From assembly GCF_002160985.1 (NCBI RefSeq), contig NZ_NFLQ01000002.1, positions 62,001-126,000 on the forward strand: DNA of 64,000 nt, given 5' to 3'. Shown piece by piece: positions 1 through 64,000 of the stretch. A model generated the notes under the pieces. That model ran no database searches and had not been told where the DNA came from. It worked only from the letters and a program-made list of their open reading frames with translations. The translations under genes and the position numbers were made by a program. How positions within the stretch are numbered: the first letter of the stretch is position 1; each line of letters starts with the position of its first letter. This DNA comes from Lachnoclostridium sp. An118 (GTDB taxonomy: Bacteria; Bacillota; Clostridia; Lachnospirales; Lachnospiraceae).

Positions 1-1
1 C

Positions 2-526
2 GAGAGGAAGGTGTCCAGCCTGGCGGCGGGGGGACTGCTGAAGAAGAAGGCGGAGAGGATCGCGGAAAGGTACCGGCGTCAGGCCAGAGTGTTCGAGGCG
101 GCCCTGGGAGAGCTGTCCCGCCTTGAAAAAGAGGAGAGCACAGACATAGACAGGACGGCCGGATGCTTCGGCCGGCTCATGGAGGAGCTTTTCATATACA
201 AAAAAGACGTCTGGGAGCCCACTCTGCGCCGGATCGGTTTTTTTATGGGCAAGTTCATCTACATCATGGATGCCTACGATGACCTGGAGGAGGACCTGAA
301 AAAATGCTGCTACAATCCCTTGCGTGAGATGTATAAGAGAGAGGATTACGAGCAGAGAGTGGGAGATATCCTGTGTATGATGATGGGCGAGTGCAGTGCG
401 GAGTTTGAAAAGCTGCCCTGTCTCGCGGATATAGACATTTTGAAAAATATTCTGTATGATGGAGTGTGGAACCGCTACCGGCTCATACAGAAGAAAAAAC
501 AGGAGGACAAAAAGGAAAATGAGTAA
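2..526 (+). CDS. DUF5685 family protein, C-terminal part (5' end outside window)
   Basis: The reading frame is open to the left window edge (codons before the GTG at 11 are sense), so this is the 3' part of a longer gene. The 174 visible codons encode a charged, mostly helical protein with conserved-looking [15 protein letters not shown] and KCCYNPL segments, which I recognise as the C-terminal region of the clostridial DUF5685 family, of unknown function. Its stop overlaps the start of the DnaJ-like gene by 8 bp, so the two are translationally coupled. Family assignment is from memory of the motif; function is not inferable. Confidence 0.7.
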
Positions 527-1211
527 AAATCCTTATGACGTGCTGGGCGTCTCCCAGAACGCGTCGGATGATGAAGTGAAGAAAGCATACAGAGAGCTGA
601 GCCGGAAGTATCATCCGGATGCCAATGTAGACAATCCGCTGGCAGACCTGGCTGAGGAAAAATTCAAGGAAATCCAGGAGGCCTACGATGAGATCATGCG
701 GCAGCGCTCTCAGGGCGGCAGCTCCTACGGCGGCTCCCAGGGCGGCAGCAGGTCCTCCGCGGGCGGCGGATACGGGGGCTACGGCTACCAGGGCTACAGG
801 CAGGCTTACGGGCAGCAGTCCGGGGACAGCCAGCAGGATGTGGAGATGCAGGCGGCCATCAACTTTATCAACAGCAGGCGCTATCAGGACGCCCTGAATG
901 TGCTGAATCGGATGCAGAACCGCACCTCCATGTGGTACTACGCCAGCGCTTTCGCGAACGCGGGCCTGGGAAACAATGTGCTTGCCAGGGACCAGGCAGC
1001 CACGGCTGTGAACATGGAACCGAACAATGTACAGTACAGGCAGCTGCTCAATCAGATTGAATTTAACAGCCGCCGGTATCAGAACAACCCTTACGGGGGA
1101 GGCTATTACGGTTCAGGCGGAAGCTGCGGCACGGGAAATATGTGCTGTGACCTGTGTATCGCGGACCAGCTCTGTGAATGTATGGGAGGAGATCTTTGCG
1201 CATGCATGTAA
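519..1211 (+). CDS. DnaJ-like J-domain protein with C-terminal helical repeats
   Basis: A 230-residue protein. Residues 1-65 are a J domain ([13 protein letters not shown], then YHPD carrying the HPD that stimulates Hsp70 ATPase). A Gly/Ser/Tyr-rich linker follows to about residue 110. Residues 115-185 look like TPR-type helices ([33 protein letters not shown]). The tail is cysteine-rich and contains [17 protein letters not shown]. It lacks the CxxCxGxG zinc modules of true DnaJ, which is encoded separately at 39236, so it is a specialised co-chaperone. ATG at 519 is chosen because the J domain begins there and AGGAGG lies upstream at 501. It overlaps both neighbours. Confidence 0.88.
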
Positions 1212-1744
1212 AGTCAAGGCTGATGGCGTTCGGCGGACTCGCCCTCGCCCTCTGTATTCTTTTTATGGCGCTGGGAAGCATCTTTGAGACAGGGACCCTG
1301 TTCTTCCTGGCGGCGTCCTCCTTCTTTGTGGGGATCGTCATCCGGGAGTCGGGAATGAAGATGGGGCTGGCCTTCTATCTGGCGGCCGTCCTTCTGGGCT
1401 TTATCCTGGCCCCCAATAAATTTTATGTGATCACCTTTGGGGCGATGGGGCTCTACATCCTGGTCATCGAGGGGGTGTGGCGCCTTTTGGCGAAGAACCC
1501 TGGCAGGTTGCGCGGAAGAGGGCTGTTCTGGGGAGCCAAGTACCTGGTCTTCAATGTCATGTACATCCCTGCGGTGCTGCTCTTTCAGGAGCTCCTCTTT
1601 TCCAGGTCGCTGTCGCCGGCGGTCCTTGTGGGTGTCCTCGCGGCGGGGCAGGCTGGACTGTGGATCTACGACAACGCCTACGAATATACCCAGGCCCACA
1701 TCTGGAGCAGGATGCGGGGCAGGCTGCTCCGGCTGGGAGAGTGA
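1202..1744 (+). CDS. multi-pass membrane protein of unknown function
   Basis: A 180-residue hydrophobic protein with about five predicted membrane segments (for example [78 protein letters not shown]). An in-frame ATG lies 24 bp upstream at 1178, but GGGAGGAG at 1186-1193 is well spaced for the ATG at 1202. It overlaps the J-domain gene by 10 bp, so it is probably co-expressed with the DUF5685 and J-domain genes. No family with a known role is recognised. Confidence 0.75.
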
Positions 1745-1836
1745 ATGTGTATAAATTCCTCTGTCTTTACAGATACTACCATTATCTACAGCAAGAAGGA
1801 TAAATGGATAGAATGTAAGATGGAGGAAATTTTTAT

Positions 1837-2385
1837 ATGAAGGCAACCGGGATTGTAAGAAGGATCGACGACCTGGGGAGGGTGGTGATCCCAAAGGAAA
1901 TACGCAGGACGCTCCGGATAAGGGAGGGGGACCCGCTGGAGATATTCACGGACCGGGAGGGGGAGATCATCCTGAAGAAGTATTCTCCCATTGGCGAGCT
2001 GTCCGCCTTTGCCAGGCAGTATGCGGACAGCCTGTCCCAGACGGCAGGGTGCCTGGTGTGTATCTGCGATATGGACCAGATCGTGGCCGCGGCGGGCAGC
2101 GGTAAAAAGGATTTCCAGGAGAAATATATCGCCCGGCCCCTGGAGAAGGCACTGGAGGAGAGAAAGGACATCCTGGCCTCAGAGGGAGAGAAAAGGTTCA
2201 TCCGGGTCACCGGGGAGGAGGATGACGGCTGTACCCAGCAGGTCATCTGCCCTATCCTGTGCGAGGGAGATGTGATAGGAGGGGTCATGATCCTGGGGAA
2301 GGATGAGAAGCGGAAGCTGGGGGAGACAGAGCTGAAGCTCGCCTCCTGCGCGGCCGGGTTTCTCGGCAGACAGATGGAGCAGTAG
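1837..2385 (+). CDS. spoVT: stage V sporulation protein T (AbrB-type regulator)
   Basis: A 182-residue protein. Residues 1-50 form the swapped-hairpin AbrB DNA-binding domain (MKATGIVRRIDDLGRVVIPK, then EIRRTLRIREGDPLEIF). Residues 55-180 fit the GAF-like effector domain of SpoVT (QVICPILCEGDVIGGVMIL). In Bacillus, SpoVT is made in the forespore under sigma-G and tunes late sporulation genes. Its presence argues for a spore former. A GGAGG site precedes the ATG. The 90-bp upstream gap has no sigma-A promoter I can call, and a sigma-G promoter could not be assigned with confidence. Confidence 0.95.
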   Translation: MKATGIVRRIDDLGRVVIPKEIRRTLRIREGDPLEIFTDREGEIILKKYSPIGELSAFARQYADSLSQTAGCLVCICDMDQIVAAAGSGKKDFQEKYIARPLEKALEERKDILASEGEKRFIRVTGEEDDGCTQQVICPILCEGDVIGGVMILGKDEKRKLGETELKLASCAAGFLGRQMEQ

Positions 2386-2467
2386 AAAAATCCGTATGGG
2401 ACTCATAATCGGTCCGGGCATTTCATATCCATTAGATAGGAAATAACTGGACAAGGAGAAAGAGAAT

Positions 2468-2842
2468 ATGGATAAAAAAGCCGGAAAAGAAACAAAGATA
2501 CTCTGGGTCCTCAAGGCGCTGCTGCTGTCCTATGTGGTGACGGGGGCTCTCCTCCTTCTGCTGGCGCTCCTTCTGTACAGGCTGCAGCTTGACGAGCAGG
2601 CGGTGTCAGCGGGGATCGTGGCTGTCTACATTGCCGCAACCCTGATCGGCGGTCTTGCGGCGGGAAAGATGGCAAGGTCGAGAAGGTTTCTCTGGGGGCT
2701 TGCGACGGGGATATTGTATTTTGTGCTCCTCATCCTCATCACCCTGGGCGTGTACCGGACCCTGGATGGCAGCGGCATCCACATGGCCACTACCTTTGTC
2801 CTGTGCGCGGGGGGCGGCATGGTCGGCGGCATGATCTCCTGA
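2468..2842 (+). CDS. TIGR04086 family membrane protein
   Basis: A 124-residue protein with four transmembrane helices (LLLSYVVTGALLLLLALLLY; IVAVYIAATLIGGLAAG; FLWGLATGILYFVLLILITL; FVLCAGGGMVGGMIS). Length, topology and the Gly-rich fourth helix fit the TIGR04086/YrzE-like family found in Clostridia, often close to the SCIFF peptide genes as here. Function unknown. AAGGAGAAAGAG precedes the ATG. Confidence 0.82.
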   Translation: MDKKAGKETKILWVLKALLLSYVVTGALLLLLALLLYRLQLDEQAVSAGIVAVYIAATLIGGLAAGKMARSRRFLWGLATGILYFVLLILITLGVYRTLDGSGIHMATTFVLCAGGGMVGGMIS

Positions 2843-2865
2843 CCGCACAAAAGACGAAAAAATGC

Positions 2866-2894
2866 TTCCAAAACAGAGAGCCTTGTGCTATAAT
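2866..2894 (+). promoter_or_regulatory. putative sigma-A promoter of scfA
   Basis: TTCCAA at 2866-2871, a 17-bp spacer, and a perfect TATAAT at 2889-2894, followed by the AAGGAGG ribosome site and the scfA ATG at 2930. The -35 is weak and the -10 is consensus. Confidence 0.6.
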
Positions 2895-2929
2895 ATCAGA
2901 AGTCAAAGATGCGAAGGAGGGTGTACAAG

Positions 2930-3073
2930 ATGAAACATGTAAAGACATTAAATACACAGACATTGACAAATACAATGAAAAAAGGCGGCTGCGGAGAATG
3001 TCAGACATCCTGCCAGTCAGCTTGCAAGACTTCCTGCACAGTTGGAAACCAGACCTGCGAGCAGAAGAAATAG
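2930..3073 (+). CDS. scfA: SCIFF precursor: six-cysteine ranthipeptide
   Basis: A 47-codon gene (ATG 2930, TAG 3071). The leader begins MKHVKTLNTQTLTNTMKKGG. The core holds six cysteines at residues 21, 24, 28, 32, 36 and 43 (CGECQTSCQSACKTSC, then NQTC), the hallmark of SCIFF (six cysteines in forty-five residues, TIGR03973). In the family the partner radical-SAM maturase forms thioether crosslinks from Cys to residues in the core. AAGGAGGG at 2914-2921 is the ribosome site. The maturase follows at 3171, separated by a short hairpin. Near-universal in Clostridia; its final biological role is unsettled. Confidence 0.95.
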   Translation: MKHVKTLNTQTLTNTMKKGGCGECQTSCQSACKTSCTVGNQTCEQKK

Positions 3074-3106
3074 TCGGTTAGAAGTAAAAAGTATCTATGA
3101 AGGGGG

Positions 3107-3131
3107 CAGCGGCTTTCGGCCGCTGTTTCTT
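3107..3131 (+). terminator. hairpin between scfA and scfB (partial terminator)
   Basis: Stem CAGCGGC/GCCGCTG (3107-3113 with 3119-3125), loop TTTCG, followed by TTTCTT. The modest U-tract suggests partial termination, which would give more precursor peptide transcript than maturase transcript. Confidence 0.65.
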
Positions 3132-3170
3132 GTGGTATAGGAAAAATAAAGACAGAAAGGGGTATCTGAA

Positions 3171-4574
3171 GTGATACATCAGTACCAGAATAATGGATAC
3201 AGCATTGTCCTGGATGTGAACAGCGGCGCCGTCCACGTGGTGGATGAGCTCTGCTACGCTGCCATCGCCCAGCTGGCGGCTGGGGAGGAGCCGGATCTGG
3301 CCGCCCTGGAAAAGCCGGAGACGCTGGAGAAACTCCAGGCCGCACTCGGAGACAGATATGAGTCCGGTCAGATCCGGGAGGCCTGGGAGGACATTAAGGA
3401 GCTGACCCGGGAGGGAAGGCTCTTTACCAGAGACGTTTTTGAGCCCATGATCGACCAGGTGAAGCAGAGGAAGACCGTGGTCAAGGCACTGTGCCTCCAC
3501 ATTGCCCACGACTGCAACCTGGCGTGCAAATACTGCTTTGCGGAGGAGGGGGAGTACCACGGACGGCGGGCCCTCATGAGCTATGAGGTGGGAAAGAAGG
3601 CCCTGGATTTCCTCATCGCCTCCTCCGGAAACAGGAGGAACCTGGAGGTGGATTTCTTCGGCGGTGAGCCGCTCATGAACTGGCAGGTGGTCAAAGACCT
3701 GGTGGCCTACGGCCGGCAGCAGGAGAAGCTGCACGACAAGCACTTCCGCTTTACCGTGACCACCAACGGAGTGCTCTTAAATGACGAGATACAGGAATTC
3801 ATCAACCAGGAGATGGACAATGTGGTCCTCAGCCTGGACGGGCGCAGAGAGGTGAACGACGCCATGCGTCCCTTCCGGAATGGCAAAGGCAGCTATGACC
3901 TCATTGTCCCCAAGTTCCAGAAGCTGGCGGACAGCAGGAACCAGGAGCGGTACTATGTCCGGGGAACCTTCACAAGGAACAATCTGGATTTCTCCAACGA
4001 TGTGCTGCACTTTGCGGACCTTGGCTTCAAGCAGATGTCCATTGAGCCGGTAGTGGGAGACGAGTCCGACCCCTATGCCATCCGGGAGGAGGATATCCCG
4101 AAGATATGCGAGGAGTACGACCGCCTGGCAAAGCTCATGATCGAGAGGGAAAGAGAGGGGGAGGGCTTTAATTTCTTCCACTTTATGATCGACCTGGAGG
4201 GAGGACCCTGCGTGTCCAAGCGGCTGTCTGGCTGCGGCTCCGGAACGGAGTACCTGGCCGTGACGCCCTGGGGGGACCTCTATCCCTGTCATCAGTTTGT
4301 CGGCCGGGAGGAGTTCCTCATGGGGAACGTGGACGAGGGCATCACGCACCCGGAGATCGCGGACGAGTTCCGGGGATGCAGCGTGTACTCAAAGGAGAAG
4401 TGCAGGAGCTGCTTTGCCAAATTCTACTGCAGCGGCGGATGCATGGCCAACGCCTACAATTTCCACGGCACCATCCACGAGGCCTACGACATCGGATGTG
4501 AGATGCAGCGCAAGAGAGTGGAGTGCGCCATCATGATGAAGGCGGCCCTGGCGGATGCGTCCGACGAGGCATAA
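3171..4574 (+). CDS. scfB: SCIFF radical-SAM thioether maturase
   Basis: A 467-residue enzyme. The N-terminal ~95 residues fit the RiPP-recognition part, which binds the ScfA leader. The radical-SAM cluster motif CNLACKYC (Cys115, 119, 122) follows, then FFGGEPLMNW and TTNGVLLN. The C-terminal SPASM/twitch region has many cysteines (CGSGTEYLAV, YPCHQ, CRSCFAKFYCSGGC, GCEMQ) for two auxiliary 4Fe-4S clusters. It is expected to install sulfur-to-carbon thioethers in ScfA (TIGR03974 family). The start is GTG with AGAAAGGGG upstream. It lies directly downstream of scfA and upstream of secDF. Confidence 0.95.
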   Translation: MIHQYQNNGYSIVLDVNSGAVHVVDELCYAAIAQLAAGEEPDLAALEKPETLEKLQAALGDRYESGQIREAWEDIKELTREGRLFTRDVFEPMIDQVKQRKTVVKALCLHIAHDCNLACKYCFAEEGEYHGRRALMSYEVGKKALDFLIASSGNRRNLEVDFFGGEPLMNWQVVKDLVAYGRQQEKLHDKHFRFTVTTNGVLLNDEIQEFINQEMDNVVLSLDGRREVNDAMRPFRNGKGSYDLIVPKFQKLADSRNQERYYVRGTFTRNNLDFSNDVLHFADLGFKQMSIEPVVGDESDPYAIREEDIPKICEEYDRLAKLMIEREREGEGFNFFHFMIDLEGGPCVSKRLSGCGSGTEYLAVTPWGDLYPCHQFVGREEFLMGNVDEGITHPEIADEFRGCSVYSKEKCRSCFAKFYCSGGCMANAYNFHGTIHEAYDIGCEMQRKRVECAIMMKAALADASDEA

Positions 4575-4606
4575 GACGTAATAATAAAGAAAAGAGGATA
4601 CAGATC

Positions 4607-6784
4607 ATGAACAAGAAAAAAGGCATACTGAGCCTGATACTGACAGCCGTACTGATCATACTTCTCGCCTATACCTGTATCGCAGGCTTTGGCCCTACAG
4701 GCACAGGAGCTTCCAGAAATATCAAGCTGGGCCTGGACCTGGCCGGCGGTGTCAGTATCACTTACCAGGTAAAGGATGAAAATCCCACGGATGAGCAGAT
4801 GAGCGACACCATCTACAAGCTCCAGCGCCGTGTGGAGCAGTACAGCACGGAGGCCACTGTGTACCAGGAGGGGGACGACCGCATCAGCATCGAGATCCCC
4901 GGCGTGACAGACGCCAACGCCATCCTGGAGGAGCTGGGACAGCCGGGAAACCTGGAGTTCCAGACATCTGACGGTGAGACGGTCCTGACAGGCTCTGACG
5001 TGGCCACCGCCTCTGCCAGATCCGGACAGGATGACATGGGAAACACAGAGTACACGGTGGAGCTGGACCTGACGGACGAGGGAGCCCAGAAGTTCGCAGA
5101 GGCCACAGAGGCCAACGTGGGAAACCAGATTTCCATCATCTATGACGGCGAGACCATCAGCAGCCCGGTGGTCAACGAGGCCATCACCGGCGGACAGGCT
5201 TATATCACCGGAAACTTTACATACGAGGAAGCGGAAAACCTGGCCTCCACCATCCGCATCGGCGGCCTGCAGCTGCAGCTGGAGGAGCTGCGCTCCAATG
5301 TGGTGGGAGCGCAGCTTGGGGAGCAGGCAGTCACCACCAGCGTCCGGGCGGGAGCTGTGGGACTGGCCCTGGTGTTCGTGTTCATGTGCTTTGTGTATCT
5401 GCTCCCGGGTCTTGCATCCAGTCTGGCCCTGCTGATCTACACGGGCATCGTTCTGGTGATACTGAATGCCTTTAACGTCACCCTGACTCTGCCGGGTATC
5501 GCAGGTATCATCCTGGGTATCGGAATGGCGGTGGATGCAAATGTCATCATCTTCGCCCGCGTGAAGGAGGAGATGACAAAGGGCAAGAGCGTGCGGAACT
5601 CTCTGAAGGCAGGCTTCCACAAGGCTATGTCCGCCATTGTGGACGGCAATGTGACCACTCTGATCGCGGCGGCTGTGCTCTGGTTCAGAGGGAGCGGGAG
5701 CGTCAAGGGCTTTGCCCAGACACTGGCCATCGGTATCCTCGTGTCCATGTTCACAGCCCTTGTCATCACCCGCATGATCGTGTACGCCTTCTACGCAGTG
5801 GGCATCCGCAGCGAGAAGCTGTACTACCGGCCGAGAAAGGCGAGAGAACCCATCAACTTTGTGGGAAGGAAGTCGATCTTCTTTGCCATCTCCCTGCTCC
5901 TTATCGTGGCAGGCTTTGGCGTTGCCGGCTACAATGCGGCGAGAGGGAACGGAGCTATGAACTACAGCCTGGAATTCCAGGGCGGAACCTCTACCAATGT
6001 GACCTTCAATGAGGACTACACCATCGATGAGATTGACGCCCAGATCATCCCCGTGGTGGAGGAAGCCACAGGAGACCACAATGTACAGGCTCAGAAGGTG
6101 GAGGGAAGCAGCCAGATCATCTTCAAGACCTCCACCCTGGACCTTGACACCCGCGAGGCCCTCAACCAGGCCATGGTGGACAACTTCCAGGTGGACGACT
6201 CGCTGATCACATTTGAGAACATCAGCTCCACGGTCAGCAGTGAGATGAGGTCCGACGCCATCGTGGCTGTAGTCATCGCCACGGTGCTCATGCTCCTCTA
6301 CATCTGGTTCCGGTTCAAGGACATCCGCTTTGCCACAAGCGCGGTCCTGGCTCTGCTCCACGATGTGCTGATCGTGGCCCTGTTCTACGCCGTGGCGAGG
6401 ATTTCCGTGGGAAATACATTTATCGCGTGTATCCTGACCATCTTCGGTTACTCCATCAACGCCACTATCGTTATCTTTGACCGTATCCGTGAGGAGCTGA
6501 AGCTGGCGCCGAAGAACGAGGACCTGGTATACATCGTAAACAAGAGTATCACACAGACCCTGACGAGAAGTATCTACACGTCCCTGACGACCTTTATCAC
6601 CATTGCGGTGCTCTTCGTCATGGGTGTGAGCTCCATCCGGGAATTCGCCCTGCCGCTGATGGTGGGGGTTGTGTGCGGCGCTTACTCTTCCGTATGTATC
6701 ACGGGTTCCCTCTGGTATGTCATGAGGACAAAGCTCGGAGGAAAGAAGAAAGAGGCGGAGAGATCCGGAAAGAAGAAAAAATAG
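4607..6784 (+). CDS. secDF: fused protein translocase SecDF
   Basis: A 725-residue fusion of SecD and SecF, which use the proton-motive force to help pull preproteins through SecYEG. The N-terminal TM helix is ILSLILTAVLIILLAYTCIA, followed by the first periplasmic domain (LGLDLAGGVSITY). The RND-type membrane block carries GIAGIILGIGMAVDANVIIF. The SecF half begins near residue 425 (INFVGRKSIFFAIS) with its own domain and six helices, including GYSINATIVIFDRIREE. ATG 4607 is preferred over the in-frame ATG 84 bp upstream, which lies inside scfB. The Lys-rich tail KKKEAERSGKKKK is common in SecF. It follows scfB by 32 bp. Confidence 0.95.
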   Translation: MNKKKGILSLILTAVLIILLAYTCIAGFGPTGTGASRNIKLGLDLAGGVSITYQVKDENPTDEQMSDTIYKLQRRVEQYSTEATVYQEGDDRISIEIPGVTDANAILEELGQPGNLEFQTSDGETVLTGSDVATASARSGQDDMGNTEYTVELDLTDEGAQKFAEATEANVGNQISIIYDGETISSPVVNEAITGGQAYITGNFTYEEAENLASTIRIGGLQLQLEELRSNVVGAQLGEQAVTTSVRAGAVGLALVFVFMCFVYLLPGLASSLALLIYTGIVLVILNAFNVTLTLPGIAGIILGIGMAVDANVIIFARVKEEMTKGKSVRNSLKAGFHKAMSAIVDGNVTTLIAAAVLWFRGSGSVKGFAQTLAIGILVSMFTALVITRMIVYAFYAVGIRSEKLYYRPRKAREPINFVGRKSIFFAISLLLIVAGFGVAGYNAARGNGAMNYSLEFQGGTSTNVTFNEDYTIDEIDAQIIPVVEEATGDHNVQAQKVEGSSQIIFKTSTLDLDTREALNQAMVDNFQVDDSLITFENISSTVSSEMRSDAIVAVVIATVLMLLYIWFRFKDIRFATSAVLALLHDVLIVALFYAVARISVGNTFIACILTIFGYSINATIVIFDRIREELKLAPKNEDLVYIVNKSITQTLTRSIYTSLTTFITIAVLFVMGVSSIREFALPLMVGVVCGAYSSVCITGSLWYVMRTKLGGKKKEAERSGKKKK

Positions 6785-6803
6785 GTAAGAGAAGATACAG
6801 TAA

Positions 6804-6834
6804 GGGGTGTGCGGGCGACTGCACGCCCCTTTTT
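6804..6834 (+). terminator. intrinsic terminator after secDF
   Basis: Nine-base stem GGGGTGTGC/GCACGCCCC (one G-U pair) with loop GGGCGACT, followed by TTTTT. Confidence 0.88.
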
Positions 6835-6905
6835 GAACCCTTCTCCCCGGAGGCTGTCTGACGGCCGCAGGGGGAGGCGGAAAGCGAGCGAAGGAGAGAA
6901 GAAGT

Positions 6906-8681
6906 ATGAAGGAACGCTGGGTTTTGCTGAGGAAAGGAGCGGACTTTGCGGGGATAGGGGAGAGGTTCCACATCAGTCCCCGGCTTGCCTGTCTGATCCG
7001 CAACAGGGATATCACAGGGGATAAAAATATCGAGAGCTACCTCTACGGCACTATCGCTGACCTGGAGGACGGCATGCTGATGCGGGATATGGACCGGGCC
7101 GTGGAGATCCTGATGGAGAAGGTGCGGGAGGGGGCCGGCATCCGGGTCATCGGGGACTATGACATTGACGGTGTCTGCGCTACCTATATCCTGCTGGAGG
7201 GGCTGAAGGGTCTGGGGGCTGTGGTGGACACGGATATCCCGGATCGGATCGCAGACGGGTACGGCCTGAACAGACATCTCATCGACCGGGCCTTTGAGGC
7301 GGGGACAGACACCATCGTGACCTGCGACAATGGCATTGCGGCCGCGGAGGAGATTGCTTTTGCAAGAGAGCTGGGGATGACCGTGGTGGTGACAGACCAC
7401 CATGAGGTCCCTTTTGACGAGGTGGATGGGGGGAAGCGGTATCGCCTTCCTCCGGCGGATGCGGTGGTGGACCCGAAGCGGGCGGACTGCCCCTACCCTT
7501 TCAAGGGACTGTGCGGCGCTGCTGTAGCTTACAAGCTGATGGAGGCCCTCTACGAGTCCATGGGCAGGGACTCCTCGGACATCGACTATCTCATGGAGGA
7601 GGTGGCATTTGCCACGGTGGGGGATGTGATGGACCTGACAGGGGAGAACCGGATCTTTGTCCGGCAGGGGCTGGAGATGCTCCAGTCCACGACAAATCCG
7701 GGGCTGCGCGCGCTCATGGAGTGCACGGGCATTGACCGGAAGTCCGTAGGAACCTATCACATCGGCTTTGTCCTGGGCCCCTGCCTCAATGCCAGCGGCA
7801 GGCTGGATACAGCCAAGAGGGCCCTCTCGCTGCTGGCGGCAGAGTCAAAGAAGGAGGCGGACCTGCTGGCCGGGGACCTGAAGGCCCTGAACGACAGCCG
7901 CAAGGAGATGACGGAGGAGGCGGTGCGGGAGGCTGTGGAGCAGGTGGAGAACACAGCCTCCGGCCGCCAGCGGGTGTTGGTCCTCTATCTTCCGGGCTGC
8001 CACGAGAGCCTGGCCGGCATTGTGGCGGGCAGGGTGCGGGAGCGGTACTGCCGGCCGGCCTTTGTCATCACGGACAGCGGTGAGGAGGGGCTGGCCAAGG
8101 GCTCCGGCCGGTCCATCGAGGCCTACCACATGTACGAGGAGCTGAACAAGTGCCGGGACCTGTTCGTGAGGTTCGGAGGCCACAGGCTGGCCGCAGGTCT
8201 CACCCTGGAGAAGAAGAACATCGAGAAGTTCCGTCAGGATATCAATGCGGTCTGCACGCTGACTGAGACGGACATGACGGAGAAGGTGTCCATTGACATG
8301 CAGATGCCCTTCTCCTGCGTGACGGAGGAGCTGCTGGAGGAGCTAAAGCTTTTGGAGCCCTTTGGAAAGGGAAATACGAAGCCTGTGTTCGCAGAGAAAA
8401 ATGTCTCCGTTGTCTCCTGCCGCCTCATCGGAAAAAACAGAAACATGCTGAGATTCCGGCTCCGGGACGGGGGCGGCACGGACATGGATGCCGTGTATTT
8501 CGGGGACGCCGGGGAATTCCTCGAGGAGGTGGAGGCAAAGTACGGCCGGGCCGTGAGAGAAGGCTTTTTTGAGGGGGGATACCGCCGGATCCGCCTTTCT
8601 GTGACCTATTACCCGGGAGTGAACGAGTATATGGGGCGAAAAACCATGCAGATTGTCATGACTCACTATCAAATTGTTTGA
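6906..8681 (+). CDS. recJ: single-stranded-DNA exonuclease RecJ
   Basis: A 591-residue protein of the DHH/DHHA1 phosphoesterase family; RecJ degrades single-stranded DNA 5' to 3' in recombinational and mismatch repair. Visible motifs are GDYDIDGVCATY (motif I), TCDNGIAA, VVTDHHEVP (the DHH triad), CGAAVAYKL and, in the DHHA1 domain, LPGCHESLAGIVAGR and GGHRLAAGLTL. The C-terminal OB-like domain follows (KLLEPFGKGNTKPVF). ATG 6906 follows an AGGAGAGAAG site. Slightly longer than the 560-580 residues common in Firmicutes, otherwise ordinary. Confidence 0.95.
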   Translation: MKERWVLLRKGADFAGIGERFHISPRLACLIRNRDITGDKNIESYLYGTIADLEDGMLMRDMDRAVEILMEKVREGAGIRVIGDYDIDGVCATYILLEGLKGLGAVVDTDIPDRIADGYGLNRHLIDRAFEAGTDTIVTCDNGIAAAEEIAFARELGMTVVVTDHHEVPFDEVDGGKRYRLPPADAVVDPKRADCPYPFKGLCGAAVAYKLMEALYESMGRDSSDIDYLMEEVAFATVGDVMDLTGENRIFVRQGLEMLQSTTNPGLRALMECTGIDRKSVGTYHIGFVLGPCLNASGRLDTAKRALSLLAAESKKEADLLAGDLKALNDSRKEMTEEAVREAVEQVENTASGRQRVLVLYLPGCHESLAGIVAGRVRERYCRPAFVITDSGEEGLAKGSGRSIEAYHMYEELNKCRDLFVRFGGHRLAAGLTLEKKNIEKFRQDINAVCTLTETDMTEKVSIDMQMPFSCVTEELLEELKLLEPFGKGNTKPVFAEKNVSVVSCRLIGKNRNMLRFRLRDGGGTDMDAVYFGDAGEFLEEVEAKYGRAVREGFFEGGYRRIRLSVTYYPGVNEYMGRKTMQIVMTHYQIV

Positions 8682-8706
8682 AAAAGCAGAAAATAGATGA
8701 TATACT
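8678..8706 (+). promoter_or_regulatory. sigma-A promoter of apt
   Basis: TTGAAA (8678-8683), 17-bp spacer, TATACT (8701-8706). The -35 overlaps the recJ stop codon. Confidence 0.75.
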
Positions 8707-8752
8707 AAAGAATGACATTTTATCGACAGTTGGTCTGAAGGAGGCAGTTTAG

Positions 8753-9277
8753 ATGAAGCCAATAGAAGAATACGTGGTCAGTATACCGGATTTTCCCGAG
8801 CAGGGGGTCGTTTTCAGAGATGTGACCAGCGTACTCCAGGATGCGGAGGGTCTGCATTTAGCCATTGACCTGATGCAGGAGAAGCTGGGGGGGATAGAGT
8901 TTGACGTGGTGGCAGGGCCTGAGTCCAGGGGATTTATTTTCGGGGTGCCCATTGCCTACAATCTGCGGAAGCCTTTTGTGCCGGTGCGAAAGAAGGGCAA
9001 GCTTCCCCGGGAGACCGTATCCATCGAGTACGAGCTGGAGTACGGGACTGCCTCCCTTGAGATGCACAAGGACTCTATAAAGCCCGGGCAGAAGGTAGTC
9101 ATCATCGACGACCTGATCGCCACCGGAGGGACCACGGAGGCTATCATCAAGCTGATCGAGGGGATGGGCGGCGAAGTCGTAAGGATCATTTTCCTCATGG
9201 AGCTTGCCGGCCTCAAGGGCCGGGAGAGGCTGAAGGACTATGACCTGGACGCTGTGATCACCTACCCCGGAAACTGA
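8753..9277 (+). CDS. apt: adenine phosphoribosyltransferase
   Basis: A 174-residue type-I phosphoribosyltransferase that converts adenine and PRPP to AMP. FPEQGVVFRDVTSVLQD near the N terminus and GPESRGFIFGVPIA fit Apt, and VVIIDDLIATGGTTEA at about residues 117-132 is the PRPP-binding loop. Length matches the family. It has its own promoter and lies just upstream of the (p)ppGpp enzyme gene, a conserved Firmicutes arrangement (recJ-apt-relA). Confidence 0.97.
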   Translation: MKPIEEYVVSIPDFPEQGVVFRDVTSVLQDAEGLHLAIDLMQEKLGGIEFDVVAGPESRGFIFGVPIAYNLRKPFVPVRKKGKLPRETVSIEYELEYGTASLEMHKDSIKPGQKVVIIDDLIATGGTTEAIIKLIEGMGGEVVRIIFLMELAGLKGRERLKDYDLDAVITYPGN

Positions 9278-9338
9278 CAGGCTGCAGGAACAGGCAGACA
9301 GAGCGGGGAATAACCTGGAAAAGGAGGAGGGAACTGAT

Positions 9339-11684
9339 ATGGCAGTTATGACCTATGAATCGGACAATAAAAACCGTATTGCGCCCGAATCTATCATGGA
9401 AAATCAGATGCTTGGGCTTGAGATCGTGGACGGGCACGCGGTGAAATCCCCGGAGGATTACCAGGACCCGGAGCAGCTCTACCAGATGCTTATCGCCCGC
9501 ATCCGCAAATATCATCCTTCCACGGATGTCTCCATGATAGAGAAGGCGTTTGATCTGGCAAAGGAAGCTCATAACGGACAGTGCAGGAAATCCGGTGAGC
9601 CCTATATCATACATCCCCTCTGGGTGGCCATTATCCTGGCGGACCTGGAGATGGATAAGGAGACCATTGTGGCGGGGATGCTCCACGACGTGGTGGAGGA
9701 TACTGCCGTGACGGACGAGCAGATCCGGCAGGAGTTCGGCGAGGAGGTGGCCCTCCTGGTGGATGGCGTCACCAAGCTGGGACAGCTGTCCTACTCCTCG
9801 GATAAGCTGGAGGTGCAGGCAGAAAATCTGCGCAAGATGTTCCTGGCCATGGCAAAGGACATCCGTGTCATCATCATCAAGCTCGCGGACCGGCTGCACA
9901 ATATGCGGACCCTCCAGTTCATGCGCCCGGAGAAGCAGAAGGAGAAGGCAAGGGAGACCATGGACATCTATGCGCCCATTGCCCAGCGGCTCGGTATCTC
10001 CAAGATAAAGACGGAGCTGGATGACCTGGCGCTCAAGTACTCCCAGCCGGATGTATTCTATGACCTGGTGGACCAGATAAACGCCAGGAAGACGGAGAGG
10101 GAGGAGTTTGTCCAGCAGATCGTGGAGGAGGTCTCCCGGCACATCAAAAATGCGGGCATCCGTGCCGAGGTGAACGGACGGGTGAAGCATTTCTTCAGTA
10201 TATATAAGAAGATGGTGAACCAGGATAAGACCGTGGACCAGATCTACGACCTCTTTGCGGTGCGCATCATTGTGGATTCTGTGAAGGACTGCTATGCGGC
10301 CCTGGGAGTGATCCACGAGATGTACACACCCATCCCCGGCAGGTTCAAGGACTACATCGCTATGCCGAAGGCCAACATGTACCAGTCCCTCCACACCACC
10401 CTCATGAGCTCCGTAGGGCAGCCCTTTGAGATACAGATCCGTACCCAGGAGATGCACAAGACGGCTGAGTACGGTATCGCCGCCCACTGGAAGTACAAGG
10501 AGTCCAATGACGGGAAGAAGAATGTGAAGGCCCAGGAGGAGGAGAAGCTGAACTGGCTGCGCCAGATCCTGGAGTGGCAGAGAGACATGTCGGACAACAG
10601 GGAATTCCTCAGCATGCTCAAGGGCGACCTGGATCTCTTTGCGGAGGATGTCTACTGTTTTACGCCGGGCGGAGATGTGAAGAGCCTGCCAAACGGCTCT
10701 ACGCCGGTGGACTTTGCCTACGCCATCCACAGTGCGGTGGGAAATAAGATGGTGGGGGCCAGGGTCAATGGCAAGCTGGTGAATATCGACTATAAGATAC
10801 AGAACGGTGACAGGATAGAGATACTCACCTCCCAGAATTCCAGGGGCCCCAGCAGGGACTGGCTGAACATTGTCAAGAGCACCCAGGCCAAGAACAAGAT
10901 CAACCAGTGGTTTAAGAAGGAGTTCAAGGAGGACAATATCGTCCGGGGCAAGGAGCTTATTGCCAGCTACTGCAAGACGAAGTCTATCAACCTGGCCAAT
11001 ATCGTGAAGCCCAAGTACCAGGAAGTTGTCCAGAAGAAGTACGGCTTCCGGGACTGGGATTCCGTTCTGGCAGCCATCGGCCACGGGGGCCTGAAGGAGG
11101 GCCAGGTGGTGAACCGGCTCATGGAGGAGTACAGCAAGGAGCACAAGCAGGAGCTCACTGACGAGGTGGTGCTGGAGAAGGTGGCCGAGGCCTCCAGGAA
11201 CAAGGTGCACATTGCCAAGTCAAAGAGCGGCATCGTGGTGAAGGGCATTGACGACATGGCAGTCCGCTTCTCCAGGTGCTGTAATCCAGTGCCGGGAGAT
11301 GAGATCGTTGGTTTTGTCACCAGGGGAAGAGGGCTCTCCATCCACAGGACGGACTGCGTCAATATGCTCCATCTGACGGATGCGGAGCGGGCCCGCCTCA
11401 TCGACGTGGAGTGGGAGAGCGAGGTGGCCGAGGAAGAGGGCGGCCAGTATCTTGCGGAGATCAAGATGTACGCCTATGACCGGCAGGGACTCCTCATGGA
11501 GATTTCCAAGATATTTACCGAGGCAAAGCTGGATGTGAAGTCCCTGAACGTGCGCACCAGCAAGAAGGGGACTGCCACCATCGAGGCGGGCTTCATCGTC
11601 CACGGCAGGGAGGAGCTGGCTGATGTGTCCAAAAAACTGCGGCAGCTGGACGGTATCATCGATATCGAGCGCGCCGCAGGCTAG
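9339..11684 (+). CDS. relA: bifunctional (p)ppGpp synthetase/hydrolase (Rel/RSH)
   Basis: A 781-residue stringent-response enzyme. The HD hydrolase domain (about 60-210) has YIIHP and LHDVVEDTA, with catalytic His and Asp intact. The synthetase domain (about 250-370) carries GRFKDYIAMPKANMYQSLHT; its RFKD sequence is the RXKD signature of bifunctional enzymes rather than the EXDD of RelA-only synthetases. TGS (about 440-505) is YCFTPGGDVKSLPNGSTPVD. A zinc-finger/RIS region contains RFSRCCNPVPGDEI, and a C-terminal ACT domain (about 705-781) follows. It should both make and destroy the alarmone. GGAGGAGGG precedes the ATG. Confidence 0.97.
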   Translation: MAVMTYESDNKNRIAPESIMENQMLGLEIVDGHAVKSPEDYQDPEQLYQMLIARIRKYHPSTDVSMIEKAFDLAKEAHNGQCRKSGEPYIIHPLWVAIILADLEMDKETIVAGMLHDVVEDTAVTDEQIRQEFGEEVALLVDGVTKLGQLSYSSDKLEVQAENLRKMFLAMAKDIRVIIIKLADRLHNMRTLQFMRPEKQKEKARETMDIYAPIAQRLGISKIKTELDDLALKYSQPDVFYDLVDQINARKTEREEFVQQIVEEVSRHIKNAGIRAEVNGRVKHFFSIYKKMVNQDKTVDQIYDLFAVRIIVDSVKDCYAALGVIHEMYTPIPGRFKDYIAMPKANMYQSLHTTLMSSVGQPFEIQIRTQEMHKTAEYGIAAHWKYKESNDGKKNVKAQEEEKLNWLRQILEWQRDMSDNREFLSMLKGDLDLFAEDVYCFTPGGDVKSLPNGSTPVDFAYAIHSAVGNKMVGARVNGKLVNIDYKIQNGDRIEILTSQNSRGPSRDWLNIVKSTQAKNKINQWFKKEFKEDNIVRGKELIASYCKTKSINLANIVKPKYQEVVQKKYGFRDWDSVLAAIGHGGLKEGQVVNRLMEEYSKEHKQELTDEVVLEKVAEASRNKVHIAKSKSGIVVKGIDDMAVRFSRCCNPVPGDEIVGFVTRGRGLSIHRTDCVNMLHLTDAERARLIDVEWESEVAEEEGGQYLAEIKMYAYDRQGLLMEISKIFTEAKLDVKSLNVRTSKKGTATIEAGFIVHGREELADVSKKLRQLDGIIDIERAAG

Positions 11685-11720
11685 AAAAACGCTGTAATGG
11701 TTGAGAGGTAAAGACGCGAT

Positions 11721-12341
11721 ATGAAAATAGAAAAATTTGTCACAGGCATCATCAGCACAAACTGCTATCTTGCCATCAATGAGGAGACAAAACAGACCGT
11801 TGTCATCGACCCGGCGGCCTGCCCATCCTATCTGATGGGGCATATAAAAAGTGAAGGGCTTCAGGTGGAGGCCATCCTCCTGACTCACGGACATTTTGAC
11901 CATATCATGGGGATAGATGGGTTCCGGGAGGAATTCCCCGTCCCGGTGTATGTGCATGAGGGGGACAAGGAGACCCTTCTGGACCCGGCCCTGAACTTGT
12001 CGATCAGCTACACGAGCGGCTACACCTTTGACGGGGCGGATTTCATTCGTGATGGACAGAGGCTGGAGCTGGCGGGATTTTCCTTCCGGGTCATCCACAC
12101 GCCCGGGCACACGCCCGGCGGAGTCTGCTACTATGTGGAGAGTGAGGGCGTGCTGTTCAGCGGCGACACCCTTTTCCAGAACTCAGTGGGACGCACGGAT
12201 TTCCCGAACAGCAGCACCTCAGACCTCATTCGCTCCCTTCGGGAGAAGGTCATGCAGCTCCCGGACGATGTGAAGGTGTATCCAGGACATATGGGGGAGA
12301 CGACCATCGGGCACGAGAGGAAAAATAATCCGTTCATTTAA
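11721..12341 (+). CDS. MBL-fold metallo-hydrolase (glyoxalase II-like)
   Basis: A 206-residue metallo-beta-lactamase-fold enzyme. The metal-binding motif THGHFDHIMG is at about residues 55-64, followed by HTPGHTPGGVCYY, SGDTLFQNSVGRTDF and YPGHMGETTIGHE, giving the full set of His/Asp ligands for a dinuclear centre. Motifs resemble the hydroxyacylglutathione hydrolase (YcbL/GloB-like) group, but Clostridia generally lack glutathione, so the substrate is uncertain. It starts 36 bp after the Rel gene and is followed closely by a large palindrome. Confidence 0.9.
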   Translation: MKIEKFVTGIISTNCYLAINEETKQTVVIDPAACPSYLMGHIKSEGLQVEAILLTHGHFDHIMGIDGFREEFPVPVYVHEGDKETLLDPALNLSISYTSGYTFDGADFIRDGQRLELAGFSFRVIHTPGHTPGGVCYYVESEGVLFSGDTLFQNSVGRTDFPNSSTSDLIRSLREKVMQLPDDVKVYPGHMGETTIGHERKNNPFI

Positions 12342-12351
12342 CACAATTTTG

Positions 12352-12400
12352 CGCAATTCCGGACGTAATACTTTTAAAAAGTATTACGTCCGGAATTGCG
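12352..12400 (+). repeat. dispersed palindromic repeat, copy 1
   Basis: A near-perfect hairpin: left arm CGCAATTCCGGACGTAATAC, a short TTTTAAAAA centre, and the complementary right arm ending GTCCGGAATTGCG. It begins 11 bp after the MBL-hydrolase stop. Its GGACGTAA...TTACGTCC core recurs at 59260-59310 and 61695-61725, so it is a genomic repeat rather than a gene-specific terminator, though it could stop transcription. Confidence 0.88.
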
Positions 12401-12470
12401 TCAACCCCTGCGGTATTGTGCGTCGTGTTTGGAACAATAGCTACAATAGGAAGGATGGACATACAACATC

Positions 12471-13946
12471 ATGATTTTTTTGAGCTGTAGCAGCGATATG
12501 TATACATACAACACCTATCACCTTGCAAAAGCATTTTTCCCGGAGGAGGAAATGCAACAAAATGTGTCAGAGGAGATGGAGGATGTCTTCCGGTTGACCT
12601 TCCCTGACGGTCGGGTGTTTGCGGTAAAAGCGGGAGATATCCCGGAGGGAACGGACCGGAGCAGAAAGAAATATGCAGTGGATGCGGCCCTCTATAAGGC
12701 CTGCCGGGAGTATACGGGAAGGGACCTTGCCTGGGGTATCCTGACTGGGGTGCGCCCCACAAAGATCGCTATGCAGAAGCTGGAGCAGGGGATGGATGAG
12801 GACTCCTTTGTGCGGTGGTTCCAGGAGGATTCTTTTGTGAGCCGGGGGAAGGCTGTCCTGGCCTGGCAGGTTGCCGGGAGGGAGAAAAAGATCCTGGAAC
12901 AGCTGGATTACCGGGATGGCTACAGCCTCTATGTGGGCATTCCCTTCTGCCCCTCTGTGTGCAGCTACTGTTCCTTCAGCTCCGGACCTATTGACTATTG
13001 GAGGGACTCTGTGGAGGACTATCTTAAAGCCCTGATGAAAGAGCTCTCCTGGATCGGGGAGAGGGCTGCGGAGAGGGGGAAAAGGCTGAACACCATTTAC
13101 ATCGGCGGAGGCACCCCCACCACCCTTGAAGAGGGCCAGCTGGAGAGGCTTCTCTCCCACATAGACCGCTGCTTTTCCCGGGAGTCTCTTCTTGAGTACA
13201 CTGTGGAGGCGGGGCGGCCGGACAGCATTACGGAGGGCAAGCTGAAGGCCCTCAAGGGGCACGGGATCACACGCATCTCCATCAATCCCCAGACCATGCA
13301 GCAGAGGACCCTGGATCTCATCGGAAGGGGCCACACCGCGGAGGAGATAGAGGACAGCTTCCATATGGCAAGGAGCCTGGGCTTTGACAACATCAACATG
13401 GACCTCATTGCCGGGCTTCCCAAAGAGACCGCCGCCGACATGGCGGACACTCTGGAGAAGATAGGGGCCCTGGGGCCGGACAGCCTCACAGTCCACTCCC
13501 TCGCCATCAAGCGGGCAGCAAAAATGGGGCAGGAGAAGAGCTCCACAGGCAGCATCGCGGCTCTGGCCGGTGACCCGGCGGTGATGGCCAGGGAGCTCTC
13601 GGCCATGATAGAGGAGGCGTACAGGGCGGCGGAGAGTATGGGGCTTTCCCCATATTACCTGTACCGGCAGAAGAACATTGCCGGCAATTTTGAAAATGTT
13701 GGCTTTGCAAAGGTTGACAAAGCAGGAATTTACAATATACTTATTATGGAAGAAAAGCAGTCCATCATTGCTGCCGGGGCAGGATCCTCCACAAAGATCC
13801 TGCTGGATGAGCCCATCCTTGTTCCGGGCAGCAGACATGGAAGAAAGACAACGCTTGTGCGGGTGGAGAATGTGAAGAACATCCGGGAGTACATCGCCCG
13901 CATTGATGAAATGATAAATCGAAAAGGAGAATGGTTATGGCGCTGA
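12471..13946 (+). CDS. hemZ: coproporphyrinogen dehydrogenase-like radical-SAM protein HemZ
   Basis: A 491-residue member of the HemN/HemZ group. About 150 N-terminal residues carry the HemZ-type LTGVRPTKIA motif. The radical-SAM motif CPSVCSYC (Cys160, 164, 167) is followed by YIGGGTPTTLEEGQLERLL, TVEAGRPDSI and NMDLIAGLPKE. The family name comes from B. subtilis HemZ, oxygen-independent coproporphyrinogen III oxidation; in an anaerobe lacking visible haem genes the true substrate is uncertain. The start at ATG 12471 has a poorly spaced AGGAAGG. The 3' end overlaps hisS. Confidence 0.88.
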   Translation: MIFLSCSSDMYTYNTYHLAKAFFPEEEMQQNVSEEMEDVFRLTFPDGRVFAVKAGDIPEGTDRSRKKYAVDAALYKACREYTGRDLAWGILTGVRPTKIAMQKLEQGMDEDSFVRWFQEDSFVSRGKAVLAWQVAGREKKILEQLDYRDGYSLYVGIPFCPSVCSYCSFSSGPIDYWRDSVEDYLKALMKELSWIGERAAERGKRLNTIYIGGGTPTTLEEGQLERLLSHIDRCFSRESLLEYTVEAGRPDSITEGKLKALKGHGITRISINPQTMQQRTLDLIGRGHTAEEIEDSFHMARSLGFDNINMDLIAGLPKETAADMADTLEKIGALGPDSLTVHSLAIKRAAKMGQEKSSTGSIAALAGDPAVMARELSAMIEEAYRAAESMGLSPYYLYRQKNIAGNFENVGFAKVDKAGIYNILIMEEKQSIIAAGAGSSTKILLDEPILVPGSRHGRKTTLVRVENVKNIREYIARIDEMINRKGEWLWR

Positions 13947-15202
13947 AGAAAAAGCCGGTCACGGGCATGAAGGACATCCTGCCCCGTGAAATGGAAATCA
14001 GGGACTATGTGATCCAGATGATCAAAGACACCTACAAGACCTATGGATTTATGTCCATGGAGACCCCCTGTGTGGAGCATATCGAGAACCTCTGCAGCAA
14101 GCAGGGAGGGGACAACGAAAAGCTGATCTTCAAGATCCTGAAAAGAGGAGAGAAGCTGAAGATAAAGGAAGCCCAGGAGGAGATGGATGTGGTGGACGGA
14201 GGTCTGCGCTACGACCTGACAGTCCCTCTTGCCCGGTACTATTCCAATCACTCCAACGAGCTCCCGTCCCCCTTCAAGGCTCTGCAGATCGGAAATGTAT
14301 GGCGGGCTGACCGCCCCCAGAAGGGACGCTTCCGCCAGTTCGTGCAGTGCGATATCGATATCCTCGGGGAGGCCGGCAACCTGGCTGAGATCGAGCTCAT
14401 CCTTGCAACCACGGCCATGCTTGGAAAGATGGGCTTTGAAAATTTCACAGTCTGCATCAATGACCGGAATATCCTAAAGGCCATGGCAGCTTACAGTGGC
14501 TTCGCCGAGAAGGATTACGACGAGGTCTTCATCATCCTGGACAAGATGGACAAAATAGGTCCCGAGGCAGTGGGACAGGAGCTGATGGAGCTGGGCTATA
14601 CAAAGGAAAATGTGGACACCTACCTGGGGCTCTTTGACGAGACGCCCGGGGATGTCAGCGGTATCCGTTTCCTGAAGGAGAAGCTGGGCGGCTACCTGAG
14701 CGATGAGACGGCAGAGAGCATGGAGATGATCATGTCCAGCGTGGAGTCTGCACGGGAGGCGGAGTTTAAGATCCGCTTCACGCCTACTATGGTGCGTGGA
14801 CAGTCCTACTACACAGGCACCATCTTCGAGGTGGTCATGGACGACTTCGGCGGTTCCGTGGCAGGCGGAGGCCGTTACGACAGGATGATCGGGAAATTTA
14901 CAGGGCAGGATACACCGGCCTGCGGATTTTCCATCGGATTTGAGCGCATCGTCATGCTACTCCTTGAGAACGGCTACCAGGTTCCTTCAAAAGGAGAGAA
15001 AAAGGCATATCTCATGGAGAAGAACATGCCGAAAGAAGGCGTGCTCAAGGTGCTGTCCAAGGCAAAAGAGGACAGGAAGGCCGGAAAGCAGGTGCTGGTG
15101 GCCAACATGAAGAAAAATAAAAAGTTCCAGAAGGAGCAGCTCATGGAAGAGGGCTACGGTACTATCGTGGACTGCTATGCGGACTCAGTGGAGAAGCTGT
15201 AG
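13937..15202 (+). CDS. hisS: histidyl-tRNA synthetase
   Basis: A 421-residue class II aminoacyl-tRNA synthetase charging tRNA-His. GMKDILPREMEIRDYV starts the fold. Motif 2 is around VWRADRPQKGRFRQFVQCD, the histidine-specific loop is GQSYYTGTIFEVVM, and motif 3 is CGFSIGFERIVML. The C-terminal anticodon-binding domain is present. Of two ATGs, 13937 is chosen because AAGGAGA abuts the first one at 13931. It overlaps hemZ by 10 bp and precedes aspS, the usual Firmicutes pairing. Confidence 0.96.
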   Translation: MALKKKPVTGMKDILPREMEIRDYVIQMIKDTYKTYGFMSMETPCVEHIENLCSKQGGDNEKLIFKILKRGEKLKIKEAQEEMDVVDGGLRYDLTVPLARYYSNHSNELPSPFKALQIGNVWRADRPQKGRFRQFVQCDIDILGEAGNLAEIELILATTAMLGKMGFENFTVCINDRNILKAMAAYSGFAEKDYDEVFIILDKMDKIGPEAVGQELMELGYTKENVDTYLGLFDETPGDVSGIRFLKEKLGGYLSDETAESMEMIMSSVESAREAEFKIRFTPTMVRGQSYYTGTIFEVVMDDFGGSVAGGGRYDRMIGKFTGQDTPACGFSIGFERIVMLLLENGYQVPSKGEKKAYLMEKNMPKEGVLKVLSKAKEDRKAGKQVLVANMKKNKKFQKEQLMEEGYGTIVDCYADSVEKL

Positions 15203-15245
15203 ACGAAGAAATGTGCAGGAATAAATAAAAAGGAGAAGAGAGAAA

Positions 15246-17042
15246 ATGGCAGAGTCAATGCAGGGCTTAAAGAGGACCCACCGCTGCGGTGAGCTGTCTG
15301 CCGCCAATATTGGCGAGACAGTCACTGTCATGGGCTGGGTGCAGAAGAACAGGAACAAGGGAGGTCTCGACTTTGTGGATGTGAGAGACCGCTCTGGTAT
15401 CATACAGGCCGTGTTCGAGGAGGGCAAGACAGACAGCGCTCTTCTTGAGAAGGCGACAAGGCTCCGGGCGGAGTATGTGGTGGCCGTCGTGGGAAAGGTG
15501 GAGAGGCGCCAGGGAGCTGTCAACACCAATATTTCCACCGGTGAGATCGAGATCATCCCGGAGGAGCTGCGGGTGCTGTCCGAGGCAGAGACCCCTCCGT
15601 TCCAGGTGGAGGAGAACTCGAAGACAAAGGAGGAGGTGCGCCTGAAATACCGCTATCTGGACCTGCGCAGGCCGGATATGCAGCGAAACCTTCTCATGAG
15701 GAGCCGGGTGGCCACGCTGACCCGCCAGTTCCTCGCGGATGAAGGTTTCCTTGAGATCGAGACACCGGTGCTGGTGGGGAGTACACCGGAGGGGGCCAGG
15801 GACTATCTTGTGCCCAGCCGTATCCACCACGGGCATTTCTATGCGCTGCCCCAGTCTCCCCAGCTCTTCAAACAGCTCCTCATGTGCTCCGGCTGTGACC
15901 GCTATTTCCAGCTGGCAAAATGCTTCCGGGACGAGGACCTGCGGGCTGACCGTCAGCCGGAGTTCACACAGATCGACATGGAGCTCTCCTTCGTGGATGT
16001 GGATGACGTCATCGATGTAAATGAGCGCCTTCTGGAAAAGCTGTTCCGGGAGATCCTCGGCGTGGAGGTTTCCCTTCCGATCCCCAGGATGACCTGGCAG
16101 GAGGCTATGGACCGCTATGGCTCGGACAAGCCGGATATCCGCTTCGGCATGGAGCTGCATGACGTGACAGAGACGGTAAAGGACAGCGAGTTTGCCGTGT
16201 TTAAGGGAGCGATCGAGAGCGGCGGCACGGTCCGGGGTATCAACGCCAAGGGACAGGGTGGCCTGCCGAGAAAGAAGATCGACAAGCTGGTATCTTTTGC
16301 AAAGGATTTCGGCGCCAAGGGACTTGCCTACATCGCCATCCAGGAGGATGGGACTGTGAAATCCTCCTTCGCCAAATTCATGACAGAGGAGGAGATGCAG
16401 GCACTCATCGGGGCTATGGAAGGAGAAAGCGGAGACCTGCTCCTCTTTGCGGCTGATAAAAACAAGGTTGTCTGGGATGTGCTGGGCAATCTGAGGCTGG
16501 AGCTGGCCCGCCAGATGGAGCTGCTGGACAAGAATGAGTACAAGTTCATCTGGATCACAGAGTTCCCCCTCCTTGAGTGGAGCGAGGAGGAGAACCGCTT
16601 CACAGCAATGCACCACCCATTTACCATGCCTATGGAGGAGGACCTCCAGTATATTGACAGCGACCCCGGCAGAGTGCGGGCAAAGGCCTACGACATTGTG
16701 CTGAATGGAAATGAGATCGGCGGCGGAAGCGTCCGTATCTTTAACCCGGAGATACAGAGCAAGATGTTTGAGGTGCTTGGCTTCACACCGGAGAGGGCAC
16801 AGGAGCAGTTCGGCTTCCTCCTGACCGCCTTCAAGTACGGCGTCCCGCCCCATGCAGGGCTGGCTTACGGTCTGGACCGCCTTGTCATGCTCATGGCAAA
16901 GCAGGACAGCATCCGTGATGTGATCGCCTTCCCGAAGGTGAAGGATGCTTCGGACCTCATGACAGAGGCCCCCACGCCGGTGGACCAGAAGCAGCTGGAT
17001 GAGCTTGGTCTGGCTGTTGTGGAAGAGGAAGAGGGCCAGTAG
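15246..17042 (+). CDS. aspS: aspartyl-tRNA synthetase
   Basis: A 598-residue bacterial-type AspRS. An N-terminal OB-fold anticodon domain is followed by class II motif 2 (FRDEDLRADRQPEFTQIDME), an inserted GAD domain in the middle third (MELHDVTETVKDSEFAVFKG) and motif 3 (GLAYGLDRLVMLMA). Length matches the bacterial form. AGGAGAAGAG precedes the ATG. Whether it is discriminating or also charges tRNA-Asn cannot be read from the motifs alone. Confidence 0.97.
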   Translation: MAESMQGLKRTHRCGELSAANIGETVTVMGWVQKNRNKGGLDFVDVRDRSGIIQAVFEEGKTDSALLEKATRLRAEYVVAVVGKVERRQGAVNTNISTGEIEIIPEELRVLSEAETPPFQVEENSKTKEEVRLKYRYLDLRRPDMQRNLLMRSRVATLTRQFLADEGFLEIETPVLVGSTPEGARDYLVPSRIHHGHFYALPQSPQLFKQLLMCSGCDRYFQLAKCFRDEDLRADRQPEFTQIDMELSFVDVDDVIDVNERLLEKLFREILGVEVSLPIPRMTWQEAMDRYGSDKPDIRFGMELHDVTETVKDSEFAVFKGAIESGGTVRGINAKGQGGLPRKKIDKLVSFAKDFGAKGLAYIAIQEDGTVKSSFAKFMTEEEMQALIGAMEGESGDLLLFAADKNKVVWDVLGNLRLELARQMELLDKNEYKFIWITEFPLLEWSEEENRFTAMHHPFTMPMEEDLQYIDSDPGRVRAKAYDIVLNGNEIGGGSVRIFNPEIQSKMFEVLGFTPERAQEQFGFLLTAFKYGVPPHAGLAYGLDRLVMLMAKQDSIRDVIAFPKVKDASDLMTEAPTPVDQKQLDELGLAVVEEEEGQ

Positions 17043-17077
17043 ACTGACAGCTGGATGATAGAAGCTATGGAATAAAA

Positions 17078-17107
17078 GGGACATCTCCTGACGGGGGATG
17101 TCTCTTT
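17078..17107 (+). terminator. intrinsic terminator after aspS
   Basis: Stem GACATCTCC/GGGGATGTC (one G-U pair) with loop TGACG, then TCTTTT. It closes the hemZ-hisS-aspS run. Confidence 0.8.
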
Positions 17108-17214
17108 TGTACATATGAAGCTCCCCGCTCGTAGCCCGGCTCCGGCCTGCGAGGACAATTTATCAGAAAAGCATCTGGATATAAAAGCGTTTATATGTTA
17201 TGATCCGTTTACAG

Positions 17215-17244
17215 TGGCAGAGAAGAGGGGACTTGAACCAACAC
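17215..17244 (-). other. tRNA 3'-end-like fragment (tentative)
   Basis: On the minus strand GGTTCAAGTCCCCTCTTCT followed by CTGCC looks like a T-loop and acceptor 3' strand of a tRNA, but no matching 5' half or paired T-stem is found. It may be the remnant of a tRNA gene or a chance match. Confidence 0.3.
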
Positions 17245-17250
17245 AGCGCC

Positions 17251-17295
17251 AAAAGAAAAGCGCTGAAGCCAGTGCAAATACCAGCTTCAACGCTT
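17251..17295 (-). terminator. terminator of tRNA-Gly copy 1
   Basis: Read on the minus strand: AAGCGTTGAAGC ... GCTTCAGCGCTT hairpin followed by TTCTTTT. A related hairpin follows the second tRNA copy. Confidence 0.7.
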
Positions 17296-17306
17296 CCTGA
17301 AAAGAG

Positions 17307-17379
17307 AGCGACAGACGGGGCTCGAACCCGCGACCCCGACCTTGGCAAGGTCGTACTCTACCAACTGAGCCACTGTCGC
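17307..17379 (-). tRNA. tRNA-Gly(GCC), copy 1
   Basis: A 73-nt cloverleaf on the minus strand: acceptor GCGACAG/CTGTCGC, D-arm GGCTCAGTTGGTAGAGT, anticodon arm GACCTTGCCAAGGTC with anticodon GCC (Gly), and T-arm CGCGGGTTCGAGCCCCG (stem G-C rich, one weak pair). No CCA is encoded; the discriminator is U. It is identical to the copy at 18172-18244. Confidence 0.97.
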
Positions 17380-17410
17380 ATTTGTTTTTGCGTTCCTCAG
17401 AACAAAAAAT

Positions 17411-17439
17411 AATATACTATATGAGAGAAGAAATGTCAA
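17411..17439 (-). promoter_or_regulatory. promoter of tRNA-Gly copy 1
   Basis: On the minus strand TTGACA (17439-17434), 17-bp spacer, TATATT (17416-17411). The same arrangement precedes copy 2. Confidence 0.85.
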
Positions 17440-17524
17440 TACTTTTTTTGAAAATCAGACAACCGAAAATCAGCTTCGGCTGCATGCTGTTTTTCTGCGC
17501 GAGCATGGGAGGAGAGGAGTGCTT

Positions 17525-18044
17525 ATGATCTATATTACGGGAGATACTCATGGTGACTGGATGAGCAGATTGAATACAAATGCTTTCCCGGAACAAAAGA
17601 GTATGACGAAACAGGACTATGTGATCATCTGCGGGGATTTCGGGATTTGGAATGACACAAAGCAGGAAAAACATAATCTGGACCTTCGGCGGCGCAGGCA
17701 GCCATGACATCCGAGACGGCATTTTAGAAAAGGATGACCCCAGGGTCAAGAAATGGAGATATGATCATGAAAAGATGTTCAGGATAAACCATATGTCCTG
17801 GTGGAAGGAAGGATTGCCATCTGAAGACGAAATGGAAGAAGGGCGCAGGAATTTAGCAAGTACAGAAAATAAGGTGGACTTTATCGTGACTCATTGCGGT
17901 GCTGCCAGCAGTATATTATTGTATTCTCTGGGTGGATATAAACCGGATATCCTTAAAAAGTGGTTTATGGGGCACTACCACGATAACTATGCCGTTAATG
18001 ATAAAGAAATCATCATATATGAACAGATTGTCAGGATCGCGTAA
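17525..18044 (+). pseudogene. decayed metallophosphoesterase
   Basis: The N-terminal frame reads MIYITGDTHGDW and YVIICGDFGIW (metal-binding GDTHG and GDFG motifs) and then stops at 17707. A second frame from about 17652 continues with TFGGAGSHDIRDGILE, INHMSWWKE, FIVTHCGA and WFMGHYHDNYAVNDKEIII. Together they match a clostridial metallophosphatase of roughly 230-270 residues, but with a frameshift and about 70 residues missing between GDFG and FGGA (including the usual GNHE motif), plus a smaller gap before the GHYHDN motif. It is AT-richer than its neighbours. Non-functional as an enzyme on this reading. Confidence 0.8.
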
Positions 18045-18110
18045 AAGTGAGTGTTTAAAAAGCAGTCATCAGCCATTCTCCGCAAGATCGGTCGATGGCT
18101 TTTTGCGAAA

Positions 18111-18163
18111 ACCAAAAAAAGAAAAGCGTTGGAACCGGCATAAATATCAGGCTTCAACGCTTT
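18111..18163 (-). terminator. terminator of tRNA-Gly copy 2
   Basis: Minus strand: AGCGTTGAAGCC ... GGTTCCAACGCT hairpin followed by a TTTTCTTTTTTT tract. It corresponds in position and sequence to the hairpin after copy 1. Confidence 0.82.
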
Positions 18164-18171
18164 TGGATGAG

Positions 18172-18244
18172 AGCGACAGACGGGGCTCGAACCCGCGACC
18201 CCGACCTTGGCAAGGTCGTACTCTACCAACTGAGCCACTGTCGC
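18172..18244 (-). tRNA. tRNA-Gly(GCC), copy 2
   Basis: 73 nt, identical in sequence to the copy at 17307-17379, with anticodon GCC and no encoded CCA. Promoter and terminator are also conserved between the copies, so a whole transcription unit was duplicated. Confidence 0.97.
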
Positions 18245-18277
18245 ATTTCTCTGAGTTGTTTTCTCAGAACAAAAAAT

Positions 18278-18306
18278 AATATACTATACATTTGAAGGAA
18301 TGTCAA
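18278..18306 (-). promoter_or_regulatory. promoter of tRNA-Gly copy 2
   Basis: Minus strand TTGACA (18306-18301), 17-bp spacer, TATATT (18283-18278). The AGTATATTATTTTTTGTTCT region is shared with copy 1. Confidence 0.85.
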
Positions 18307-18393
18307 CAACATTTTAAAAAAAATTTTTTTCTGGAGACAACGGACAGATTATGATATACTTTACCCCATGATACAGAAGAAAGGAGAGAAGGC

Positions 18394-19680
18394 ATGGAGA
18401 CACAAAAGACGATCAGGGCGGCGCTCCTTGGGTGCGGGACAGTAGGGGGCGGCGTGTACAAACTCCTTAACAGAAGAAAAGAGGAACTTGCGGACAAGAC
18501 GGGCGCCTCTCTCGAGATAAGCGCTGTGCTTGTCCACAATATCAATAAAAGGCGGGAGGGTGTGGACCCTTCACTGCTGACGGATGACTTTGAGAGGATC
18601 GCGGGCGACCCGTCTATTGACATCGTGATAGAGGTCATGGGAGGCATAGAGCCGGCCAGGACTATGATCCTGCGCTCCCTTCGGGCAGGGAAAAACGTGG
18701 TGACAGCCAACAAGGATCTGATAGCCGTGCATGGGACGGAGCTGCTGGACGCGGCGAGGGAAAACGGCGTGGATCTTCTGTTCGAGGCGGCTGTGGCCGG
18801 GGGGATTCCCGTAATCAGACCGCTAAAGCAGTGTCTGGCCGCCAATGAGCTCTCCGATGTGGTGGGTATCGTCAACGGGACGACCAACTATATCCTGACC
18901 AGGATGTTTGAAGAGAACATGGACTTTGGTGAAGCGCTTGAAGGGGCAAAGGAGCTGGGCTATGCCGAGGCAGACCCAACGGCGGACATTGAGGGGCTGG
19001 ATGCGGGGCGCAAGATGGCGATCCTCGCCTCCACGGCCTTCCACTCCCCGGTGGTCTTTGACGATGTGTACACGGAGGGCATCACAAAAATCTCTTCCAG
19101 CGATATAAAATATGCCAAGGAATTTGACTGCGTCATCAAGCTCCTGGGAATCGCGAGGGAGAGGCAGGAACAGATCGAGGTCTATGTGTGTCCCATGCTG
19201 ATCCCGGCGGAGCATCCCCTTGCCACGGTCAGAGGGTCCTTTAATGCGGTCTTTGTACACGGGGACGCAGTGGACGATGTCATGTTTTACGGGCGCGGAG
19301 CCGGAGAGCTGCCCACTGCCAGCGCTGTGGCCGGTGACGTCATCGATGTGATGCGGAACATGGAGTACGGATGCACAGGGAGGATTGGCTGCGGCTGCTA
19401 CAGAGCTGTGCCTGTGAAGCAGTTCAGGGATGTGAAGAATAAGTTTTTTATCCGCATGCAGGTGACCAATCGCCCCGGAGTCCTGGCGGCCATTGCGGGA
19501 GAGCTGGGCAGTCATAAGGTGAGCATCTCCAAGGTGGTGCAGAAGGTGATCACAAAGGAAAGCGCGGAGCTCGTCATCGTCACGGAGGATGTGAAGGAAT
19601 ACCATATGAGCGAGGCTCTGGAGGATTTGAAGAAGCTGGAGCCGGTGCGTGAGATCAGCAGCGTGATACGGAGCTGCTGA
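18394..19680 (+). CDS. hom: homoserine dehydrogenase with C-terminal ACT domain
   Basis: A 428-residue enzyme reducing aspartate semialdehyde to homoserine on the route to threonine and methionine. The N-terminal Rossmann fold has ALLGCGTVGGGVYKLL. The catalytic domain has VTANKDLIAVHG, VNGTTNYIL and EADPTADIEGLDAGRK with the conserved catalytic Lys/Asp region. The last ~75 residues are an ACT domain (MQVTNRPGVLAAIAGELG), the usual site of threonine feedback. A TATACT -10 lies upstream at about 18354, with no clear -35. Confidence 0.96.
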   Translation: METQKTIRAALLGCGTVGGGVYKLLNRRKEELADKTGASLEISAVLVHNINKRREGVDPSLLTDDFERIAGDPSIDIVIEVMGGIEPARTMILRSLRAGKNVVTANKDLIAVHGTELLDAARENGVDLLFEAAVAGGIPVIRPLKQCLAANELSDVVGIVNGTTNYILTRMFEENMDFGEALEGAKELGYAEADPTADIEGLDAGRKMAILASTAFHSPVVFDDVYTEGITKISSSDIKYAKEFDCVIKLLGIARERQEQIEVYVCPMLIPAEHPLATVRGSFNAVFVHGDAVDDVMFYGRGAGELPTASAVAGDVIDVMRNMEYGCTGRIGCGCYRAVPVKQFRDVKNKFFIRMQVTNRPGVLAAIAGELGSHKVSISKVVQKVITKESAELVIVTEDVKEYHMSEALEDLKKLEPVREISSVIRSC

Positions 19681-19735
19681 AAGCCGCGTTGGTCCTGCCG
19701 GAGGGCCTTTCCGGCACAAACTTTCCTTCCCGGCA

Positions 19736-19764
19736 TTGCCCTGGAGCAGAAAGTGTGTTACAAT
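19736..19764 (+). promoter_or_regulatory. promoter of the folT riboswitch transcript
   Basis: TTGCCC (19736-19741), 17-bp spacer, TACAAT (19759-19764), about 25 bp before the aptamer. Confidence 0.6.
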
Positions 19765-19790
19765 GACCCGGTAAACAATCAAACAGACGA

Positions 19791-19891
19791 AGCAGAGTAG
19801 GAAGATGTGCGTTAAGTGCCGGATGGACGGGGAGTTGCCAGCCGGACGAAAAGCAAGAGTGCTTGCGGTGCATATTCCGCATCCCGCTGCT
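19791..19891 (+). promoter_or_regulatory. tetrahydrofolate (THF) riboswitch aptamer
   Basis: Outer stem AGCAG (19791)/CTGCT (19887-19891). Inside are the conserved GCGTTAAGTG block, GGGGAGTTGCC, a CGAAAAGC...GCTTGCGGTGCAT segment and a closing CCGCATCCCG. This order of motifs matches the clostridial THF aptamer, which binds reduced folates and lowers expression of folate uptake genes. Its position directly before folT supports the call. Confidence 0.85.
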
Positions 19892-19903
19892 ACACATAGA
19901 CAG

Positions 19904-19955
19904 AAAATACCTGCTTATGGGTAGCTTTAAGGACTACTTCGAAAGGAGGTATTTT
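19904..19955 (+). promoter_or_regulatory. riboswitch expression platform sequestering the folT ribosome site
   Basis: AAAATACCT (19904-19912) can pair with AGGTATTTT (19947-19955), burying the AAAGGAGG ribosome site. An inner GTAG/CTAC hairpin stacks within. The following T-run means the same hairpin could also act as a terminator. Confidence 0.65.
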
Positions 19956-19958
19956 TTT

Positions 19959-20522
19959 ATGAAAAGAATGAGACAGTTATTTGCGGACTCTCTTCGGGAG
20001 CTGCAGGATGTGAGGAAGCTCTCGGTGATGGCCATGATGCTTGCCCTTGCGGTCGTACTGGGCTTTTATGCCACTGTGCAGGTGGGAGATTTCCTTAAGG
20101 TGGGATTTGCCTTTATCCCCAATGAGCTGACAGGCATGCTCTTTGGGCCGGCGGCGGGGGGACTCCTGGCGGCCCTGGCGGATATAGCAAAATACCTGGT
20201 CAAGCCGGTGGGGGCATTTTTTCCGGGATTTACAGTGAGCGCCCTCCTGGGCGGCGTGATCTACGGGACGGTGCTCTACAAGCGCCCTCTCAGCCTAAAG
20301 AGAGTCATCGCGGCAAATGCGCTGGTGACGGTGTTTGTCAATCTGCTCCTCAACACGTACTGGCTCACCGTGCTCTACGGAAGTGCCTTCGGGGCCCTTC
20401 TCCCGGCCAGGATCATGAAGGAGGCAGTCCTCCTTCCCATAGATATCCTGCTCTACTATACCATTGCCAGAGTGCTGGGGCGGGCGAGAGTGTTCCACGG
20501 ACTGCAGGGAGCGGCCAGATAG
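19959..20522 (+). CDS. folT: folate ECF transporter substrate-binding subunit FolT
   Basis: A 187-residue membrane protein with about six helices (LSVMAMMLALAVVLGFY; FIPNELTGMLFGPAAGG; FPGFTVSALLGGVIYGTV; ALVTVFVNLLLNTYWLTVLY). FIPNELTGMLFGP and the NTYWLTVLYG segment are characteristic of FolT S-components, which bind folate and dock on a shared energy-coupling module. No ATPase or T subunit lies nearby, as is usual for group II ECF systems. ATG 19959 follows the sequestered AAAGGAGG. Confidence 0.9.
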   Translation: MKRMRQLFADSLRELQDVRKLSVMAMMLALAVVLGFYATVQVGDFLKVGFAFIPNELTGMLFGPAAGGLLAALADIAKYLVKPVGAFFPGFTVSALLGGVIYGTVLYKRPLSLKRVIAANALVTVFVNLLLNTYWLTVLYGSAFGALLPARIMKEAVLLPIDILLYYTIARVLGRARVFHGLQGAAR

Positions 20523-20537
20523 AGAAAGGATGATCAC

Positions 20538-20969
20538 ATGCAGGAAAAACTCCCCCTTGGTTTTCTGTTCAAACAGATCAACAATGTATATGAGAAAGAG
20601 GTCAACAACAGCCTCCGCGCTCTGGGCATCACAGCGTCCCAGTGCGCGGTGCTGGACTATCTGTTCCACAGCCGGAAAGAAGAGATCAACCAGAAGGATG
20701 TGGAGCGGGCCCTCAGCCTCAAAAATCCGACAGTGACCGGGCTTTTAAAACGCCTGGACGAGAAGGGGTACATCCTGATCGTTCCCAGCGCAAAGGACAG
20801 GCGCTGCAAGAAGATATACCTGACCGAGAAGGCCTACGATATCCGCCGGAGGATGGAGGCTGACCGGAAAAAGGTGGACAAGAGGCTGACCATAGGAATG
20901 ACAAAAAAAGAGGTGCAGGCATTGAGAAAAATGCTGGACAAGGTGCTCTACAACGTGGCTGATCCCTGA
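20538..20969 (+). CDS. MarR family transcriptional regulator
   Basis: A 143-residue winged-helix protein. The recognition region fits MarR (ALGITASQCAVLDYLF; INQKDVERALSLKNPTVTGL; LLKRLDEKGYILIVPSAKDR with the wing DRR). It starts 16 bp after folT, so it shares the THF-riboswitch transcript. Targets are unknown; the promoter at 21039 of the following operon is a possible site. Confidence 0.92.
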   Translation: MQEKLPLGFLFKQINNVYEKEVNNSLRALGITASQCAVLDYLFHSRKEEINQKDVERALSLKNPTVTGLLKRLDEKGYILIVPSAKDRRCKKIYLTEKAYDIRRRMEADRKKVDKRLTIGMTKKEVQALRKMLDKVLYNVADP

Positions 20970-20990
20970 GGGGATGAGCCGCTTTTTTTT
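20955..20990 (+). terminator. terminator after marR
   Basis: GGCTGATCCC/GGGATGAGCC stem (one mismatch) with a TGAG loop followed by GC and eight Ts. It overlaps the end of the MarR gene. Confidence 0.82.
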
Positions 20991-21038
20991 GTGGTGGCAA
21001 GGCGAGAGGACTGTCGATAAAACTTATCAATACAAATA

Positions 21039-21067
21039 TTGAAACCCGTTCTCATTTGTGGTATATT
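21039..21067 (+). promoter_or_regulatory. promoter of the DUF3793-flavodoxin operon
   Basis: TTGAAA (21039-21044), 17-bp spacer, TATATT (21062-21067). The spacer region reads TGAAACCCGTTCTCA, loosely similar to a 7-1-7 Fur box. GATAAAACTTATC just upstream and ATTGAT...ATCAAT downstream are further dyads. Regulator unknown. Confidence 0.7.
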
Positions 21068-21109
21068 GATTAAAGCAAATGATGATCAATTTCAAAAAAG
21101 GAGGAGCCT

Positions 21110-21706
21110 ATGCCGGTTGAAGTGATCTCATATCTCCTGTCAGAAGGTGACCGGGAGCAAAGACTCAGGTCGCAGCTTGTATTACAGTGTGCCCCCTTCC
21201 TGAAGGGGATCAAGGCCGCCGCCATCATCAATCTGTCGTCCCGGGCAGGTGAGATGCTCGGGAGGGTGCTGGCCGGGACGGAGATATCCTACAGGGTGCT
21301 GGCCGCAGGAGACAAGAGATGGCTTGTGTTCCTGTACAGGAGAGTGACCTTTGAGCGGCATATACGCCGCCGGGAAAATGTGGATTTCCTGGCGGGATTC
21401 GGATACAGGGAGGGCCCCGCCGAGGCGATGCTGGACAGGCTCGCCGAGAGGATAGGCATGTATGCCGGACAGGAGACTGTCTTTCCTCACGAGATCGGCG
21501 TTTTCCTGGACTATCCCCTGGCCGATGTGGAGGGGTTCATCCGGAATGCCGGAAGAGATTATCTGCTGTCAGGCTACTGGAAGGTATACCACGACCCGGA
21601 CAGGGCCAGGGAGCTGTTCCGGGCCTATGACAGGGCCAGGGACTGTGCGGTGAGGGAACTCCTCCAGGGAAAAGGGATGAGCGAGATCGCTGTCCGGGCG
21701 GCCTGA
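21110..21706 (+). CDS. DUF3793 family protein
   Basis: A 198-residue soluble protein. LVLQCAPFLKGIKAAAIINL, FPHEIGVFLDYPLADVEGFI and GYWKVYHD are the conserved blocks I associate with DUF3793, an uncharacterised family found mainly in anaerobic Firmicutes and often beside a flavodoxin gene, as here. No catalytic residues can be named. It is the first gene of a three-gene operon with its own promoter, and AAAGGAGGAGCC precedes the ATG. Confidence 0.82.
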   Translation: MPVEVISYLLSEGDREQRLRSQLVLQCAPFLKGIKAAAIINLSSRAGEMLGRVLAGTEISYRVLAAGDKRWLVFLYRRVTFERHIRRRENVDFLAGFGYREGPAEAMLDRLAERIGMYAGQETVFPHEIGVFLDYPLADVEGFIRNAGRDYLLSGYWKVYHDPDRARELFRAYDRARDCAVRELLQGKGMSEIAVRAA

Positions 21707-21740
21707 CGAACTTTAAAAGGATAAGGAGGACACAAAGAAT

Positions 21741-22175
21741 ATGAGCATAGCAGTTGTATACTGGAGCGGTACAGGAAACACACAGGCCATGGCGGAGGCG
21801 GTTGTCAGAGGCATTGTGAAAGGAGGGGCCGAGGCGGAGCTTCTGCCTGTCGCTCAGGCGGACCCGGCAAAAGTCGCGGCCGGGGATGTGTTTGCCCTGG
21901 GATGCCCGTCTATGGGAGCTGAGGAGCTGGAGGAGTCCGAGATGGAACCCTTTGTGCAGGCCCTGGAGGGCCTGGTGTCCGGAAAGAAGGTCCTTCTCTT
22001 TGGCTCCTACGGCTGGGGCGATGGAGAGTGGATGCGCACCTGGGAGGAGCGGATGAAGGAAGCCGGAGCCACGCTCATCGGCGGCCAGGGCGTGATCGCC
22101 AACGAGGCCCCCGACGGGGAGGCGGTTGAAGCGTGTGAGAAGGCCGGGGAGGCCCTGGCGGAAGCGGCGAAATAG
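21741..22175 (+). CDS. flavodoxin
   Basis: A 144-residue flavodoxin, a soluble FMN electron carrier. The phosphate-binding loop WSGTGNTQAMAEA is at residues 9-21. GCPSMGAEELEESEMEPF and LFGSYGWGDGEWMRTWEERM are the two FMN-flanking loops; the Trp/Tyr of the latter stack on the isoalloxazine. Sits 34 bp after DUF3793. Flavodoxins replace ferredoxin under iron limitation, which makes metal regulation of the operon plausible but unproven. Confidence 0.94.
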   Translation: MSIAVVYWSGTGNTQAMAEAVVRGIVKGGAEAELLPVAQADPAKVAAGDVFALGCPSMGAEELEESEMEPFVQALEGLVSGKKVLLFGSYGWGDGEWMRTWEERMKEAGATLIGGQGVIANEAPDGEAVEACEKAGEALAEAAK

Positions 22176-22212
22176 AGGCCCGGCAGACAGCCCGGCAGAA
22201 AGGAGAGCGGAC

Positions 22213-22494
22213 ATGAGCGTTGTCATCATAGGCGGAAATGAGAGGATGGAATGTCAGTACAGGGAGATATGCAGGAAATATAAATGTAAAGCAAAGGTAT
22301 TTACCAGGATGGCCGGCAATCTGAAGACTCAGATCGGGCAGCCGGACCTCATCATCCTGTTCACATCCACCGTGGCCCACAAGATGGTCCACTGTGCGCT
22401 CAGGGAAGCGCAGCGCCATGACGTGCGTGTGGAGCGGTCTCACAGCGCCAGCGCCAGCGCGCTGGACGGGATCCTGAGGGAGTGCCTGGGCTAG
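22213..22494 (+). CDS. DUF2325 domain protein
   Basis: A 93-residue protein. MSVVIIGGNERMECQYREIC, then ADLIILFTSTVAHKM-like spacing (PDLIILFTSTVAHKM), and SASASALDGIL fit DUF2325, small proteins of unknown function sometimes adjacent to iron-transport genes. ATG 22213 follows AGGAGAGC; upstream in-frame ATGs lie in the flavodoxin gene. Third gene of the operon. Confidence 0.78.
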   Translation: MSVVIIGGNERMECQYREICRKYKCKAKVFTRMAGNLKTQIGQPDLIILFTSTVAHKMVHCALREAQRHDVRVERSHSASASALDGILRECLG

Positions 22495-22535
22495 CTGTAT
22501 GACGGCCGGCGCGGGGCCGGGGAAAGAGAACGAGA

Positions 22536-22564
22536 GGGAAGCAGTGGGAGAGCTTCCCTTTTTT
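22536..22564 (+). terminator. terminator after the DUF2325 gene
   Basis: GGGAAGC/GCTTCCC stem with a 9-nt loop and a TTTTTT tail. Confidence 0.85.
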
Positions 22565-22625
22565 GTGTGGCGGAAACAGGCCAAAGGCCGGTCCTGTCCG
22601 AGCCCCTGGCGATCGCTGTTCGTGG

Positions 22626-22654
22626 TTGAAGAAGAGCCCCTGAACTGCTATAAT
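22626..22654 (+). promoter_or_regulatory. promoter of thyA-folA
   Basis: TTGAAG (22626-22631), 17-bp spacer, TATAAT (22649-22654). Confidence 0.8.
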
Positions 22655-22733
22655 ACTCATAGTGTACGCAAATGTCAGTCTGTGGTCAGACAGGCCGTAC
22701 AGACAAAAAATGCGGAGGATAACGGAGGAGAAT

Positions 22734-23582
22734 ATGAGTTACGCAGATCAGGTATTTATCCATATGTGCCGGGATATCATAGACAACGGCACCAGCACGG
22801 AGGGAGAGAAGGTGCGTCCTGTGTGGGAGGACGGGACTCCGGCATACACCATCAAAAAATTCGGAGTGGTAAACAGGTATGACCTGTCCAGGGAATTCCC
22901 GGCCATGACTCTGCGCCGGACAGCCATCAAGAGCTGCACCGACGAGCTTTTGTGGATCTGGCAGAGAAAATCCAATAATATCCACGAGCTCCACTCCCAT
23001 ATCTGGGACAGCTGGGCGGATGAAAACGGTTCTATTGGAAAGGCCTACGGCTATCAGATGCAGGTGAAGCACCAGTATAAGGAGGGGATGATGGACCAGG
23101 TGGACCGGGTCATCTACGACCTGAAGCACAACCCCTACAGCAGGCGCATCATGACCAACATGTATGTGCACCAGGATCTACATGAGATGGGGCTCTATCC
23201 CTGCGCCTACAGCATGACCTTCAATGTGACGAGGGAAAAGGACAGTGACAGGCTCACCCTGAACGGGATCCTGAACCAGCGCTCCCAGGACGTGCTGACG
23301 GCGAACAACTGGAATGTGTGCCAGTACGCGGTCCTGCTCCACATGCTGGCGCAGGTGTGCGACATGAAGGTGGGAGAGCTTGTCCATGTGATCGCGGACG
23401 CCCACATCTACGACAGGCATATCCCCATGGTGGAGGAGCTGATCGCCAGGGAGCCCCTCCCGGCGCCGGAGTTCTGGCTCAACCCGGAGGTGAAGGACTT
23501 CTATGATTTCACACCGGATGATGTGAAGCTCATCGGCTACAACACCCATGAGCAGATCAAAAATATACCGGTAGCTATATAA
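22734..23582 (+). CDS. thyA: thymidylate synthase
   Basis: A 282-residue ThyA making dTMP from dUMP with methylene-THF. The catalytic cysteine lies in MGLYPCAYSMTFNV; the common ThyA motif has PCH, so the residue after Cys is Ala here, as I recall for the clostridial subgroup. NQRSQDVLTANNWNVCQYA and DAHIYDRHI give the dUMP-binding Arg/Ser/Asp/Asn and the terminal Asp/His/Tyr set. ATG 22734 is chosen for its GGAGGAG site and the conserved MSYADQVFIHMCRD start, rejecting an upstream in-frame ATG. folA follows 27 bp later. Confidence 0.95.
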   Translation: MSYADQVFIHMCRDIIDNGTSTEGEKVRPVWEDGTPAYTIKKFGVVNRYDLSREFPAMTLRRTAIKSCTDELLWIWQRKSNNIHELHSHIWDSWADENGSIGKAYGYQMQVKHQYKEGMMDQVDRVIYDLKHNPYSRRIMTNMYVHQDLHEMGLYPCAYSMTFNVTREKDSDRLTLNGILNQRSQDVLTANNWNVCQYAVLLHMLAQVCDMKVGELVHVIADAHIYDRHIPMVEELIAREPLPAPEFWLNPEVKDFYDFTPDDVKLIGYNTHEQIKNIPVAI

Positions 23583-23609
23583 AACAGGGGAGAAAATAAG
23601 GAGGATGCT

Positions 23610-24110
23610 ATGAATCTGATCGTAAATGCAGATAAGAACTGGGCCATTGGCAAGGACAACAGGCTGCTTGTCAGTATCCCGCAGGATATGAAATTTTTCC
23701 GTGAGACGACCACAGGAAAGGTGGTGGTCATGGGGAGAAAGACGCTGGAGAGCTTTCCCGGCGGCCAGCCGCTGAAGAAACGGACCAACATCGTGCTCAC
23801 CTCTGACCGGAGCTACCAGGCGGGGGAGGCTGTCATCGTCCACTCCATGGAGGAGCTCATGGAGGAACTGGAAAAATATCCCCGGGAGGATATTTTTGTC
23901 ATCGGAGGGGAGAGCATCTACAGGAGCCTGCTCCCCTGGTGCAGGAAGGCCTATGTGACGCGGACGGACCACGCCTACGACGCGGACACCTGGTTCCCGG
24001 ACCTGGACGCGGACCCGGAGTGGCGGATGACAAAGACGAGCGACGAGCAGACCTATTTTGACCTGGAATACTATTTCACTGTCTACGAAAGGATTGCCGG
24101 AGGAAAATGA
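23610..24110 (+). CDS. folA: dihydrofolate reductase
   Basis: A 166-residue DHFR that regenerates THF consumed by ThyA. NLIVNADKNWAIGKDNRLL (active-site Trp loop), VVVMGRKTLESFP (NADPH binding) and IFVIGGESIYRSLLPW are the standard blocks. The acidic active-site residue is Asp in SIPQDMKFF. Overlaps the glycosyltransferase gene by 4 bp (ATGA), so it is translationally coupled to it. Confidence 0.96.
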   Translation: MNLIVNADKNWAIGKDNRLLVSIPQDMKFFRETTTGKVVVMGRKTLESFPGGQPLKKRTNIVLTSDRSYQAGEAVIVHSMEELMEELEKYPREDIFVIGGESIYRSLLPWCRKAYVTRTDHAYDADTWFPDLDADPEWRMTKTSDEQTYFDLEYYFTVYERIAGGK

Positions 24111-25345
24111 GGATCTTGAGCATTACTGCGCAGAAGCCGGACAGCACCGGAAGCGGCGTCTACCTCACGGAGGTGGTGAGGGAGCTCTCCCGGCAGGGGC
24201 ATGAGCAGGCGGTGCTGGCCGGAGTGTACCGGGAGGATGTGGTACGCCTGCCCGAGGGAGTGGGATTTTTTCCCGTCCTTTTCCGCTCGGAGGAGCTGCC
24301 CTTCGCCATTCCCGGGATGTCCGACAGGATGCCCTACGAGAGCACGGTCTACAGTGACATGGACGAGGGGATGACAGAGACCTACATGCGAGTCTTCCGA
24401 AGAAAGATCCGGGAGGCGGTGCGGAGCTTTCGACCGGACCTGGTCCTCTGCCACCATCTGTACCTGGTGACGGCCCTTACAAGGGACTGCGTCAGGGATG
24501 TCCCTGTCTTTGGGTTCTGTCACAATACGGACCTGCGGCAGATGAAAAAGCACGGCCTCCAAAGGGAGCTTATCCGCAGCCGCGTCGGGGAGCTGGACGG
24601 CATCTTTGCCCTCCATCAGGAGCAGAAAAAAGAAATCATTGAGCTGTACCCGGCAGAGGAGAGCCGGGTATATATTGCCGGGACGGGATACAATGACCGG
24701 GTTTTCTTCCCCAGGGGGGAAAAACCCGCCGCAGACCCTGTGCGGCTTGTCTTTGCGGGTAAGGTGAGCAGGGAAAAAGGCGTGCCAAGCCTGATCCGCA
24801 GCCTGGGGCTGGTGGATGCAAAGGGGAAGAGCCTTCAGCTTGCCGTGGCCGGAGGGAACGGGGATGAGAAGGAGCTGGGCAGGATACGCGCGCTGGCGGA
24901 GGACTGTCCCTGGCCGGTCAGCTTTACCGGAAGGCTGCCCCAGGAGAAGCTGGCGGAGGTGTACAATGAAAGCCATGTCTTTGTGCTGCCCTCCTTCTAT
25001 GAGGGCCTGCCCCTGACTGTCATGGAGGCGCTGGCCTGCGGCTGCCGGGTGATAGTCACGGACCTGCCGGGCATCCGTCCCTTTATGGAGACATACGTGC
25101 CCTGCGCACCTGTTTCCTATGTGAGGCCGCCCCGGATGCGGGATACAGACCAGCCCCTCGGGGAGGACCTGCCGGCCTTTGAGAGGGAGCTGGCAGAGAA
25201 GATAGGGGAGTGCGCCTGCGCAGGCCCGGTACCCACCCCGGACCTTACACAGATTTCCTGGAAGGCGGTCTGCGGCAGGATACTGGAGGCCGCGGAGGGA
25301 GGCTGCGGCGGAGCGGCCGGAGCACGGGGACATAGAGACAGATAA
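24107..25345 (+). CDS. GT4-family glycosyltransferase
   Basis: A 412-residue GT-B-fold transferase. The N-terminal domain has the Gly-rich acceptor loop (KPDSTGSGVYLTEVVREL). The C-terminal domain has LVFAGKVSREKGVPSLIRSL, SFTGRLPQEKLAEVYNESH and VLPSFYEGLPLTVMEALACG with the E(x7)E donor-sugar motif. No signal peptide. The acceptor and product are unknown; no cell-wall or capsule genes are adjacent. It shares the transcript with thyA-folA. Confidence 0.9.
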   Translation: MRILSITAQKPDSTGSGVYLTEVVRELSRQGHEQAVLAGVYREDVVRLPEGVGFFPVLFRSEELPFAIPGMSDRMPYESTVYSDMDEGMTETYMRVFRRKIREAVRSFRPDLVLCHHLYLVTALTRDCVRDVPVFGFCHNTDLRQMKKHGLQRELIRSRVGELDGIFALHQEQKKEIIELYPAEESRVYIAGTGYNDRVFFPRGEKPAADPVRLVFAGKVSREKGVPSLIRSLGLVDAKGKSLQLAVAGGNGDEKELGRIRALAEDCPWPVSFTGRLPQEKLAEVYNESHVFVLPSFYEGLPLTVMEALACGCRVIVTDLPGIRPFMETYVPCAPVSYVRPPRMRDTDQPLGEDLPAFERELAEKIGECACAGPVPTPDLTQISWKAVCGRILEAAEGGCGGAAGARGHRDR

Positions 25346-25390
25346 GCCAGAAAATACAGCTCTGCCAGAGCAGAGGAGAGGAGGACGGGC

Positions 25391-26062
25391 GTGTTTATCG
25401 ACCTGCACATGCACGAGATGCGCAATTCCGGCGACAGCTTCCTTCCACTGGAAGAGATCGTTGAGATCGCAAAGAAAAAAGGATTGGATGCTATCTGTAT
25501 CACAGACCATGACAGCATGGATATACGGGATTTTGCGCAGGAGTATTCAAGGAAGACGGGCTTTCCCATTTTTGTGGGGATCGAGTTTTATTCCCTCCAG
25601 GGAGACATCATTGCCTACGGTGTCAGGGACTACCCCAGGGAGCGGGTCAGCGCCCAGGAGTTTATCGACCTTGTGAGGGAGCAGGGGGGCGTCTGCTACA
25701 GCGCCCACCCCTTCCGCAATAACAGAAGAGGGATGGAAGAGCACCTGGACGAGGTGACCGGACTGTCCGGCATAGAGGTGCTCAACGGCAGCACCCACCG
25801 AGACGCCTGCCTGACGGCGGCGGCCTACGCGAGGAGGCTGGACCTGATACCTGTGGGGGCCAGCGACTGCCATGTGCCGGAGAAGGTGGGAGTCTGCGCC
25901 ACCTATTTCCCCATGGAGATACGGTCCGAGGAGGACCTGGTGAGGGCCTTTAAGACCGGCGGCATGAAGCCGGCCTACTATGAGGATGGGGCTTACCACA
26001 TCGTGGACATCGATGCGCCGGAGTCAGAGTTTCCGGATGAAGTGTGGATGAAGAAGCGATAA
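25391..26062 (+). CDS. PHP-domain metal-dependent phosphoesterase
   Basis: A 223-residue PHP protein. Metal ligands are visible in FIDLHMHEM (residues 2-10), ITDHDSMD, GIEFYS, YSAHPFRNN and GASDCHVPE. Such stand-alone PHP proteins include RNase AM/YciV-like nucleases and sugar-phosphate phosphatases; the substrate cannot be decided here. GTG 25391 is used because AGGAGAGGAGG precedes it and the first ligand motif begins two residues later. Confidence 0.9.
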   Translation: MFIDLHMHEMRNSGDSFLPLEEIVEIAKKKGLDAICITDHDSMDIRDFAQEYSRKTGFPIFVGIEFYSLQGDIIAYGVRDYPRERVSAQEFIDLVREQGGVCYSAHPFRNNRRGMEEHLDEVTGLSGIEVLNGSTHRDACLTAAAYARRLDLIPVGASDCHVPEKVGVCATYFPMEIRSEEDLVRAFKTGGMKPAYYEDGAYHIVDIDAPESEFPDEVWMKKR

Positions 26063-26092
26063 AAATGATATGAAAAAGGATAAAAAAGTCAG

Positions 26093-26122
26093 TTGACAGT
26101 TGACAGGTATATCAACTATAAT
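26093..26122 (+). promoter_or_regulatory. promoter of the ilvBN T-box transcript
   Basis: TTGACA (26093-26098), 18-bp spacer, TATAAT (26117-26122). A second TTGACA lies inside the spacer. Confidence 0.82.
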
Positions 26123-26148
26123 AAGAGAAATTATCTGAATAAATGCAG

Positions 26149-26477
26149 TGACAAGGAGGAGTACATAGATACCGGAAGCAAAGAGAGGAGATGGATGGTG
26201 GAAATCTCCGTGACGGATGTATGGAAGTAGCCTTCGAGCAGTGGACCGAACCCGGGCAGTGAGCTCTGTACAGCTGCAGTATACAGAGTGTTTCCGTACC
26301 TGGCAGTAGGCTCCAACGGTATTCCCCCGTTACGGGAAGCGGTATCGGAGTATCCGGCGCGGCAGAGCGCGGAGATGTTCCCGTACTGGCAGAGTGCAGA
26401 GATGAGAGGTCTCTGAATTTAGGTGGTAACACGGATGGATATTCGCCCTAAGCGTTTTGGCTTAGGGCTTCTTTATT
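26149..26477 (+). promoter_or_regulatory. T-box riboswitch of ilvBN, probable valine (GUA) specifier
   Basis: Starts with the conserved GACAAGGAGGAGTACAT. Stem I carries AGAGAGGAGATGG and GGTGGAAATCTCC (distal loop). The segment GGAAGTAGCCTTCGAGC fits the pattern specifier-ACC-TTYGAG, placing the specifier codon GTA at 26227-26229, which would read tRNA-Val. The T-box itself is AGGTGGTAACACGG (26421-26434). The terminator GCCCTAAGC/GCTTAGGGC (26445-26468) ends in TTCTTTATT. Uncharged tRNA would disrupt it and allow ilvB transcription. Confidence 0.9.
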
Positions 26478-26517
26478 CTATACTCCGTGTTTATAACGGT
26501 CATCAAGGAGGTATAGT

Positions 26518-28239
26518 ATGAAAAAAATTTCTGGAAACAAACTGCTTGTGAAAGCGCTGAAGGAGGAGGGAGTGGACACCATCTTCGGCTATCCCGGCGC
26601 CTGTACGATCGATATCAGTGATGAGCTCTATAAACAGGACTACACCAGGGTGATACTGCCCCGCCAGGAGGTGGCTCTCGTCCACGAGGCGGATGCCTAC
26701 GCCCGATCCACGGGAAAGGTGGGAGTATGCCTGGTGACCAGCGGCCCCGGCGCCACGAACCTGGTGACGGGACTTGCCACGGCAAACTACGACAGCGTTC
26801 CTCTTGTGTGCTTTACAGGACAGGTGGCAAGGCATCTCATAGGAAATGACGCCTTCCAGGAGGTGGATATCGTGGGCATCACAAGGAGCATCACGAAGTA
26901 CGGCGTCACAGTGCGCAACAGGGAGGACCTGGGAAGGATCATAAAGGAAGCCTTCTACATCGCCAGGACAGGACGTCCCGGCCCGGTACTCGTGGACCTG
27001 CCCAAGGACGTGATGGGAGAGCTGGGAAGTGCCGAGTACCCTTCTGAGGTCAATATAAGGGGCTACAAGCCCAATACCCACGTACATATCGGCCAGCTCA
27101 AGAGAGCCATCAAGATGCTCTCCAAGGCGGAGAGACCTCTGTTCCTGGCGGGCGGGGGCGTAAACATCGCTCACGCCGGTGAAGCCTTCACAGAGCTGGT
27201 GGAGAAGACAAGGGTTCCTGTGGTGACCACAGTCATGGGACGGGGCGCACTTCCCACAGGTCATCCCCTCTTTGTTGGCAACCTGGGCATGCACGGTGCC
27301 TATGCGGCCAACATGGCCGTGGACTCCTGCGACCTGCTCTTCTCCATTGGCACAAGGTTCAATGACAGGATCACGGGAAAGCTCCACTCCTTTGCTCCGA
27401 AGGCCAAGATCGTCCACATTGACATCGACACCTCCGCCATCTCCAGGAACGTGCAGGTGGATATCCCCATCGTGGCCGATGCAGGGGAGGCTATCGACAA
27501 GATGCTGGAGTATGTGGAGCCCTGTGAGACGAAGGAGTGGCAGGAGCAGATACAGGGGTGGAAGGAAGAGCATCCTCTGACTATGAAGAAAAAGCCCGTC
27601 ATGACACCCAAGGATATCCTGGATACCATCAACGAGATGTTCGAGGAGGCTATTGTGGTGACCGACGTGGGGCAGCATCAGATGTTCACCTCCCAGTTCC
27701 TTGAGATGACCCCCAGGAAGCAGCTCCTCATGTCCGGCGGTTTGGGGACCATGGGCTACGGCCTCCCCGGTGCCATCGGAGCCAAGATAGGCAATCCGGA
27801 CAAGACCGTCATCTCCATATCCGGGGACGGCGGCATGCAGATGAATATCCAGGAGCTGGCAACGGCTGTGCTGGAGGAGCTGCCCATCATAAGCTGTGTC
27901 TTCAACAACAGCGTGCTGGGCATGGTGCGCCAGTGGCAGAAGCTCTTCTACGGCAAGCGCTACTCCATGACCTGCCTGCGCTCCGGAGCGGCCTGCCGGG
28001 GGAAATGCGGCGAGGTGGAGTGCCCGCCCTACACGCCTGACTTTGTGAAGCTGGCGGAGAGCTACGGGGCAAAAGGCATCCGGGTGACGAAGAAGGAGGA
28101 GATACGCCCTGCCTTCGAGGAGGCTGCAAAGAGCAAAAAGACCCCTTATATCATCGAGTTCCTCATTGACCCGGAGGACCTGGTATATCCCATGATCCAG
28201 CCCGGCGGAACACTGAAGGAAATGATCATGGACTGCTAG
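26518..28239 (+). CDS. ilvB: acetolactate synthase large subunit
   Basis: A 573-residue ThDP enzyme for the first common step of branched-chain amino acid synthesis. Motifs: GYPGACTIDISDELY near the N terminus, the catalytic Glu in LPRQEVALVHEADAYAR, GPGATNLVTGLATA, and the ThDP motif SGDGGMQMNIQELATA with FNNSVLGMVRQW. Odd: between the YS and PDF of the substrate-access loop is an insertion with four cysteines (Cys486, 493, 497, 502; CLRSGAACRGKCGEVEC). AAGGAGG precedes the ATG. Forms an operon with ilvN under T-box control. Confidence 0.96.
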   Translation: MKKISGNKLLVKALKEEGVDTIFGYPGACTIDISDELYKQDYTRVILPRQEVALVHEADAYARSTGKVGVCLVTSGPGATNLVTGLATANYDSVPLVCFTGQVARHLIGNDAFQEVDIVGITRSITKYGVTVRNREDLGRIIKEAFYIARTGRPGPVLVDLPKDVMGELGSAEYPSEVNIRGYKPNTHVHIGQLKRAIKMLSKAERPLFLAGGGVNIAHAGEAFTELVEKTRVPVVTTVMGRGALPTGHPLFVGNLGMHGAYAANMAVDSCDLLFSIGTRFNDRITGKLHSFAPKAKIVHIDIDTSAISRNVQVDIPIVADAGEAIDKMLEYVEPCETKEWQEQIQGWKEEHPLTMKKKPVMTPKDILDTINEMFEEAIVVTDVGQHQMFTSQFLEMTPRKQLLMSGGLGTMGYGLPGAIGAKIGNPDKTVISISGDGGMQMNIQELATAVLEELPIISCVFNNSVLGMVRQWQKLFYGKRYSMTCLRSGAACRGKCGEVECPPYTPDFVKLAESYGAKGIRVTKKEEIRPAFEEAAKSKKTPYIIEFLIDPEDLVYPMIQPGGTLKEMIMDC

Positions 28240-28255
28240 AAAGGAGGAGAGTAGA

Positions 28256-28765
28256 ATGAGCAATGGAATGAAAAAAAGATGGATATCCCTTTACGTGGAG
28301 AACCAGGTGGGTGTTCTCTCGAAAATTTCAGGACTTTTCTCCGCAAAGTCCTACAATATGGACAGTCTGACCGTGGGGACCACGGAGGACCCCACCGTGT
28401 CCAGGATGACGATTGCCACGGTCAGCGACGACGAGACCTTCGAGCAGATCAAGAAGCAGCTCAACCGGCTGGTGGAGGTCATCAAGGTCATAGATTTTAC
28501 AGACATTTTTGTCAGGATGAAGGAAATCCTGTATATAAAGGTGAAAAACTGCAGCGCTGAGGACAAGGTGGAGGCCTTCCAGATCGCGGAGACCTTCAAG
28601 GCAAAGGTCATCGATTACGGAAAGGACAGCCTTCTTTTGGAGTTCGTGCAGACAGCTACTAAAAATGATGCCGTGATCAAGCTCATGAAGGAGGAGTTCA
28701 GGAGCATTGAGGTGGTGCGTGGAGGAAGCGTGGGGATCGAGTCCATCAGTATGATGGAGAGGTAG
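28256..28765 (+). CDS. ilvN: acetolactate synthase small (regulatory) subunit
   Basis: A 169-residue protein. The N-terminal ACT domain (WISLYVENQVGVLSKISGLF; RGYNIDSL-like YNMDSLTVG) binds valine for feedback, and the C-terminal half (EAFQIAETFKAKVIDYGKDS) completes the typical IlvN fold. Starts 16 bp after ilvB with AAAGGAGGAG. Confidence 0.95.
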   Translation: MSNGMKKRWISLYVENQVGVLSKISGLFSAKSYNMDSLTVGTTEDPTVSRMTIATVSDDETFEQIKKQLNRLVEVIKVIDFTDIFVRMKEILYIKVKNCSAEDKVEAFQIAETFKAKVIDYGKDSLLLEFVQTATKNDAVIKLMKEEFRSIEVVRGGSVGIESISMMER

Positions 28766-28834
28766 CCCCTGCCTGGGTTTGCGAGGCGTTCAGAGCGCTC
28801 TCTGAAATTGGATGCAAAAAAACAGAGCGCACTC

Positions 28835-28863
28835 TTGAATTTTGCGGATGACCGTACTATAAT
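28835..28863 (+). promoter_or_regulatory. promoter of ilvE
   Basis: TTGAAT (28835-28840), 17-bp spacer, TATAAT (28858-28863). ilvE therefore has its own promoter apart from the T-box transcript. Confidence 0.85.
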
Positions 28864-28921
28864 GAAAAAAGATCAAGAAGATAAGCATTGACCAATAAAA
28901 CACAGAACGGGGGAATTATCC

Positions 28922-29947
28922 ATGGAAAAAAAGAATATCGACTGGTCTAATCTCGGATTTGCCTACATGCAGACCGATAAGAGATACGTTTCCAACTATA
29001 AGGATGGAGCCTGGGATGAGGGTACACTGACATCCGACGCAAATATCGTGCTCAACGAGTGTGCCTGTGTCCTCCAGTACGCGCAGACATGCTTTGAAGG
29101 ACTGAAGGCCTACACGACGGAGGACGGACATATCGTTACTTTCCGCCCGGATCTGAACGCACAGAGGATGGCGGCCTCCGCCCAGAGACTGGAGATGCCG
29201 GTATTCCCGGAGGACCGCTTTGTTGAGGCTGTCCACAAAGTAGTAGAGGCGAATGCGGCCTACGTTCCGCCCTACGGATCAGGAGCTACTTTATATATCC
29301 GGCCCTACATGTTCGGCTCAAACGCCGTCATCGGAGTAAAGCCGGCTGAGGAGTATCAGTTCCGCGTGTTCACCACGCCGGTAGGACCCTACTTCAAGGG
29401 CGGTGCAAAGCCGATCACCATCCGCGTGTGTGACTACGACAGGGCGGCTCCCCACGGGACAGGCCATGTGAAAGCCGGCCTGAACTATGCCATGAGCCTG
29501 TACGCCATCGTTGACGCCCACGAGAAGGGCTTTGACGAGAACATGTATCTGGACTCAGCCACAAGGACGAAGGTGGAGGAGACAGGAGGGGCAAACTTCC
29601 TCTTCGTGACAAAGGATAACACGGTCGTTACGCCCAAGTCCCCGACGATCCTTCCGTCCATCACAAGGCGCTCCCTTCTCTATGTGGCAGAGCACTACCT
29701 GGGACTGAAGACTGAGGAGAGAGAGGTCTATATGGACGAGGTCAAGGATTTTGCAGAGTGCGGCCTTTGCGGAACGGCGGCAGTCATCTCCCCGGTCGGA
29801 AAGATCGTGGACCACGACAGGGAAATCTGCTTCCCCAGCGGCATGGAGAAGATGGGACCGGTCATCCAGAAGCTGTACGACACGCTGACAGGCATCCAGA
29901 TGGGTCACATCGAGGCTCCGGAGGGATGGATACACAAGATCTGCTAA
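28922..29947 (+). CDS. ilvE: branched-chain amino acid aminotransferase
   Basis: A 341-residue fold-type IV PLP enzyme that interconverts Val/Leu/Ile and their 2-oxo acids with glutamate. CFEGLKAYTTEDGHIVTFRP, YIRPYMFGS, the PLP-lysine region ATRTKVEETGGANF, and CGTAAVISPVG (PLP phosphate loop) are present. Length fits the longer Firmicutes/eukaryote-like form. It complements ilvBN upstream; ilvC, ilvD and leu genes are not in the window. Confidence 0.95.
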   Translation: MEKKNIDWSNLGFAYMQTDKRYVSNYKDGAWDEGTLTSDANIVLNECACVLQYAQTCFEGLKAYTTEDGHIVTFRPDLNAQRMAASAQRLEMPVFPEDRFVEAVHKVVEANAAYVPPYGSGATLYIRPYMFGSNAVIGVKPAEEYQFRVFTTPVGPYFKGGAKPITIRVCDYDRAAPHGTGHVKAGLNYAMSLYAIVDAHEKGFDENMYLDSATRTKVEETGGANFLFVTKDNTVVTPKSPTILPSITRRSLLYVAEHYLGLKTEEREVYMDEVKDFAECGLCGTAAVISPVGKIVDHDREICFPSGMEKMGPVIQKLYDTLTGIQMGHIEAPEGWIHKIC

Positions 29948-29960
29948 CAGAGCTGACAGA

Positions 29961-30003
29961 AAGACACTGTGAGGATACAAAATCCCCGCAGTGTCTTTTT
30001 TTG
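29961..30003 (+). terminator. terminator after ilvE
   Basis: AGACACTG/CAGTGTCT stem around an imperfect GAGGAT...ATCCCC inner helix, followed by a run of Ts. Separates ilvE from the convergent ABC operon. Confidence 0.83.
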
Positions 30004-30038
30004 GTGGTGCGCCCGGCAGGCATTGAGCGGCTGTCCCG

Positions 30039-30884
30039 CTATTTGATATCCCTTTTCCGGAAGCTAGCGGCTCCCAGTACGGCAGGTACGAGAAGGAAGC
30101 AGAAGCCCACCAGGGCGGCCCGCATAAGAGTTCCCCTGTCCGGGTCCTGGGTGAGAGCGGTCATGCACATGTCCGGCAGGTAGTCTGACAGAGTGACTGT
30201 CCTGTCGAGAAAATGGTGGATGAGCATCTCGCCGAGAGTGACCAGGAGGGAGGTGAATTCCAGGAAGCAGATGTTGGCGGCCAGAGAGCCTCCGCTTTGC
30301 CGGATCAGGATGCTGAACATGACAAAGAGGGACACGTAGGAGGCGCCCAGCAGCAGTTCCAGAGCTCCTTTCAGCAGCAGCTGGGAAGCATAGGAGCCGG
30401 ACACATCCCCGAAGCCCCACAGTGCGGTGGCGGTCAAAGTGGCGGCCAGGACAAACACCAGGGTAAAGAGGATGGAGGCCAGGATGCCTACAAGCAGCTT
30501 GGACAGATAGATCTTCAGCCGGCTGTAATTCCGGGAGGCGATGATCTTGACTGTCCCGTTGTTGAACTCCCTCCCGACAAAGAGAGAGATGAGGACAGAC
30601 ATGAGCAGCGTGGTGTTGCCGGCGAAGAAGGTCAGTAGCTGGCCGGAGGCACTGAGCTGGTCGTGGCCTGTGGGAATGCCCTCCACGGACACATTCATGC
30701 CCGCGTCGTCGAGGGCGGCCTGCTCCTGGGAGAGCTGGGCTTCCATGGAGTCCCCGGCCAGCTTGTAGGTGAAGTCCAGCAGATAGACAGTGCCGACAGC
30801 CAGGAGGATGTTGATGAACAGCAGTATCCAGAAATACTTTGCCTTTCTCAGTTTAAAAATGTCGCTTCTTATTAAATTTAACAT
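30039..30884 (-). CDS. ABC-2 type transporter permease
   Basis: A 281-residue integral membrane protein with about six helices (FWILLFINILLAVGTVYLL; FAGNTTLLMSVLISLFVG; VGILASILFTLVFVLAATL; ALVGFCFLLVPAVLGAASF). NLIRSDIFKLRKAKYFWIL at the N terminus is typical of permeases in bacitracin/lantibiotic-immunity-type exporters. Its start overlaps the ATPase stop by 7 bp. Substrate unknown. Confidence 0.88.
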   Translation of the reverse strand: MLNLIRSDIFKLRKAKYFWILLFINILLAVGTVYLLDFTYKLAGDSMEAQLSQEQAALDDAGMNVSVEGIPTGHDQLSASGQLLTFFAGNTTLLMSVLISLFVGREFNNGTVKIIASRNYSRLKIYLSKLLVGILASILFTLVFVLAATLTATALWGFGDVSGSYASQLLLKGALELLLGASYVSLFVMFSILIRQSGGSLAANICFLEFTSLLVTLGEMLIHHFLDRTVTLSDYLPDMCMTALTQDPDRGTLMRAALVGFCFLLVPAVLGAASFRKRDIK

Positions 30885-31618
30885 GCCTGTTTCCCTCCGA
30901 TCCTGCTTAAAAAGTAGTCTTCCAGATCAATGTCCTGGCGGCCGGTCCCCGCGCACCTGCGCCACAGATCCTCCTCTGTGAACTCCTCGATCAGCTTCCC
31001 GTGGTGGATGATGCCGTAGCGGGTGGCAAATTTGGACAGTTCTCCAAGGATGTGGCTGGATACGAGGACTGTGATGCCTTTTTCCTGGTTCAGCTTCAAG
31101 ATCAGGTCCCGGACCTCCTTCATGCCCTCCGGGTCCAGGCCGTTGGTGGGCTCATCCAGGATGAGGAGCTCCGGGTCCCCTATGAGCGCGATGGCGATGG
31201 CCAGGCGCTGTTTCATGCCGAGCGAGAAGTTCCTGCACTTTTTCTTCCCTGTATGAGTCAGACCGACCAGCTTGAGCAGGTCCTCTGTGTGGGAGAAATC
31301 GTGGAGCCCCTGGAGCTTGGAGAAAGCGACGATGTTCTCCCGGGCGGTCATGCCGGGATAGAAGGCCGGCGCCTCGATGACTGTGCCGATCCTGCGGCGC
31401 CCCTCCAGGAGACTGCCGTTCCCGAAGAGCTGGATGCTGCCGTCGCTGGGGGCGGCAAGGCCGGTCACCATGCGGATGAGAGTTGTCTTTCCGGCTCCGT
31501 TTTTTCCGATAAATCCGTAGATGTCCCCCTTATATATGGTCATGGACAGATTTTCTACAACGGCTCGGTGGCCGTAGCGTTTTGTGAGGTGGTTTGTCTT
31601 TAAGATCACTTGTTCCAT
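30878..31618 (-). CDS. ABC transporter ATP-binding protein (BcrA-like)
   Basis: A 246-residue ATPase. Walker A is GKNGAGKTT, signature NFSLGMKQRLAIAIALIG, Walker B LLILDEPTNGLDPEG, and the switch His is in VSSHIL. Sequence type matches the BcrA/NatA group that pairs with the adjacent ABC-2 permease for export or antimicrobial resistance. ATG at 31618 is chosen over a much longer open frame because MEQVILKTNHLTKRYG is the normal domain start and AAGGAGG precedes it. No dedicated regulator gene is adjacent. Confidence 0.93.
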   Translation of the reverse strand: MEQVILKTNHLTKRYGHRAVVENLSMTIYKGDIYGFIGKNGAGKTTLIRMVTGLAAPSDGSIQLFGNGSLLEGRRRIGTVIEAPAFYPGMTARENIVAFSKLQGLHDFSHTEDLLKLVGLTHTGKKKCRNFSLGMKQRLAIAIALIGDPELLILDEPTNGLDPEGMKEVRDLILKLNQEKGITVLVSSHILGELSKFATRYGIIHHGKLIEEFTEEDLWRRCAGTGRQDIDLEDYFLSRIGGKQAC

Positions 31619-31669
31619 GTGTGTGCCTCCTTCTTTTAGATTGTATTTGTGTATTATTAATGTAGTACA

Positions 31670-31698
31670 ATAATATAATAAGACAGATGAAATGTCAA
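31670..31698 (-). promoter_or_regulatory. promoter of the ABC exporter operon
   Basis: Minus strand TTGACA (31698-31693), 17-bp spacer, TATTAT (31675-31670). Downstream, ATTGTA...TACAAT forms a loose dyad that could be an operator. Confidence 0.82.
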
Positions 31699-31795
31699 GC
31701 ATGTCTTGCCTTTTTTTTCGTATGCAGTTAAACTTAGTTCTGGATAAAGGCAGTCCTGCCGGGGCGGGCTGCTGTTTCGGGAAAAGGAGGCTGCC

Positions 31796-32782
31796 ATGAC
31801 GGACCAGTATGGAAGACAGATCGATTATATGAGGATTTCTGTGACGGACCGCTGTAATCTGCGCTGTATCTACTGCATGCCCGAGGAGGGGGTGGAGCAG
31901 ACCTCCCACGGAGAAATCCTCACCTACGGGGAGATCGCGAGGGTAGCGAAGGCTGCGGCGGGGCTTGGCGTTACCCGGGTCAGACTGACAGGGGGAGAGC
32001 CACTTGTGAGGAGAGATCTGGGCAGACTGGTGTCTATGCTGACGGCTCTCGACCAGGTGGAGGAGGTGGCCCTGACCACCAACGGCGTCCTCCTGGGGGA
32101 GCAGATCGAGGAGCTGGCGGCAGCAGGCCTGGGCTCTGTGAACATCAGCCTGGATACCCTGGAGCGGGAGCAGTATGCCTGTGTTGCCAGGAGAGACGAA
32201 CTGGACAGGGTCCTCCTGAGCCTGGAGAAGATGAGAGAGTATCCATGGATACAGGTAAAGCTCAACTGTGTCCCCCTGGCCGGGTACAATGAGGACCAGT
32301 GGTGCCGCCTGGCGGAGCTGGCAGGGGAGAGGGATATGGACGTCCGGTTCATCGAGATGATGCCCCTGGGACTTGGGGAAAAATTCCCTCTGTGCAGCCA
32401 GGAGACAGTGCTTCAAAGGCTGCGGGAGGCATTTGGGCCTGAAAGGCCGGCCAAGGGGAAAGATGCTCTGGCCGGAAGAGGCCCTGCCTTCTACGTGACC
32501 TTTGAGGGCTTCCGGGGCAGGGTGGGATTTATCAGTGCGCTCTCCCACAAGTTCTGCGGCTCCTGTAACCGGGTCCGGCTCAGCGCGGAGGGGTTCCTAA
32601 AGCCCTGCCTCCAGTATGAGGGGGGGACGGATCTGCGGCGGCTCCTCCGGCAGGGGGCGTCTGAACAGGAGATTGCCGGCGCGATCCGGCAGGCAGTCTG
32701 GGAGAAGCCGGCCTGCCACCAGTTTGAACAGCCCCGGGGGGAGGGAACAGAGAAGAAAAACATGAACAGGATCGGAGGATAA
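31796..32782 (+). CDS. moaA: GTP 3',8-cyclase MoaA
   Basis: A 328-residue radical-SAM enzyme for the first step of molybdenum cofactor synthesis. The N-terminal cluster motif is CNLRCIYC (Cys20, 24, 27), then RLTGGEPLVRRDL. The C-terminal second cluster has FCGSCNRVRLSAEGFLKPC, and the protein ends in the conserved Gly-Gly tail (MNRIGG) needed for activity. AAAGGAGG precedes the ATG. It sits 4 bp before a MOSC-MogA fusion gene. Confidence 0.95.
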   Translation: MTDQYGRQIDYMRISVTDRCNLRCIYCMPEEGVEQTSHGEILTYGEIARVAKAAAGLGVTRVRLTGGEPLVRRDLGRLVSMLTALDQVEEVALTTNGVLLGEQIEELAAAGLGSVNISLDTLEREQYACVARRDELDRVLLSLEKMREYPWIQVKLNCVPLAGYNEDQWCRLAELAGERDMDVRFIEMMPLGLGEKFPLCSQETVLQRLREAFGPERPAKGKDALAGRGPAFYVTFEGFRGRVGFISALSHKFCGSCNRVRLSAEGFLKPCLQYEGGTDLRRLLRQGASEQEIAGAIRQAVWEKPACHQFEQPRGEGTEKKNMNRIGG

Positions 32783-32786
32783 AAGA

Positions 32787-33731
32787 TTGAGCAGACTTTT
32801 GGAGATATGTATCAGCAAAGAGAGAGGAACCGCCAAGGTCCCTGTGGGGGAGGCTGTCCTCATGGAGGGCTGGGGACTGGAGGGGGATGCCCACGCGGGA
32901 AACTGGCACCGCCAGGTGAGCCTTCTCTCTTTTGAGAAGATAGAGGAGTTCCGCAGGAGAGGAGCAGAGGTAGACCCGGGTGCCTTTGGGGAAAATCTTA
33001 TTATAGAAGGGATGGAGCTCAGGGCGCTTCCGGTGGGCACCCGCTTCCACATCGGGGAGGCGGTCCTTGAGCTGACCCAGATCGGCAAGGAATGCCACAG
33101 CCACTGCGAAATATATAAGAAGATGGGGGACTGCATCATGCCAAGAGAGGGCGTGTTTGCCCAGGTGATAAAGGGGGGGCGCATCCAAAAGGGAGACCAG
33201 GTGCAAGCAGAGATGCCTGCGCCGGACCTTCCTTTTACCGCGGCTGTGATCACCCTCAGCGACAAGGGAGCCAAGGGGGAACGGGAGGACAGGAGCGGCC
33301 CGCTGGTGGCCGGGATGCTGGCGCAGGCGGGCTATGAGGTCAAAGAGCAGCTGCTCCTGGCCGATGGTGTGGAACCTCTGAAGAGCCAGCTCATCCGTCT
33401 GGCGGACCAGCGGCAGGTCCATGTGATCTTTACCACGGGGGGCACCGGCTTTTCGCCCAGGGACCTGACACCGGAAGCCACCATCGCTGCCTGCGACCGG
33501 ATGGCTGACGGCATCGCGCAGGCCATACGGAACTATTCCATGTCCATCACCCCAAGGGCTATGTTCAGCCGGGCTGTGTCCGGCATCCGCGGCGGGACGT
33601 TGATCGTCAATCTCCCTGGCAGCCCCAAGGCGGTGAGAGAGGCGCTGGACTATCTTCTTCCTCATTTGGACCATGGATTGGAGATCCTGAGGGGGACGGC
33701 CCGGGAATGTGCCCGCGATTACGAAAAATAG
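32787..33731 (+). CDS. MOSC domain fused to MogA/MoaB-type molybdopterin protein
   Basis: A 314-residue two-domain protein. Residues 1-145 are a MOSC domain (GLEGDAHAGNWHRQVSLLS; FGENLIIEG; GKECHSHCEIY, with the conserved Cys). Residues 150-314 are a MogA/MoaB domain (AAVITLSDKGAKGEREDRSG; VIFTTGGTGFSPRDLTPEAT; LIVNLPGSPKAV), which adenylylates molybdopterin. MOSC domains act in sulfur transfer to, or handling of, metal cofactors. The start is TTG, supported by GGAGGAT 7 bp upstream and by protein alignment to the domain start. Confidence 0.92.
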   Translation: MSRLLEICISKERGTAKVPVGEAVLMEGWGLEGDAHAGNWHRQVSLLSFEKIEEFRRRGAEVDPGAFGENLIIEGMELRALPVGTRFHIGEAVLELTQIGKECHSHCEIYKKMGDCIMPREGVFAQVIKGGRIQKGDQVQAEMPAPDLPFTAAVITLSDKGAKGEREDRSGPLVAGMLAQAGYEVKEQLLLADGVEPLKSQLIRLADQRQVHVIFTTGGTGFSPRDLTPEATIAACDRMADGIAQAIRNYSMSITPRAMFSRAVSGIRGGTLIVNLPGSPKAVREALDYLLPHLDHGLEILRGTARECARDYEK

Positions 33732-33817
33732 AGAGAAAATTCCCGCTTGTCTTTAGCGGCAGATGAGAGTAAACTGATGCTAGAACGACAGCCCGGGCAG
33801 GGCAGGAGGAGAGAGAG

Positions 33818-34111
33818 ATGAAGATTTACGACACAGTAAAAAAGGAAGACGTGGAGATCGCTGATCACAAGGAGCTCATCAAGATCATGCAGGACGGACG
33901 CCAGGTGGATCTGTACCTGAAGGAGAAAAAGTCGGATGAGGACGGGTACATGACCTGGGATGTGGAGCACTGGTCCAGCGTTGCCCCCAAGCGCTTTATC
34001 CGCTGCTATTCCCTGGAGGGAAGAGTGCTGGGAGAGTCGACGGGCCACAATATCTACGACCTGGAGAACGAATTCCGCCCTGCGGAGGCTGCAAAGATCG
34101 AACTGAGCTAA
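33818..34111 (+). CDS. small conserved-looking protein of unknown function
   Basis: A 97-residue, acidic, soluble protein with no signal peptide or membrane segment. MKIYDTVKKEDVEIADHKEL and YMTWDVEHWSSVAP are its notable segments. GGAGGAGAGAG gives a strong ribosome site and codon use matches neighbours, so it is a real gene. I do not recognise a family. It stands between the molybdenum-cofactor genes and a shared terminator. Confidence 0.75.
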   Translation: MKIYDTVKKEDVEIADHKELIKIMQDGRQVDLYLKEKKSDEDGYMTWDVEHWSSVAPKRFIRCYSLEGRVLGESTGHNIYDLENEFRPAEAAKIELS

Positions 34112-34141
34112 AAGAGCGTGCTGAGAGCGGACATGCAAAGA

Positions 34142-34187
34142 GAAGATCCCGGAGAAGAGAAAATGGCTCCGAGGTCTTCTTTTTTTA
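34142..34187 (+). terminator. terminator after the 97-residue protein gene
   Basis: GAAGATCCCGGAG/CTCCGAGGTCTTC stem with a 12-nt loop and eight Ts. It touches the stop of the convergent rluA-like gene. Confidence 0.88.
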
Positions 34188-35102
34188 CTCTTTTGAAGCT
34201 GGAGAGGACGATGTGACCCGGAGCACTTCCTGCATATCCTCCGGCAGGGGGGCAGTGAATTCCACAGGTTCCCCGGTCATGGGATGGGGGAAGGACAGCC
34301 GGTGGGAGTGGAGAGCCTGCCGGCTGATGTGCGTCATATCCGGATTGTACAGGTAGTCTCCGATGAGAGGATAGCCCAGATACTGCATGTGGACCCGGAT
34401 CTGGTGGGTGCGGCCGGTTTCCAGCTTCAGTTTTACAAGGCTGTGGGGACCGTAGTGCCCCAGCGTCTCATAGTGAGTGACCGCCTCCTCCCCCTTTTCA
34501 AGATCCACCATCCGCTCGATGATGGAGGTGCCCTTGCGGGCTAAAGGGGCACAGATGGTGCCGGCGGAGGGGGATACGTGTCCGGATACAATGGCCAGAT
34601 ACTCCCGCTCCAGGATCTTTTCTGCTGTCATGGTGGAGAGGATGCCGGCGCTGACCAGGTGCTTCGCCACCACCGTGAGGCCGGAGGTGTCCCGGTCCAG
34701 CCGGTTGGAGCAGCGGAAGATGAAGGGCTTTTCCTGCTCTTTGTAGTACCAGGCCAGGGCATTGGCCAGGGTGTTTGTGTAGTTGTTCATGGAGGGATGG
34801 ACGGGCATGCCGGCGGGCTTGTTGAGGACGATGATGTCCTCGTCCTCATAGACGATATCCAGCGGCAGATGGATGGGCGGGATTTTTTCAGAGACGCCGG
34901 CCTCGCGGATGCGCACGGTCAGTGCGTCCCCCTCCTGGACCTGTCGGCGCATATAATAAGGTACACCATTTACAAGGATGCTCTCGGGCATCCTTTTTAT
35001 GGAGGAAAGATTCTGGCGGGAGTAGCCCTTCCGCCGGAGCACCTGCTCCACCCGAAGGCCGTCCTCTTTATTCCCTATTATATATGAAATGGTCCTGTCC
35101 AT
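34185..35102 (-). CDS. RluA family pseudouridine synthase
   Basis: A 305-residue RNA-modifying enzyme. An S4-like N-terminal domain (VEQVLRRKGYSRQNLSSIKR) precedes the catalytic domain with IVYEDEDIIVLNKPAGMPVH, the motif NRLDRDTSGLTVVAK containing the catalytic Asp, and LETGRTHQIRVHMQYLGYPL. This is the RluC/RluD-like group (YlyB/YhcT/YjbO relatives); the target uridine cannot be stated. Divergent from hrcA. Confidence 0.92.
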   Translation of the reverse strand: MDRTISYIIGNKEDGLRVEQVLRRKGYSRQNLSSIKRMPESILVNGVPYYMRRQVQEGDALTVRIREAGVSEKIPPIHLPLDIVYEDEDIIVLNKPAGMPVHPSMNNYTNTLANALAWYYKEQEKPFIFRCSNRLDRDTSGLTVVAKHLVSAGILSTMTAEKILEREYLAIVSGHVSPSAGTICAPLARKGTSIIERMVDLEKGEEAVTHYETLGHYGPHSLVKLKLETGRTHQIRVHMQYLGYPLIGDYLYNPDMTHISRQALHSHRLSFPHPMTGEPVEFTAPLPEDMQEVLRVTSSSPASKE

Positions 35103-35268
35103 CCTTTTGTCCTCCTTCTCGGTCCTGACCTCCTGTTTTTCTCTCGGCCCGGTCTGCAGCTCCGGTCCTCTGCGCGCCGCGGGAAGGCGTGGTCAGAATC
35201 TGAGTATAGCATATAAAATAAGAATTTTCACAAATTTCCTGTAAAGTATAAAAAAATTGTAAATCCTG

Positions 35269-35297
35269 TTGACAAATAAAAACCAGAGTGATAGATT
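35269..35297 (+). promoter_or_regulatory. promoter of hrcA-grpE-dnaK-dnaJ
   Basis: TTGACA (35269-35274), 17-bp spacer, TAGATT (35292-35297). The CIRCE operator lies just downstream, around the expected transcript start. Confidence 0.75.
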
Positions 35298-35311
35298 AAT
35301 AACCGTAGAGA

Positions 35312-35338
35312 TTAGCACTCGTACAAAATGAGTGCTAA
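35312..35338 (+). promoter_or_regulatory. CIRCE operator
   Basis: A perfect TTAGCACTC-N9-GAGTGCTAA inverted repeat, the HrcA binding site. It is the only copy in this heat-shock cluster, so all four genes should be HrcA-controlled from here. Confidence 0.97.
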
Positions 35339-35361
35339 CAATACAAAAGGAGGCAGTAAGG

Positions 35362-36405
35362 ATGCAGGTCAAAGACAGGCTGGGTGAGAGAAAACTGAAA
35401 ATCCTTCATGCGATCATCCAGAACTATCTGGAGACGGGCGAGCCGGTAGGCTCCAGGACCATTTCCAAATACACGGACCTGAACTTGAGCTCTGCGACGA
35501 TCCGCAATGAGATGGCGGACCTGGAAGAGCTGGGATATATCCTGCAGCCCCATACATCAGCGGGAAGGATCCCTTCCGACAAGGGATACCGCTTATATGT
35601 GGATATGCTGATGGAGGAGAAGGAACAGGAGCTCAATGAGATGCAGGAGCAGATGCTGGATAAGGCAGACAAGATGGAGCAGCTCCTGAAGCAGGCCGCA
35701 AGAGTCCTGGCGGTAAACACCAACTATGCGACCATGGTTTCCACTCCCATGAACAGCGCCAACAAGCTGAAGTTCATCCAGCTTTCCCAGGTGGACGATG
35801 AGCAGATCATTGCGGTGATCGTGCTTGGAGGAAATGTTATCAAGAACAAGATCATCAATGTAGATGAGCCGCTTGGCAATGAAAATCTCCTGAAGCTGAA
35901 CATGCTGCTCAACACAACGCTGAACGGTATGTCCATTGAGGAGATCAACCTGGGACTGATAGCAAGGCTGAAGGAGCAGGCGGGCATCCACAGTGCGGTG
36001 ATCAGCGATGTGCTCGACGCGGTGGCGGACGCTATCCAGGTAGACGAGGATATGCAGATCTACACAAGCGGAGCCACGAATATTTTCAAATATCCGGAGC
36101 TCAGTGACAAGAAGAGCGCACAGGAGATCATCAGTGCCTTTGAGGAGAAGCAGCAGCTCACGGAGCTGGTCACGCAGACCCTTTCCCAGGAGGACAACAC
36201 AGGCATCCAGGTGTATATCGGAGACGAGACGCCGGTGCAGACCATGAAGGACTGCAGTGTCGTCACCGCCACCTATGAATTGGGGGACGGCATGAAGGGA
36301 ACGATAGGTATCATCGGGCCGAAGCGGATGGATTACGAGCATGTACTGAAATCGCTGAAGCACCTGCAGGGCGAGCTGGATGCGATTTTCCATAATAAAG
36401 AATAA
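35362..36405 (+). CDS. hrcA: heat-inducible transcription repressor HrcA
   Basis: A 347-residue repressor. The N-terminal winged helix (LKILHAIIQNYLETGEPVGS; SSATIRNEMADLEELGYI; PHTSAGRIPSDKGYR) binds CIRCE; the remainder is the GAF-like and dimerisation region, ending in GTIGIIGPKRMDYEHVL. GroEL normally keeps HrcA active. ATG 35362 has AAAGGAGG in place; an upstream in-frame ATG lies inside CIRCE and is rejected. It represses its own operon. Confidence 0.97.
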   Translation: MQVKDRLGERKLKILHAIIQNYLETGEPVGSRTISKYTDLNLSSATIRNEMADLEELGYILQPHTSAGRIPSDKGYRLYVDMLMEEKEQELNEMQEQMLDKADKMEQLLKQAARVLAVNTNYATMVSTPMNSANKLKFIQLSQVDDEQIIAVIVLGGNVIKNKIINVDEPLGNENLLKLNMLLNTTLNGMSIEEINLGLIARLKEQAGIHSAVISDVLDAVADAIQVDEDMQIYTSGATNIFKYPELSDKKSAQEIISAFEEKQQLTELVTQTLSQEDNTGIQVYIGDETPVQTMKDCSVVTATYELGDGMKGTIGIIGPKRMDYEHVLKSLKHLQGELDAIFHNKE

Positions 36406-36422
36406 GAAAGGTGGATGGACCC

Positions 36423-37109
36423 TTGGAAGAAAATAAAAACAATCAGGAAGAAGTAAAACAGGAAAAAAGCCAGGAGGAGATGGTAAAGGAGGCCGTGGAA
36501 GAGGCTAAGAAGACCGCCTCCGCCCAGGGGGATCCTGGTGACGGCGAGATTCCCGTTGAGGACGGGGAGAAGGAGGAGAAGGCCGGAGCAGACGGCCAGG
36601 AGGAGTCTGAGGAGGCTTCCCCGGAGGAAGACAAGGCCGAGGGAAAGAAGCTCTTTGGAAGAAAGAAGAAAGATAAAAAAGATGAGAAGATCGAGGAGCT
36701 GACAGATAAGCTCACAAGACAGATGGCTGAGTTTGATAACTTCCGCAAGCGCACAGAGAGGGAGAAATCCCAGATGTACGAGGTTGGAGCGAAAGATATC
36801 ATAGAGAAGATCCTCCCCGTGGTGGACAGCTTTGAGAGAGGACTGGACGCGGTGAAAGCGGAGGAGAAGGACCACCCCTTCATGCAGGGCATGGATAAGG
36901 TCTACAAACAGATGATGACCGCACTGAATGAGATGGGCGTGAAGCCTATCGAGGCGGTGGGGCAGGAATTCAACCCGGATTTCCACAACGCAGTAATGCA
37001 CGTGGAGGACGAGGAACTGGGCGAAAATATAGTAGCCGAGGAATTCCAGAAGGGCTACATGTACCGTGACAGTGTTGTGAGACACAGCATGGTGAAGGTG
37101 GCAAACTAG
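36423..37109 (+). CDS. grpE: nucleotide exchange factor GrpE
   Basis: About 228 residues. A long acidic, low-complexity N-terminal half (to about residue 95, rich in E, K and A) precedes the coiled-coil and beta domain: KLTRQMAEFDNFRKRTEREK, KILPVVDSFERGLDA, and EFNPDFHNAVMHVEDEELG. It drives ADP release from DnaK. Start is uncertain: TTG at 36423 has AAAGGTGG 8-9 bp upstream, whereas the in-frame GTG at 36411 overlaps that site and would add four residues. Confidence 0.93.
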   Translation: MEENKNNQEEVKQEKSQEEMVKEAVEEAKKTASAQGDPGDGEIPVEDGEKEEKAGADGQEESEEASPEEDKAEGKKLFGRKKKDKKDEKIEELTDKLTRQMAEFDNFRKRTEREKSQMYEVGAKDIIEKILPVVDSFERGLDAVKAEEKDHPFMQGMDKVYKQMMTALNEMGVKPIEAVGQEFNPDFHNAVMHVEDEELGENIVAEEFQKGYMYRDSVVRHSMVKVAN

Positions 37110-37117
37110 AAAGCTGA

Positions 37118-39043
<1,926 letters not shown>

Positions 39044-39106
39044 GAGGCAGAGCTGTCAGGCAGGCCTGGACCAGGATAGAGTCTTGTAAGACTTCACAGG
39101 AAAATC

Positions 39107-39160
39107 GTTCTGCGGAATTCGAAAGGTGGAGGGTTCCACTTCTTGCGGATCCCGCAGAAC
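39107..39160 (+). promoter_or_regulatory. long hairpin between dnaK and dnaJ
   Basis: GTTCTGCGG...GGTGGA paired with TTCCAC...CCCGCAGAAC, with a small GGG loop and internal mismatches. Only a short T-rich tail (CTTTGTGTG) follows. It could be an attenuator or an mRNA processing/stability element that gives less dnaJ than dnaK message. Confidence 0.65.
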
Positions 39161-39235
39161 TTTGTGTGCAGGTACTGTGCCCGGGCGGCTTCAGATACGG
39201 CACTTTCCCTGAATAAAACGAAAGGTTGATAGAGA

Positions 39236-40420
39236 ATGGCAGAGTCAAAGAGAGATTACTATGAGGTGCTGGGCGTCAGCAGGGATGCGGACGAGGCAAC
39301 TCTGAAAAAGGCATACAGGAAGGTGGCAAAAAAGTATCATCCTGATGTAAATCCCGGCGATAAAGAGGCAGAAAAGAAATTCAAGGAGGCTTCTGAGGCT
39401 TATGCAGTCTTGAGCGACCCGGAAAAGAGGCGTCAGTATGACCAGTTCGGCCACGCCGCATTCGAGGGCGGAGCTGGCGGAGCAGGAGGCTTTGGAGGCT
39501 TCGATTTCAGCGGTGCAGATTTCAGTGATATCTTCGGCGACATCTTCGGCGATCTGTTTGGCGGAGGCCGAAGAGGCGGAAGAGGAAGCCAGGGCCCCAT
39601 GAAAGGCATGAACATCCGCAAGGGCGTACGGATCACATTCGAGGAGGCTGTATTCGGCTGCGAGAAGGAGATAGAGGTTGTCCTGAAGGATCCCTGCCCG
39701 AAGTGCAATGGGACCGGAGCAAAGCCCGGTACATCTCCCCAGACCTGTCCCAAGTGCGGCGGAAAGGGGCAGGTGGTCTACACCCAGCAGTCCTTCTTCG
39801 GCACAGTGCAGAATGTGCAGACATGTCCTGACTGTCACGGCAGCGGGCAGATCATCAAGGACAAGTGTCCGGACTGTGGCGGCACAGGCTATATTTCCAG
39901 CAAAAAGAAGATTGCCGTGTCCATCCCGGCCGGTATAGACAACAGCCAGAGCGTCCGCATCCGGGAGAAGGGCGAGCCCGGCGTAAATGGCGGCCCCAGA
40001 GGCGATCTGCTCGTGGAGGTTGCGGTGTCCCGCCATCCTATTTTTATGCGACAGGATATGAACATCTTTTCTACCGTGCCTATCTCCTTTGCACAGGCGG
40101 CACTGGGCGGTGATATCCGAATAAAGACAGTGGATGGAGATGTTGTGTACAACGTAAAGGCAGGCACAAAGACAGACACAAAAGTCCGCCTGCGCGGAAA
40201 GGGCGTGCCCTCTGTGCGCAATTCCCAGGTGAGAGGCGACCACTATGTGACGCTGGTCATCCAGACACCGGAGCACCTGAGCGCGGAAGCCAAAGAAGCC
40301 CTGCGCCAGTTTGATGCCCTCTCCGGCAACACGCTGAACCAGACACCGGAGGAGCTGGAAAATCACAAGAAAAAGAAAAAGGGATTTATGGATAAAGTGA
40401 AGGAGGCCTTTGATGATTAG
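39236..40420 (+). CDS. dnaJ: chaperone DnaJ (Hsp40)
   Basis: A 394-residue class A J protein. J domain with [16 protein letters not shown], Gly/Phe-rich region ([19 protein letters not shown]), four zinc modules ([32 protein letters not shown]), and C-terminal substrate-binding domains ([27 protein letters not shown]). It stimulates DnaK and delivers substrates. It is the last gene of the CIRCE operon, followed by a strong terminator. Confidence 0.97.
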
Positions 40421-40440
40421 TCATCAGGGCCTCCCTTTTA
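40402..40440 (+). terminator. terminator of the heat-shock operon
   Basis: GGAGGCC and TGATGA pair with TCATCA and GGCCTCC around a TTAG loop, followed by CTTTTAT. The left arm lies in the dnaJ 3' end. Confidence 0.88.
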
Positions 40441-40476
40441 TACAGTCGTTTTGTGCAGTCGTCTTATACGGCAGCT

Positions 40477-41502
40477 CTATATGGTCGTGTCCCTGCGGAT
40501 CAGCACCGGCGGGATGACCCTGTGGACCGGTTCCCTCTGGGGTGCCGGTCTTCTCTTTTTCCGCTCTGCCATCTGTTCAGACAGGAGCTCCATGGCCTGG
40601 TCTGCAATGACGGAGACCTGCTGTCCCACTGTGCTGATGGGGATGACTGCCTCCCGCGAGATAGGAGAGTTGTCAAAGCCGATGATTTGGTAGGTGTCCG
40701 GCAGTTTTCCGTATTTTTGCATGAGGGCGTTGAGGAGCACGTTTGCATGAGTGTCGTTGGGCATGAAGACACCTTTTTTCTGGGCGGGATATTTCTCCTC
40801 CATATAGTCTATCAGCTCCAGCACCTTTGCCTTGTTTTCATCGAACGTATTTCCCATGTGAGTCAGGATGAGCTCGTAGGGGACGTGATAATCCCGGCAG
40901 GTGTCCTCAAAGCCGTGGACACGGCCGGAGGCGGGGACGGAGTCGGGCATTTTGGCATTTACGTGGATCAGGATGTCGCAGCCGCTTTTTCGCAGGAGCC
41001 CGGCAGCCTGGACGCCGCCCATGTAGTTGTCCGTGTTGACGCTGGATATGAACTCGTCCTCCCGCTCGATACCCACCACTGGGACGTGGTAGGAGGCCAG
41101 CTCCCGGGAGGAGATAGTGGGGCTTAGGATGATCATGCCCTCTATATTGTAGGCCAGCAGCTCCTCGATGTATCTGCGCTCCACATCAGCTTTGGCATTT
41201 CCCGAGAAGACGAGAAACTTGTAGCCGTATGTCTCGTAGGTGGCTAAAATCTGGCTGAGCATCTCCGAGTAGTAGTGCATGTACAGGTTGGGGATGATGA
41301 TGCCCACAAACTCTGTCTGGCCGCTGGCCAGGATACGCCCCACCTTGTTCTCCTTATAGTCCAGAGCTACCAGGGCGTCCGCGATCTTCTGCTGGTTCTC
41401 CAGGGTGAGGGAGTCCGGGTTGTTGAAGTAGCGGGAGATGGTCGTCTTGGAAAAGCCGGTGTAGGCCGCTATGTCTGCAAATGTCACTTTTTTCGCTTTC
41501 AT
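40477..41502 (-). CDS. LacI family repressor of the fructan/sucrose locus
   Basis: A 341-residue repressor. The N-terminal helix-turn-helix and hinge (VTFADIAAYTGFSKTTISRY; NQQKIADALVALDY) precede a periplasmic-binding-protein-like effector domain (VGIIIPNLYMHYYSEMLSQI; VGIEREDEFISSVNTDNYMG; IIGFDNSPISREAVIPISTV). It is divergent from a sugar ABC transporter, GH32 and fructokinase genes, and AACCGGTT operators lie at both promoters, so it is inferred to control that locus and itself. The ligand is probably a fructose-containing sugar or its phosphate. Confidence 0.93.
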   Translation of the reverse strand: MKAKKVTFADIAAYTGFSKTTISRYFNNPDSLTLENQQKIADALVALDYKENKVGRILASGQTEFVGIIIPNLYMHYYSEMLSQILATYETYGYKFLVFSGNAKADVERRYIEELLAYNIEGMIILSPTISSRELASYHVPVVGIEREDEFISSVNTDNYMGGVQAAGLLRKSGCDILIHVNAKMPDSVPASGRVHGFEDTCRDYHVPYELILTHMGNTFDENKAKVLELIDYMEEKYPAQKKGVFMPNDTHANVLLNALMQKYGKLPDTYQIIGFDNSPISREAVIPISTVGQQVSVIADQAMELLSEQMAERKKRRPAPQREPVHRVIPPVLIRRDTTI

Positions 41503-41562
41503 ATGATTTCCGATCCCCTTTTCTTTGGCTCCCCGGAGGAAGCAGGTTTAAATACTGCTTGT

Positions 41563-41592
41563 AGTATAACAGAAAAAAGACCGTATAATCAA
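41563..41592 (-). promoter_or_regulatory. promoter of the lacI-type gene
   Basis: Minus strand TTGATT (41592-41587), 18-bp spacer, TATACT (41568-41563). Two operators lie just upstream. Confidence 0.65.
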
Positions 41593-41597
41593 TAAAG

Positions 41598-41622
41598 TAA
41601 CCGGTAACAAAACCGGTTTTGT
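41598..41622 (+). promoter_or_regulatory. operator pair at the repressor promoter
   Basis: GTAACCGGTAAC (about 41597-41608) and the perfect 16-bp palindrome ACAAAACCGGTTTTGT (41607-41622). The CCGG centres are 12 bp apart (41601 and 41613). LacI-family operators typically have a central CG, as here. Confidence 0.8.
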
Positions 41623-41682
41623 GAAAGGTGCACAAATTGGAGGGATAAAAAATGGCAGAAGCGACGAAACCCCATTTTTCTG

Positions 41683-41711
41683 TTGACATCCGGCTTTCAG
41701 AGGGATATGAT
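41683..41711 (+). promoter_or_regulatory. promoter of the fructan ABC/GH32 operon
   Basis: TTGACA (41683-41688), 17-bp spacer, TATGAT (41706-41711). Three operators follow immediately, in the expected initial transcribed region. Confidence 0.85.
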
Positions 41712-41720
41712 TTTATTAAA

Positions 41721-41757
41721 GGAACCGGTTACTTAACCGGTAACTAAAACGGTTACA
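41721..41757 (+). promoter_or_regulatory. triple operator downstream of the ABC operon promoter
   Basis: GGAACCGGTTAC, TTAACCGGTAAC and AAAACGGTTAC have centres at 41725, 41737 and 41749, an exact 12-bp period. The third is degenerate (ACGG). With the upstream pair this makes five sites around the divergent promoters. Confidence 0.8.
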
Positions 41758-41786
41758 CACAAATAATCTATAAAGGAGGAGATGTG

Positions 41787-43109
41787 ATGAAGAAATGGAG
41801 GCTGTGCCTGACCGGGGTGGTCCTGGCGGCGGCCTGCCTCACCGGCTGTCAGCAGAAAGACCCGCAGCCGGGGGAGGTGGCAGGCTACGATGAGGGGGAG
41901 GAATACCTCTCCATATGGGTCCACTCCATCGAGGACACAGAGGAAGGACAGGCCTACAAGGAGTCTGTGGACACCTTCAACGAGGCCTACGACGGGCAGT
42001 ATTTCGCGGATATCGAGTTCGTGCCCAGGAACGACAGCGGGGGAGGCTACTCGGACAAAGTCAACGCCTCCGTCATGTCGGGGGGACTGCCGGACGTGCT
42101 CACTGTGGACGGGCCCAATATCTCGGCCTACGCGGCCAACGGGATCATCCAGCCCCTGGCGGACCTGACCGAGGAGGAGGAGAGCGAGTACCTGCCCTCC
42201 ATCATCGAGCAGGGGACAGTAAACGATGAGCTGTACGCCCTGGGAGTCATGGAGTCCAGCGTGGGCTTCTACTATAACAAGGACATCATCGAGGAGGCGG
42301 GCATCGAGATACCGGATGCGGACCATCCCTGGACCTGGTCCCAGTTCCTCGAGATCCTGGAGGAGTTGAAGCCCCTCATGGAGGAGAAGGACGGGTACTG
42401 CCTGGATATGACCTTCCCGGTGGGCGAGACGAGCATCTACTACTACGCGCCCTTCGTGTGGTCCGGCGGCGGTGAGCTTGTCAGCGACGACGGGCTGACA
42501 GTGGACGGATATTTCAACTCAGACCAGACTAAGGAGGCCATGGAGTTCTTCCGGACTGTCGTAGAAAATGGCTACATGTCCGAGGCCCCCATCGACCACC
42601 TCTTTGAGAGCGGGCGGGCGGCCTTCAAGTTCGACGGGGCCTGGGAGGTCAACACCGTGTACACCAGCTACCCGGATCTCAACCTGGGCGTGGCGCCCTA
42701 TGTGGTCAGCGACGACTGGGACGGCGGGACCTACACGCCCACGGGCTCCTGGGCCTTCGCTGCCTCCTCCGAGGCGACGGACATCGACGCGGCCACAGAG
42801 CTGGTGAAGTGGATGAGCGGCGTGGACAGCGGGATCCGCATCTGGGATATGACGAAGAACTTCCCGTCCACCTACGAGGCATTTGAAAACATCGACGTGT
42901 TCCAGACAGATGAAAATTACAGCGCCCTGTACCAGCAGCTCACCAACTACGGGCACCCGAGGCCGAAGACGCCGGTCTACCCCCAGGTGAGCACTTCCTT
43001 CCAGGAGGTACTGGAGAGCGTGGCCCTGGGAGGCAAGGACGCCCGGACCGAGCTGGATAAGCAGGTGGAACGGATCGATCAGAAACTGGAACGTTATACA
43101 AGGGAGTAA
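41787..43109 (+). CDS. sugar ABC transporter substrate-binding lipoprotein
   Basis: A 440-residue family-1 solute-binding protein. The lipoprotein signal peptide ends in the lipobox LTGC (MKKWRLCLTGVVLAAACLTG then Cys). Typical segments are YLSIWVHSIEDTEEGQAYKE, GIIQPLADLTEEEESEYLPS, LGVMESSVGFYYNKDIIEEA and AFKFDGAWEVNTVYTSYPD. It is expected to capture fructooligosaccharides or sucrose outside the membrane. ATG 41787 is used because AAGGAGGA is optimally spaced; a GTG one codon earlier is possible. Confidence 0.94.
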   Translation: MKKWRLCLTGVVLAAACLTGCQQKDPQPGEVAGYDEGEEYLSIWVHSIEDTEEGQAYKESVDTFNEAYDGQYFADIEFVPRNDSGGGYSDKVNASVMSGGLPDVLTVDGPNISAYAANGIIQPLADLTEEEESEYLPSIIEQGTVNDELYALGVMESSVGFYYNKDIIEEAGIEIPDADHPWTWSQFLEILEELKPLMEEKDGYCLDMTFPVGETSIYYYAPFVWSGGGELVSDDGLTVDGYFNSDQTKEAMEFFRTVVENGYMSEAPIDHLFESGRAAFKFDGAWEVNTVYTSYPDLNLGVAPYVVSDDWDGGTYTPTGSWAFAASSEATDIDAATELVKWMSGVDSGIRIWDMTKNFPSTYEAFENIDVFQTDENYSALYQQLTNYGHPRPKTPVYPQVSTSFQEVLESVALGGKDARTELDKQVERIDQKLERYTRE

Positions 43110-43112
43110 GGA

Positions 43113-44012
43113 ATGAAAAAGAAGAATTCAATTTTGGGAATGGCGTTTTTCGGCCCCGCGCTCGTGCTGCTGACCATCTTTCTCTTTCTGCCGATGGCGC
43201 TCACATTCGTGTTCAGCTTTACCGACTACTTCGCGCTGAACCCGGAGCTCACCCACTTTGTGGGACTGGAAAACTACTTTAATATTTTTAAGGACGAGCT
43301 CTTTGTACAGTCCTTTTTGAACACAGTCAAATTTGTCGTCATCATCGTGCCCTGCCAGTGCATCGGGGCTCTGGTGCTGGCGCTGGCCATCAACAAGGCG
43401 GCCCACTGCAAGAAATACTTCAAGGTGGCGTTCTTCGTGCCCGTGGTCATGTCCCTGGCGGTCGTCTCCACCCTGTGGATGCAGATTTACAGCCCGGAGG
43501 GCATCCTGAACACGCTGCTTGCCAACTTCGGCATCGACGCCCAGCCCTTTATCCACAGCGCGGACCAGGCGCTCCCCTCCATCGCCGTCATGAGCGTATG
43601 GCAGGGCGTGGGCTACCAGATGATCATCTTCCTGGGCGGCCTGCAGAACATCAACCCGGCCCTCTACGAGGCGGCGGAGATGGACCACGCCAGCGCATGG
43701 CAGCAGTTTAAGGACATCACCCTGCCGGAGCTGAAGCCCCTGTGCGTGTTCGTGTTCATCACGGTCACCATCGGCGCGTTCCGCATGCTGGTGCAGCCCA
43801 TGGTCATGACAGGAGGCGGGCCGGACCACTCCACCTACACCATCGTGTACGACATTTACGAGACCGGCACCGTGAACTGGGAGATGGGCCTGGCGTCCAC
43901 AATGGCTATCGTATTCACCGTATTTGTGGTCATTCTCACGATTATCCAGAATGTACTGACTAAGGACAAGGAGGAGAAAAAGCATGGTATCAAAAAAGCA
44001 AAGGCGAATTAA
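43113..44012 (+). CDS. sugar ABC transporter permease (MalF-like)
   Basis: A 299-residue inner-membrane permease with six helices, starting ILGMAFFGPALVLLTIFLFL. The ATPase-contacting EAA loop is EAAEMDHASAWQQFKDITLP. It forms the channel with the permease at 43984, and its 3' end overlaps that gene by 29 bp. The operon order binding protein, two permeases, ATPase is standard for CUT1 carbohydrate importers. Confidence 0.94.
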   Translation: MKKKNSILGMAFFGPALVLLTIFLFLPMALTFVFSFTDYFALNPELTHFVGLENYFNIFKDELFVQSFLNTVKFVVIIVPCQCIGALVLALAINKAAHCKKYFKVAFFVPVVMSLAVVSTLWMQIYSPEGILNTLLANFGIDAQPFIHSADQALPSIAVMSVWQGVGYQMIIFLGGLQNINPALYEAAEMDHASAWQQFKDITLPELKPLCVFVFITVTIGAFRMLVQPMVMTGGGPDHSTYTIVYDIYETGTVNWEMGLASTMAIVFTVFVVILTIIQNVLTKDKEEKKHGIKKAKAN

Positions 44013-44835
44013 CTGGATCCTGGTAGCTGTGCTGCTGGTCCTTTCCATCTTCTTCCTGTTCCCGGTGATCTGGATGCTGGCCAACTCCTTCAAGCCGGAC
44101 GCGGCAATCACGGCGGACATGAATTCCATCGCGGCCTTCATCCCGCCGGCGCTGGACGGAAATTTCTTTGACAACTACATAGAGATCATCACAAACACCA
44201 GTTTCCTGCGGTATATGGGCAACACCCTCCTCTACGCGGCCATCCTGATCGTGCTTGGCATCATTGTGAACGGCCTTGCGGGGTACGCCCTGGCGAAGAT
44301 AGATTTCCCCTTCCGGGAGCAGTGGCTTTTGATCATCATGATGCTGCTGATCGTGCCCACAGAGACGGTCATCACCATCCACTTCCTGATCATCGCCAAA
44401 GCGGGACTTTTGAACACGATCCTGGGCTACATCCTGCCGTCCATCGTCAACCCCTTCAACATCTTCCTGTTCCGGCAGGTGTTCGTAAGCCTCCCGGACG
44501 ACGTGTACGAGGCGGCGCAGCTGGACTTCTGCGGACCTGTGAAATACTTCTTCACCATGGTCATCCCCATGTCCAAGACAGTGGTGGCGACAGTCAGCGT
44601 ATTCACGTTCCTGAATGTGTGGAACGACTACCTGTGGCCGGCGCTCGTATTTACATCCAGCGACATGCTGACAGCCCAGATCGGTCTGAACTCCATCACG
44701 TCCAATGAAAACACGACGATGGGACAGACTCTCGCGGTCATCACGCTTGTAACAATCCCTGTCATCATCATCTACTCCCTGTTCTCCAAACAGATCGTGG
44801 AGGGTGTGACATCAACAGGTTCAAAGGAAGGATAA
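43984..44835 (+). CDS. sugar ABC transporter permease (MalG-like)
   Basis: A 283-residue second permease with six helices (WILVAVLLVLSIFFLFPVIW; FLRYMGNTLLYAAILIVLGI). The EAA loop is EAAQLDFCGPVKYFFTMVIP. It ends in a hydrophobic helix and QIVEGVTSTGSKEG, a tail typical of MalG-type subunits. AAGGAGGAG lies inside the previous gene before the ATG. Confidence 0.94.
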   Translation: MVSKKQRRINWILVAVLLVLSIFFLFPVIWMLANSFKPDAAITADMNSIAAFIPPALDGNFFDNYIEIITNTSFLRYMGNTLLYAAILIVLGIIVNGLAGYALAKIDFPFREQWLLIIMMLLIVPTETVITIHFLIIAKAGLLNTILGYILPSIVNPFNIFLFRQVFVSLPDDVYEAAQLDFCGPVKYFFTMVIPMSKTVVATVSVFTFLNVWNDYLWPALVFTSSDMLTAQIGLNSITSNENTTMGQTLAVITLVTIPVIIIYSLFSKQIVEGVTSTGSKEG

Positions 44836-44841
44836 GAGAAG

Positions 44842-45945
<1,104 letters not shown>

Positions 45946-45996
45946 AAAGGCTGTTAGACAGAAAAAAGAAAAAATAGCATTTATTACGGAGGCAGT

Positions 45997-47328
45997 ATGA
46001 AGACACAGAGATTACACTTGAAAGCGCCGGACAACTGGGTAAACGACCCCAACGGCTTTATCTACTACAAGGGATACTACCATCTGTTTTATCAGTATTT
46101 TCCCTATGGTCCCCGGTGGGGGACCATGCACTGGGGACACGCGGTGAGCAGGGATCTGGTAACCTGGGAGCACAGGGATCTGGCCCTGTACCCCACCATG
46201 AGGGAGGACCGGAACGGCTGCTTCTCCGGGAGCGCGGTGGAGAAGGACGGAAAGCTGTACCTCATCTACACCGGCGTCCGGTACGAGGTGGTGAACCCGG
46301 AGGACCCTCACACATGCCTGGACGATCAGTTTGAGTCCGCCCAGCTCATGATCTCCTCGGAGGACGGATTTCACTTTGACAACGAGAACGGGAAAAAGGT
46401 GATCATCCCCCCCATCACGGACCCGGCCATCGGCGACCGGACCCACACGAGGGACCCCAAGGTCTGGAAGAGCGGGGACCACTGGTATCTCGTCCTCGGG
46501 AGCACGGTGGGAGAAAAGTACGGGGAGGTGCTCTTCTACAGGAGCGATGACCTCCACACCTGGACCTACGTGGACAAGGCATTCAAGGGACCCGAGTACG
46601 GCTGGATGTGGGAGTGCCCGGACTACTTTGAGACGAAAGGGGGCAAGGTGCTGATCCTCTCCGCCATGGGCTTCCTTAAGAACGGGGAGAAGGAGAAAAA
46701 CCAGTCTATCTGCTTTCATGTGGAGTTTGACCAGTCCTCCTGCCGGATAGAGATCCCGGATACGTATCAGTTCCTGGACTGCGGCCTGGACCTGTACGCG
46801 CCCCAGACGACACTGGACGCGGAGGGGCGGCGGATCCTCTCCGCCTGGGTGAGGATGCCCAAGGTCACGGACGAGGGATGGATCGGCATGTTCTGTACCC
46901 CCAGAGTGGTGGAGGTAAGGGACGGGCACATCTTCTTCCCCATGCACCCGAACGTGCGGGCCGCCTACTCGCAGGAGATCCCGGCCGGCTCCCAGCGGGC
47001 GAAGGACGGCTACCTTGTCTCACTGGACCTGGAGGACGGGGAGGAGCTTGATGTGGGCGGATTTGTCATCCGCCGGGAGGGCGACCGGATCTGCACGGAC
47101 CGGAGCGCCGTGTTCCCCTCCTTCCCGGGGGCCCACCTCCGCTCGGAGACGCCGGCCCTGAAGGGCGGCTGCCACCTGGACGTGGTGGTGGACAAAGACC
47201 TGGTGGAGGTCTTTGTGAACGAGGGAGAGTGCGTGATCAGCAACGCCGTGTACGGCCTGGAGGACAAGATAGGGTGCAGCGGTGAGGGGAAGAAGATGAG
47301 GATGCACATTTTCAGCGCACAGCGCTGA
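45997..47328 (+). CDS. GH32 beta-fructosidase (sucrose/fructan hydrolase)
   Basis: A 443-residue glycoside hydrolase family 32 enzyme. The nucleophile Asp17 is in NWVNDPNG, the transition-state stabiliser is in RDPK (Asp153) and the acid/base Glu206 is in WECPDYF; CFSGSAV is also present. A five-bladed propeller is followed by a C-terminal beta-sandwich (HLDVVVDKDLVEVFVNEGE). No signal peptide, so it acts in the cytoplasm on sugar brought in by the ABC system, releasing fructose for the downstream kinase. The transporter type (ABC, not PTS) argues for unphosphorylated sucrose or short fructooligosaccharides. Confidence 0.95.
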   Translation: MKTQRLHLKAPDNWVNDPNGFIYYKGYYHLFYQYFPYGPRWGTMHWGHAVSRDLVTWEHRDLALYPTMREDRNGCFSGSAVEKDGKLYLIYTGVRYEVVNPEDPHTCLDDQFESAQLMISSEDGFHFDNENGKKVIIPPITDPAIGDRTHTRDPKVWKSGDHWYLVLGSTVGEKYGEVLFYRSDDLHTWTYVDKAFKGPEYGWMWECPDYFETKGGKVLILSAMGFLKNGEKEKNQSICFHVEFDQSSCRIEIPDTYQFLDCGLDLYAPQTTLDAEGRRILSAWVRMPKVTDEGWIGMFCTPRVVEVRDGHIFFPMHPNVRAAYSQEIPAGSQRAKDGYLVSLDLEDGEELDVGGFVIRREGDRICTDRSAVFPSFPGAHLRSETPALKGGCHLDVVVDKDLVEVFVNEGECVISNAVYGLEDKIGCSGEGKKMRMHIFSAQR

Positions 47329-47398
47329 CATCCTTGCAGGAGGAAAAGAGATTGTCTCAACCATTTTTAAGCTGCTGTTTTGGAGAGTACGAAAAGTA

Positions 47399-47427
47399 TG
47401 GAAATATGGCGGGAAATGTTATATGAT
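47399..47427 (+). promoter_or_regulatory. possible internal promoter for the fructokinase gene
   Basis: TGGAAA (47399-47404), 17-bp spacer, TATGAT (47422-47427) in the 143-bp gap after GH32. The -35 is weak. Confidence 0.4.
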
Positions 47428-47471
47428 ATTCAGAGATATTCAACCGAAACATGCGAGGAGGAGAGGTATAG

Positions 47472-48437
47472 ATGGATAGGAAATACGATGTGGTGGCGCT
47501 CGGAGAACTTTTGATCGACTTTACAGAGAATGGCCTGAGCGGCCAGGGCAACCCTCTGCTGGAGGCGAATCCCGGCGGAGCTCCCTGCAATGTGCTGGCC
47601 ATGCTGAACAGGCTGGGGAAAAAGACAGCCTTTATCGGCAAGGTGGGAAATGACCAGTTCGGAAAGATGCTGAAGGAAGTGGTGGAGGAAAGCGGCACGG
47701 ATGTGTCCGGCCTTGCCATGGATGAACAGGTACACACGACACTGGCATTTGTGCACACATTTCCGGACGGAGATAGAGAATTCTCTTTTTACCGCAATCC
47801 GGGCGCTGATATGATGCTGACCAAGGAGGAGGTTGACCCGGAAATCATCAAAAACGCAAGGATCTTCCACTTCGGAACTCTCTCCTCCACCCATGCAGGC
47901 GTGAGGGAGGCCACACGCTACGCTATTGACGTGGCGAAGGAGAACGGCCTTCTCGTCTCCTTTGACCCGAACCTGCGGGAGCCCCTCTGGGAAAGCCTGG
48001 ACCAGGCGAAAGAGGAGATCCTGTACGGTATGTCCAAGTGCGATATTTTAAAGATCTCGGATAATGAGATGGAGTTTATGACGGGGACTTCCGATTACAC
48101 AAAAGGGGTGGAGATGCTGCGGGAGCAGTTTGATATTCCCCTGATCTGTGTCACTCTCGGAAAAGAGGGAAGCCGGGCCTACTACAGGGATATGATCGTG
48201 GAGGCAGCCCCCTTTGTGAGAGAAGATACCATTGAGACGACCGGGGCAGGCGACACTTTTGAGGCCTGCACCCTGAACTACATCCTGGAGCACGGCCTGG
48301 AGGACCTGACAGAGGAGAACTTAAAGGAGATGCTCACCTTTGCCAACGCGGGCGCTTCTATTATCACCACGAGAAAAGGGGCTCTGAAAGTCATGCCGGA
48401 AAAAGCGGAGATCGAGAAAGTGATCCGGGAGAGATAA
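47472..48437 (+). CDS. PfkB-family fructokinase
   Basis: A 321-residue ribokinase-fold sugar kinase. NPGGAPCNVLAMLNRLGKKT (PfkB signature 1 region), FDPNLREPLW, and TTGAGDTFEACTLNYIL, where GAGDTF carries the catalytic Asp and anion hole. It would phosphorylate the fructose released by the upstream GH32. AGGAGGAGAGG precedes the ATG. Confidence 0.93.
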   Translation: MDRKYDVVALGELLIDFTENGLSGQGNPLLEANPGGAPCNVLAMLNRLGKKTAFIGKVGNDQFGKMLKEVVEESGTDVSGLAMDEQVHTTLAFVHTFPDGDREFSFYRNPGADMMLTKEEVDPEIIKNARIFHFGTLSSTHAGVREATRYAIDVAKENGLLVSFDPNLREPLWESLDQAKEEILYGMSKCDILKISDNEMEFMTGTSDYTKGVEMLREQFDIPLICVTLGKEGSRAYYRDMIVEAAPFVREDTIETTGAGDTFEACTLNYILEHGLEDLTEENLKEMLTFANAGASIITTRKGALKVMPEKAEIEKVIRER

Positions 48438-48504
48438 GACCGGTCAGGCAAGGCCCTGAAAACGAGCCGGGATCAAAAAGGTATTTAATTTGAAACAATA
48501 TTTT

Positions 48505-48533
48505 GCCCACACAGCAGCCTGTGTGGGCTTTTT
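48505..48533 (+). terminator. terminator after the fructokinase gene
   Basis: Perfect 9-bp stem GCCCACACA/TGTGTGGGC, loop GCAGCC, then TTTTT. Confidence 0.92.
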
Positions 48534-48542
48534 CCTGTGTGA

Positions 48543-50624
48543 TCATCGGCCAACAAGGACAATGACAGACCGCGCTCCGATGAGCAGACTGTCCCCTGCC
48601 AGCACGGGGAGGGGGGCCTCAAAGAGGATATGCTCCTCGTCTCCGGTGTTGACCGCGATGTGCCAGTGGAGGCCGCCGGGGAGGTGGGGCAGGGTCAGGC
48701 TGTGGGCCTCCCAGTGCACGTTGATACCCAGGTAGATGATATCGTCCCGGGCCTGCGCCGCATCGTAGCCTGCAAAGAGGACGCCGGCCACCCCGTTTCC
48801 GTTATCCTGGGGAGCCTTCCAGGGCTCCTCCGAGTGATAGCTGATGTCCGGCAGAGTGTAGCGGCAGCTCCTGGCAGATCCCCGCAGCACCGGGTGGTCC
48901 ATGCGGAAATGGATCATATACTGGAAGAACCGGAAGATATCCTGGTGCTTTTCCAGGAGGGACCAGTCCAGCCAGGAGATCTCGTTGTCCTGGCAGTAGG
49001 GGTTGTTGTTGCCGAACTGGGTGTTGCAGAATTCATCTCCCGCAAAGAACATGGGTGTCCCGCGGCTGCACATAAGGACAGCGCAGGCGTTGCGGATCAT
49101 CCTCATGCGAAGGGAGAGGACCTCCGGGTCGTCTGTCTCGCCCTCAGCCCCGCAGTTCCAGCTCCGGTTGTCACCCGCACCGTCTGTGTTGTCCCAGCCG
49201 TTTGCCTCGTTGTGCTTCTCGTTGTAGGAGTACAGGTCGTAGAGGGTGAAGCCGTCGTGGCAGGTGAGGAAGTTGACGGAGGCGTGGGTGCCCCGTATCT
49301 TGGGGTCGTAGATGTCCGGGGAGCCGCTGATCCGCTGCAGGGCCGCGGAGGTGTGGGAGATGCCTCCTTTCAGGAAATCTCTCATGTCATCCCGGTATTT
49401 TCCGTTCCACTCGCTCCAGCGGTTGAAGGAGGGGAAGTTGCCCACCTGGTAGAGACCGCCTGCATCCCATGCCTCCGCGATCAGCTTTGTGTTTCCCAGG
49501 AGCGGGTCAAAGGCCAGACTCTTGAGGAGCGGAGGGTGCTCCATGGGTGAGCCGTCCTCGTTGCGCCCCAGGATGGAGGCAAGGTCAAAACGGAAGCCGT
49601 CTATCCTGTAGGAGGTGACCCAGTAGCGCAGGCAGTCCAGGATCAGCTGCTGCACCACCGGGTGGTTGCAGTTCATGGTGTTGCCGCAGCCGCTGAAGTT
49701 GTAGTAGCAGCCCTCCGGGGTGAGGAGGTAGTACACGTTGTTGTCAAAGCCTTTAAAGGAGAAAATGGGACCGTTCTCGTTTCCCTCCGCCGTGTGGTTG
49801 AAGACCACGTCCAGGATGATCTCAATGCCGTTGTCGTGGAGCTCCTTTACCAGCTCTTTCAGCTCCAGCCCCTCCCGGTTGTACTCCACGTCAGCGGCGT
49901 AGCTGGTGTTGGGGGCAAAGAAGCTGACCGTGCTGTAGCCCCAGTAGTTGAGGAGCTCTTTCCCGTTGTAGGTGCGCTTGTCCATGAGCTCGTCGAACTC
50001 GAAGACAGGCATCAGCTCCACCGCATTGACGCCCAGGGCCTTCAGGTAGGGGATTTTTTCTTTTACGCCCAGGAAGGTGCCGGGGGCGGACACATCCTTT
50101 GCCATCTTTGTGAAGCCGCGCACGTGGAGCTCGTAGATGACCAGGTCCTCTATGGGGGTGCACAGCTGGGGCGCCACGCCCCAGTAGAAGTTGTTTTTTA
50201 CCACCCTGGCCCGGTAGCCCTTCTCCAGCACCTTCTTCCCCCAGGTGCTCTGGCCGGTGATGGCCTTGGCGTAGGGGTCGATGAGGATGTTTTTCTTGCT
50301 GAACAGAAGGCCCTTCTCGGGGGCCCAGGGACCGTCCAGGCGGAAGGCGTACTCGAATTCCTCCACGTCCAGGCCGAAGACGATCATGGAGAAGACATTT
50401 CCTATCTTGTAGTTCTCCGGGATAGGGAGGACGGCGTAGGGCTCCTCCGCCTCCCGATGGTAGAGGAGGATCTCGCAGGAGGTGGCGCTTTGGGAGTGGA
50501 CCGTGAAGCTGACTCCCGACGGGATGGCCCAGGCTCCGAAATACTGGTAGAGGCCCGGGCGGACGCGAAATCCATTGATAGTTGCAAGCGGTTCCATGTG
50601 GGCTGGTAAGGTTTCTTTGATCAT
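48543..50624 (-). CDS. glgX: GlgX-type glycogen debranching enzyme / isoamylase
   Basis: A 693-residue GH13 protein. An N-terminal CBM48-like domain (GLYQYFGAWAIPSGVSFTVH) precedes the catalytic barrel: VIYELHVRGFTK, VVFNHTAEGNE, nucleophile Asp in YRIDGFRFDLAS, acid/base Glu in LIAEAWDAGG, and LTCHDGFTLYDLYSYNEKHN. This is the GlgX/TreX isoamylase subgroup, cleaving alpha-1,6 branches of glycogen-like polymers. No signal peptide. No other glycogen genes are adjacent; it lies 60 bp after a response regulator gene and may share its transcript. Confidence 0.92.
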   Translation of the reverse strand: MIKETLPAHMEPLATINGFRVRPGLYQYFGAWAIPSGVSFTVHSQSATSCEILLYHREAEEPYAVLPIPENYKIGNVFSMIVFGLDVEEFEYAFRLDGPWAPEKGLLFSKKNILIDPYAKAITGQSTWGKKVLEKGYRARVVKNNFYWGVAPQLCTPIEDLVIYELHVRGFTKMAKDVSAPGTFLGVKEKIPYLKALGVNAVELMPVFEFDELMDKRTYNGKELLNYWGYSTVSFFAPNTSYAADVEYNREGLELKELVKELHDNGIEIILDVVFNHTAEGNENGPIFSFKGFDNNVYYLLTPEGCYYNFSGCGNTMNCNHPVVQQLILDCLRYWVTSYRIDGFRFDLASILGRNEDGSPMEHPPLLKSLAFDPLLGNTKLIAEAWDAGGLYQVGNFPSFNRWSEWNGKYRDDMRDFLKGGISHTSAALQRISGSPDIYDPKIRGTHASVNFLTCHDGFTLYDLYSYNEKHNEANGWDNTDGAGDNRSWNCGAEGETDDPEVLSLRMRMIRNACAVLMCSRGTPMFFAGDEFCNTQFGNNNPYCQDNEISWLDWSLLEKHQDIFRFFQYMIHFRMDHPVLRGSARSCRYTLPDISYHSEEPWKAPQDNGNGVAGVLFAGYDAAQARDDIIYLGINVHWEAHSLTLPHLPGGLHWHIAVNTGDEEHILFEAPLPVLAGDSLLIGARSVIVLVGR

Positions 50625-50684
50625 AGCTGCCTCCTTTGTCTGCTGTGTTGTCTGTTGTGTTGTCGGGTGTGTGGAGTGGACGGG

Positions 50685-51308
50685 TTACTGCAGGTGCTGG
50701 TAAAAAAAGACGGCCAGCTGGGTGCGGTCTCTGAGGGAGAGCTTTTCCAGCAGGCTGCTCAGGTAGTTCCTCACGGTTCCCTCCCCCAGGAACATGCGGG
50801 AAGCGATCTCCCTGTTGCTGAGTCCCTCCGCCACCAGACTGATGAGCTGATACTCCCTGTCTGTGAGACCGTACTCCTCACGCGGAAAAGCTTTCTCTTT
50901 CTGGAGAAGCCCCGGGATGCGGGACATGATCTCCGTGCCGAACACGGTCTGGCCTGTCTGCACGGCCCGCAGGGCGGGCAGGATACTGCTGTAGTCGGCT
51001 TTCGGGAGATATCCTTTGACCCCGCAGCGGAGGGCCTGGATGATGTACTCGTCGTCTGAAAATGTGGTGAGAAGGAGGATGCGGGCTCCCGGATCCTCCG
51101 CGAGGACAGCCTTTGAGGCCTCCAGGCCGCTCATGCCCTCCATGCGGATATCCATGAGGAGCACGTCCGGCCGCAGGGCTCTGTAGAGGGAGAGGGCCTC
51201 CCGGCCGTCGCTCCCTGTCCCTGTGACCGTGACATGCGGGTCTGCCTCCAGTATGGTCTTCAGCGCTGTGGTCACGAGCGCGTCGTCGTCAATGATCACT
51301 ATATTCAT
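50685..51308 (-). CDS. NarL/LuxR-type response regulator
   Basis: A 207-residue regulator. The receiver domain has the acidic pocket (IIDDDA), phospho-accepting Asp53 in VLLMDIRM, and the conserved Thr/Lys (LLLTTFSDD; GYLPKAD). The C-terminal LuxR helix-turn-helix is LTDREYQLISLVAEGLSNRE. It overlaps the histidine kinase stop by 4 bp. It probably binds the palindrome at 52433 and controls the divergent ABC exporter. Confidence 0.95.
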   Translation of the reverse strand: MNIVIIDDDALVTTALKTILEADPHVTVTGTGSDGREALSLYRALRPDVLLMDIRMEGMSGLEASKAVLAEDPGARILLLTTFSDDEYIIQALRCGVKGYLPKADYSSILPALRAVQTGQTVFGTEIMSRIPGLLQKEKAFPREEYGLTDREYQLISLVAEGLSNREIASRMFLGEGTVRNYLSSLLEKLSLRDRTQLAVFFYQHLQ

Positions 51309-52399
51309 ATAGATTTCCTTTCTGTCATGTCTTTTGCCGCTGCCTTTGGGACAGAGGCGTGGATGGAAAATCCCTGCTCTGTGTTAAACTGGATGACGCC
51401 GCCCAGGCAGCGGATCCGCTCCTTCATGTTTGAGAGCCCCATGCCGTCCGTGAGAGACAGAGGGGCGGAGGTGCCGTTGTCCTGGATGCACAGCCGGTAG
51501 AAGCCGGGGTGCTCCCGGAAGGAGACGGTGACCCTGGAGGCATCGCTGTGGCGTATCACATTGCTCAGGGCCTCCTTGCAGATCATGATCACACTGTATT
51601 TTACCTCCCTCGGGATGGACAGCCCTGCCTCGTAGGAGAGGGAGGCGCTGCAGAACTGAAAATCCCGGATCAGGTCCTCCATCGCCTCCTTCAGGCTGAC
51701 AGAGTCATCCCGCAGGTCGTGGACGCTGCGCCGGATGCTTGTCATGGCGGTGTGGAGGGTGTCCTCCAACTCCTCCAGCGGTCTGGCCAGAGCCCTGTCC
51801 TGGCTAACCGTGCGGATAGCCCCTGTCATGAGGATGGAGCGGGAGAGCATATGTCCCACATTGTCGTGGATCTCCCTGGCGATCCGGTTCCGCTCTTTCA
51901 GGGTCGCGGTGTACACCTGGTAGTCCTGGTTTTCCAGCAGGGCTCTGTTTTTTTCTTCCAGGAGAAGATTTCTCTCCATGCCTGTGTCCCTGGCCGCATG
52001 GACCTCTTTTTCCAGGCGCAGGCCCTCCTGCGTCCGCCTGGCAAGGAGCAGGGCGGCCAGGCAGAAGCACAAAAGAAAAGCGGCGGGCCTGGGGCTGGCA
52101 GCGGGGACGTGGAAGGCTGCGGGCAGGAGGCACAGGGCAAAGAGAAGGGGGCTTTTGCAGGTGCAGACGGTGTACAGCACAGGGGGCAGGAAGATAAGCT
52201 GCCAGGGCGTAAGGAGAGCGGAAATAGTCCAGCAGAGAAAGGCGGGGATATATACGGATTTCCGCGGAAAGAGGAGGACGGCGGAAAGGCAGATCAGGGT
52301 TACCAGGAAGCCGGTGACGGCCTGGGGCAGGTCCTGACAGAAGAGGGTCAGGGACAGGGAACAGACAAACAGGAGAAGGCAGTCGCTCAGTCGTTTCAT
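51305..52399 (-). CDS. sensor histidine kinase (DesK/LiaS-like, HisKA_3)
   Basis: A 364-residue kinase. The first ~130 residues are hydrophobic with about five short membrane helices and almost no extracellular loop, the intramembrane-sensing layout. A coiled coil leads to the phosphorylated His in RIAREIHDNVGHMLS. The HATPase domain has CKEALSNVIRHSDASRV and the G-box DGMGLSNMKERI. ATG at 52399 (MKRLSDCLLLF) has AAAGGAGG 8 bp upstream, so the 16-codon longer frame is rejected. Confidence 0.94.
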   Translation of the reverse strand: MKRLSDCLLLFVCSLSLTLFCQDLPQAVTGFLVTLICLSAVLLFPRKSVYIPAFLCWTISALLTPWQLIFLPPVLYTVCTCKSPLLFALCLLPAAFHVPAASPRPAAFLLCFCLAALLLARRTQEGLRLEKEVHAARDTGMERNLLLEEKNRALLENQDYQVYTATLKERNRIAREIHDNVGHMLSRSILMTGAIRTVSQDRALARPLEELEDTLHTAMTSIRRSVHDLRDDSVSLKEAMEDLIRDFQFCSASLSYEAGLSIPREVKYSVIMICKEALSNVIRHSDASRVTVSFREHPGFYRLCIQDNGTSAPLSLTDGMGLSNMKERIRCLGGVIQFNTEQGFSIHASVPKAAAKDMTERKSI

Positions 52400-52432
52400 C
52401 AGGGGCCTCCTTTCTTTTTGATGGATATAAAA

Positions 52433-52448
52433 AATGACAATTGTCATT
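52433..52448 (+). promoter_or_regulatory. perfect palindrome, probable response-regulator site
   Basis: AATGACAA/TTGTCATT, 16 bp with no mismatch, between the kinase gene and the divergent ABC genes. A half-conserved second site, TGACACTATCA, lies at 52464-52474. Both share TGACA and TCA arms. Confidence 0.7.
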
Positions 52449-52473
52449 CGGTCTACTGACAGGTGACACTATC

Positions 52474-52502
52474 ATTATAGGACGGAAACTTTTATACTAC
52501 AA
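52474..52502 (-). promoter_or_regulatory. promoter of the two-component operon
   Basis: Minus strand TTGTAG (52502-52497), 17-bp spacer, TATAAT (52479-52474). It overlaps the other-strand TATACT -10 at 52493-52498 of the ABC operon, whose -35 (TATCAT, 52470-52475) is poor and overlaps the second operator-like site, as expected for an activated promoter. Confidence 0.65.
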
Positions 52503-52533
52503 GTGAAATCAAAAATAAGAGAGGGAGGTCAGT

Positions 52534-53499
52534 ATGGAGGAGAAAACCATTGTCAGCATACACAATCTGGTGAAGAGATATGGGGATGTGCTGGCTCTTG
52601 ACCATCTGGATCTGGAAATAAAGAGGGGGGAGATATACGGCCTTTTGGGGCCAAATGGGTCGGGAAAGACCACGGCCATCAACTGCCTTCTGGCTCTCCT
52701 TGGATATGACAAGGGGAGCATCCGGGTCTTCGGAGAAAATATGGAGCCGGACAGCTATGAGAGCAAGAGGAGGATCGGTGTGGTCATGCAGAATGTGGCC
52801 GTCTTCGAGGAGCTGACCGTGCGGGAGAACATCGACTATTTCTGCAGCCTGTATGTGAAGGACAAAAAGCGGCGCAGGCAGCTTGTGGAGGAGGCGGTCC
52901 GCTTTACCGGGCTGGAGGACCATCTGAAAAAATATCCCAAAAAGCTTTCCGGGGGACTTCTGCGCAGGCTGAACATCGCCTGTGGCATCGCGCACCGGCC
53001 GGAGCTGATCCTCATGGATGAGCCCACGGTGGCGGTAGACCCCCAGAGCCGCAATCACATCCTGGAGGGGATAAAAAAGCTCAATGAGCAGGGCTCCACC
53101 ATCATCTACACATCCCATTACATGGAGGAGGTGGAGAAGATCTGCACCAGGATATCCATCATGGACCGGGGCCGCATTCTGGCCACAGGCACAAAGGAGG
53201 AGCTGAAGGCCATGATCGGCACCGGGGAGACCATCACGGTGGAGACAGGCGGAATGACAGGAGAGCAGGTGGAGGAGGTCAGGCTGCTCCCGGGCGTGGT
53301 GTCGGCAGACTGCCAGGAGGGAGTCCTGCGGGTGCAGTGCACCCAGGGGGCGGGCAACCTGACAGGGCTTCTGCACAGGCTGGAGGAGGCGGACATTCCC
53401 TTCGGGAGGGTCTGGTCCCAGCCCCCCACGCTGAACGACGTGTTCCTGGAGATCACGGGAAAGCGGCTCAGGGACAGAAAGGAAGAGGAGGAGGGATAA
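52534..53499 (+). CDS. ABC exporter ATP-binding protein
   Basis: A 321-residue ATPase. Walker A GPNGSGKTT, Q-loop VVMQNVAVFEEL, signature KLSGGLLRRLNIACGI, Walker B LILMDEPTVAVDPQSRN, switch TIIYTSHYMEEVE. The signature has LLRR rather than the common QQQR, and the C-terminal ~90 residues are the DrrA/NatA-type extension. It works with the two ABC-2 permeases downstream. Divergent from a two-component system, a layout typical of drug or envelope-stress export. Confidence 0.93.
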   Translation: MEEKTIVSIHNLVKRYGDVLALDHLDLEIKRGEIYGLLGPNGSGKTTAINCLLALLGYDKGSIRVFGENMEPDSYESKRRIGVVMQNVAVFEELTVRENIDYFCSLYVKDKKRRRQLVEEAVRFTGLEDHLKKYPKKLSGGLLRRLNIACGIAHRPELILMDEPTVAVDPQSRNHILEGIKKLNEQGSTIIYTSHYMEEVEKICTRISIMDRGRILATGTKEELKAMIGTGETITVETGGMTGEQVEEVRLLPGVVSADCQEGVLRVQCTQGAGNLTGLLHRLEEADIPFGRVWSQPPTLNDVFLEITGKRLRDRKEEEEG

Positions 53500-53500
53500 A

Positions 53501-54634
53501 ATGGGAACCTATCTGAAATACAGATTTCTCACCCTTGTGCGGGAGAAGTCCTTTATGTTCTGGGCCCTTGCCTTTCCGCTGATCCTGGCGGTCCTCTTCT
53601 ACGTGTCCTTCGGCAACCCGGCAGGGGATGGCATGGGAGAGAAGATGCAGTCTGTGCCGGCCGGCGTGGTGGTCACGGAGGAAAACCCTCCTTTCTCTGC
53701 CTTCCTCGAAGCCCTGGACGGGGACGTGATAGAAATAAAAGAGTATGAAGACAGCCAGGAGGCTTTCGCCGCGCTGCGGGAAGGAGATGTGACAGGCGTC
53801 TTCACCGTAAAGGAAGAGCCGGAGCTGACAGTGGACGGCTCCGGGCTTGCACAGAGCATCCTTGGGGAACTCATGGAGGGGTACGAGCAGCAGGCGTATC
53901 TCCTTGCCCGGGCAGCCAAAGACCACCCGGAGGGAGTGGAACGAGCTGCCGCGGCCGCGCTGGAAGCGTCCGAGGAGAGCGGGGTGCGGGAGGTGAGCCT
54001 TGGAGGAAGGACCACCAATACAGGGGTGCAGTATTTCTTTGCCCTCATCGCCTTCTCCTGCCTGTCCGGCGCCTATCTTGGCATCAAGACGTGCTGCGAC
54101 GGGCAGGCCAACCTGTCTGCCCTGGGAGCCCGCCGGAGCGTCTCTCCCATGCACAAGCTGAAGGGGATCCTGGCGGATTTTGCCGTGCTGATCCTTCTCC
54201 ACTATGCAAATGTGCTGGTGCTGACCGGATTTATATGGCTCGTGCTGGGAGTGGACCTTGGCAGCAGCCCGGGATGGGTCCTTCTTGTGGACCTTGCGGG
54301 GACCCTGATCGGGGTGGGCATTGGCATCCTGACAGGGAGCATCAGCCGTTTTTCCTTCTCCATCAAGATGGGGCTTTGCGTCTGTGCGACCCTGTTTCCC
54401 TCCTTCCTGGCAGGGCTTATGTTCGGGAACATGAAATATGTCATAGAGACCCGCTGCCCGGTCCTTAACCGGATCAACCCTGCGGCAGTGCTGAGCGACG
54501 CCTTCTACTGCCTGGCGGTGTACGAGGACTATGACAGACTGCTGGAGGATATGGCGATCCTGGGAGGCATGAGCATCCTCTGCATCCTCCTGGCCTTCGC
54601 CGCAGTGAGGAGGGAACAGTATGACAGTATTTAG
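53501..54634 (+). CDS. ABC-2 type permease, first subunit
   Basis: A 377-residue permease. One N-terminal helix (FMFWALAFPLILAVLFYVSF), a large extracytoplasmic domain (about residues 40-175), then five or six helices (YFFALIAFSCLSGAYLGIK; VLILLHYANVLVLTGFIWLV; LVDLAGTLIGVGIGILTGSI). This is the YhgE/DrrB-like ABC-2 layout. Starts 2 bp after the ATPase and overlaps the next permease by 14 bp. Confidence 0.9.
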   Translation: MGTYLKYRFLTLVREKSFMFWALAFPLILAVLFYVSFGNPAGDGMGEKMQSVPAGVVVTEENPPFSAFLEALDGDVIEIKEYEDSQEAFAALREGDVTGVFTVKEEPELTVDGSGLAQSILGELMEGYEQQAYLLARAAKDHPEGVERAAAAALEASEESGVREVSLGGRTTNTGVQYFFALIAFSCLSGAYLGIKTCCDGQANLSALGARRSVSPMHKLKGILADFAVLILLHYANVLVLTGFIWLVLGVDLGSSPGWVLLVDLAGTLIGVGIGILTGSISRFSFSIKMGLCVCATLFPSFLAGLMFGNMKYVIETRCPVLNRINPAAVLSDAFYCLAVYEDYDRLLEDMAILGGMSILCILLAFAAVRREQYDSI

Positions 54635-55775
54635 AGGATTTATCAAGCTGGCGCTCCGTCAGCTCCACATGCTGCTCCTGTATGTGGCTGTCTTTGTGAC
54701 TATAGCTGTTATTGTCCAGCTCTCCCTGAGAGAGGAGGGGACGGATACCTTTGAGATGACCTCTCTGCCTGTGGCCGTGGAGGACCGGGACGGGGGAGCG
54801 GCGGCAGAGGGGCTGAAGGAATACCTGGGACAGATCCACCGTGTGACGGAGTGGGAGGGGGACCTGACGGGTCTGCAGGAAAAAATGTTTTACAGGGACA
54901 TCTACTATTTGGTGCGGATACCGGAGAACTTTGAGGCTGCCTGCCTTGCGGGGCAGGAGAAGCTGGAGGTGACCAAAATCCCGGGGACGACCAGCGCTTA
55001 CTATGTGGACAGCCAGATCAGCGCCTGGCTTCGGGAGATGAAGGCCATGCTGGCAGCGGGATACGGGACCCAGGAGGCCTGCGCCCTTGTGTTGCAGGCC
55101 CAGAGCGGGGCCGGCTCTGTCCGGATGCTGGACGAGAGCGGGTACGGGGGAGAGCCGGCGCCCCACGCCTTTCTCTTTCAGTATCTGCCCTACATGGTCC
55201 TCTCGATCCTGTGCTACGGGGCGGCTTTTATCATGATCGCCTTCAGGAGGGAGGAGGTGAGGCGAAGGCTCCTTGTATCCCCTGTACCCAGGCTGCGTCA
55301 GAACCTGGGGCTGATGGCCGGATATCTGGTCCTGGGGGCGGTTGTGTGGGTGATCTCCCTGATCCTGCCGGTCACCCTCTACAGAGGTGACTTCCTGTCA
55401 GACGGAAATCTTCCCTATTATATGGCAAATGTGACCGCCCTGGTCCTGGTCAGTCTCTCCATCGCCTACGTGGTGAGTATGTGTGTGAAAAGAGCCGAGA
55501 CAGTAAGCGGTGTAGTCAATGTGGTGACCCTGGGCATGTGCTTCCTCTGCGGTGTCTTTGTGTCTATGGACGTCATGGCTGCAGGGGTGAAGCGGGCGGC
55601 AGCATTCCTGCCCGTGTACTGGTATGAGGCGGTGAACGGCATCCTCTCAGAGCAGGCCTCCCTCACGGCCAGCCAGAGAACGGAGGTGCTGCAGGGGCTG
55701 GGACTGCAGCTTCTCTTTGCGGCGGCCATCTTCGGCGTGGGGATGGCGGTGAGCAGATACCGGGAGACCGATTGA
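54621..55775 (+). CDS. ABC-2 type permease, second subunit
   Basis: A 384-residue permease with the same plan as its neighbour: an N-terminal helix (MLLLYVAVFVTIAVIVQLSL), an extracytoplasmic domain, and a C-terminal block of helices (YLPYMVLSILCYGAAFIMIA; NLGLMAGYLVLGAVVWVISL; LLFAAAIFGVGMAVSRY). The two permeases probably form a heterodimer. The stop codon overlaps the -35 of the next gene's promoter. Confidence 0.9.
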   Translation: MTVFRGFIKLALRQLHMLLLYVAVFVTIAVIVQLSLREEGTDTFEMTSLPVAVEDRDGGAAAEGLKEYLGQIHRVTEWEGDLTGLQEKMFYRDIYYLVRIPENFEAACLAGQEKLEVTKIPGTTSAYYVDSQISAWLREMKAMLAAGYGTQEACALVLQAQSGAGSVRMLDESGYGGEPAPHAFLFQYLPYMVLSILCYGAAFIMIAFRREEVRRRLLVSPVPRLRQNLGLMAGYLVLGAVVWVISLILPVTLYRGDFLSDGNLPYYMANVTALVLVSLSIAYVVSMCVKRAETVSGVVNVVTLGMCFLCGVFVSMDVMAAGVKRAAAFLPVYWYEAVNGILSEQASLTASQRTEVLQGLGLQLLFAAAIFGVGMAVSRYRETD

Positions 55776-55800
55776 ATTTGAGGCCTCCTTATGTTACAAT
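55772..55800 (+). promoter_or_regulatory. promoter of the alcohol dehydrogenase gene
   Basis: TTGAAT (55772-55777), 17-bp spacer, TACAAT (55795-55800). CCTCCTTA in the spacer is complementary to the downstream TAAGGAGG ribosome site, but should lie upstream of the transcript start. Confidence 0.78.
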
Positions 55801-55838
55801 CTTTAGAGTACGATTGGAGCGTAAGGAGGTCTTGTTTT

Positions 55839-57023
55839 ATGAAAAATTTTATGCAGTACGCACCCACGGAGATCGTGTTTGGGAAGGATGCGGAAAAGGA
55901 AGCCGGAAGGCTTGCCAAAAAGTGGGGCGGCGATAAAGTCCTCATTGTCTACGGGGGAGGAAGTGTGAAAAAGAGCGGTCTCCTGGACCGGGTAAAGGCG
56001 GAGCTTGCGGACGCAGGTGTGTCCTTCCAGGAGCTGGGCGGTGTGAAGCCAAACCCACGCCTGGGCCTTGTCCGGGAGGGCGTGAAGATGGCGGTGGATT
56101 TCGGGGCGGACCTGATCCTTGCTGTGGGCGGAGGCAGTGTTATTGACACGGCTAAGGCTGTGGCCATCGGTGCCGCGGATCCTTCTGTGGACGTGTGGAG
56201 TTACTGGGCCGGGGAGAGACAGGTGCAGGCGGCTCTGCCGGTGGGTGTCATCCTCACTATCTCCGCAGCGGGCAGCGAGACAAGTGACTCCGCTGTCATC
56301 ACCAACGAGGAGACCGGCAAAAAGGCGGGAATCAACACGGATTTTAACAGACCGAAGTTTGCCATCATGAACCCGGAGCTTACATACACCCTGCCGAAAT
56401 ACCAGCTTACCTGCGGCATCGTGGATATCATGATGCATACGCTGGAGCGGTATTTCACGCCGGTGGACGGCAACATGCTGACCGATGAGATCGCAGAGGG
56501 ACTCTTAAGGACCATGATCACCTGTGGGAAAAAGGCATATGAAGACCAGACGGACTACGATGCCATGAGCGAGATCATGTGGTGCGGCAGCATTTCCCAC
56601 AACAATCTGACAGGTCTTGGACGGCCAAAGGATTTCCTCTGCCACAAGCTGGGACATGAGATCGGCGGTATGTTTGATGTGGCTCACGGTGCAACCTTGT
56701 CCGCTATCTGGGGAAGCTGGGCAAGGTACGTGTACAAGATCGATCCGGCAAGATTTGCCCGGTATGGAGAGAAAGTATGGGGCATTGTTGAAGATGATGA
56801 GGAGAAGGCGGCTGTGGCGGCTATTGAGGCGACAGAAGATTTCTTTCGGTCTCTCCATATGCCCGTCTGCATCGGGGAGCTGGAGATAGGCGTGCAGTCG
56901 GACGAGGTGCTGCGGAAGCTGGCGGACAGCGCCACAAAGGGGGATACCATCCTGCTGGGCTCATTCAAGAAGATAAATGCGGAGGACGCCTACCAGATTT
57001 ACAGGGCGGCAAACCATGACTGA
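55839..57023 (+). CDS. iron-containing alcohol dehydrogenase
   Basis: A 394-residue group III, BDH/YqhD-like NAD(P)-dependent dehydrogenase. N-terminal nucleotide domain: VLIVYGGGSVKKSGL, ILAVGGGSVIDTAKAVAIGA. Metal ligands: DIMMHTLERYF, LCHKLGHEIGGMFDVAHGAT. Likely reduces short-chain aldehydes such as butyraldehyde. ATG 55839 follows TAAGGAGGT; a 16-codon upstream extension is rejected. It may be co-transcribed with the amino-acid genes that follow. Confidence 0.92.
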   Translation: MKNFMQYAPTEIVFGKDAEKEAGRLAKKWGGDKVLIVYGGGSVKKSGLLDRVKAELADAGVSFQELGGVKPNPRLGLVREGVKMAVDFGADLILAVGGGSVIDTAKAVAIGAADPSVDVWSYWAGERQVQAALPVGVILTISAAGSETSDSAVITNEETGKKAGINTDFNRPKFAIMNPELTYTLPKYQLTCGIVDIMMHTLERYFTPVDGNMLTDEIAEGLLRTMITCGKKAYEDQTDYDAMSEIMWCGSISHNNLTGLGRPKDFLCHKLGHEIGGMFDVAHGATLSAIWGSWARYVYKIDPARFARYGEKVWGIVEDDEEKAAVAAIEATEDFFRSLHMPVCIGELEIGVQSDEVLRKLADSATKGDTILLGSFKKINAEDAYQIYRAANHD

Positions 57024-57047
57024 GAAAGATACGAGAGGTGAAACGAT

Positions 57048-57998
57048 ATGATTTTTTTAGGAAAAGAAGAAGTTGAGAAGCTGGTGGACCCAAATGAGAT
57101 CATGGACCAGATCGAGGAGGCTTACCGGATCTTCGGGGCAGACGCCTACTATATGCCGCCTCGCCCGGTGATCGAGCACGAGAACAAGACGCTCATCTAC
57201 ATGCCATGCTTCACGGAAGACATCATCGGCACCAAGATGCTGACCATCTTCCCGGAGAACGCAAAGCTGGGGCTTCCCTCCCTGGACGGGCTTGTGATCC
57301 TGAACGACAGGACAACAGGCGCGCCGTTGGCCATCATGGATGGCCAGGCTGTGACGGCATGGAGGACAGGGGCTGTAGGCGGCGTGGGGATCCGCCATCT
57401 GTCCAGAAAGGATGCCCGCACAGTAGGTATTGTAGGCGCTGGAGCACAGGGCTTCCACCAGGCTGTGTACGCCTGCGCGGCCAGGAACATTGAGACCGTC
57501 TACATCTGGAACCACAGCGACCGTGATCTGACGGATTTCATGGCAAGACTGAAGAAGACTATTGCGGATCCGGCGGTGGAAGTAGTACAATGTAAGACAG
57601 TGGAAGAACTGGTGAAGGCCAGCGATATCATCTGCACCGCTACCCCTTCGGAGGAGCCGGTACTTCCCAATGACAGGGAGCTGCTGGAAGGAAAATGCAT
57701 CATCGCCATTGGGTCCTATACTCCGCAGATGCGGGAGATACCGGATGTGATCTGGGATCTGGTGGACAACGTGTACATCGAGCTTCCCTATGCCTGTGAG
57801 GAGAGCGGCGATCTGAGTCAGCCGCTTGCCGAGGGAAGACTCACCATGGACAGAGTGGTTCTTATGGATAAGTTCCTGGCATCCGGGGCTGACGAAGATG
57901 AGATCGCAAAGAAAACCACATATTTTAAATCTGTGGGCATGGGTCTTTTTGACGTGTGTGTGGCACAGAAATTACTGGAGAAAGCAAAGGAGAGATAA
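57048..57998 (+). CDS. ornithine cyclodeaminase / mu-crystallin family protein
   Basis: A 316-residue NAD(P)-binding enzyme. ENKTLIYMPCF and DGQAVTAWRTGAVGG form the substrate pocket, and GIVGAGAQGFHQAVYACAAR is the Rossmann loop. LDGLVILNDRTTGAPLAIMD is conserved. Members include ornithine cyclodeaminase, alanine dehydrogenase, and ketimine reductases; the substrate cannot be fixed from sequence. All family reactions pass through an imine, which fits the RidA gene 4 bp downstream. Confidence 0.9.
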   Translation: MIFLGKEEVEKLVDPNEIMDQIEEAYRIFGADAYYMPPRPVIEHENKTLIYMPCFTEDIIGTKMLTIFPENAKLGLPSLDGLVILNDRTTGAPLAIMDGQAVTAWRTGAVGGVGIRHLSRKDARTVGIVGAGAQGFHQAVYACAARNIETVYIWNHSDRDLTDFMARLKKTIADPAVEVVQCKTVEELVKASDIICTATPSEEPVLPNDRELLEGKCIIAIGSYTPQMREIPDVIWDLVDNVYIELPYACEESGDLSQPLAEGRLTMDRVVLMDKFLASGADEDEIAKKTTYFKSVGMGLFDVCVAQKLLEKAKER

Positions 57999-58001
57999 GA
58001 A

Positions 58002-58379
58002 ATGAAATTAGTAGCGACAGAGAAAGCACCAAAAGCACTTGGACCGTATTCACAGGGATACATTTACAACGGCGTGTTCTACGCGGCAGGACAGATCGCC
58101 ATCAACCCGGCAACAGACGCAGTTGAGGCAGATACCATCGAGGGACAGACAGAGCAGGTGTGCAAGAACATCGGCGAGCTCCTGGCGGCAGCAGGCACAA
58201 CCTACGACAAAGTCATCAAGACAACCTGCTTCCTGGCAGACATGGGAGACTTTGGTGCGTTTAACGAGGTGTATGCAAAATATTTCACATCCAAACCAGC
58301 CAGAAGCTGTGTGGCTGTAAAGACACTTCCAAAGAATGTGCTGTGTGAGATCGAAGTCATCGCGGCAGTGGAAGAGTAA
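58002..58379 (+). CDS. ridA: RidA family 2-iminobutanoate/2-iminopropanoate deaminase
   Basis: A 125-residue trimeric enzyme that hydrolyses reactive enamine/imine intermediates to ketoacids. AYGPYSQG-type start (KALGPYSQGYIYNGVFYAAGQ), the catalytic-site Arg in FTSKPARSCVAVKTLPKN, and the C-terminal EIEVIAAVEE are canonical. It starts 4 bp after the cyclodeaminase-family gene, so the pair probably works together on imines. Confidence 0.95.
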   Translation: MKLVATEKAPKALGPYSQGYIYNGVFYAAGQIAINPATDAVEADTIEGQTEQVCKNIGELLAAAGTTYDKVIKTTCFLADMGDFGAFNEVYAKYFTSKPARSCVAVKTLPKNVLCEIEVIAAVEE

Positions 58380-58429
58380 GAACAAAAGCCCTGGAAGGCA
58401 GAAGAGTAAGAAAAGAGGTAGAGTGAAAA

Positions 58430-59260
58430 ATGGCAGAGCAGCAAAACGGGTGCTCCCCCTCCGACTGTGCGGGGTGCGCCCATGCAGACTCCTGCGGCAG
58501 CAAGCCCCAGGATATGAGGGAACCGGCGAACCCGTTTTCCCATGTGAATAAAGTGATCGCCGTGGTCAGCGGAAAAGGCGGCGTGGGCAAGTCCATGGTG
58601 ACGGCCTCCCTGGCAAGGATCATGCGGGAGCAGGGATTTTCCGTGGGGATCCTGGATGCGGATATTACAGGGCCGTCCATCCCGAAGATGTATGGTATAC
58701 ACGAGACGGCAAAGGGGAGCGACGAGGGAATCTTCCCCAGCGTGGCAAAGGACGGCACGAAGGTCATGTCCGTCAACCTGCTCCTGGAGCATGAGTCTGA
58801 CCCGGTGATCTGGAGAGGTCCCATCATCGCGGGAGTGGTGAAGCAGTTCTGGACCGATGTTATGTGGGGGGAGCTGGATTATCTCTTTGTGGACATGCCT
58901 CCCGGAACCGGGGACGTGCCTCTCACGGTGTTCCAGTCCCTGCCGGTGGACGGTATCGTCATCGTCACCTCACCGCAGGACCTGGTGCAGATGATCGTGG
59001 ACAAGGCCTGCAACATGGCCCGGCAGATGAACATCCCGGTGCTGGGCATTGTGGAAAATTACAGTTATCTCGTATGCCCGGACTGCGGAAAGAAGATTTC
59101 TGTGTTCGGCGAGAGCCACATCGAGGAGACAGCCCGGGAACTGGGCGTGCCGGTCCTCGGGAAAATGCCTATTGACCCGAAGCTGGCGGAGTCCGTGGAA
59201 GAAGAACGATTCTACGAGGCGGACAACCAGTACCTGGCGGACGTGGTGAATAAGTTATAA
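58430..59260 (+). CDS. mrp: Mrp/NBP35-type Fe-S cluster carrier ATPase
   Basis: A 276-residue deviant-Walker P-loop ATPase. The N-terminal cysteine cluster GCSPSDCAGCAHADSC is like NBP35. The Walker A is SGKGGVGKSMV, followed by DADITGPSIPKMYG, DMPPGTGDVPLTV, and a C-terminal CPDCGKKISVFG with the paired cysteines that bridge a 4Fe-4S cluster in the dimer. It delivers clusters to apoproteins. The stop codon touches palindromic repeat copy 2. Confidence 0.94.
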   Translation: MAEQQNGCSPSDCAGCAHADSCGSKPQDMREPANPFSHVNKVIAVVSGKGGVGKSMVTASLARIMREQGFSVGILDADITGPSIPKMYGIHETAKGSDEGIFPSVAKDGTKVMSVNLLLEHESDPVIWRGPIIAGVVKQFWTDVMWGELDYLFVDMPPGTGDVPLTVFQSLPVDGIVIVTSPQDLVQMIVDKACNMARQMNIPVLGIVENYSYLVCPDCGKKISVFGESHIEETARELGVPVLGKMPIDPKLAESVEEERFYEADNQYLADVVNKL

Positions 59261-59310
59261 CGTAAATGGGGACGTAACCCTTTTTAAAAGGGTTACGTCC
59301 CCATTTACGT
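59260..59310 (+). repeat. dispersed palindromic repeat, copy 2
   Basis: ACGTAAATGGGGACGTAACC...GGTTACGTCCCC then ATTTACGT: a 25-bp perfect stem with a minimal TTTTTAAAA centre. It begins at the last base of the mrp stop codon. It shares the GGACGTAA/TTACGTCC core with copies at 12352 and 61695, while the outer arms differ. Confidence 0.9.
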
Positions 59311-59314
59311 TTGT

Positions 59315-59378
59315 TGGTGTGTAATTTTGTATCATCCCTTGCGGAAAAATGAACAAACTGGTGTGAAATTGTGTATCA
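59315..59378 (+). repeat. pair of 20-bp direct repeats
   Basis: TGGTGTGTAATTTTGTATCA (59315-59334) and TGGTGTGAAATTGTGTATCA (59359-59378) match at 18 of 20 positions with a 44-bp period. The second also reads TGTGA-N9-TCACA. They lie in the AT-rich gap between palindrome copy 2 and the SOS promoter. Confidence 0.7.
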
Positions 59379-59441
59379 CATAAAATAAATAATGGCAGTA
59401 AGAGAGGACCGAAAGAAAAGGACAGTCATATTTATCGCCTC

Positions 59442-59470
59442 TTGACATGTAGAACGTACGTTTGTATACT
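59442..59470 (+). promoter_or_regulatory. sigma-A promoter of the radical-SAM/DUF4130 operon
   Basis: A near-consensus TTGACA (59442-59447), 17-bp spacer, TATACT (59465-59470). Two LexA boxes overlap it. Confidence 0.9.
59452..59463 (+). promoter_or_regulatory. LexA/SOS box 1 (between -35 and -10)
   Basis: GAACGTACGTTT matches the Gram-positive LexA consensus GAACnnnnGTTC except at the last base. It lies inside the promoter spacer. Confidence 0.78.
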
Positions 59471-59477
59471 GAAATAA

Positions 59478-59489
59478 GAACGTATGTTC
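59478..59489 (+). promoter_or_regulatory. LexA/SOS box 2 (at the transcript start)
   Basis: GAACGTATGTTC is a full match to GAACnnnnGTTC, 7 bp past the -10, centred 26 bp from box 1. Confidence 0.88.
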
Positions 59490-59510
59490 TATATCGTTAA
59501 GAGGAGATGT

Positions 59511-60842
59511 ATGATCGTGGAACTTCAGCAGTCTATATCCATAGCTGACAAACTGAAAATACTGACTGACGCGGCCAAATATGACGTGGCCTGCACGTCC
59601 AGCGGGACCCAGCGCACCAATGACGGCACTGGCATAGGGAGCTGCGCCCAGGCGGGGATATGCCACAGCTTCTCCGCGGACGGGAGATGCATTTCCCTGC
59701 TGAAGATCCTGTTTACAAATGAGTGCATCTATGACTGCAAATACTGCATCAACCGCAGGAGCAACGATGTGCCCAGGGCCTCCTTTACGCCGGACGAGAT
59801 CTGTACGCTGACGATGGAGTTTTACCGGCGCAATTACATAGAAGGCCTGTTTCTGAGCTCTGGTGTGCTGAAAAGTCCGGATCATACAATGGAGCTTATC
59901 TATGCGGCACTCTATAAGCTGCGGACAACATACCGATTCCAGGGCTACATCCATGTGAAGGCTATTCCCGGCACCAGCCAGGAACTGCTGGAGAGGCTGG
60001 GATTTCTGGCGGACAGGATGAGCGTCAATCTGGAACTGCCTACAGCAGAGGGACTGCGCCTCCTTGCGCCCCACAAGACAAGAGAGAGGATCCTTGCGCC
60101 CATGCGGCTTGTGCAGAACAAAATGGAGGAAAACAGGCAGGAGATCCAGCTGTACCGGAATGTCCAGAGATTTGTGCCTGCCGGGCAGAGCACCCAGATG
60201 ATCATAGGCGCCACGCCGGAGACGGATTTTCAGATCATCCATGTGGCAGAGGCTCTCTATAAGAAGTTCGGGTTAAAGCGGGTGTTCTATTCTGCTTTTG
60301 TACCCGTAAATGAGGACGCCTCCCTGCCGGCCAGAACAGGGGAGGGGCCGCCACTCCTTCGGGAACACCGGCTGTACCAGGCGGATTTCCTGCTCCGGTA
60401 CTACCAGTTTCAGGCTGGGGAGCTCCTGACGGAGGAAGCCCCCAATTTTAATGTGTTCCTGGACCCGAAATGTAACTGGGCCCTGCGTCATCTGGAGGTT
60501 TTTCCAGTGGAGGTAAACACTGCGGGATATGAGCTCCTTCTCCGGGTGCCGGGCATCGGATACAGGTCGGCTGCCAGGATCGTGAAGGCCAGGCGTTACG
60601 GGAAGCTGGACTTTGGGGACCTGAAGAAAATGGGTGTGGTCCTCAAGCGGGCGCTGTACTTCCTGACCTGCGGCGGGAAGATGATGTATCCGGTAAAGCT
60701 CGAGGAGGATTATATTGCGCGCAATCTTTTGAATGTAAAGGAGAGACTGCCCGAGGGGGCGGATGGCATGACCTACAGACAACTCTCTCTTTTTGACGAT
60801 GCGAGATTTGGCAGCATGTCGGAGAAAGGAGGCACCATATGA
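59511..60842 (+). CDS. radical-SAM DNA modification/repair protein (TIGR03916 type)
   Basis: A 443-residue protein. Early cysteines (Cys28, 45, 51, 60) precede the radical-SAM motif CIYDCKYC (Cys72, 76, 79). A central barrel contains GLFLSSGVLKSPDHTMELI and MIIGATPETD. Near the C terminus LLRVPGIGYRSAARIVKAR is a helix-hairpin-helix DNA-binding motif, followed by GDLKKMGVVLKRALYF. I recognise it as the putative DNA modification/repair radical-SAM family; the reaction is unknown. ATG 59511 has GAGGAGA; an upstream ATG at 59484 lies within LexA box 2 and is rejected. Couples by 4 bp to the next gene. Confidence 0.9.
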   Translation: MIVELQQSISIADKLKILTDAAKYDVACTSSGTQRTNDGTGIGSCAQAGICHSFSADGRCISLLKILFTNECIYDCKYCINRRSNDVPRASFTPDEICTLTMEFYRRNYIEGLFLSSGVLKSPDHTMELIYAALYKLRTTYRFQGYIHVKAIPGTSQELLERLGFLADRMSVNLELPTAEGLRLLAPHKTRERILAPMRLVQNKMEENRQEIQLYRNVQRFVPAGQSTQMIIGATPETDFQIIHVAEALYKKFGLKRVFYSAFVPVNEDASLPARTGEGPPLLREHRLYQADFLLRYYQFQAGELLTEEAPNFNVFLDPKCNWALRHLEVFPVEVNTAGYELLLRVPGIGYRSAARIVKARRYGKLDFGDLKKMGVVLKRALYFLTCGGKMMYPVKLEEDYIARNLLNVKERLPEGADGMTYRQLSLFDDARFGSMSEKGGTI

Positions 60843-61615
60843 AAACCATTTACATCTGTACAGACAGCGTCACAGGGATTTTTTCTGCCGTGTACGAGGC
60901 GTGGAAGGAGCGCCGCCGGGAGGGTGCCAGTGGGATCGCCATCCGGGGCAGTGTGGATCCGCAGCTGTTCTGTGAGTACAGGGAGATTCCGGAAAATGAG
61001 AGCAGAGCGGAGGCTGTCGGGAAGATGATACTTACGAACCTGGGCAGGGATGTCTACCATCATATCTATTATGCGGCCCTCTCCCGGGATGGAGAAAAAG
61101 GGGAGGCGATCCTTGGGACGCTGCTGGCGGCCCGGAAGCTGAGACAGCCCCGGAAGATCATGGAGCATCTGGGGGATCCCGCTGTGGAAAAGGTGTTTGA
61201 GCTGAGCCGCAGCGTGGGAAATGAGGCCCATCTTCTGACAGGCTTTGTGCGCTTCCGGGAGCTGGAGAATGGGATACTCTTTGCAGATATCACACCGAAA
61301 AACCAGGTGCTTCCCTGTCTGGGGGCTCATTTTCAGGAGCGTTTTCCTCTGGAGAACTGGATGATCCGGGACAAAAACCGCAGTATGTTTGTGGTCCATG
61401 AGGCAGGAAAACGGTGGGTCCTTGTACAGGAGGAGGACCCGGAGGGGAGGATGGACGAGCAGCTGCTGCATCTCTCCGGCCAGGAGGAGAAAATGCAGGC
61501 GCTGTGGAGGGAGTTCTGTGACACTATTGCCATCAAGGAGAGGTTAAATCCCAAGCGCCAGAGGACTCACCTTCCGCTCCGTTACCGGCCTGATATGACA
61601 GAATTTGCAGGATAG
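60839..61615 (+). CDS. probable DNA metabolism protein (TIGR03915/DUF4130 type)
   Basis: A 258-residue protein. IYICTDSVTGIFSAVYEAWK opens it; VGNEAHLLTGFVRFRELENG and YADITPKNQVLP-like FADITPKNQVLPCLGAHFQERF form the DUF4130 core, and the tail has FCDTIAIKERLNPKRQRTHLPLRY, split here across conserved residues. This family almost always accompanies the preceding radical-SAM gene. Some relatives are annotated as uracil-DNA-glycosylase-like, but no activity can be read from the sequence. It starts within the stop of the radical-SAM gene and shares its SOS promoter. Confidence 0.87.
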   Translation: MKTIYICTDSVTGIFSAVYEAWKERRREGASGIAIRGSVDPQLFCEYREIPENESRAEAVGKMILTNLGRDVYHHIYYAALSRDGEKGEAILGTLLAARKLRQPRKIMEHLGDPAVEKVFELSRSVGNEAHLLTGFVRFRELENGILFADITPKNQVLPCLGAHFQERFPLENWMIRDKNRSMFVVHEAGKRWVLVQEEDPEGRMDEQLLHLSGQEEKMQALWREFCDTIAIKERLNPKRQRTHLPLRYRPDMTEFAG

Positions 61616-61694
61616 TGCGAGGCAGACAATTTTGCAAAATAGTCAGATAATATTTCCGCGCCATACACAATACCCCGCCAGTTGGTTTTATTTC

Positions 61695-61725
61695 GGACGT
61701 AACATTATTGAAAAGTATTACGTCC
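61695..61725 (+). repeat. dispersed palindromic repeat, copy 3 (degenerate)
   Basis: GGACGTAACATTATTG then AAAAGTATTACGTCC: the outer 8 bp pair perfectly and the middle is imperfect. Its right arm AAAAGTATTACGTCC is identical to that of copy 1. Confidence 0.8.
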
Positions 61726-61736
61726 CCACTTATAAT
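61708..61736 (+). promoter_or_regulatory. promoter of the nuclease-helicase gene, partly built from repeat copy 3
   Basis: TTGAAA (61708-61713, inside the palindrome), 17-bp spacer, TATAAT (61731-61736). The ATG at 61743 is only 7 bp after the -10, so the mRNA would be leaderless or nearly so; no ribosome site is present. Confidence 0.7.
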
Positions 61737-61742
61737 ATACCT

Positions 61743-64000
61743 ATGGAAAAGCAACTGATTAAAATTTCGGTCCGGGCCCTGGTGGAGTTCATCCTCCAGA
61801 GCGGGGACCTTGACAATCGAACTGCCTCGGCGGACAAGGAGGCCATGCAGATGGGGGCCCGGCTCCACCGGAAGATCCAGCGGCAGACGGGGAGCATGTA
61901 CACGCCGGAGGTGTCCATGAAATGCCAGGTGCCCTACGAGAAGTTCATCCTCCAGGTGGAGGGGCGGGCGGACGGCGTCATGGACACGGAGGAGGGGCTG
62001 GTCATCGACGAGATCAAGGGGATATTCCGGGATGTGAACGCCCTGGAGGAGCCGGTGCCGGTGCACCTGGCCCAGGCCAAATGCTACGCTTTTATCTACG
62101 GGGACCAGCATGAGCAGGAGAGGATGGGCGTGCAGATGACCTACTGTCATCTGGAGACAGAGGAGATACGCCGGTTCCGGCAGGAGTACACCACAGAGGA
62201 GCTGAGAGAGTGGTTTTACGGCATCACGGACGCCTACGAAAAGTGGGCTCTCTTCCAGGTGGAGTGGAAGGAGAAGCGGAACGCTTCCATAAAAAAGGTG
62301 GAATTTCCCTACCAGTACCGGGACGGGCAGAAGAAGCTGGCGGCCGCTGTCTACAGGACCATTGAGAGACAGAAAAAGCTGTTCATCCAGGCTCCCACAG
62401 GGGTGGGAAAAACTATGGCCACTGTCTTTCCGGCTGTGAAGGCAGTGGGGGAGGGACTGGTGGACAAGCTCTTCTACCTGACCGCCAAGACCATCACCAG
62501 GACTGTGGCCCAGCAGGCCTTTGACATACTGAAGCAGCCCGGCCCGGATGGGCCCGCCGCAGTGGGGCCCGCTGCAGTGGAGGAGGGGGATACGGCTCTC
62601 CGGTACAAGGTCATCACCCTGACGGCAAAGGAGAAGATATGCTTCTGCGAGAAGCCGGAGTGCAATCCGGACTACTGTCCTTACGCCAAGGGACATTTTG
62701 ACCGTATCAACGATGCGGTCTATGACATGATCACCACCTCTGACGACATGAGCCGTCAGGCGGTGGAGGAGCAGGCGAAGAAATGGCAGGTGTGCCCCTT
62801 CGAGCTGGGTCTGGACCTGTCCCTGTGGGCGGACGCAGTCATCTGCGACTACAACTATGTCTTTGACCCCAACGCGAAGCTGAAGCGGTTTTTCGGCGAG
62901 GGGGTGAAGGGGGACTACATCTTCCTCATTGACGAGGCCCACAACCTGGTGGAGCGGGGACGGGAGATGTTCAGCGCCAGCCTCTGCAAGGAGGACGTGA
63001 TGAAGGTCCGCCGCCTTGTGAAGACGAGGGACGTCCGGCTTGCCCGGCAGCTGGAGGACTGCAACCGCCAGATGCTGGCCCTGAAACGGGAGTGCGACGG
63101 CTGCCAGGTGCTGGAGAGCGCCGGGGGCATCTACCTGAAGCTTCTGTCTGTCATGGCTGAGATGGAGCGGTATCTGGAGGAGTGCAAGGAGGAGGACGTC
63201 CGGGAGGAGGTGCTGAGCCTCTACTTTGAAGTGCGGATGTTTGAGACCATCTATGAAAAGCTGGACGAGAACTACATGATCTATTCCGAAATTGACGGGG
63301 AGGGAAAATTCTTTGTCCGCCTGTTCTGCGTCAACCCGGCGGTCAATCTGAACGAAGCTCTGGAAAAAGGGGTGAGCACCATCTTTTTCTCCGCCACCCT
63401 CCTTCCCATCCGCTATTACAGACAGCTCCTCAGCACAAAGACGGACGACTACGCGGTCTACGCCCAGTCCACCTTTGCCAGGGAGAACCGGCTCCTTCTC
63501 CTTGGAAATGACGTGAGCACCCGGTACACTGCGAGAGGGGAGGCCACCTACCGGAAATACGCCTCCTATCTGCTGGAGATGGTGCAGGGGAAAAAGGGAA
63601 ACTACATGGCCTTTTTTCCCTCCTACAAGTTCATGGAGGAGGTCTACGACCAGTTCCTCCTCCTGGCTGAAAAGGAGGATAGCAGCGCCCAGTGCATGAT
63701 CCAGGCCCCCTACATGTCGGAGGAGGCAAGAGAGATCTTTCTGGAGGAATTCGAGGAGGAGCGGGAGGAGAGCCTCCTTGGCTTCTGCGTCATGGGGGGC
63801 ATCTTCTCCGAGGGCATCGACCTGTCCAGAGACCGGCTCATCGGCGCCGCCGTGGTGGGCACCGGACTGCCCCAGGTGTGCCGGGAGAGAGAGCTCCTTA
63901 GGGAGTACTTTGACAAAAAGGGACTCCGGGGCTTTGACTACGCCTACGTCTACCCGGGCATGAACAAGGTCCTCCAGTCCGCGGGCCGGGTCATCCGCAC
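61743..64000 (+). CDS. PD-(D/E)XK nuclease fused to XPD/DinG-type helicase (3' end outside window)
   Basis: 752 codons are visible, with no stop before the window edge. Residues 60-116 hold a RecB/Cas4-like nuclease: GRADGV (Asp77), IDEIKG (Glu90, Lys92) and QAKCY (Gln111, Tyr115). Helicase motifs follow: Walker A APTGVGKT (217-224), a 4Fe-4S cysteine set (Cys300, 302, 307, 312, and QVCPFELG), the DEAH box LIDEAHNLV, and later SEGIDLSRDR-type motif V (FSEGIDLSRDRLIGAAVVG). XPD/DinG enzymes unwind 5' to 3'. A strong AAGGAGG lies at 61836-61842 before Met37, an alternative start that would shorten the N-terminal domain but keep the nuclease. Confidence 0.92.
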   Translation, partial: MEKQLIKISVRALVEFILQSGDLDNRTASADKEAMQMGARLHRKIQRQTGSMYTPEVSMKCQVPYEKFILQVEGRADGVMDTEEGLVIDEIKGIFRDVNALEEPVPVHLAQAKCYAFIYGDQHEQERMGVQMTYCHLETEEIRRFRQEYTTEELREWFYGITDAYEKWALFQVEWKEKRNASIKKVEFPYQYRDGQKKLAAAVYRTIERQKKLFIQAPTGVGKTMATVFPAVKAVGEGLVDKLFYLTAKTITRTVAQQAFDILKQPGPDGPAAVGPAAVEEGDTALRYKVITLTAKEKICFCEKPECNPDYCPYAKGHFDRINDAVYDMITTSDDMSRQAVEEQAKKWQVCPFELGLDLSLWADAVICDYNYVFDPNAKLKRFFGEGVKGDYIFLIDEAHNLVERGREMFSASLCKEDVMKVRRLVKTRDVRLARQLEDCNRQMLALKRECDGCQVLESAGGIYLKLLSVMAEMERYLEECKEEDVREEVLSLYFEVRMFETIYEKLDENYMIYSEIDGEGKFFVRLFCVNPAVNLNEALEKGVSTIFFSATLLPIRYYRQLLSTKTDDYAVYAQSTFARENRLLLLGNDVSTRYTARGEATYRKYASYLLEMVQGKKGNYMAFFPSYKFMEEVYDQFLLLAEKEDSSAQCMIQAPYMSEEAREIFLEEFEEEREESLLGFCVMGGIFSEGIDLSRDRLIGAAVVGTGLPQVCRERELLREYFDKKGLRGFDYAYVYPGMNKVLQSAGRVIR

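Follow-up and report, generated by a model that had tools for sequence, protein, structure and literature searches.

The two-gene operon at positions 59,442 to 61,615 of the window, by which we mean the whole 64,000-nucleotide stretch of Lachnoclostridium sp. An118 DNA that was analysed, probably encodes an SOS-induced, clamp-tethered radical-SAM enzyme that acts on DNA lesions with a near-constant DUF4130 partner; we place the probability of this reading at roughly 0.6. Control of the operon by the SOS response is well supported by sequence comparison, and damage-type control together with a predicted clamp-docking tag on the radical-SAM enzyme makes it probable that the unit deals with damaged DNA close to replication forks. 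The features of the locus are as follows.

59262..59308, + strand: strong intrinsic-terminator-like hairpin (20-pair stem; three overlapping calls of one hairpin, 0.1 expected)
59442..59470, + strand: sigma-70-type promoter TTGACA-N17-TATACT (direct reading and promoter scan)
59452..59463, + strand: LexA box 1, GAACGTACGTTT, between the two promoter elements (first base at +10 from the -35 element; one base off a perfect palindrome)
59478..59489, + strand: LexA box 2, perfect GAACGTATGTTC, where the transcript should begin (first base at +36 from the -35 element)
59500..59506, + strand: likely ribosome-binding site AGAGGAG (read in the sequence)
59511..60842, + strand: radical-SAM protein TIGR03916, 443 aa (ORF reading and profile search)
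60780..60794, + strand: QLSLF, predicted sliding-clamp-binding motif, codons 424-428 (consensus from PMC12309361)
60839..61615, + strand: partner protein TIGR03915 / DUF4130, 258 aa, no UDG domain (ORF reading and profile search)

The hairpin, whose surrounding stretch (59258-59320) has a folding energy of -42.1 kcal/mol (z -9.35), sets the operon apart from an upstream gene for an Mrp/NUBPL-type ATPase. The promoter comprises TTGACA (59442-59447), a 17-nt spacer (59448-59464) and TATACT (59465-59470), and a promoter scan of the region returned exactly this element with 11/12 matches; since shuffled versions of the region yield a mean of 1.2 promoter-like hits, the promoter by itself is weak evidence. 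The second LexA box starts 8 nt past the -10 element. We favour 59511 as the start of the radical-SAM ORF, because the longer listed start at 59484 falls within box 2 and the AGAGGAG sequence precedes 59511. The ORF ends at 60842 and the DUF4130 ORF begins at 60839, giving a 4-bp overlap. The sequence bears out what a preliminary description of this DNA had reported: the promoter, the LexA-type box between its two elements, the perfect box where transcription should begin, and the 4-bp gene overlap.

Counted singly, LexA boxes in the 64-kb window are not significant: the lone GAACN4GTTC compares with 0.85 expected by chance, and a looser 14-base pattern is found 7 times against 8.35 expected. 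We therefore moved the weight to paired boxes and to orthologous loci. The pattern GAACN4GTTY occurs at 66 distinct places in the 3.47-Mb genome, and two of them fall within 50 bp of each other in just three cases (by our own arithmetic ~0.06 expected): at lexA, at a Y-family polymerase gene and at the radical-SAM operon. The genome holds one lexA gene, which is the one with two boxes, and boxes of the same form also precede recA, two Y-family polymerase genes, rarA/mgsA, a DECH/DEAH helicase gene and a cytosine-5 methyltransferase gene (L014).

The arrangement recurs in relatives of the same family, where 56 of 66 loci, counting that of the window, have a strict box upstream of the operon (dinucleotide shuffles expect 0.82), and 30 of the 66 have two or more (0.000 expected from shuffles); the rest of these loci, 264 kb in all, contains 14 boxes. 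Among the 10 loci at which a strict box is absent, three have a miscalled start with boxes near the likely true one, in one the boxes lie at -299 and -362, in five they are off by one or two bases, and in one (L094) there is a poor match only. A phylum-wide set is less regular, with a strict box at 39 of 63 loci and some of these at unlikely distances. In a raw tally over the 72 loci having both a box and a promoter match, 65 of 105 box starts fall into three slots relative to the -35 element (-22 to -20, +9 to +11, and +35 to +38), and the window's boxes, at +10 and +36, occupy the latter two. Thus, boxes are present at homologous operons across Clostridia, where the preliminary description had proposed to look for them, and its suggestion of LexA/SOS control is strongly supported by the rare double box shared with lexA and a polymerase gene and by orthologue conservation. 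As in a Firmicutes LexA/SOS regulon, a GAACN4GTTC-type operator lies over the promoter, LexA is encoded in the genome and the orthologues agree.

The first protein matches TIGR03916 over its full length (685 bits against a cut-off of 343.5), its sole NCBIfam match at E values up to 0.001. Homologue alignments show an invariant radical-SAM cluster motif, C72-x3-C76-x2-C79, and two further invariant cysteines, C51 and C60. A helix-hairpin-helix domain, which the preliminary description had also placed in this enzyme, is found at approximately residues 333-363, and residues 410-443 form a disordered tail (pLDDT about 37 in the predicted structure). Foldseek searches with the structural model returned generic radical-SAM barrels (best E 8.8e-09), and a PDB profile search returned only helix-hairpin-helix and short radical-SAM matches; neither set of matches contains a solved relative that would fix the reaction.

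The disordered tail carries QLSLF, the consensus sequence for sliding-clamp binding; it is the clamp motif of PolC, with a KD of 3.8 uM for B. subtilis DnaN (PMC12309361). Of 192 radical-SAM homologues, many of them close kin so that the counts are not independent, 157 have the strict motif within their last 75 residues and 0 have it in the remainder of the protein; about 1.65 would be expected in shuffled tails. A broader pattern occurs in 188 of 192 tails as compared to 40 of 192 for the rest of the protein, and because it is also present in 39 of 130 DUF4130 proteins (strict form anywhere, 3 of 130), we give weight only to the strict form and to where it lies. Columns 424-428 of the homologue alignment are conserved as Q (100%), L (66%), S (95%), L (80%) and F (98%). 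Most of the 35 tails without the strict motif carry near variants; two (L082 and L129) have no good variant and one (L100) is a truncated end. Among proteobacterial homologues the motif forms the extreme C-terminus of two, those of Thioclava and Azospirillum (both QLSLF), and lies close to the end in others; the Caballeronia protein closes with QLSLL and that of Acinetobacter with QLSLGF. The genome encodes DnaN, and two other proteins whose genes are preceded by boxes have similar motifs (QLDMF in the L015 polymerase and QMTLF in RarA); none was found in the boxed Y-family polymerase L009 or in RecA. The conservation and accessibility of the segment that holds this QxxLF-type motif suggest that the tail docks on the sliding clamp. 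The conserved tail is an addition to the preliminary description, which had missed it.

The second protein matches TIGR03915 (237.9 bits against a cut-off of 112.25) and PF13566 (164.1 bits against 27), so that both family names given previously are correct. Residues E129, R138, F165, R168, D178, R235 and E255 are invariant in its alignment, all within the C-terminal half. Both families score above cut-off in the same 67 of 120 same-family genomes, 66 of which hold a single such match and one of which (G045) has a second, partial one, and the pair is also present in the Bacteroidota and Pseudomonadota loci that were read. Both families likewise match in Caulobacter vibrioides, a laboratory species that served as a control. 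No DUF4130-like frame was found near six of the loci (L112, L122, L143, L145, L209 and L215), and we therefore describe the partner as near-constant and not as obligate. A PDB profile search with the DUF4130 protein returned nothing. Its best Foldseek matches include the DHH-superfamily proteins PAP phosphatase, NrnA, RecJ and Cdc45. Assignment as a DHH phosphoesterase was rejected, as the similarity is weak (best E 2e-4, TM 0.41), a profile comparison against a small alignment, made from six DHH proteins of NrnA size in relatives, yielded a probability of 0.4% (negative control, 0.2%), and the location of the invariant residues in the C-terminal half also counters it.

We envision that LexA, bound to the operators in the promoter spacer and at the transcript start, would hold the operon off, a step that sequence and conservation both favour, and that self-cleavage of LexA triggered by RecA filaments would turn it on. 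The TIGR03916 enzyme would contact DNA via its helix-hairpin-helix domain, while QLSLF in the flexible C-terminal tail would dock it on DnaN in a PolC-like manner, placing it and DUF4130 on damaged DNA at the replication fork or in its wake, where a 5'-deoxyadenosyl radical could reverse or remodel a base lesion. UdgX bonds covalently to uracil-derived abasic sites. In the loci read from alpha- and betaproteobacteria, DUF4130 forms a fusion with UdgX, and on this basis its most likely role is to recognise the damaged strand or to position it. More tentatively, the unit could be a replisome-tethered, SOS-induced lesion-reversal machine that mends or remodels damaged template bases where forks have stalled, either ahead of translesion synthesis or in its place, with DUF4130 as its lesion-recognition subunit and UdgX as an add-on in some Pseudomonadota.

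The same fusion could be taken to mean that the task of the pair is to prepare or mark lesions of the uracil type for base excision by a uracil-DNA glycosylase, which would be supplied in trans in this organism; we consider this unlikely. The partner is DUF4130 plus UDG in 4/4 alpha/betaproteobacterial loci read, where it is annotated as UdgX family, and the two of these partners that were profile-scanned match both TIGR03915 and TIGR03914. UdgX is marked by GEQPG and a KRRIH-type loop (PMC10359453), and the four partners all contain GEQPG, three with a KRRIH or KRRLH loop; however, the Thioclava loop, KQWLH, departs from this pattern. The COG1573-COG4277 operon of Bacteroidetes is likewise presented as a UDG-based repair system (PMC8565304). 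Against base excision, NCBIfam and Pfam profiles find only DUF4130 and no UDG domain in the window's partner, no next ORF in the phylum-wide set is long enough for a UDG fusion (at most 318 aa), and PF03167 has a single match in the genome, a family-1 Ung encoded on a different contig. The pair thus persists without UdgX, which argues that UDG is not its core.

Direct reversal of a UV or oxidative thymine lesion, in the manner of spore photoproduct lyase, would fit the radical-SAM and helix-hairpin-helix domains, and either invariant C51 or C60 could serve as the hydrogen donor; DUF4130 has also been tied to SplB-like radical-SAM photolyases (PMC3765255). Nevertheless, we think it quite improbable, as TIGR03916 stands alone among the NCBIfam matches and spore photoproduct lyases are absent from the best 50 Foldseek matches and from the PDB profile hits with E values up to 1. 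UV is, moreover, scarce in animal guts, presumably the home of the close relatives, which we take to be anaerobes. There is only a slim chance that the pair modifies undamaged DNA or non-chromosomal nucleic acid, for example in phage defence, with SOS control mirroring phage or mobile-element stress. The family name does include 'DNA modification', the boxed methyltransferase gene lies in the same genome, and relatives occur in 158 records of plasmids and 10 of phages, but just 2 were found in an IMG/VR scan, nearly every family genome with the pair holds a single copy under core-SOS-type control, and the clamp motif suggests a link with replication. In view of the IMG/VR count, a phage origin was likewise set aside, and the gene is treated as bacterial.

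An SOS-induced, clamp-tethered enzyme acting on DNA lesions remains our preferred reading, and it adds to what has been described for related systems. Both window proteins match their families (TIGR03916, TIGR03915 and PF13566) over their full length and far above cut-off, and the names and descriptions of these families mention neither clamp binding nor operators. We take COG4277 to be the same family as the window's radical-SAM protein. LexA control of CAC3343-CAC3344 in Clostridium acetobutylicum was predicted in 2013 on the basis that the boxes are conserved and that the genes are co-expressed with lexA and recA (PMC3828012), so LexA control of the pair is not new in Clostridia; this is the same gene pair, judged by its description, and the part of the account available mentions no CAC3344 domain, double operator or clamp motif. 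The UDG-linked COG1573-COG4277 operon is reported to be LexA-regulated in Bacteroidetes, and Verrucomicrobia and Alphaproteobacteria are cited as well (PMC8565304); it is likewise a two-gene, radical-SAM, SOS-controlled unit, whereas the window's partner is DUF4130 alone and its operators are two boxes of the Firmicutes GAACN4GTTC type. UdgX itself (PMC10359453), fused to a DUF4130 domain in the alpha/betaproteobacterial versions read, is absent from the window's operon. The preliminary description's claim of an undescribed system accordingly holds in part: regulation had been predicted (PMC3828012, PMC8565304), but the literature, as far as its sources were available, assigns the pair no reaction or substrate, and DUF4130 is termed a predicted mutagenesis-related enzyme (PMC3765255). 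Spore photoproduct lyase SplB is also a radical-SAM enzyme of DNA repair, but belongs to a different family. To our knowledge, radical chemistry on DNA is known mainly from that lyase, and we know of no other radical-SAM enzyme of a replisome-tethered kind. The clamp tail and SOS control narrow 'some DNA modification or repair' to the question of which lesion is treated at the fork, and replisome-linked radical chemistry on DNA, if true, would be a new mode of repair. The radical-SAM protein has a QL[S/D]LF-type motif in common with PolC (PMC12309361) and Y-family polymerases; unlike these clamp-binding polymerases and AAA+ ATPases, the bearer of the motif, with its predicted clamp binding, is here a radical-SAM enzyme.

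The preliminary description had placed a radical-SAM gene and a DUF4130 gene, overlapping by 4 bp, behind a promoter that carries two LexA-type operators (boxes). All of these elements were recovered on re-inspection; one box lies within the 17-nt promoter spacer, and the DUF4130 ORF starts inside the end of the radical-SAM ORF. The family assignments also hold, as the two proteins score 685 bits against TIGR03916 (cut-off 343.5) and 237.9 bits against TIGR03915 (cut-off 112.25) in NCBIfam, and the pair contains the Pfam domains Radical_SAM, HHH_3 and DUF4130. The best start for the radical-SAM ORF is 59511, preceded by AGAGGAG; it is preferred because the longer start in the ORF list, 59484, falls within the second box.

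Features of the operon and its flanks (window coordinates, forward strand)
59262-59308, strong terminator-like hairpin between the upstream Mrp-type ATPase gene and the pair
59442-59447, promoter element TTGACA
promoter spacer, box GAACGTACGTTT
59465-59470, promoter element TATACT
59478-59489, perfect box GAACGTATGTTC
59511-60842, radical-SAM gene
60839-61615, DUF4130 gene
gap 3' of the pair, palindrome GGACGTAA...TTACGTCC, related to the upstream hairpin
61743-63998, PD-(D/E)XK plus XPD/DinG-like helicase gene, beginning 127 bp 3' of the pair and leaving the window

A single GAACN4GTTC site in 64 kb is at chance level (0.85 expected). The 3.47-Mb genome, which has one LexA match, contains GAACN4GTTY at 66 distinct places (84 rows before 18 second-strand duplicates of palindromes are removed), and three pairs of sites lie no more than 50 bp apart, against ~0.06 calculated for 66 random sites. 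One of the three is at lexA, one at the L015 gene for a Y-family polymerase and one at the radical-SAM/DUF4130 operon; the two-box arrangement at the operon is not due to chance. Inspection covered every one of the 18 perfect sites and 20 of the 48 of GTTT type. Judged by frame and profile coordinates, six of the perfect sites stand at gene starts (lexA, recA, two Y-family polymerases, a cytosine-5 methyltransferase and the present operon), while 11 of the other 12 lie within ORFs longer than 400 nt and one (L016) is intergenic. GAACN4GTTT sites were located upstream of rarA/mgsA (L018:2042-2053; MgsA_C domain) and of a DECH/DEAH helicase gene (L020:1976-1987), whose product, cut by the locus end, scores 523 bits against TIGR03817, below the cut-off of 874, and which we take to be MrfA-like. 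The methyltransferase box, GAACGATCGTTC (L014:2010-2021, contig C31), is 10 bp 5' of the ORF, and its placement suggests that this gene may also be under SOS control.

Boxes upstream of homologous operons, proposed in the preliminary description as a check on LexA control, are frequent. Among 120 same-family genomes, our own included, TIGR03916 exceeded its cut-off in 67 and TIGR03915 in the same 67 (agreement of the lists judged by eye; the G017 match contains a stop), with sub-cut-off exceptions for TIGR03916 in G025 (a radical-SAM fragment), G072 and G074, and for TIGR03915 in G073. The 67 loci were fetched and one without upstream DNA (L099) was dropped. A strict box (GAACN4GTTY or RAACN4GTTC, at -200 to +10) is present in 56 of the 66, as compared to 0.82 in dinucleotide shuffles, and at least two in 30 of 66 (shuffles, 0.000); elsewhere these loci hold 14 boxes in a total of 264 kb. 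As for the misses, the start is miscalled at L052, L083 and L090, which have boxes close to the likely true start, the boxes of L079 are further out (-299 and -362), those of L045, L050, L065, L080 and L088 are one or two bases off, and L094 has a poor match only. In a phylum-wide draw TIGR03916 exceeded its cut-off in 65 of 299 genomes; 64 loci were read (L143 being below cut-off and G264 not included), and a box was found in 39 of the 63 with usable, non-identical upstream DNA. Of 80 named loci, 48 have at least one box and 22 at least two, those without a called start being scored as misses.

Box arrangement was compared in 72 loci, drawn from all sets and including the window, in which a promoter-like match accompanies at least one box. 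Of their 105 boxes, 65 (raw counts) begin in one of three slots, measured from the -35 element: -22 to -20 (15 boxes), +9 to +11 (19) and +35 to +38 (31). The window's boxes begin at +10 and +36. Of the pair spacings (n=55, raw counts), 16 are at 25-30 bp and 25 at 54-64 bp. Double control appears to be a conserved feature of the operon rather than a peculiarity of this locus. We put the probability that the operon is SOS-controlled, as read from its sequence, at about 0.93. Relatives also occur in 10 unverified fecal 'Bacteriophage sp.' records, L253 (MT835514.1) among them, one of which has an adjoining DUF4130 and box-like sequences upstream; these records may be bacterial contigs, an origin considered because only two IMG/VR loci were obtained.

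The DUF4130 partner is near-constant, not universal. With one exception, the 67 family loci have it directly 3' of the radical-SAM gene (66 of 67). In the exception, G031, a contig end interrupts the radical-SAM gene, and the remainder, with DUF4130 behind it, is on another contig. A profile search of all frames detected a DUF4130-like frame in 66/67 family (the miss being the split L100), 59/64 phylum and 78/80 named loci. No such frame was detected within 1.4 to 2.6 kb downstream at L112, L122, L143 and L145, nor at loci L209 and L215, and L154 stops 51 nt after the radical-SAM gene. L145 retains a perfect LexA-type box upstream. Seven DUF4130 residues are invariant in 71 proteins. The protein, whose structure is predicted with high confidence (pLDDT 93.9), has no PDB sequence relatives at E up to 1; kinship to DHH proteins was considered and rejected, as the fold resemblance is weak and profile comparison gave no support. 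DUF4130 is fused to a UdgX-annotated UDG domain in all four alpha- and betaproteobacterial loci read, and stands alone in the Bacteroides and Acinetobacter loci; in the Bacillota set the ORF after the radical-SAM gene is in no case long enough for such a fusion, so the UDG domain is an optional part.

In the radical-SAM protein, C72, C76, C79, C51 and C60 are invariant in both protein sets compared, a diverse one of 17 and a closer one of 61. A divergent plasmid-borne Gemmatirosa relative (L250; 303 bits, cut-off 343.5) is without the C51 and C60 equivalents, its next ORF is not DUF4130, and QLSLW stands close to its end. In several family proteins (L052, L083, L090, L094) a variable segment some tens of residues long is inserted at about residues 215-221, directly before the conserved AGQSTQ segment. 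The predicted structure, of good quality (pLDDT 84.3, pTM 0.82), best matches ordinary radical-SAM barrels in Foldseek (HydE, HydG, ThiH, biotin synthase, lipoyl synthase, MiaB), and its tail is disordered from residue 410.

This tail contains QLSLF (residues 424-428), which matches the bacterial motif for binding the DnaN sliding clamp, a protein the genome encodes. PMC12309361 gives QL[S/D]LF as the bacterial consensus and QLSLF as the PolC motif, with a KD of 3.8 uM for B. subtilis DnaN. Among 192 radical-SAM proteins with non-identical tails, the strict motif occurs within the last 75 residues of 157 and in the remainder (mean 364 aa) of none; shuffled tails yield ~1.65, and among 130 DUF4130 proteins 3 contain it at any position. 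With a broader pattern the matches are 188/192 tails, 40/192 remainders and 39/130 DUF4130 proteins, so it is the strict form and its position that carry the weight. Alignment columns 424-428 are 100, 66, 95, 80 and 98% conserved, other tail columns mostly <50%. Where the strict motif is missing (35 tails), there is mostly a close variant (QISLF, QVSLF, QLCLF, QLALF) or a form with six residues (QLSWDF, QLPLDF); the L082 and L129 tails have no good motif, and that of L100 is truncated. In other phyla the C-terminal ends read QLSLF (Thioclava, Azospirillum), QLSLL (Caballeronia), QLALI (Paracoccus), QLSLGF (Acinetobacter) and QLLLDFGE (Bacteroides). Similar motifs are present in two other boxed genes, the L015 polymerase (QLDMF) and RarA (QMTLF, near the N-terminus), and absent from the boxed polymerase L009 and RecA. 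These patterns make it quite likely that the radical-SAM protein docks on the clamp. That the pair acts on DNA lesions is somewhat favored, and the foremost guess at its chemistry is a radical-based reversal of the lesion.

Our literature search, which reached few subscription papers, returned no clamp motif in this radical-SAM family, and nothing joining a clamp-binding motif, or sliding clamp and LexA, with radical SAM; papers on sliding clamp and radical SAM concern other subjects, as judged by title and abstract opening. Expression of the family gene is reported as raised in Acinetobacter Tol 5 at 8% humidity (PMC13130816) and, alongside uvrC and nth, in F. nucleatum grown in co-culture (PMC9848294); the gene is also listed for a Sphingomonas genome (PMC9611098), and PMC8307549 tabulates a radical-SAM protein of the same name. 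A C. difficile LexA study describes GAACN4GTTC-type boxes, and its main text does not contain 'radical SAM' (PMC4234289). LexA control of the radical-SAM/DUF4130 pair is already in print: it was predicted for CAC3343-CAC3344 of Clostridium acetobutylicum, on the basis of conserved boxes and of expression together with lexA and recA (PMC3828012). LexA control of the UDG-linked COG1573-COG4277 operon is reported in Bacteroidetes by PMC8565304, which cites Verrucomicrobia and Alphaproteobacteria.
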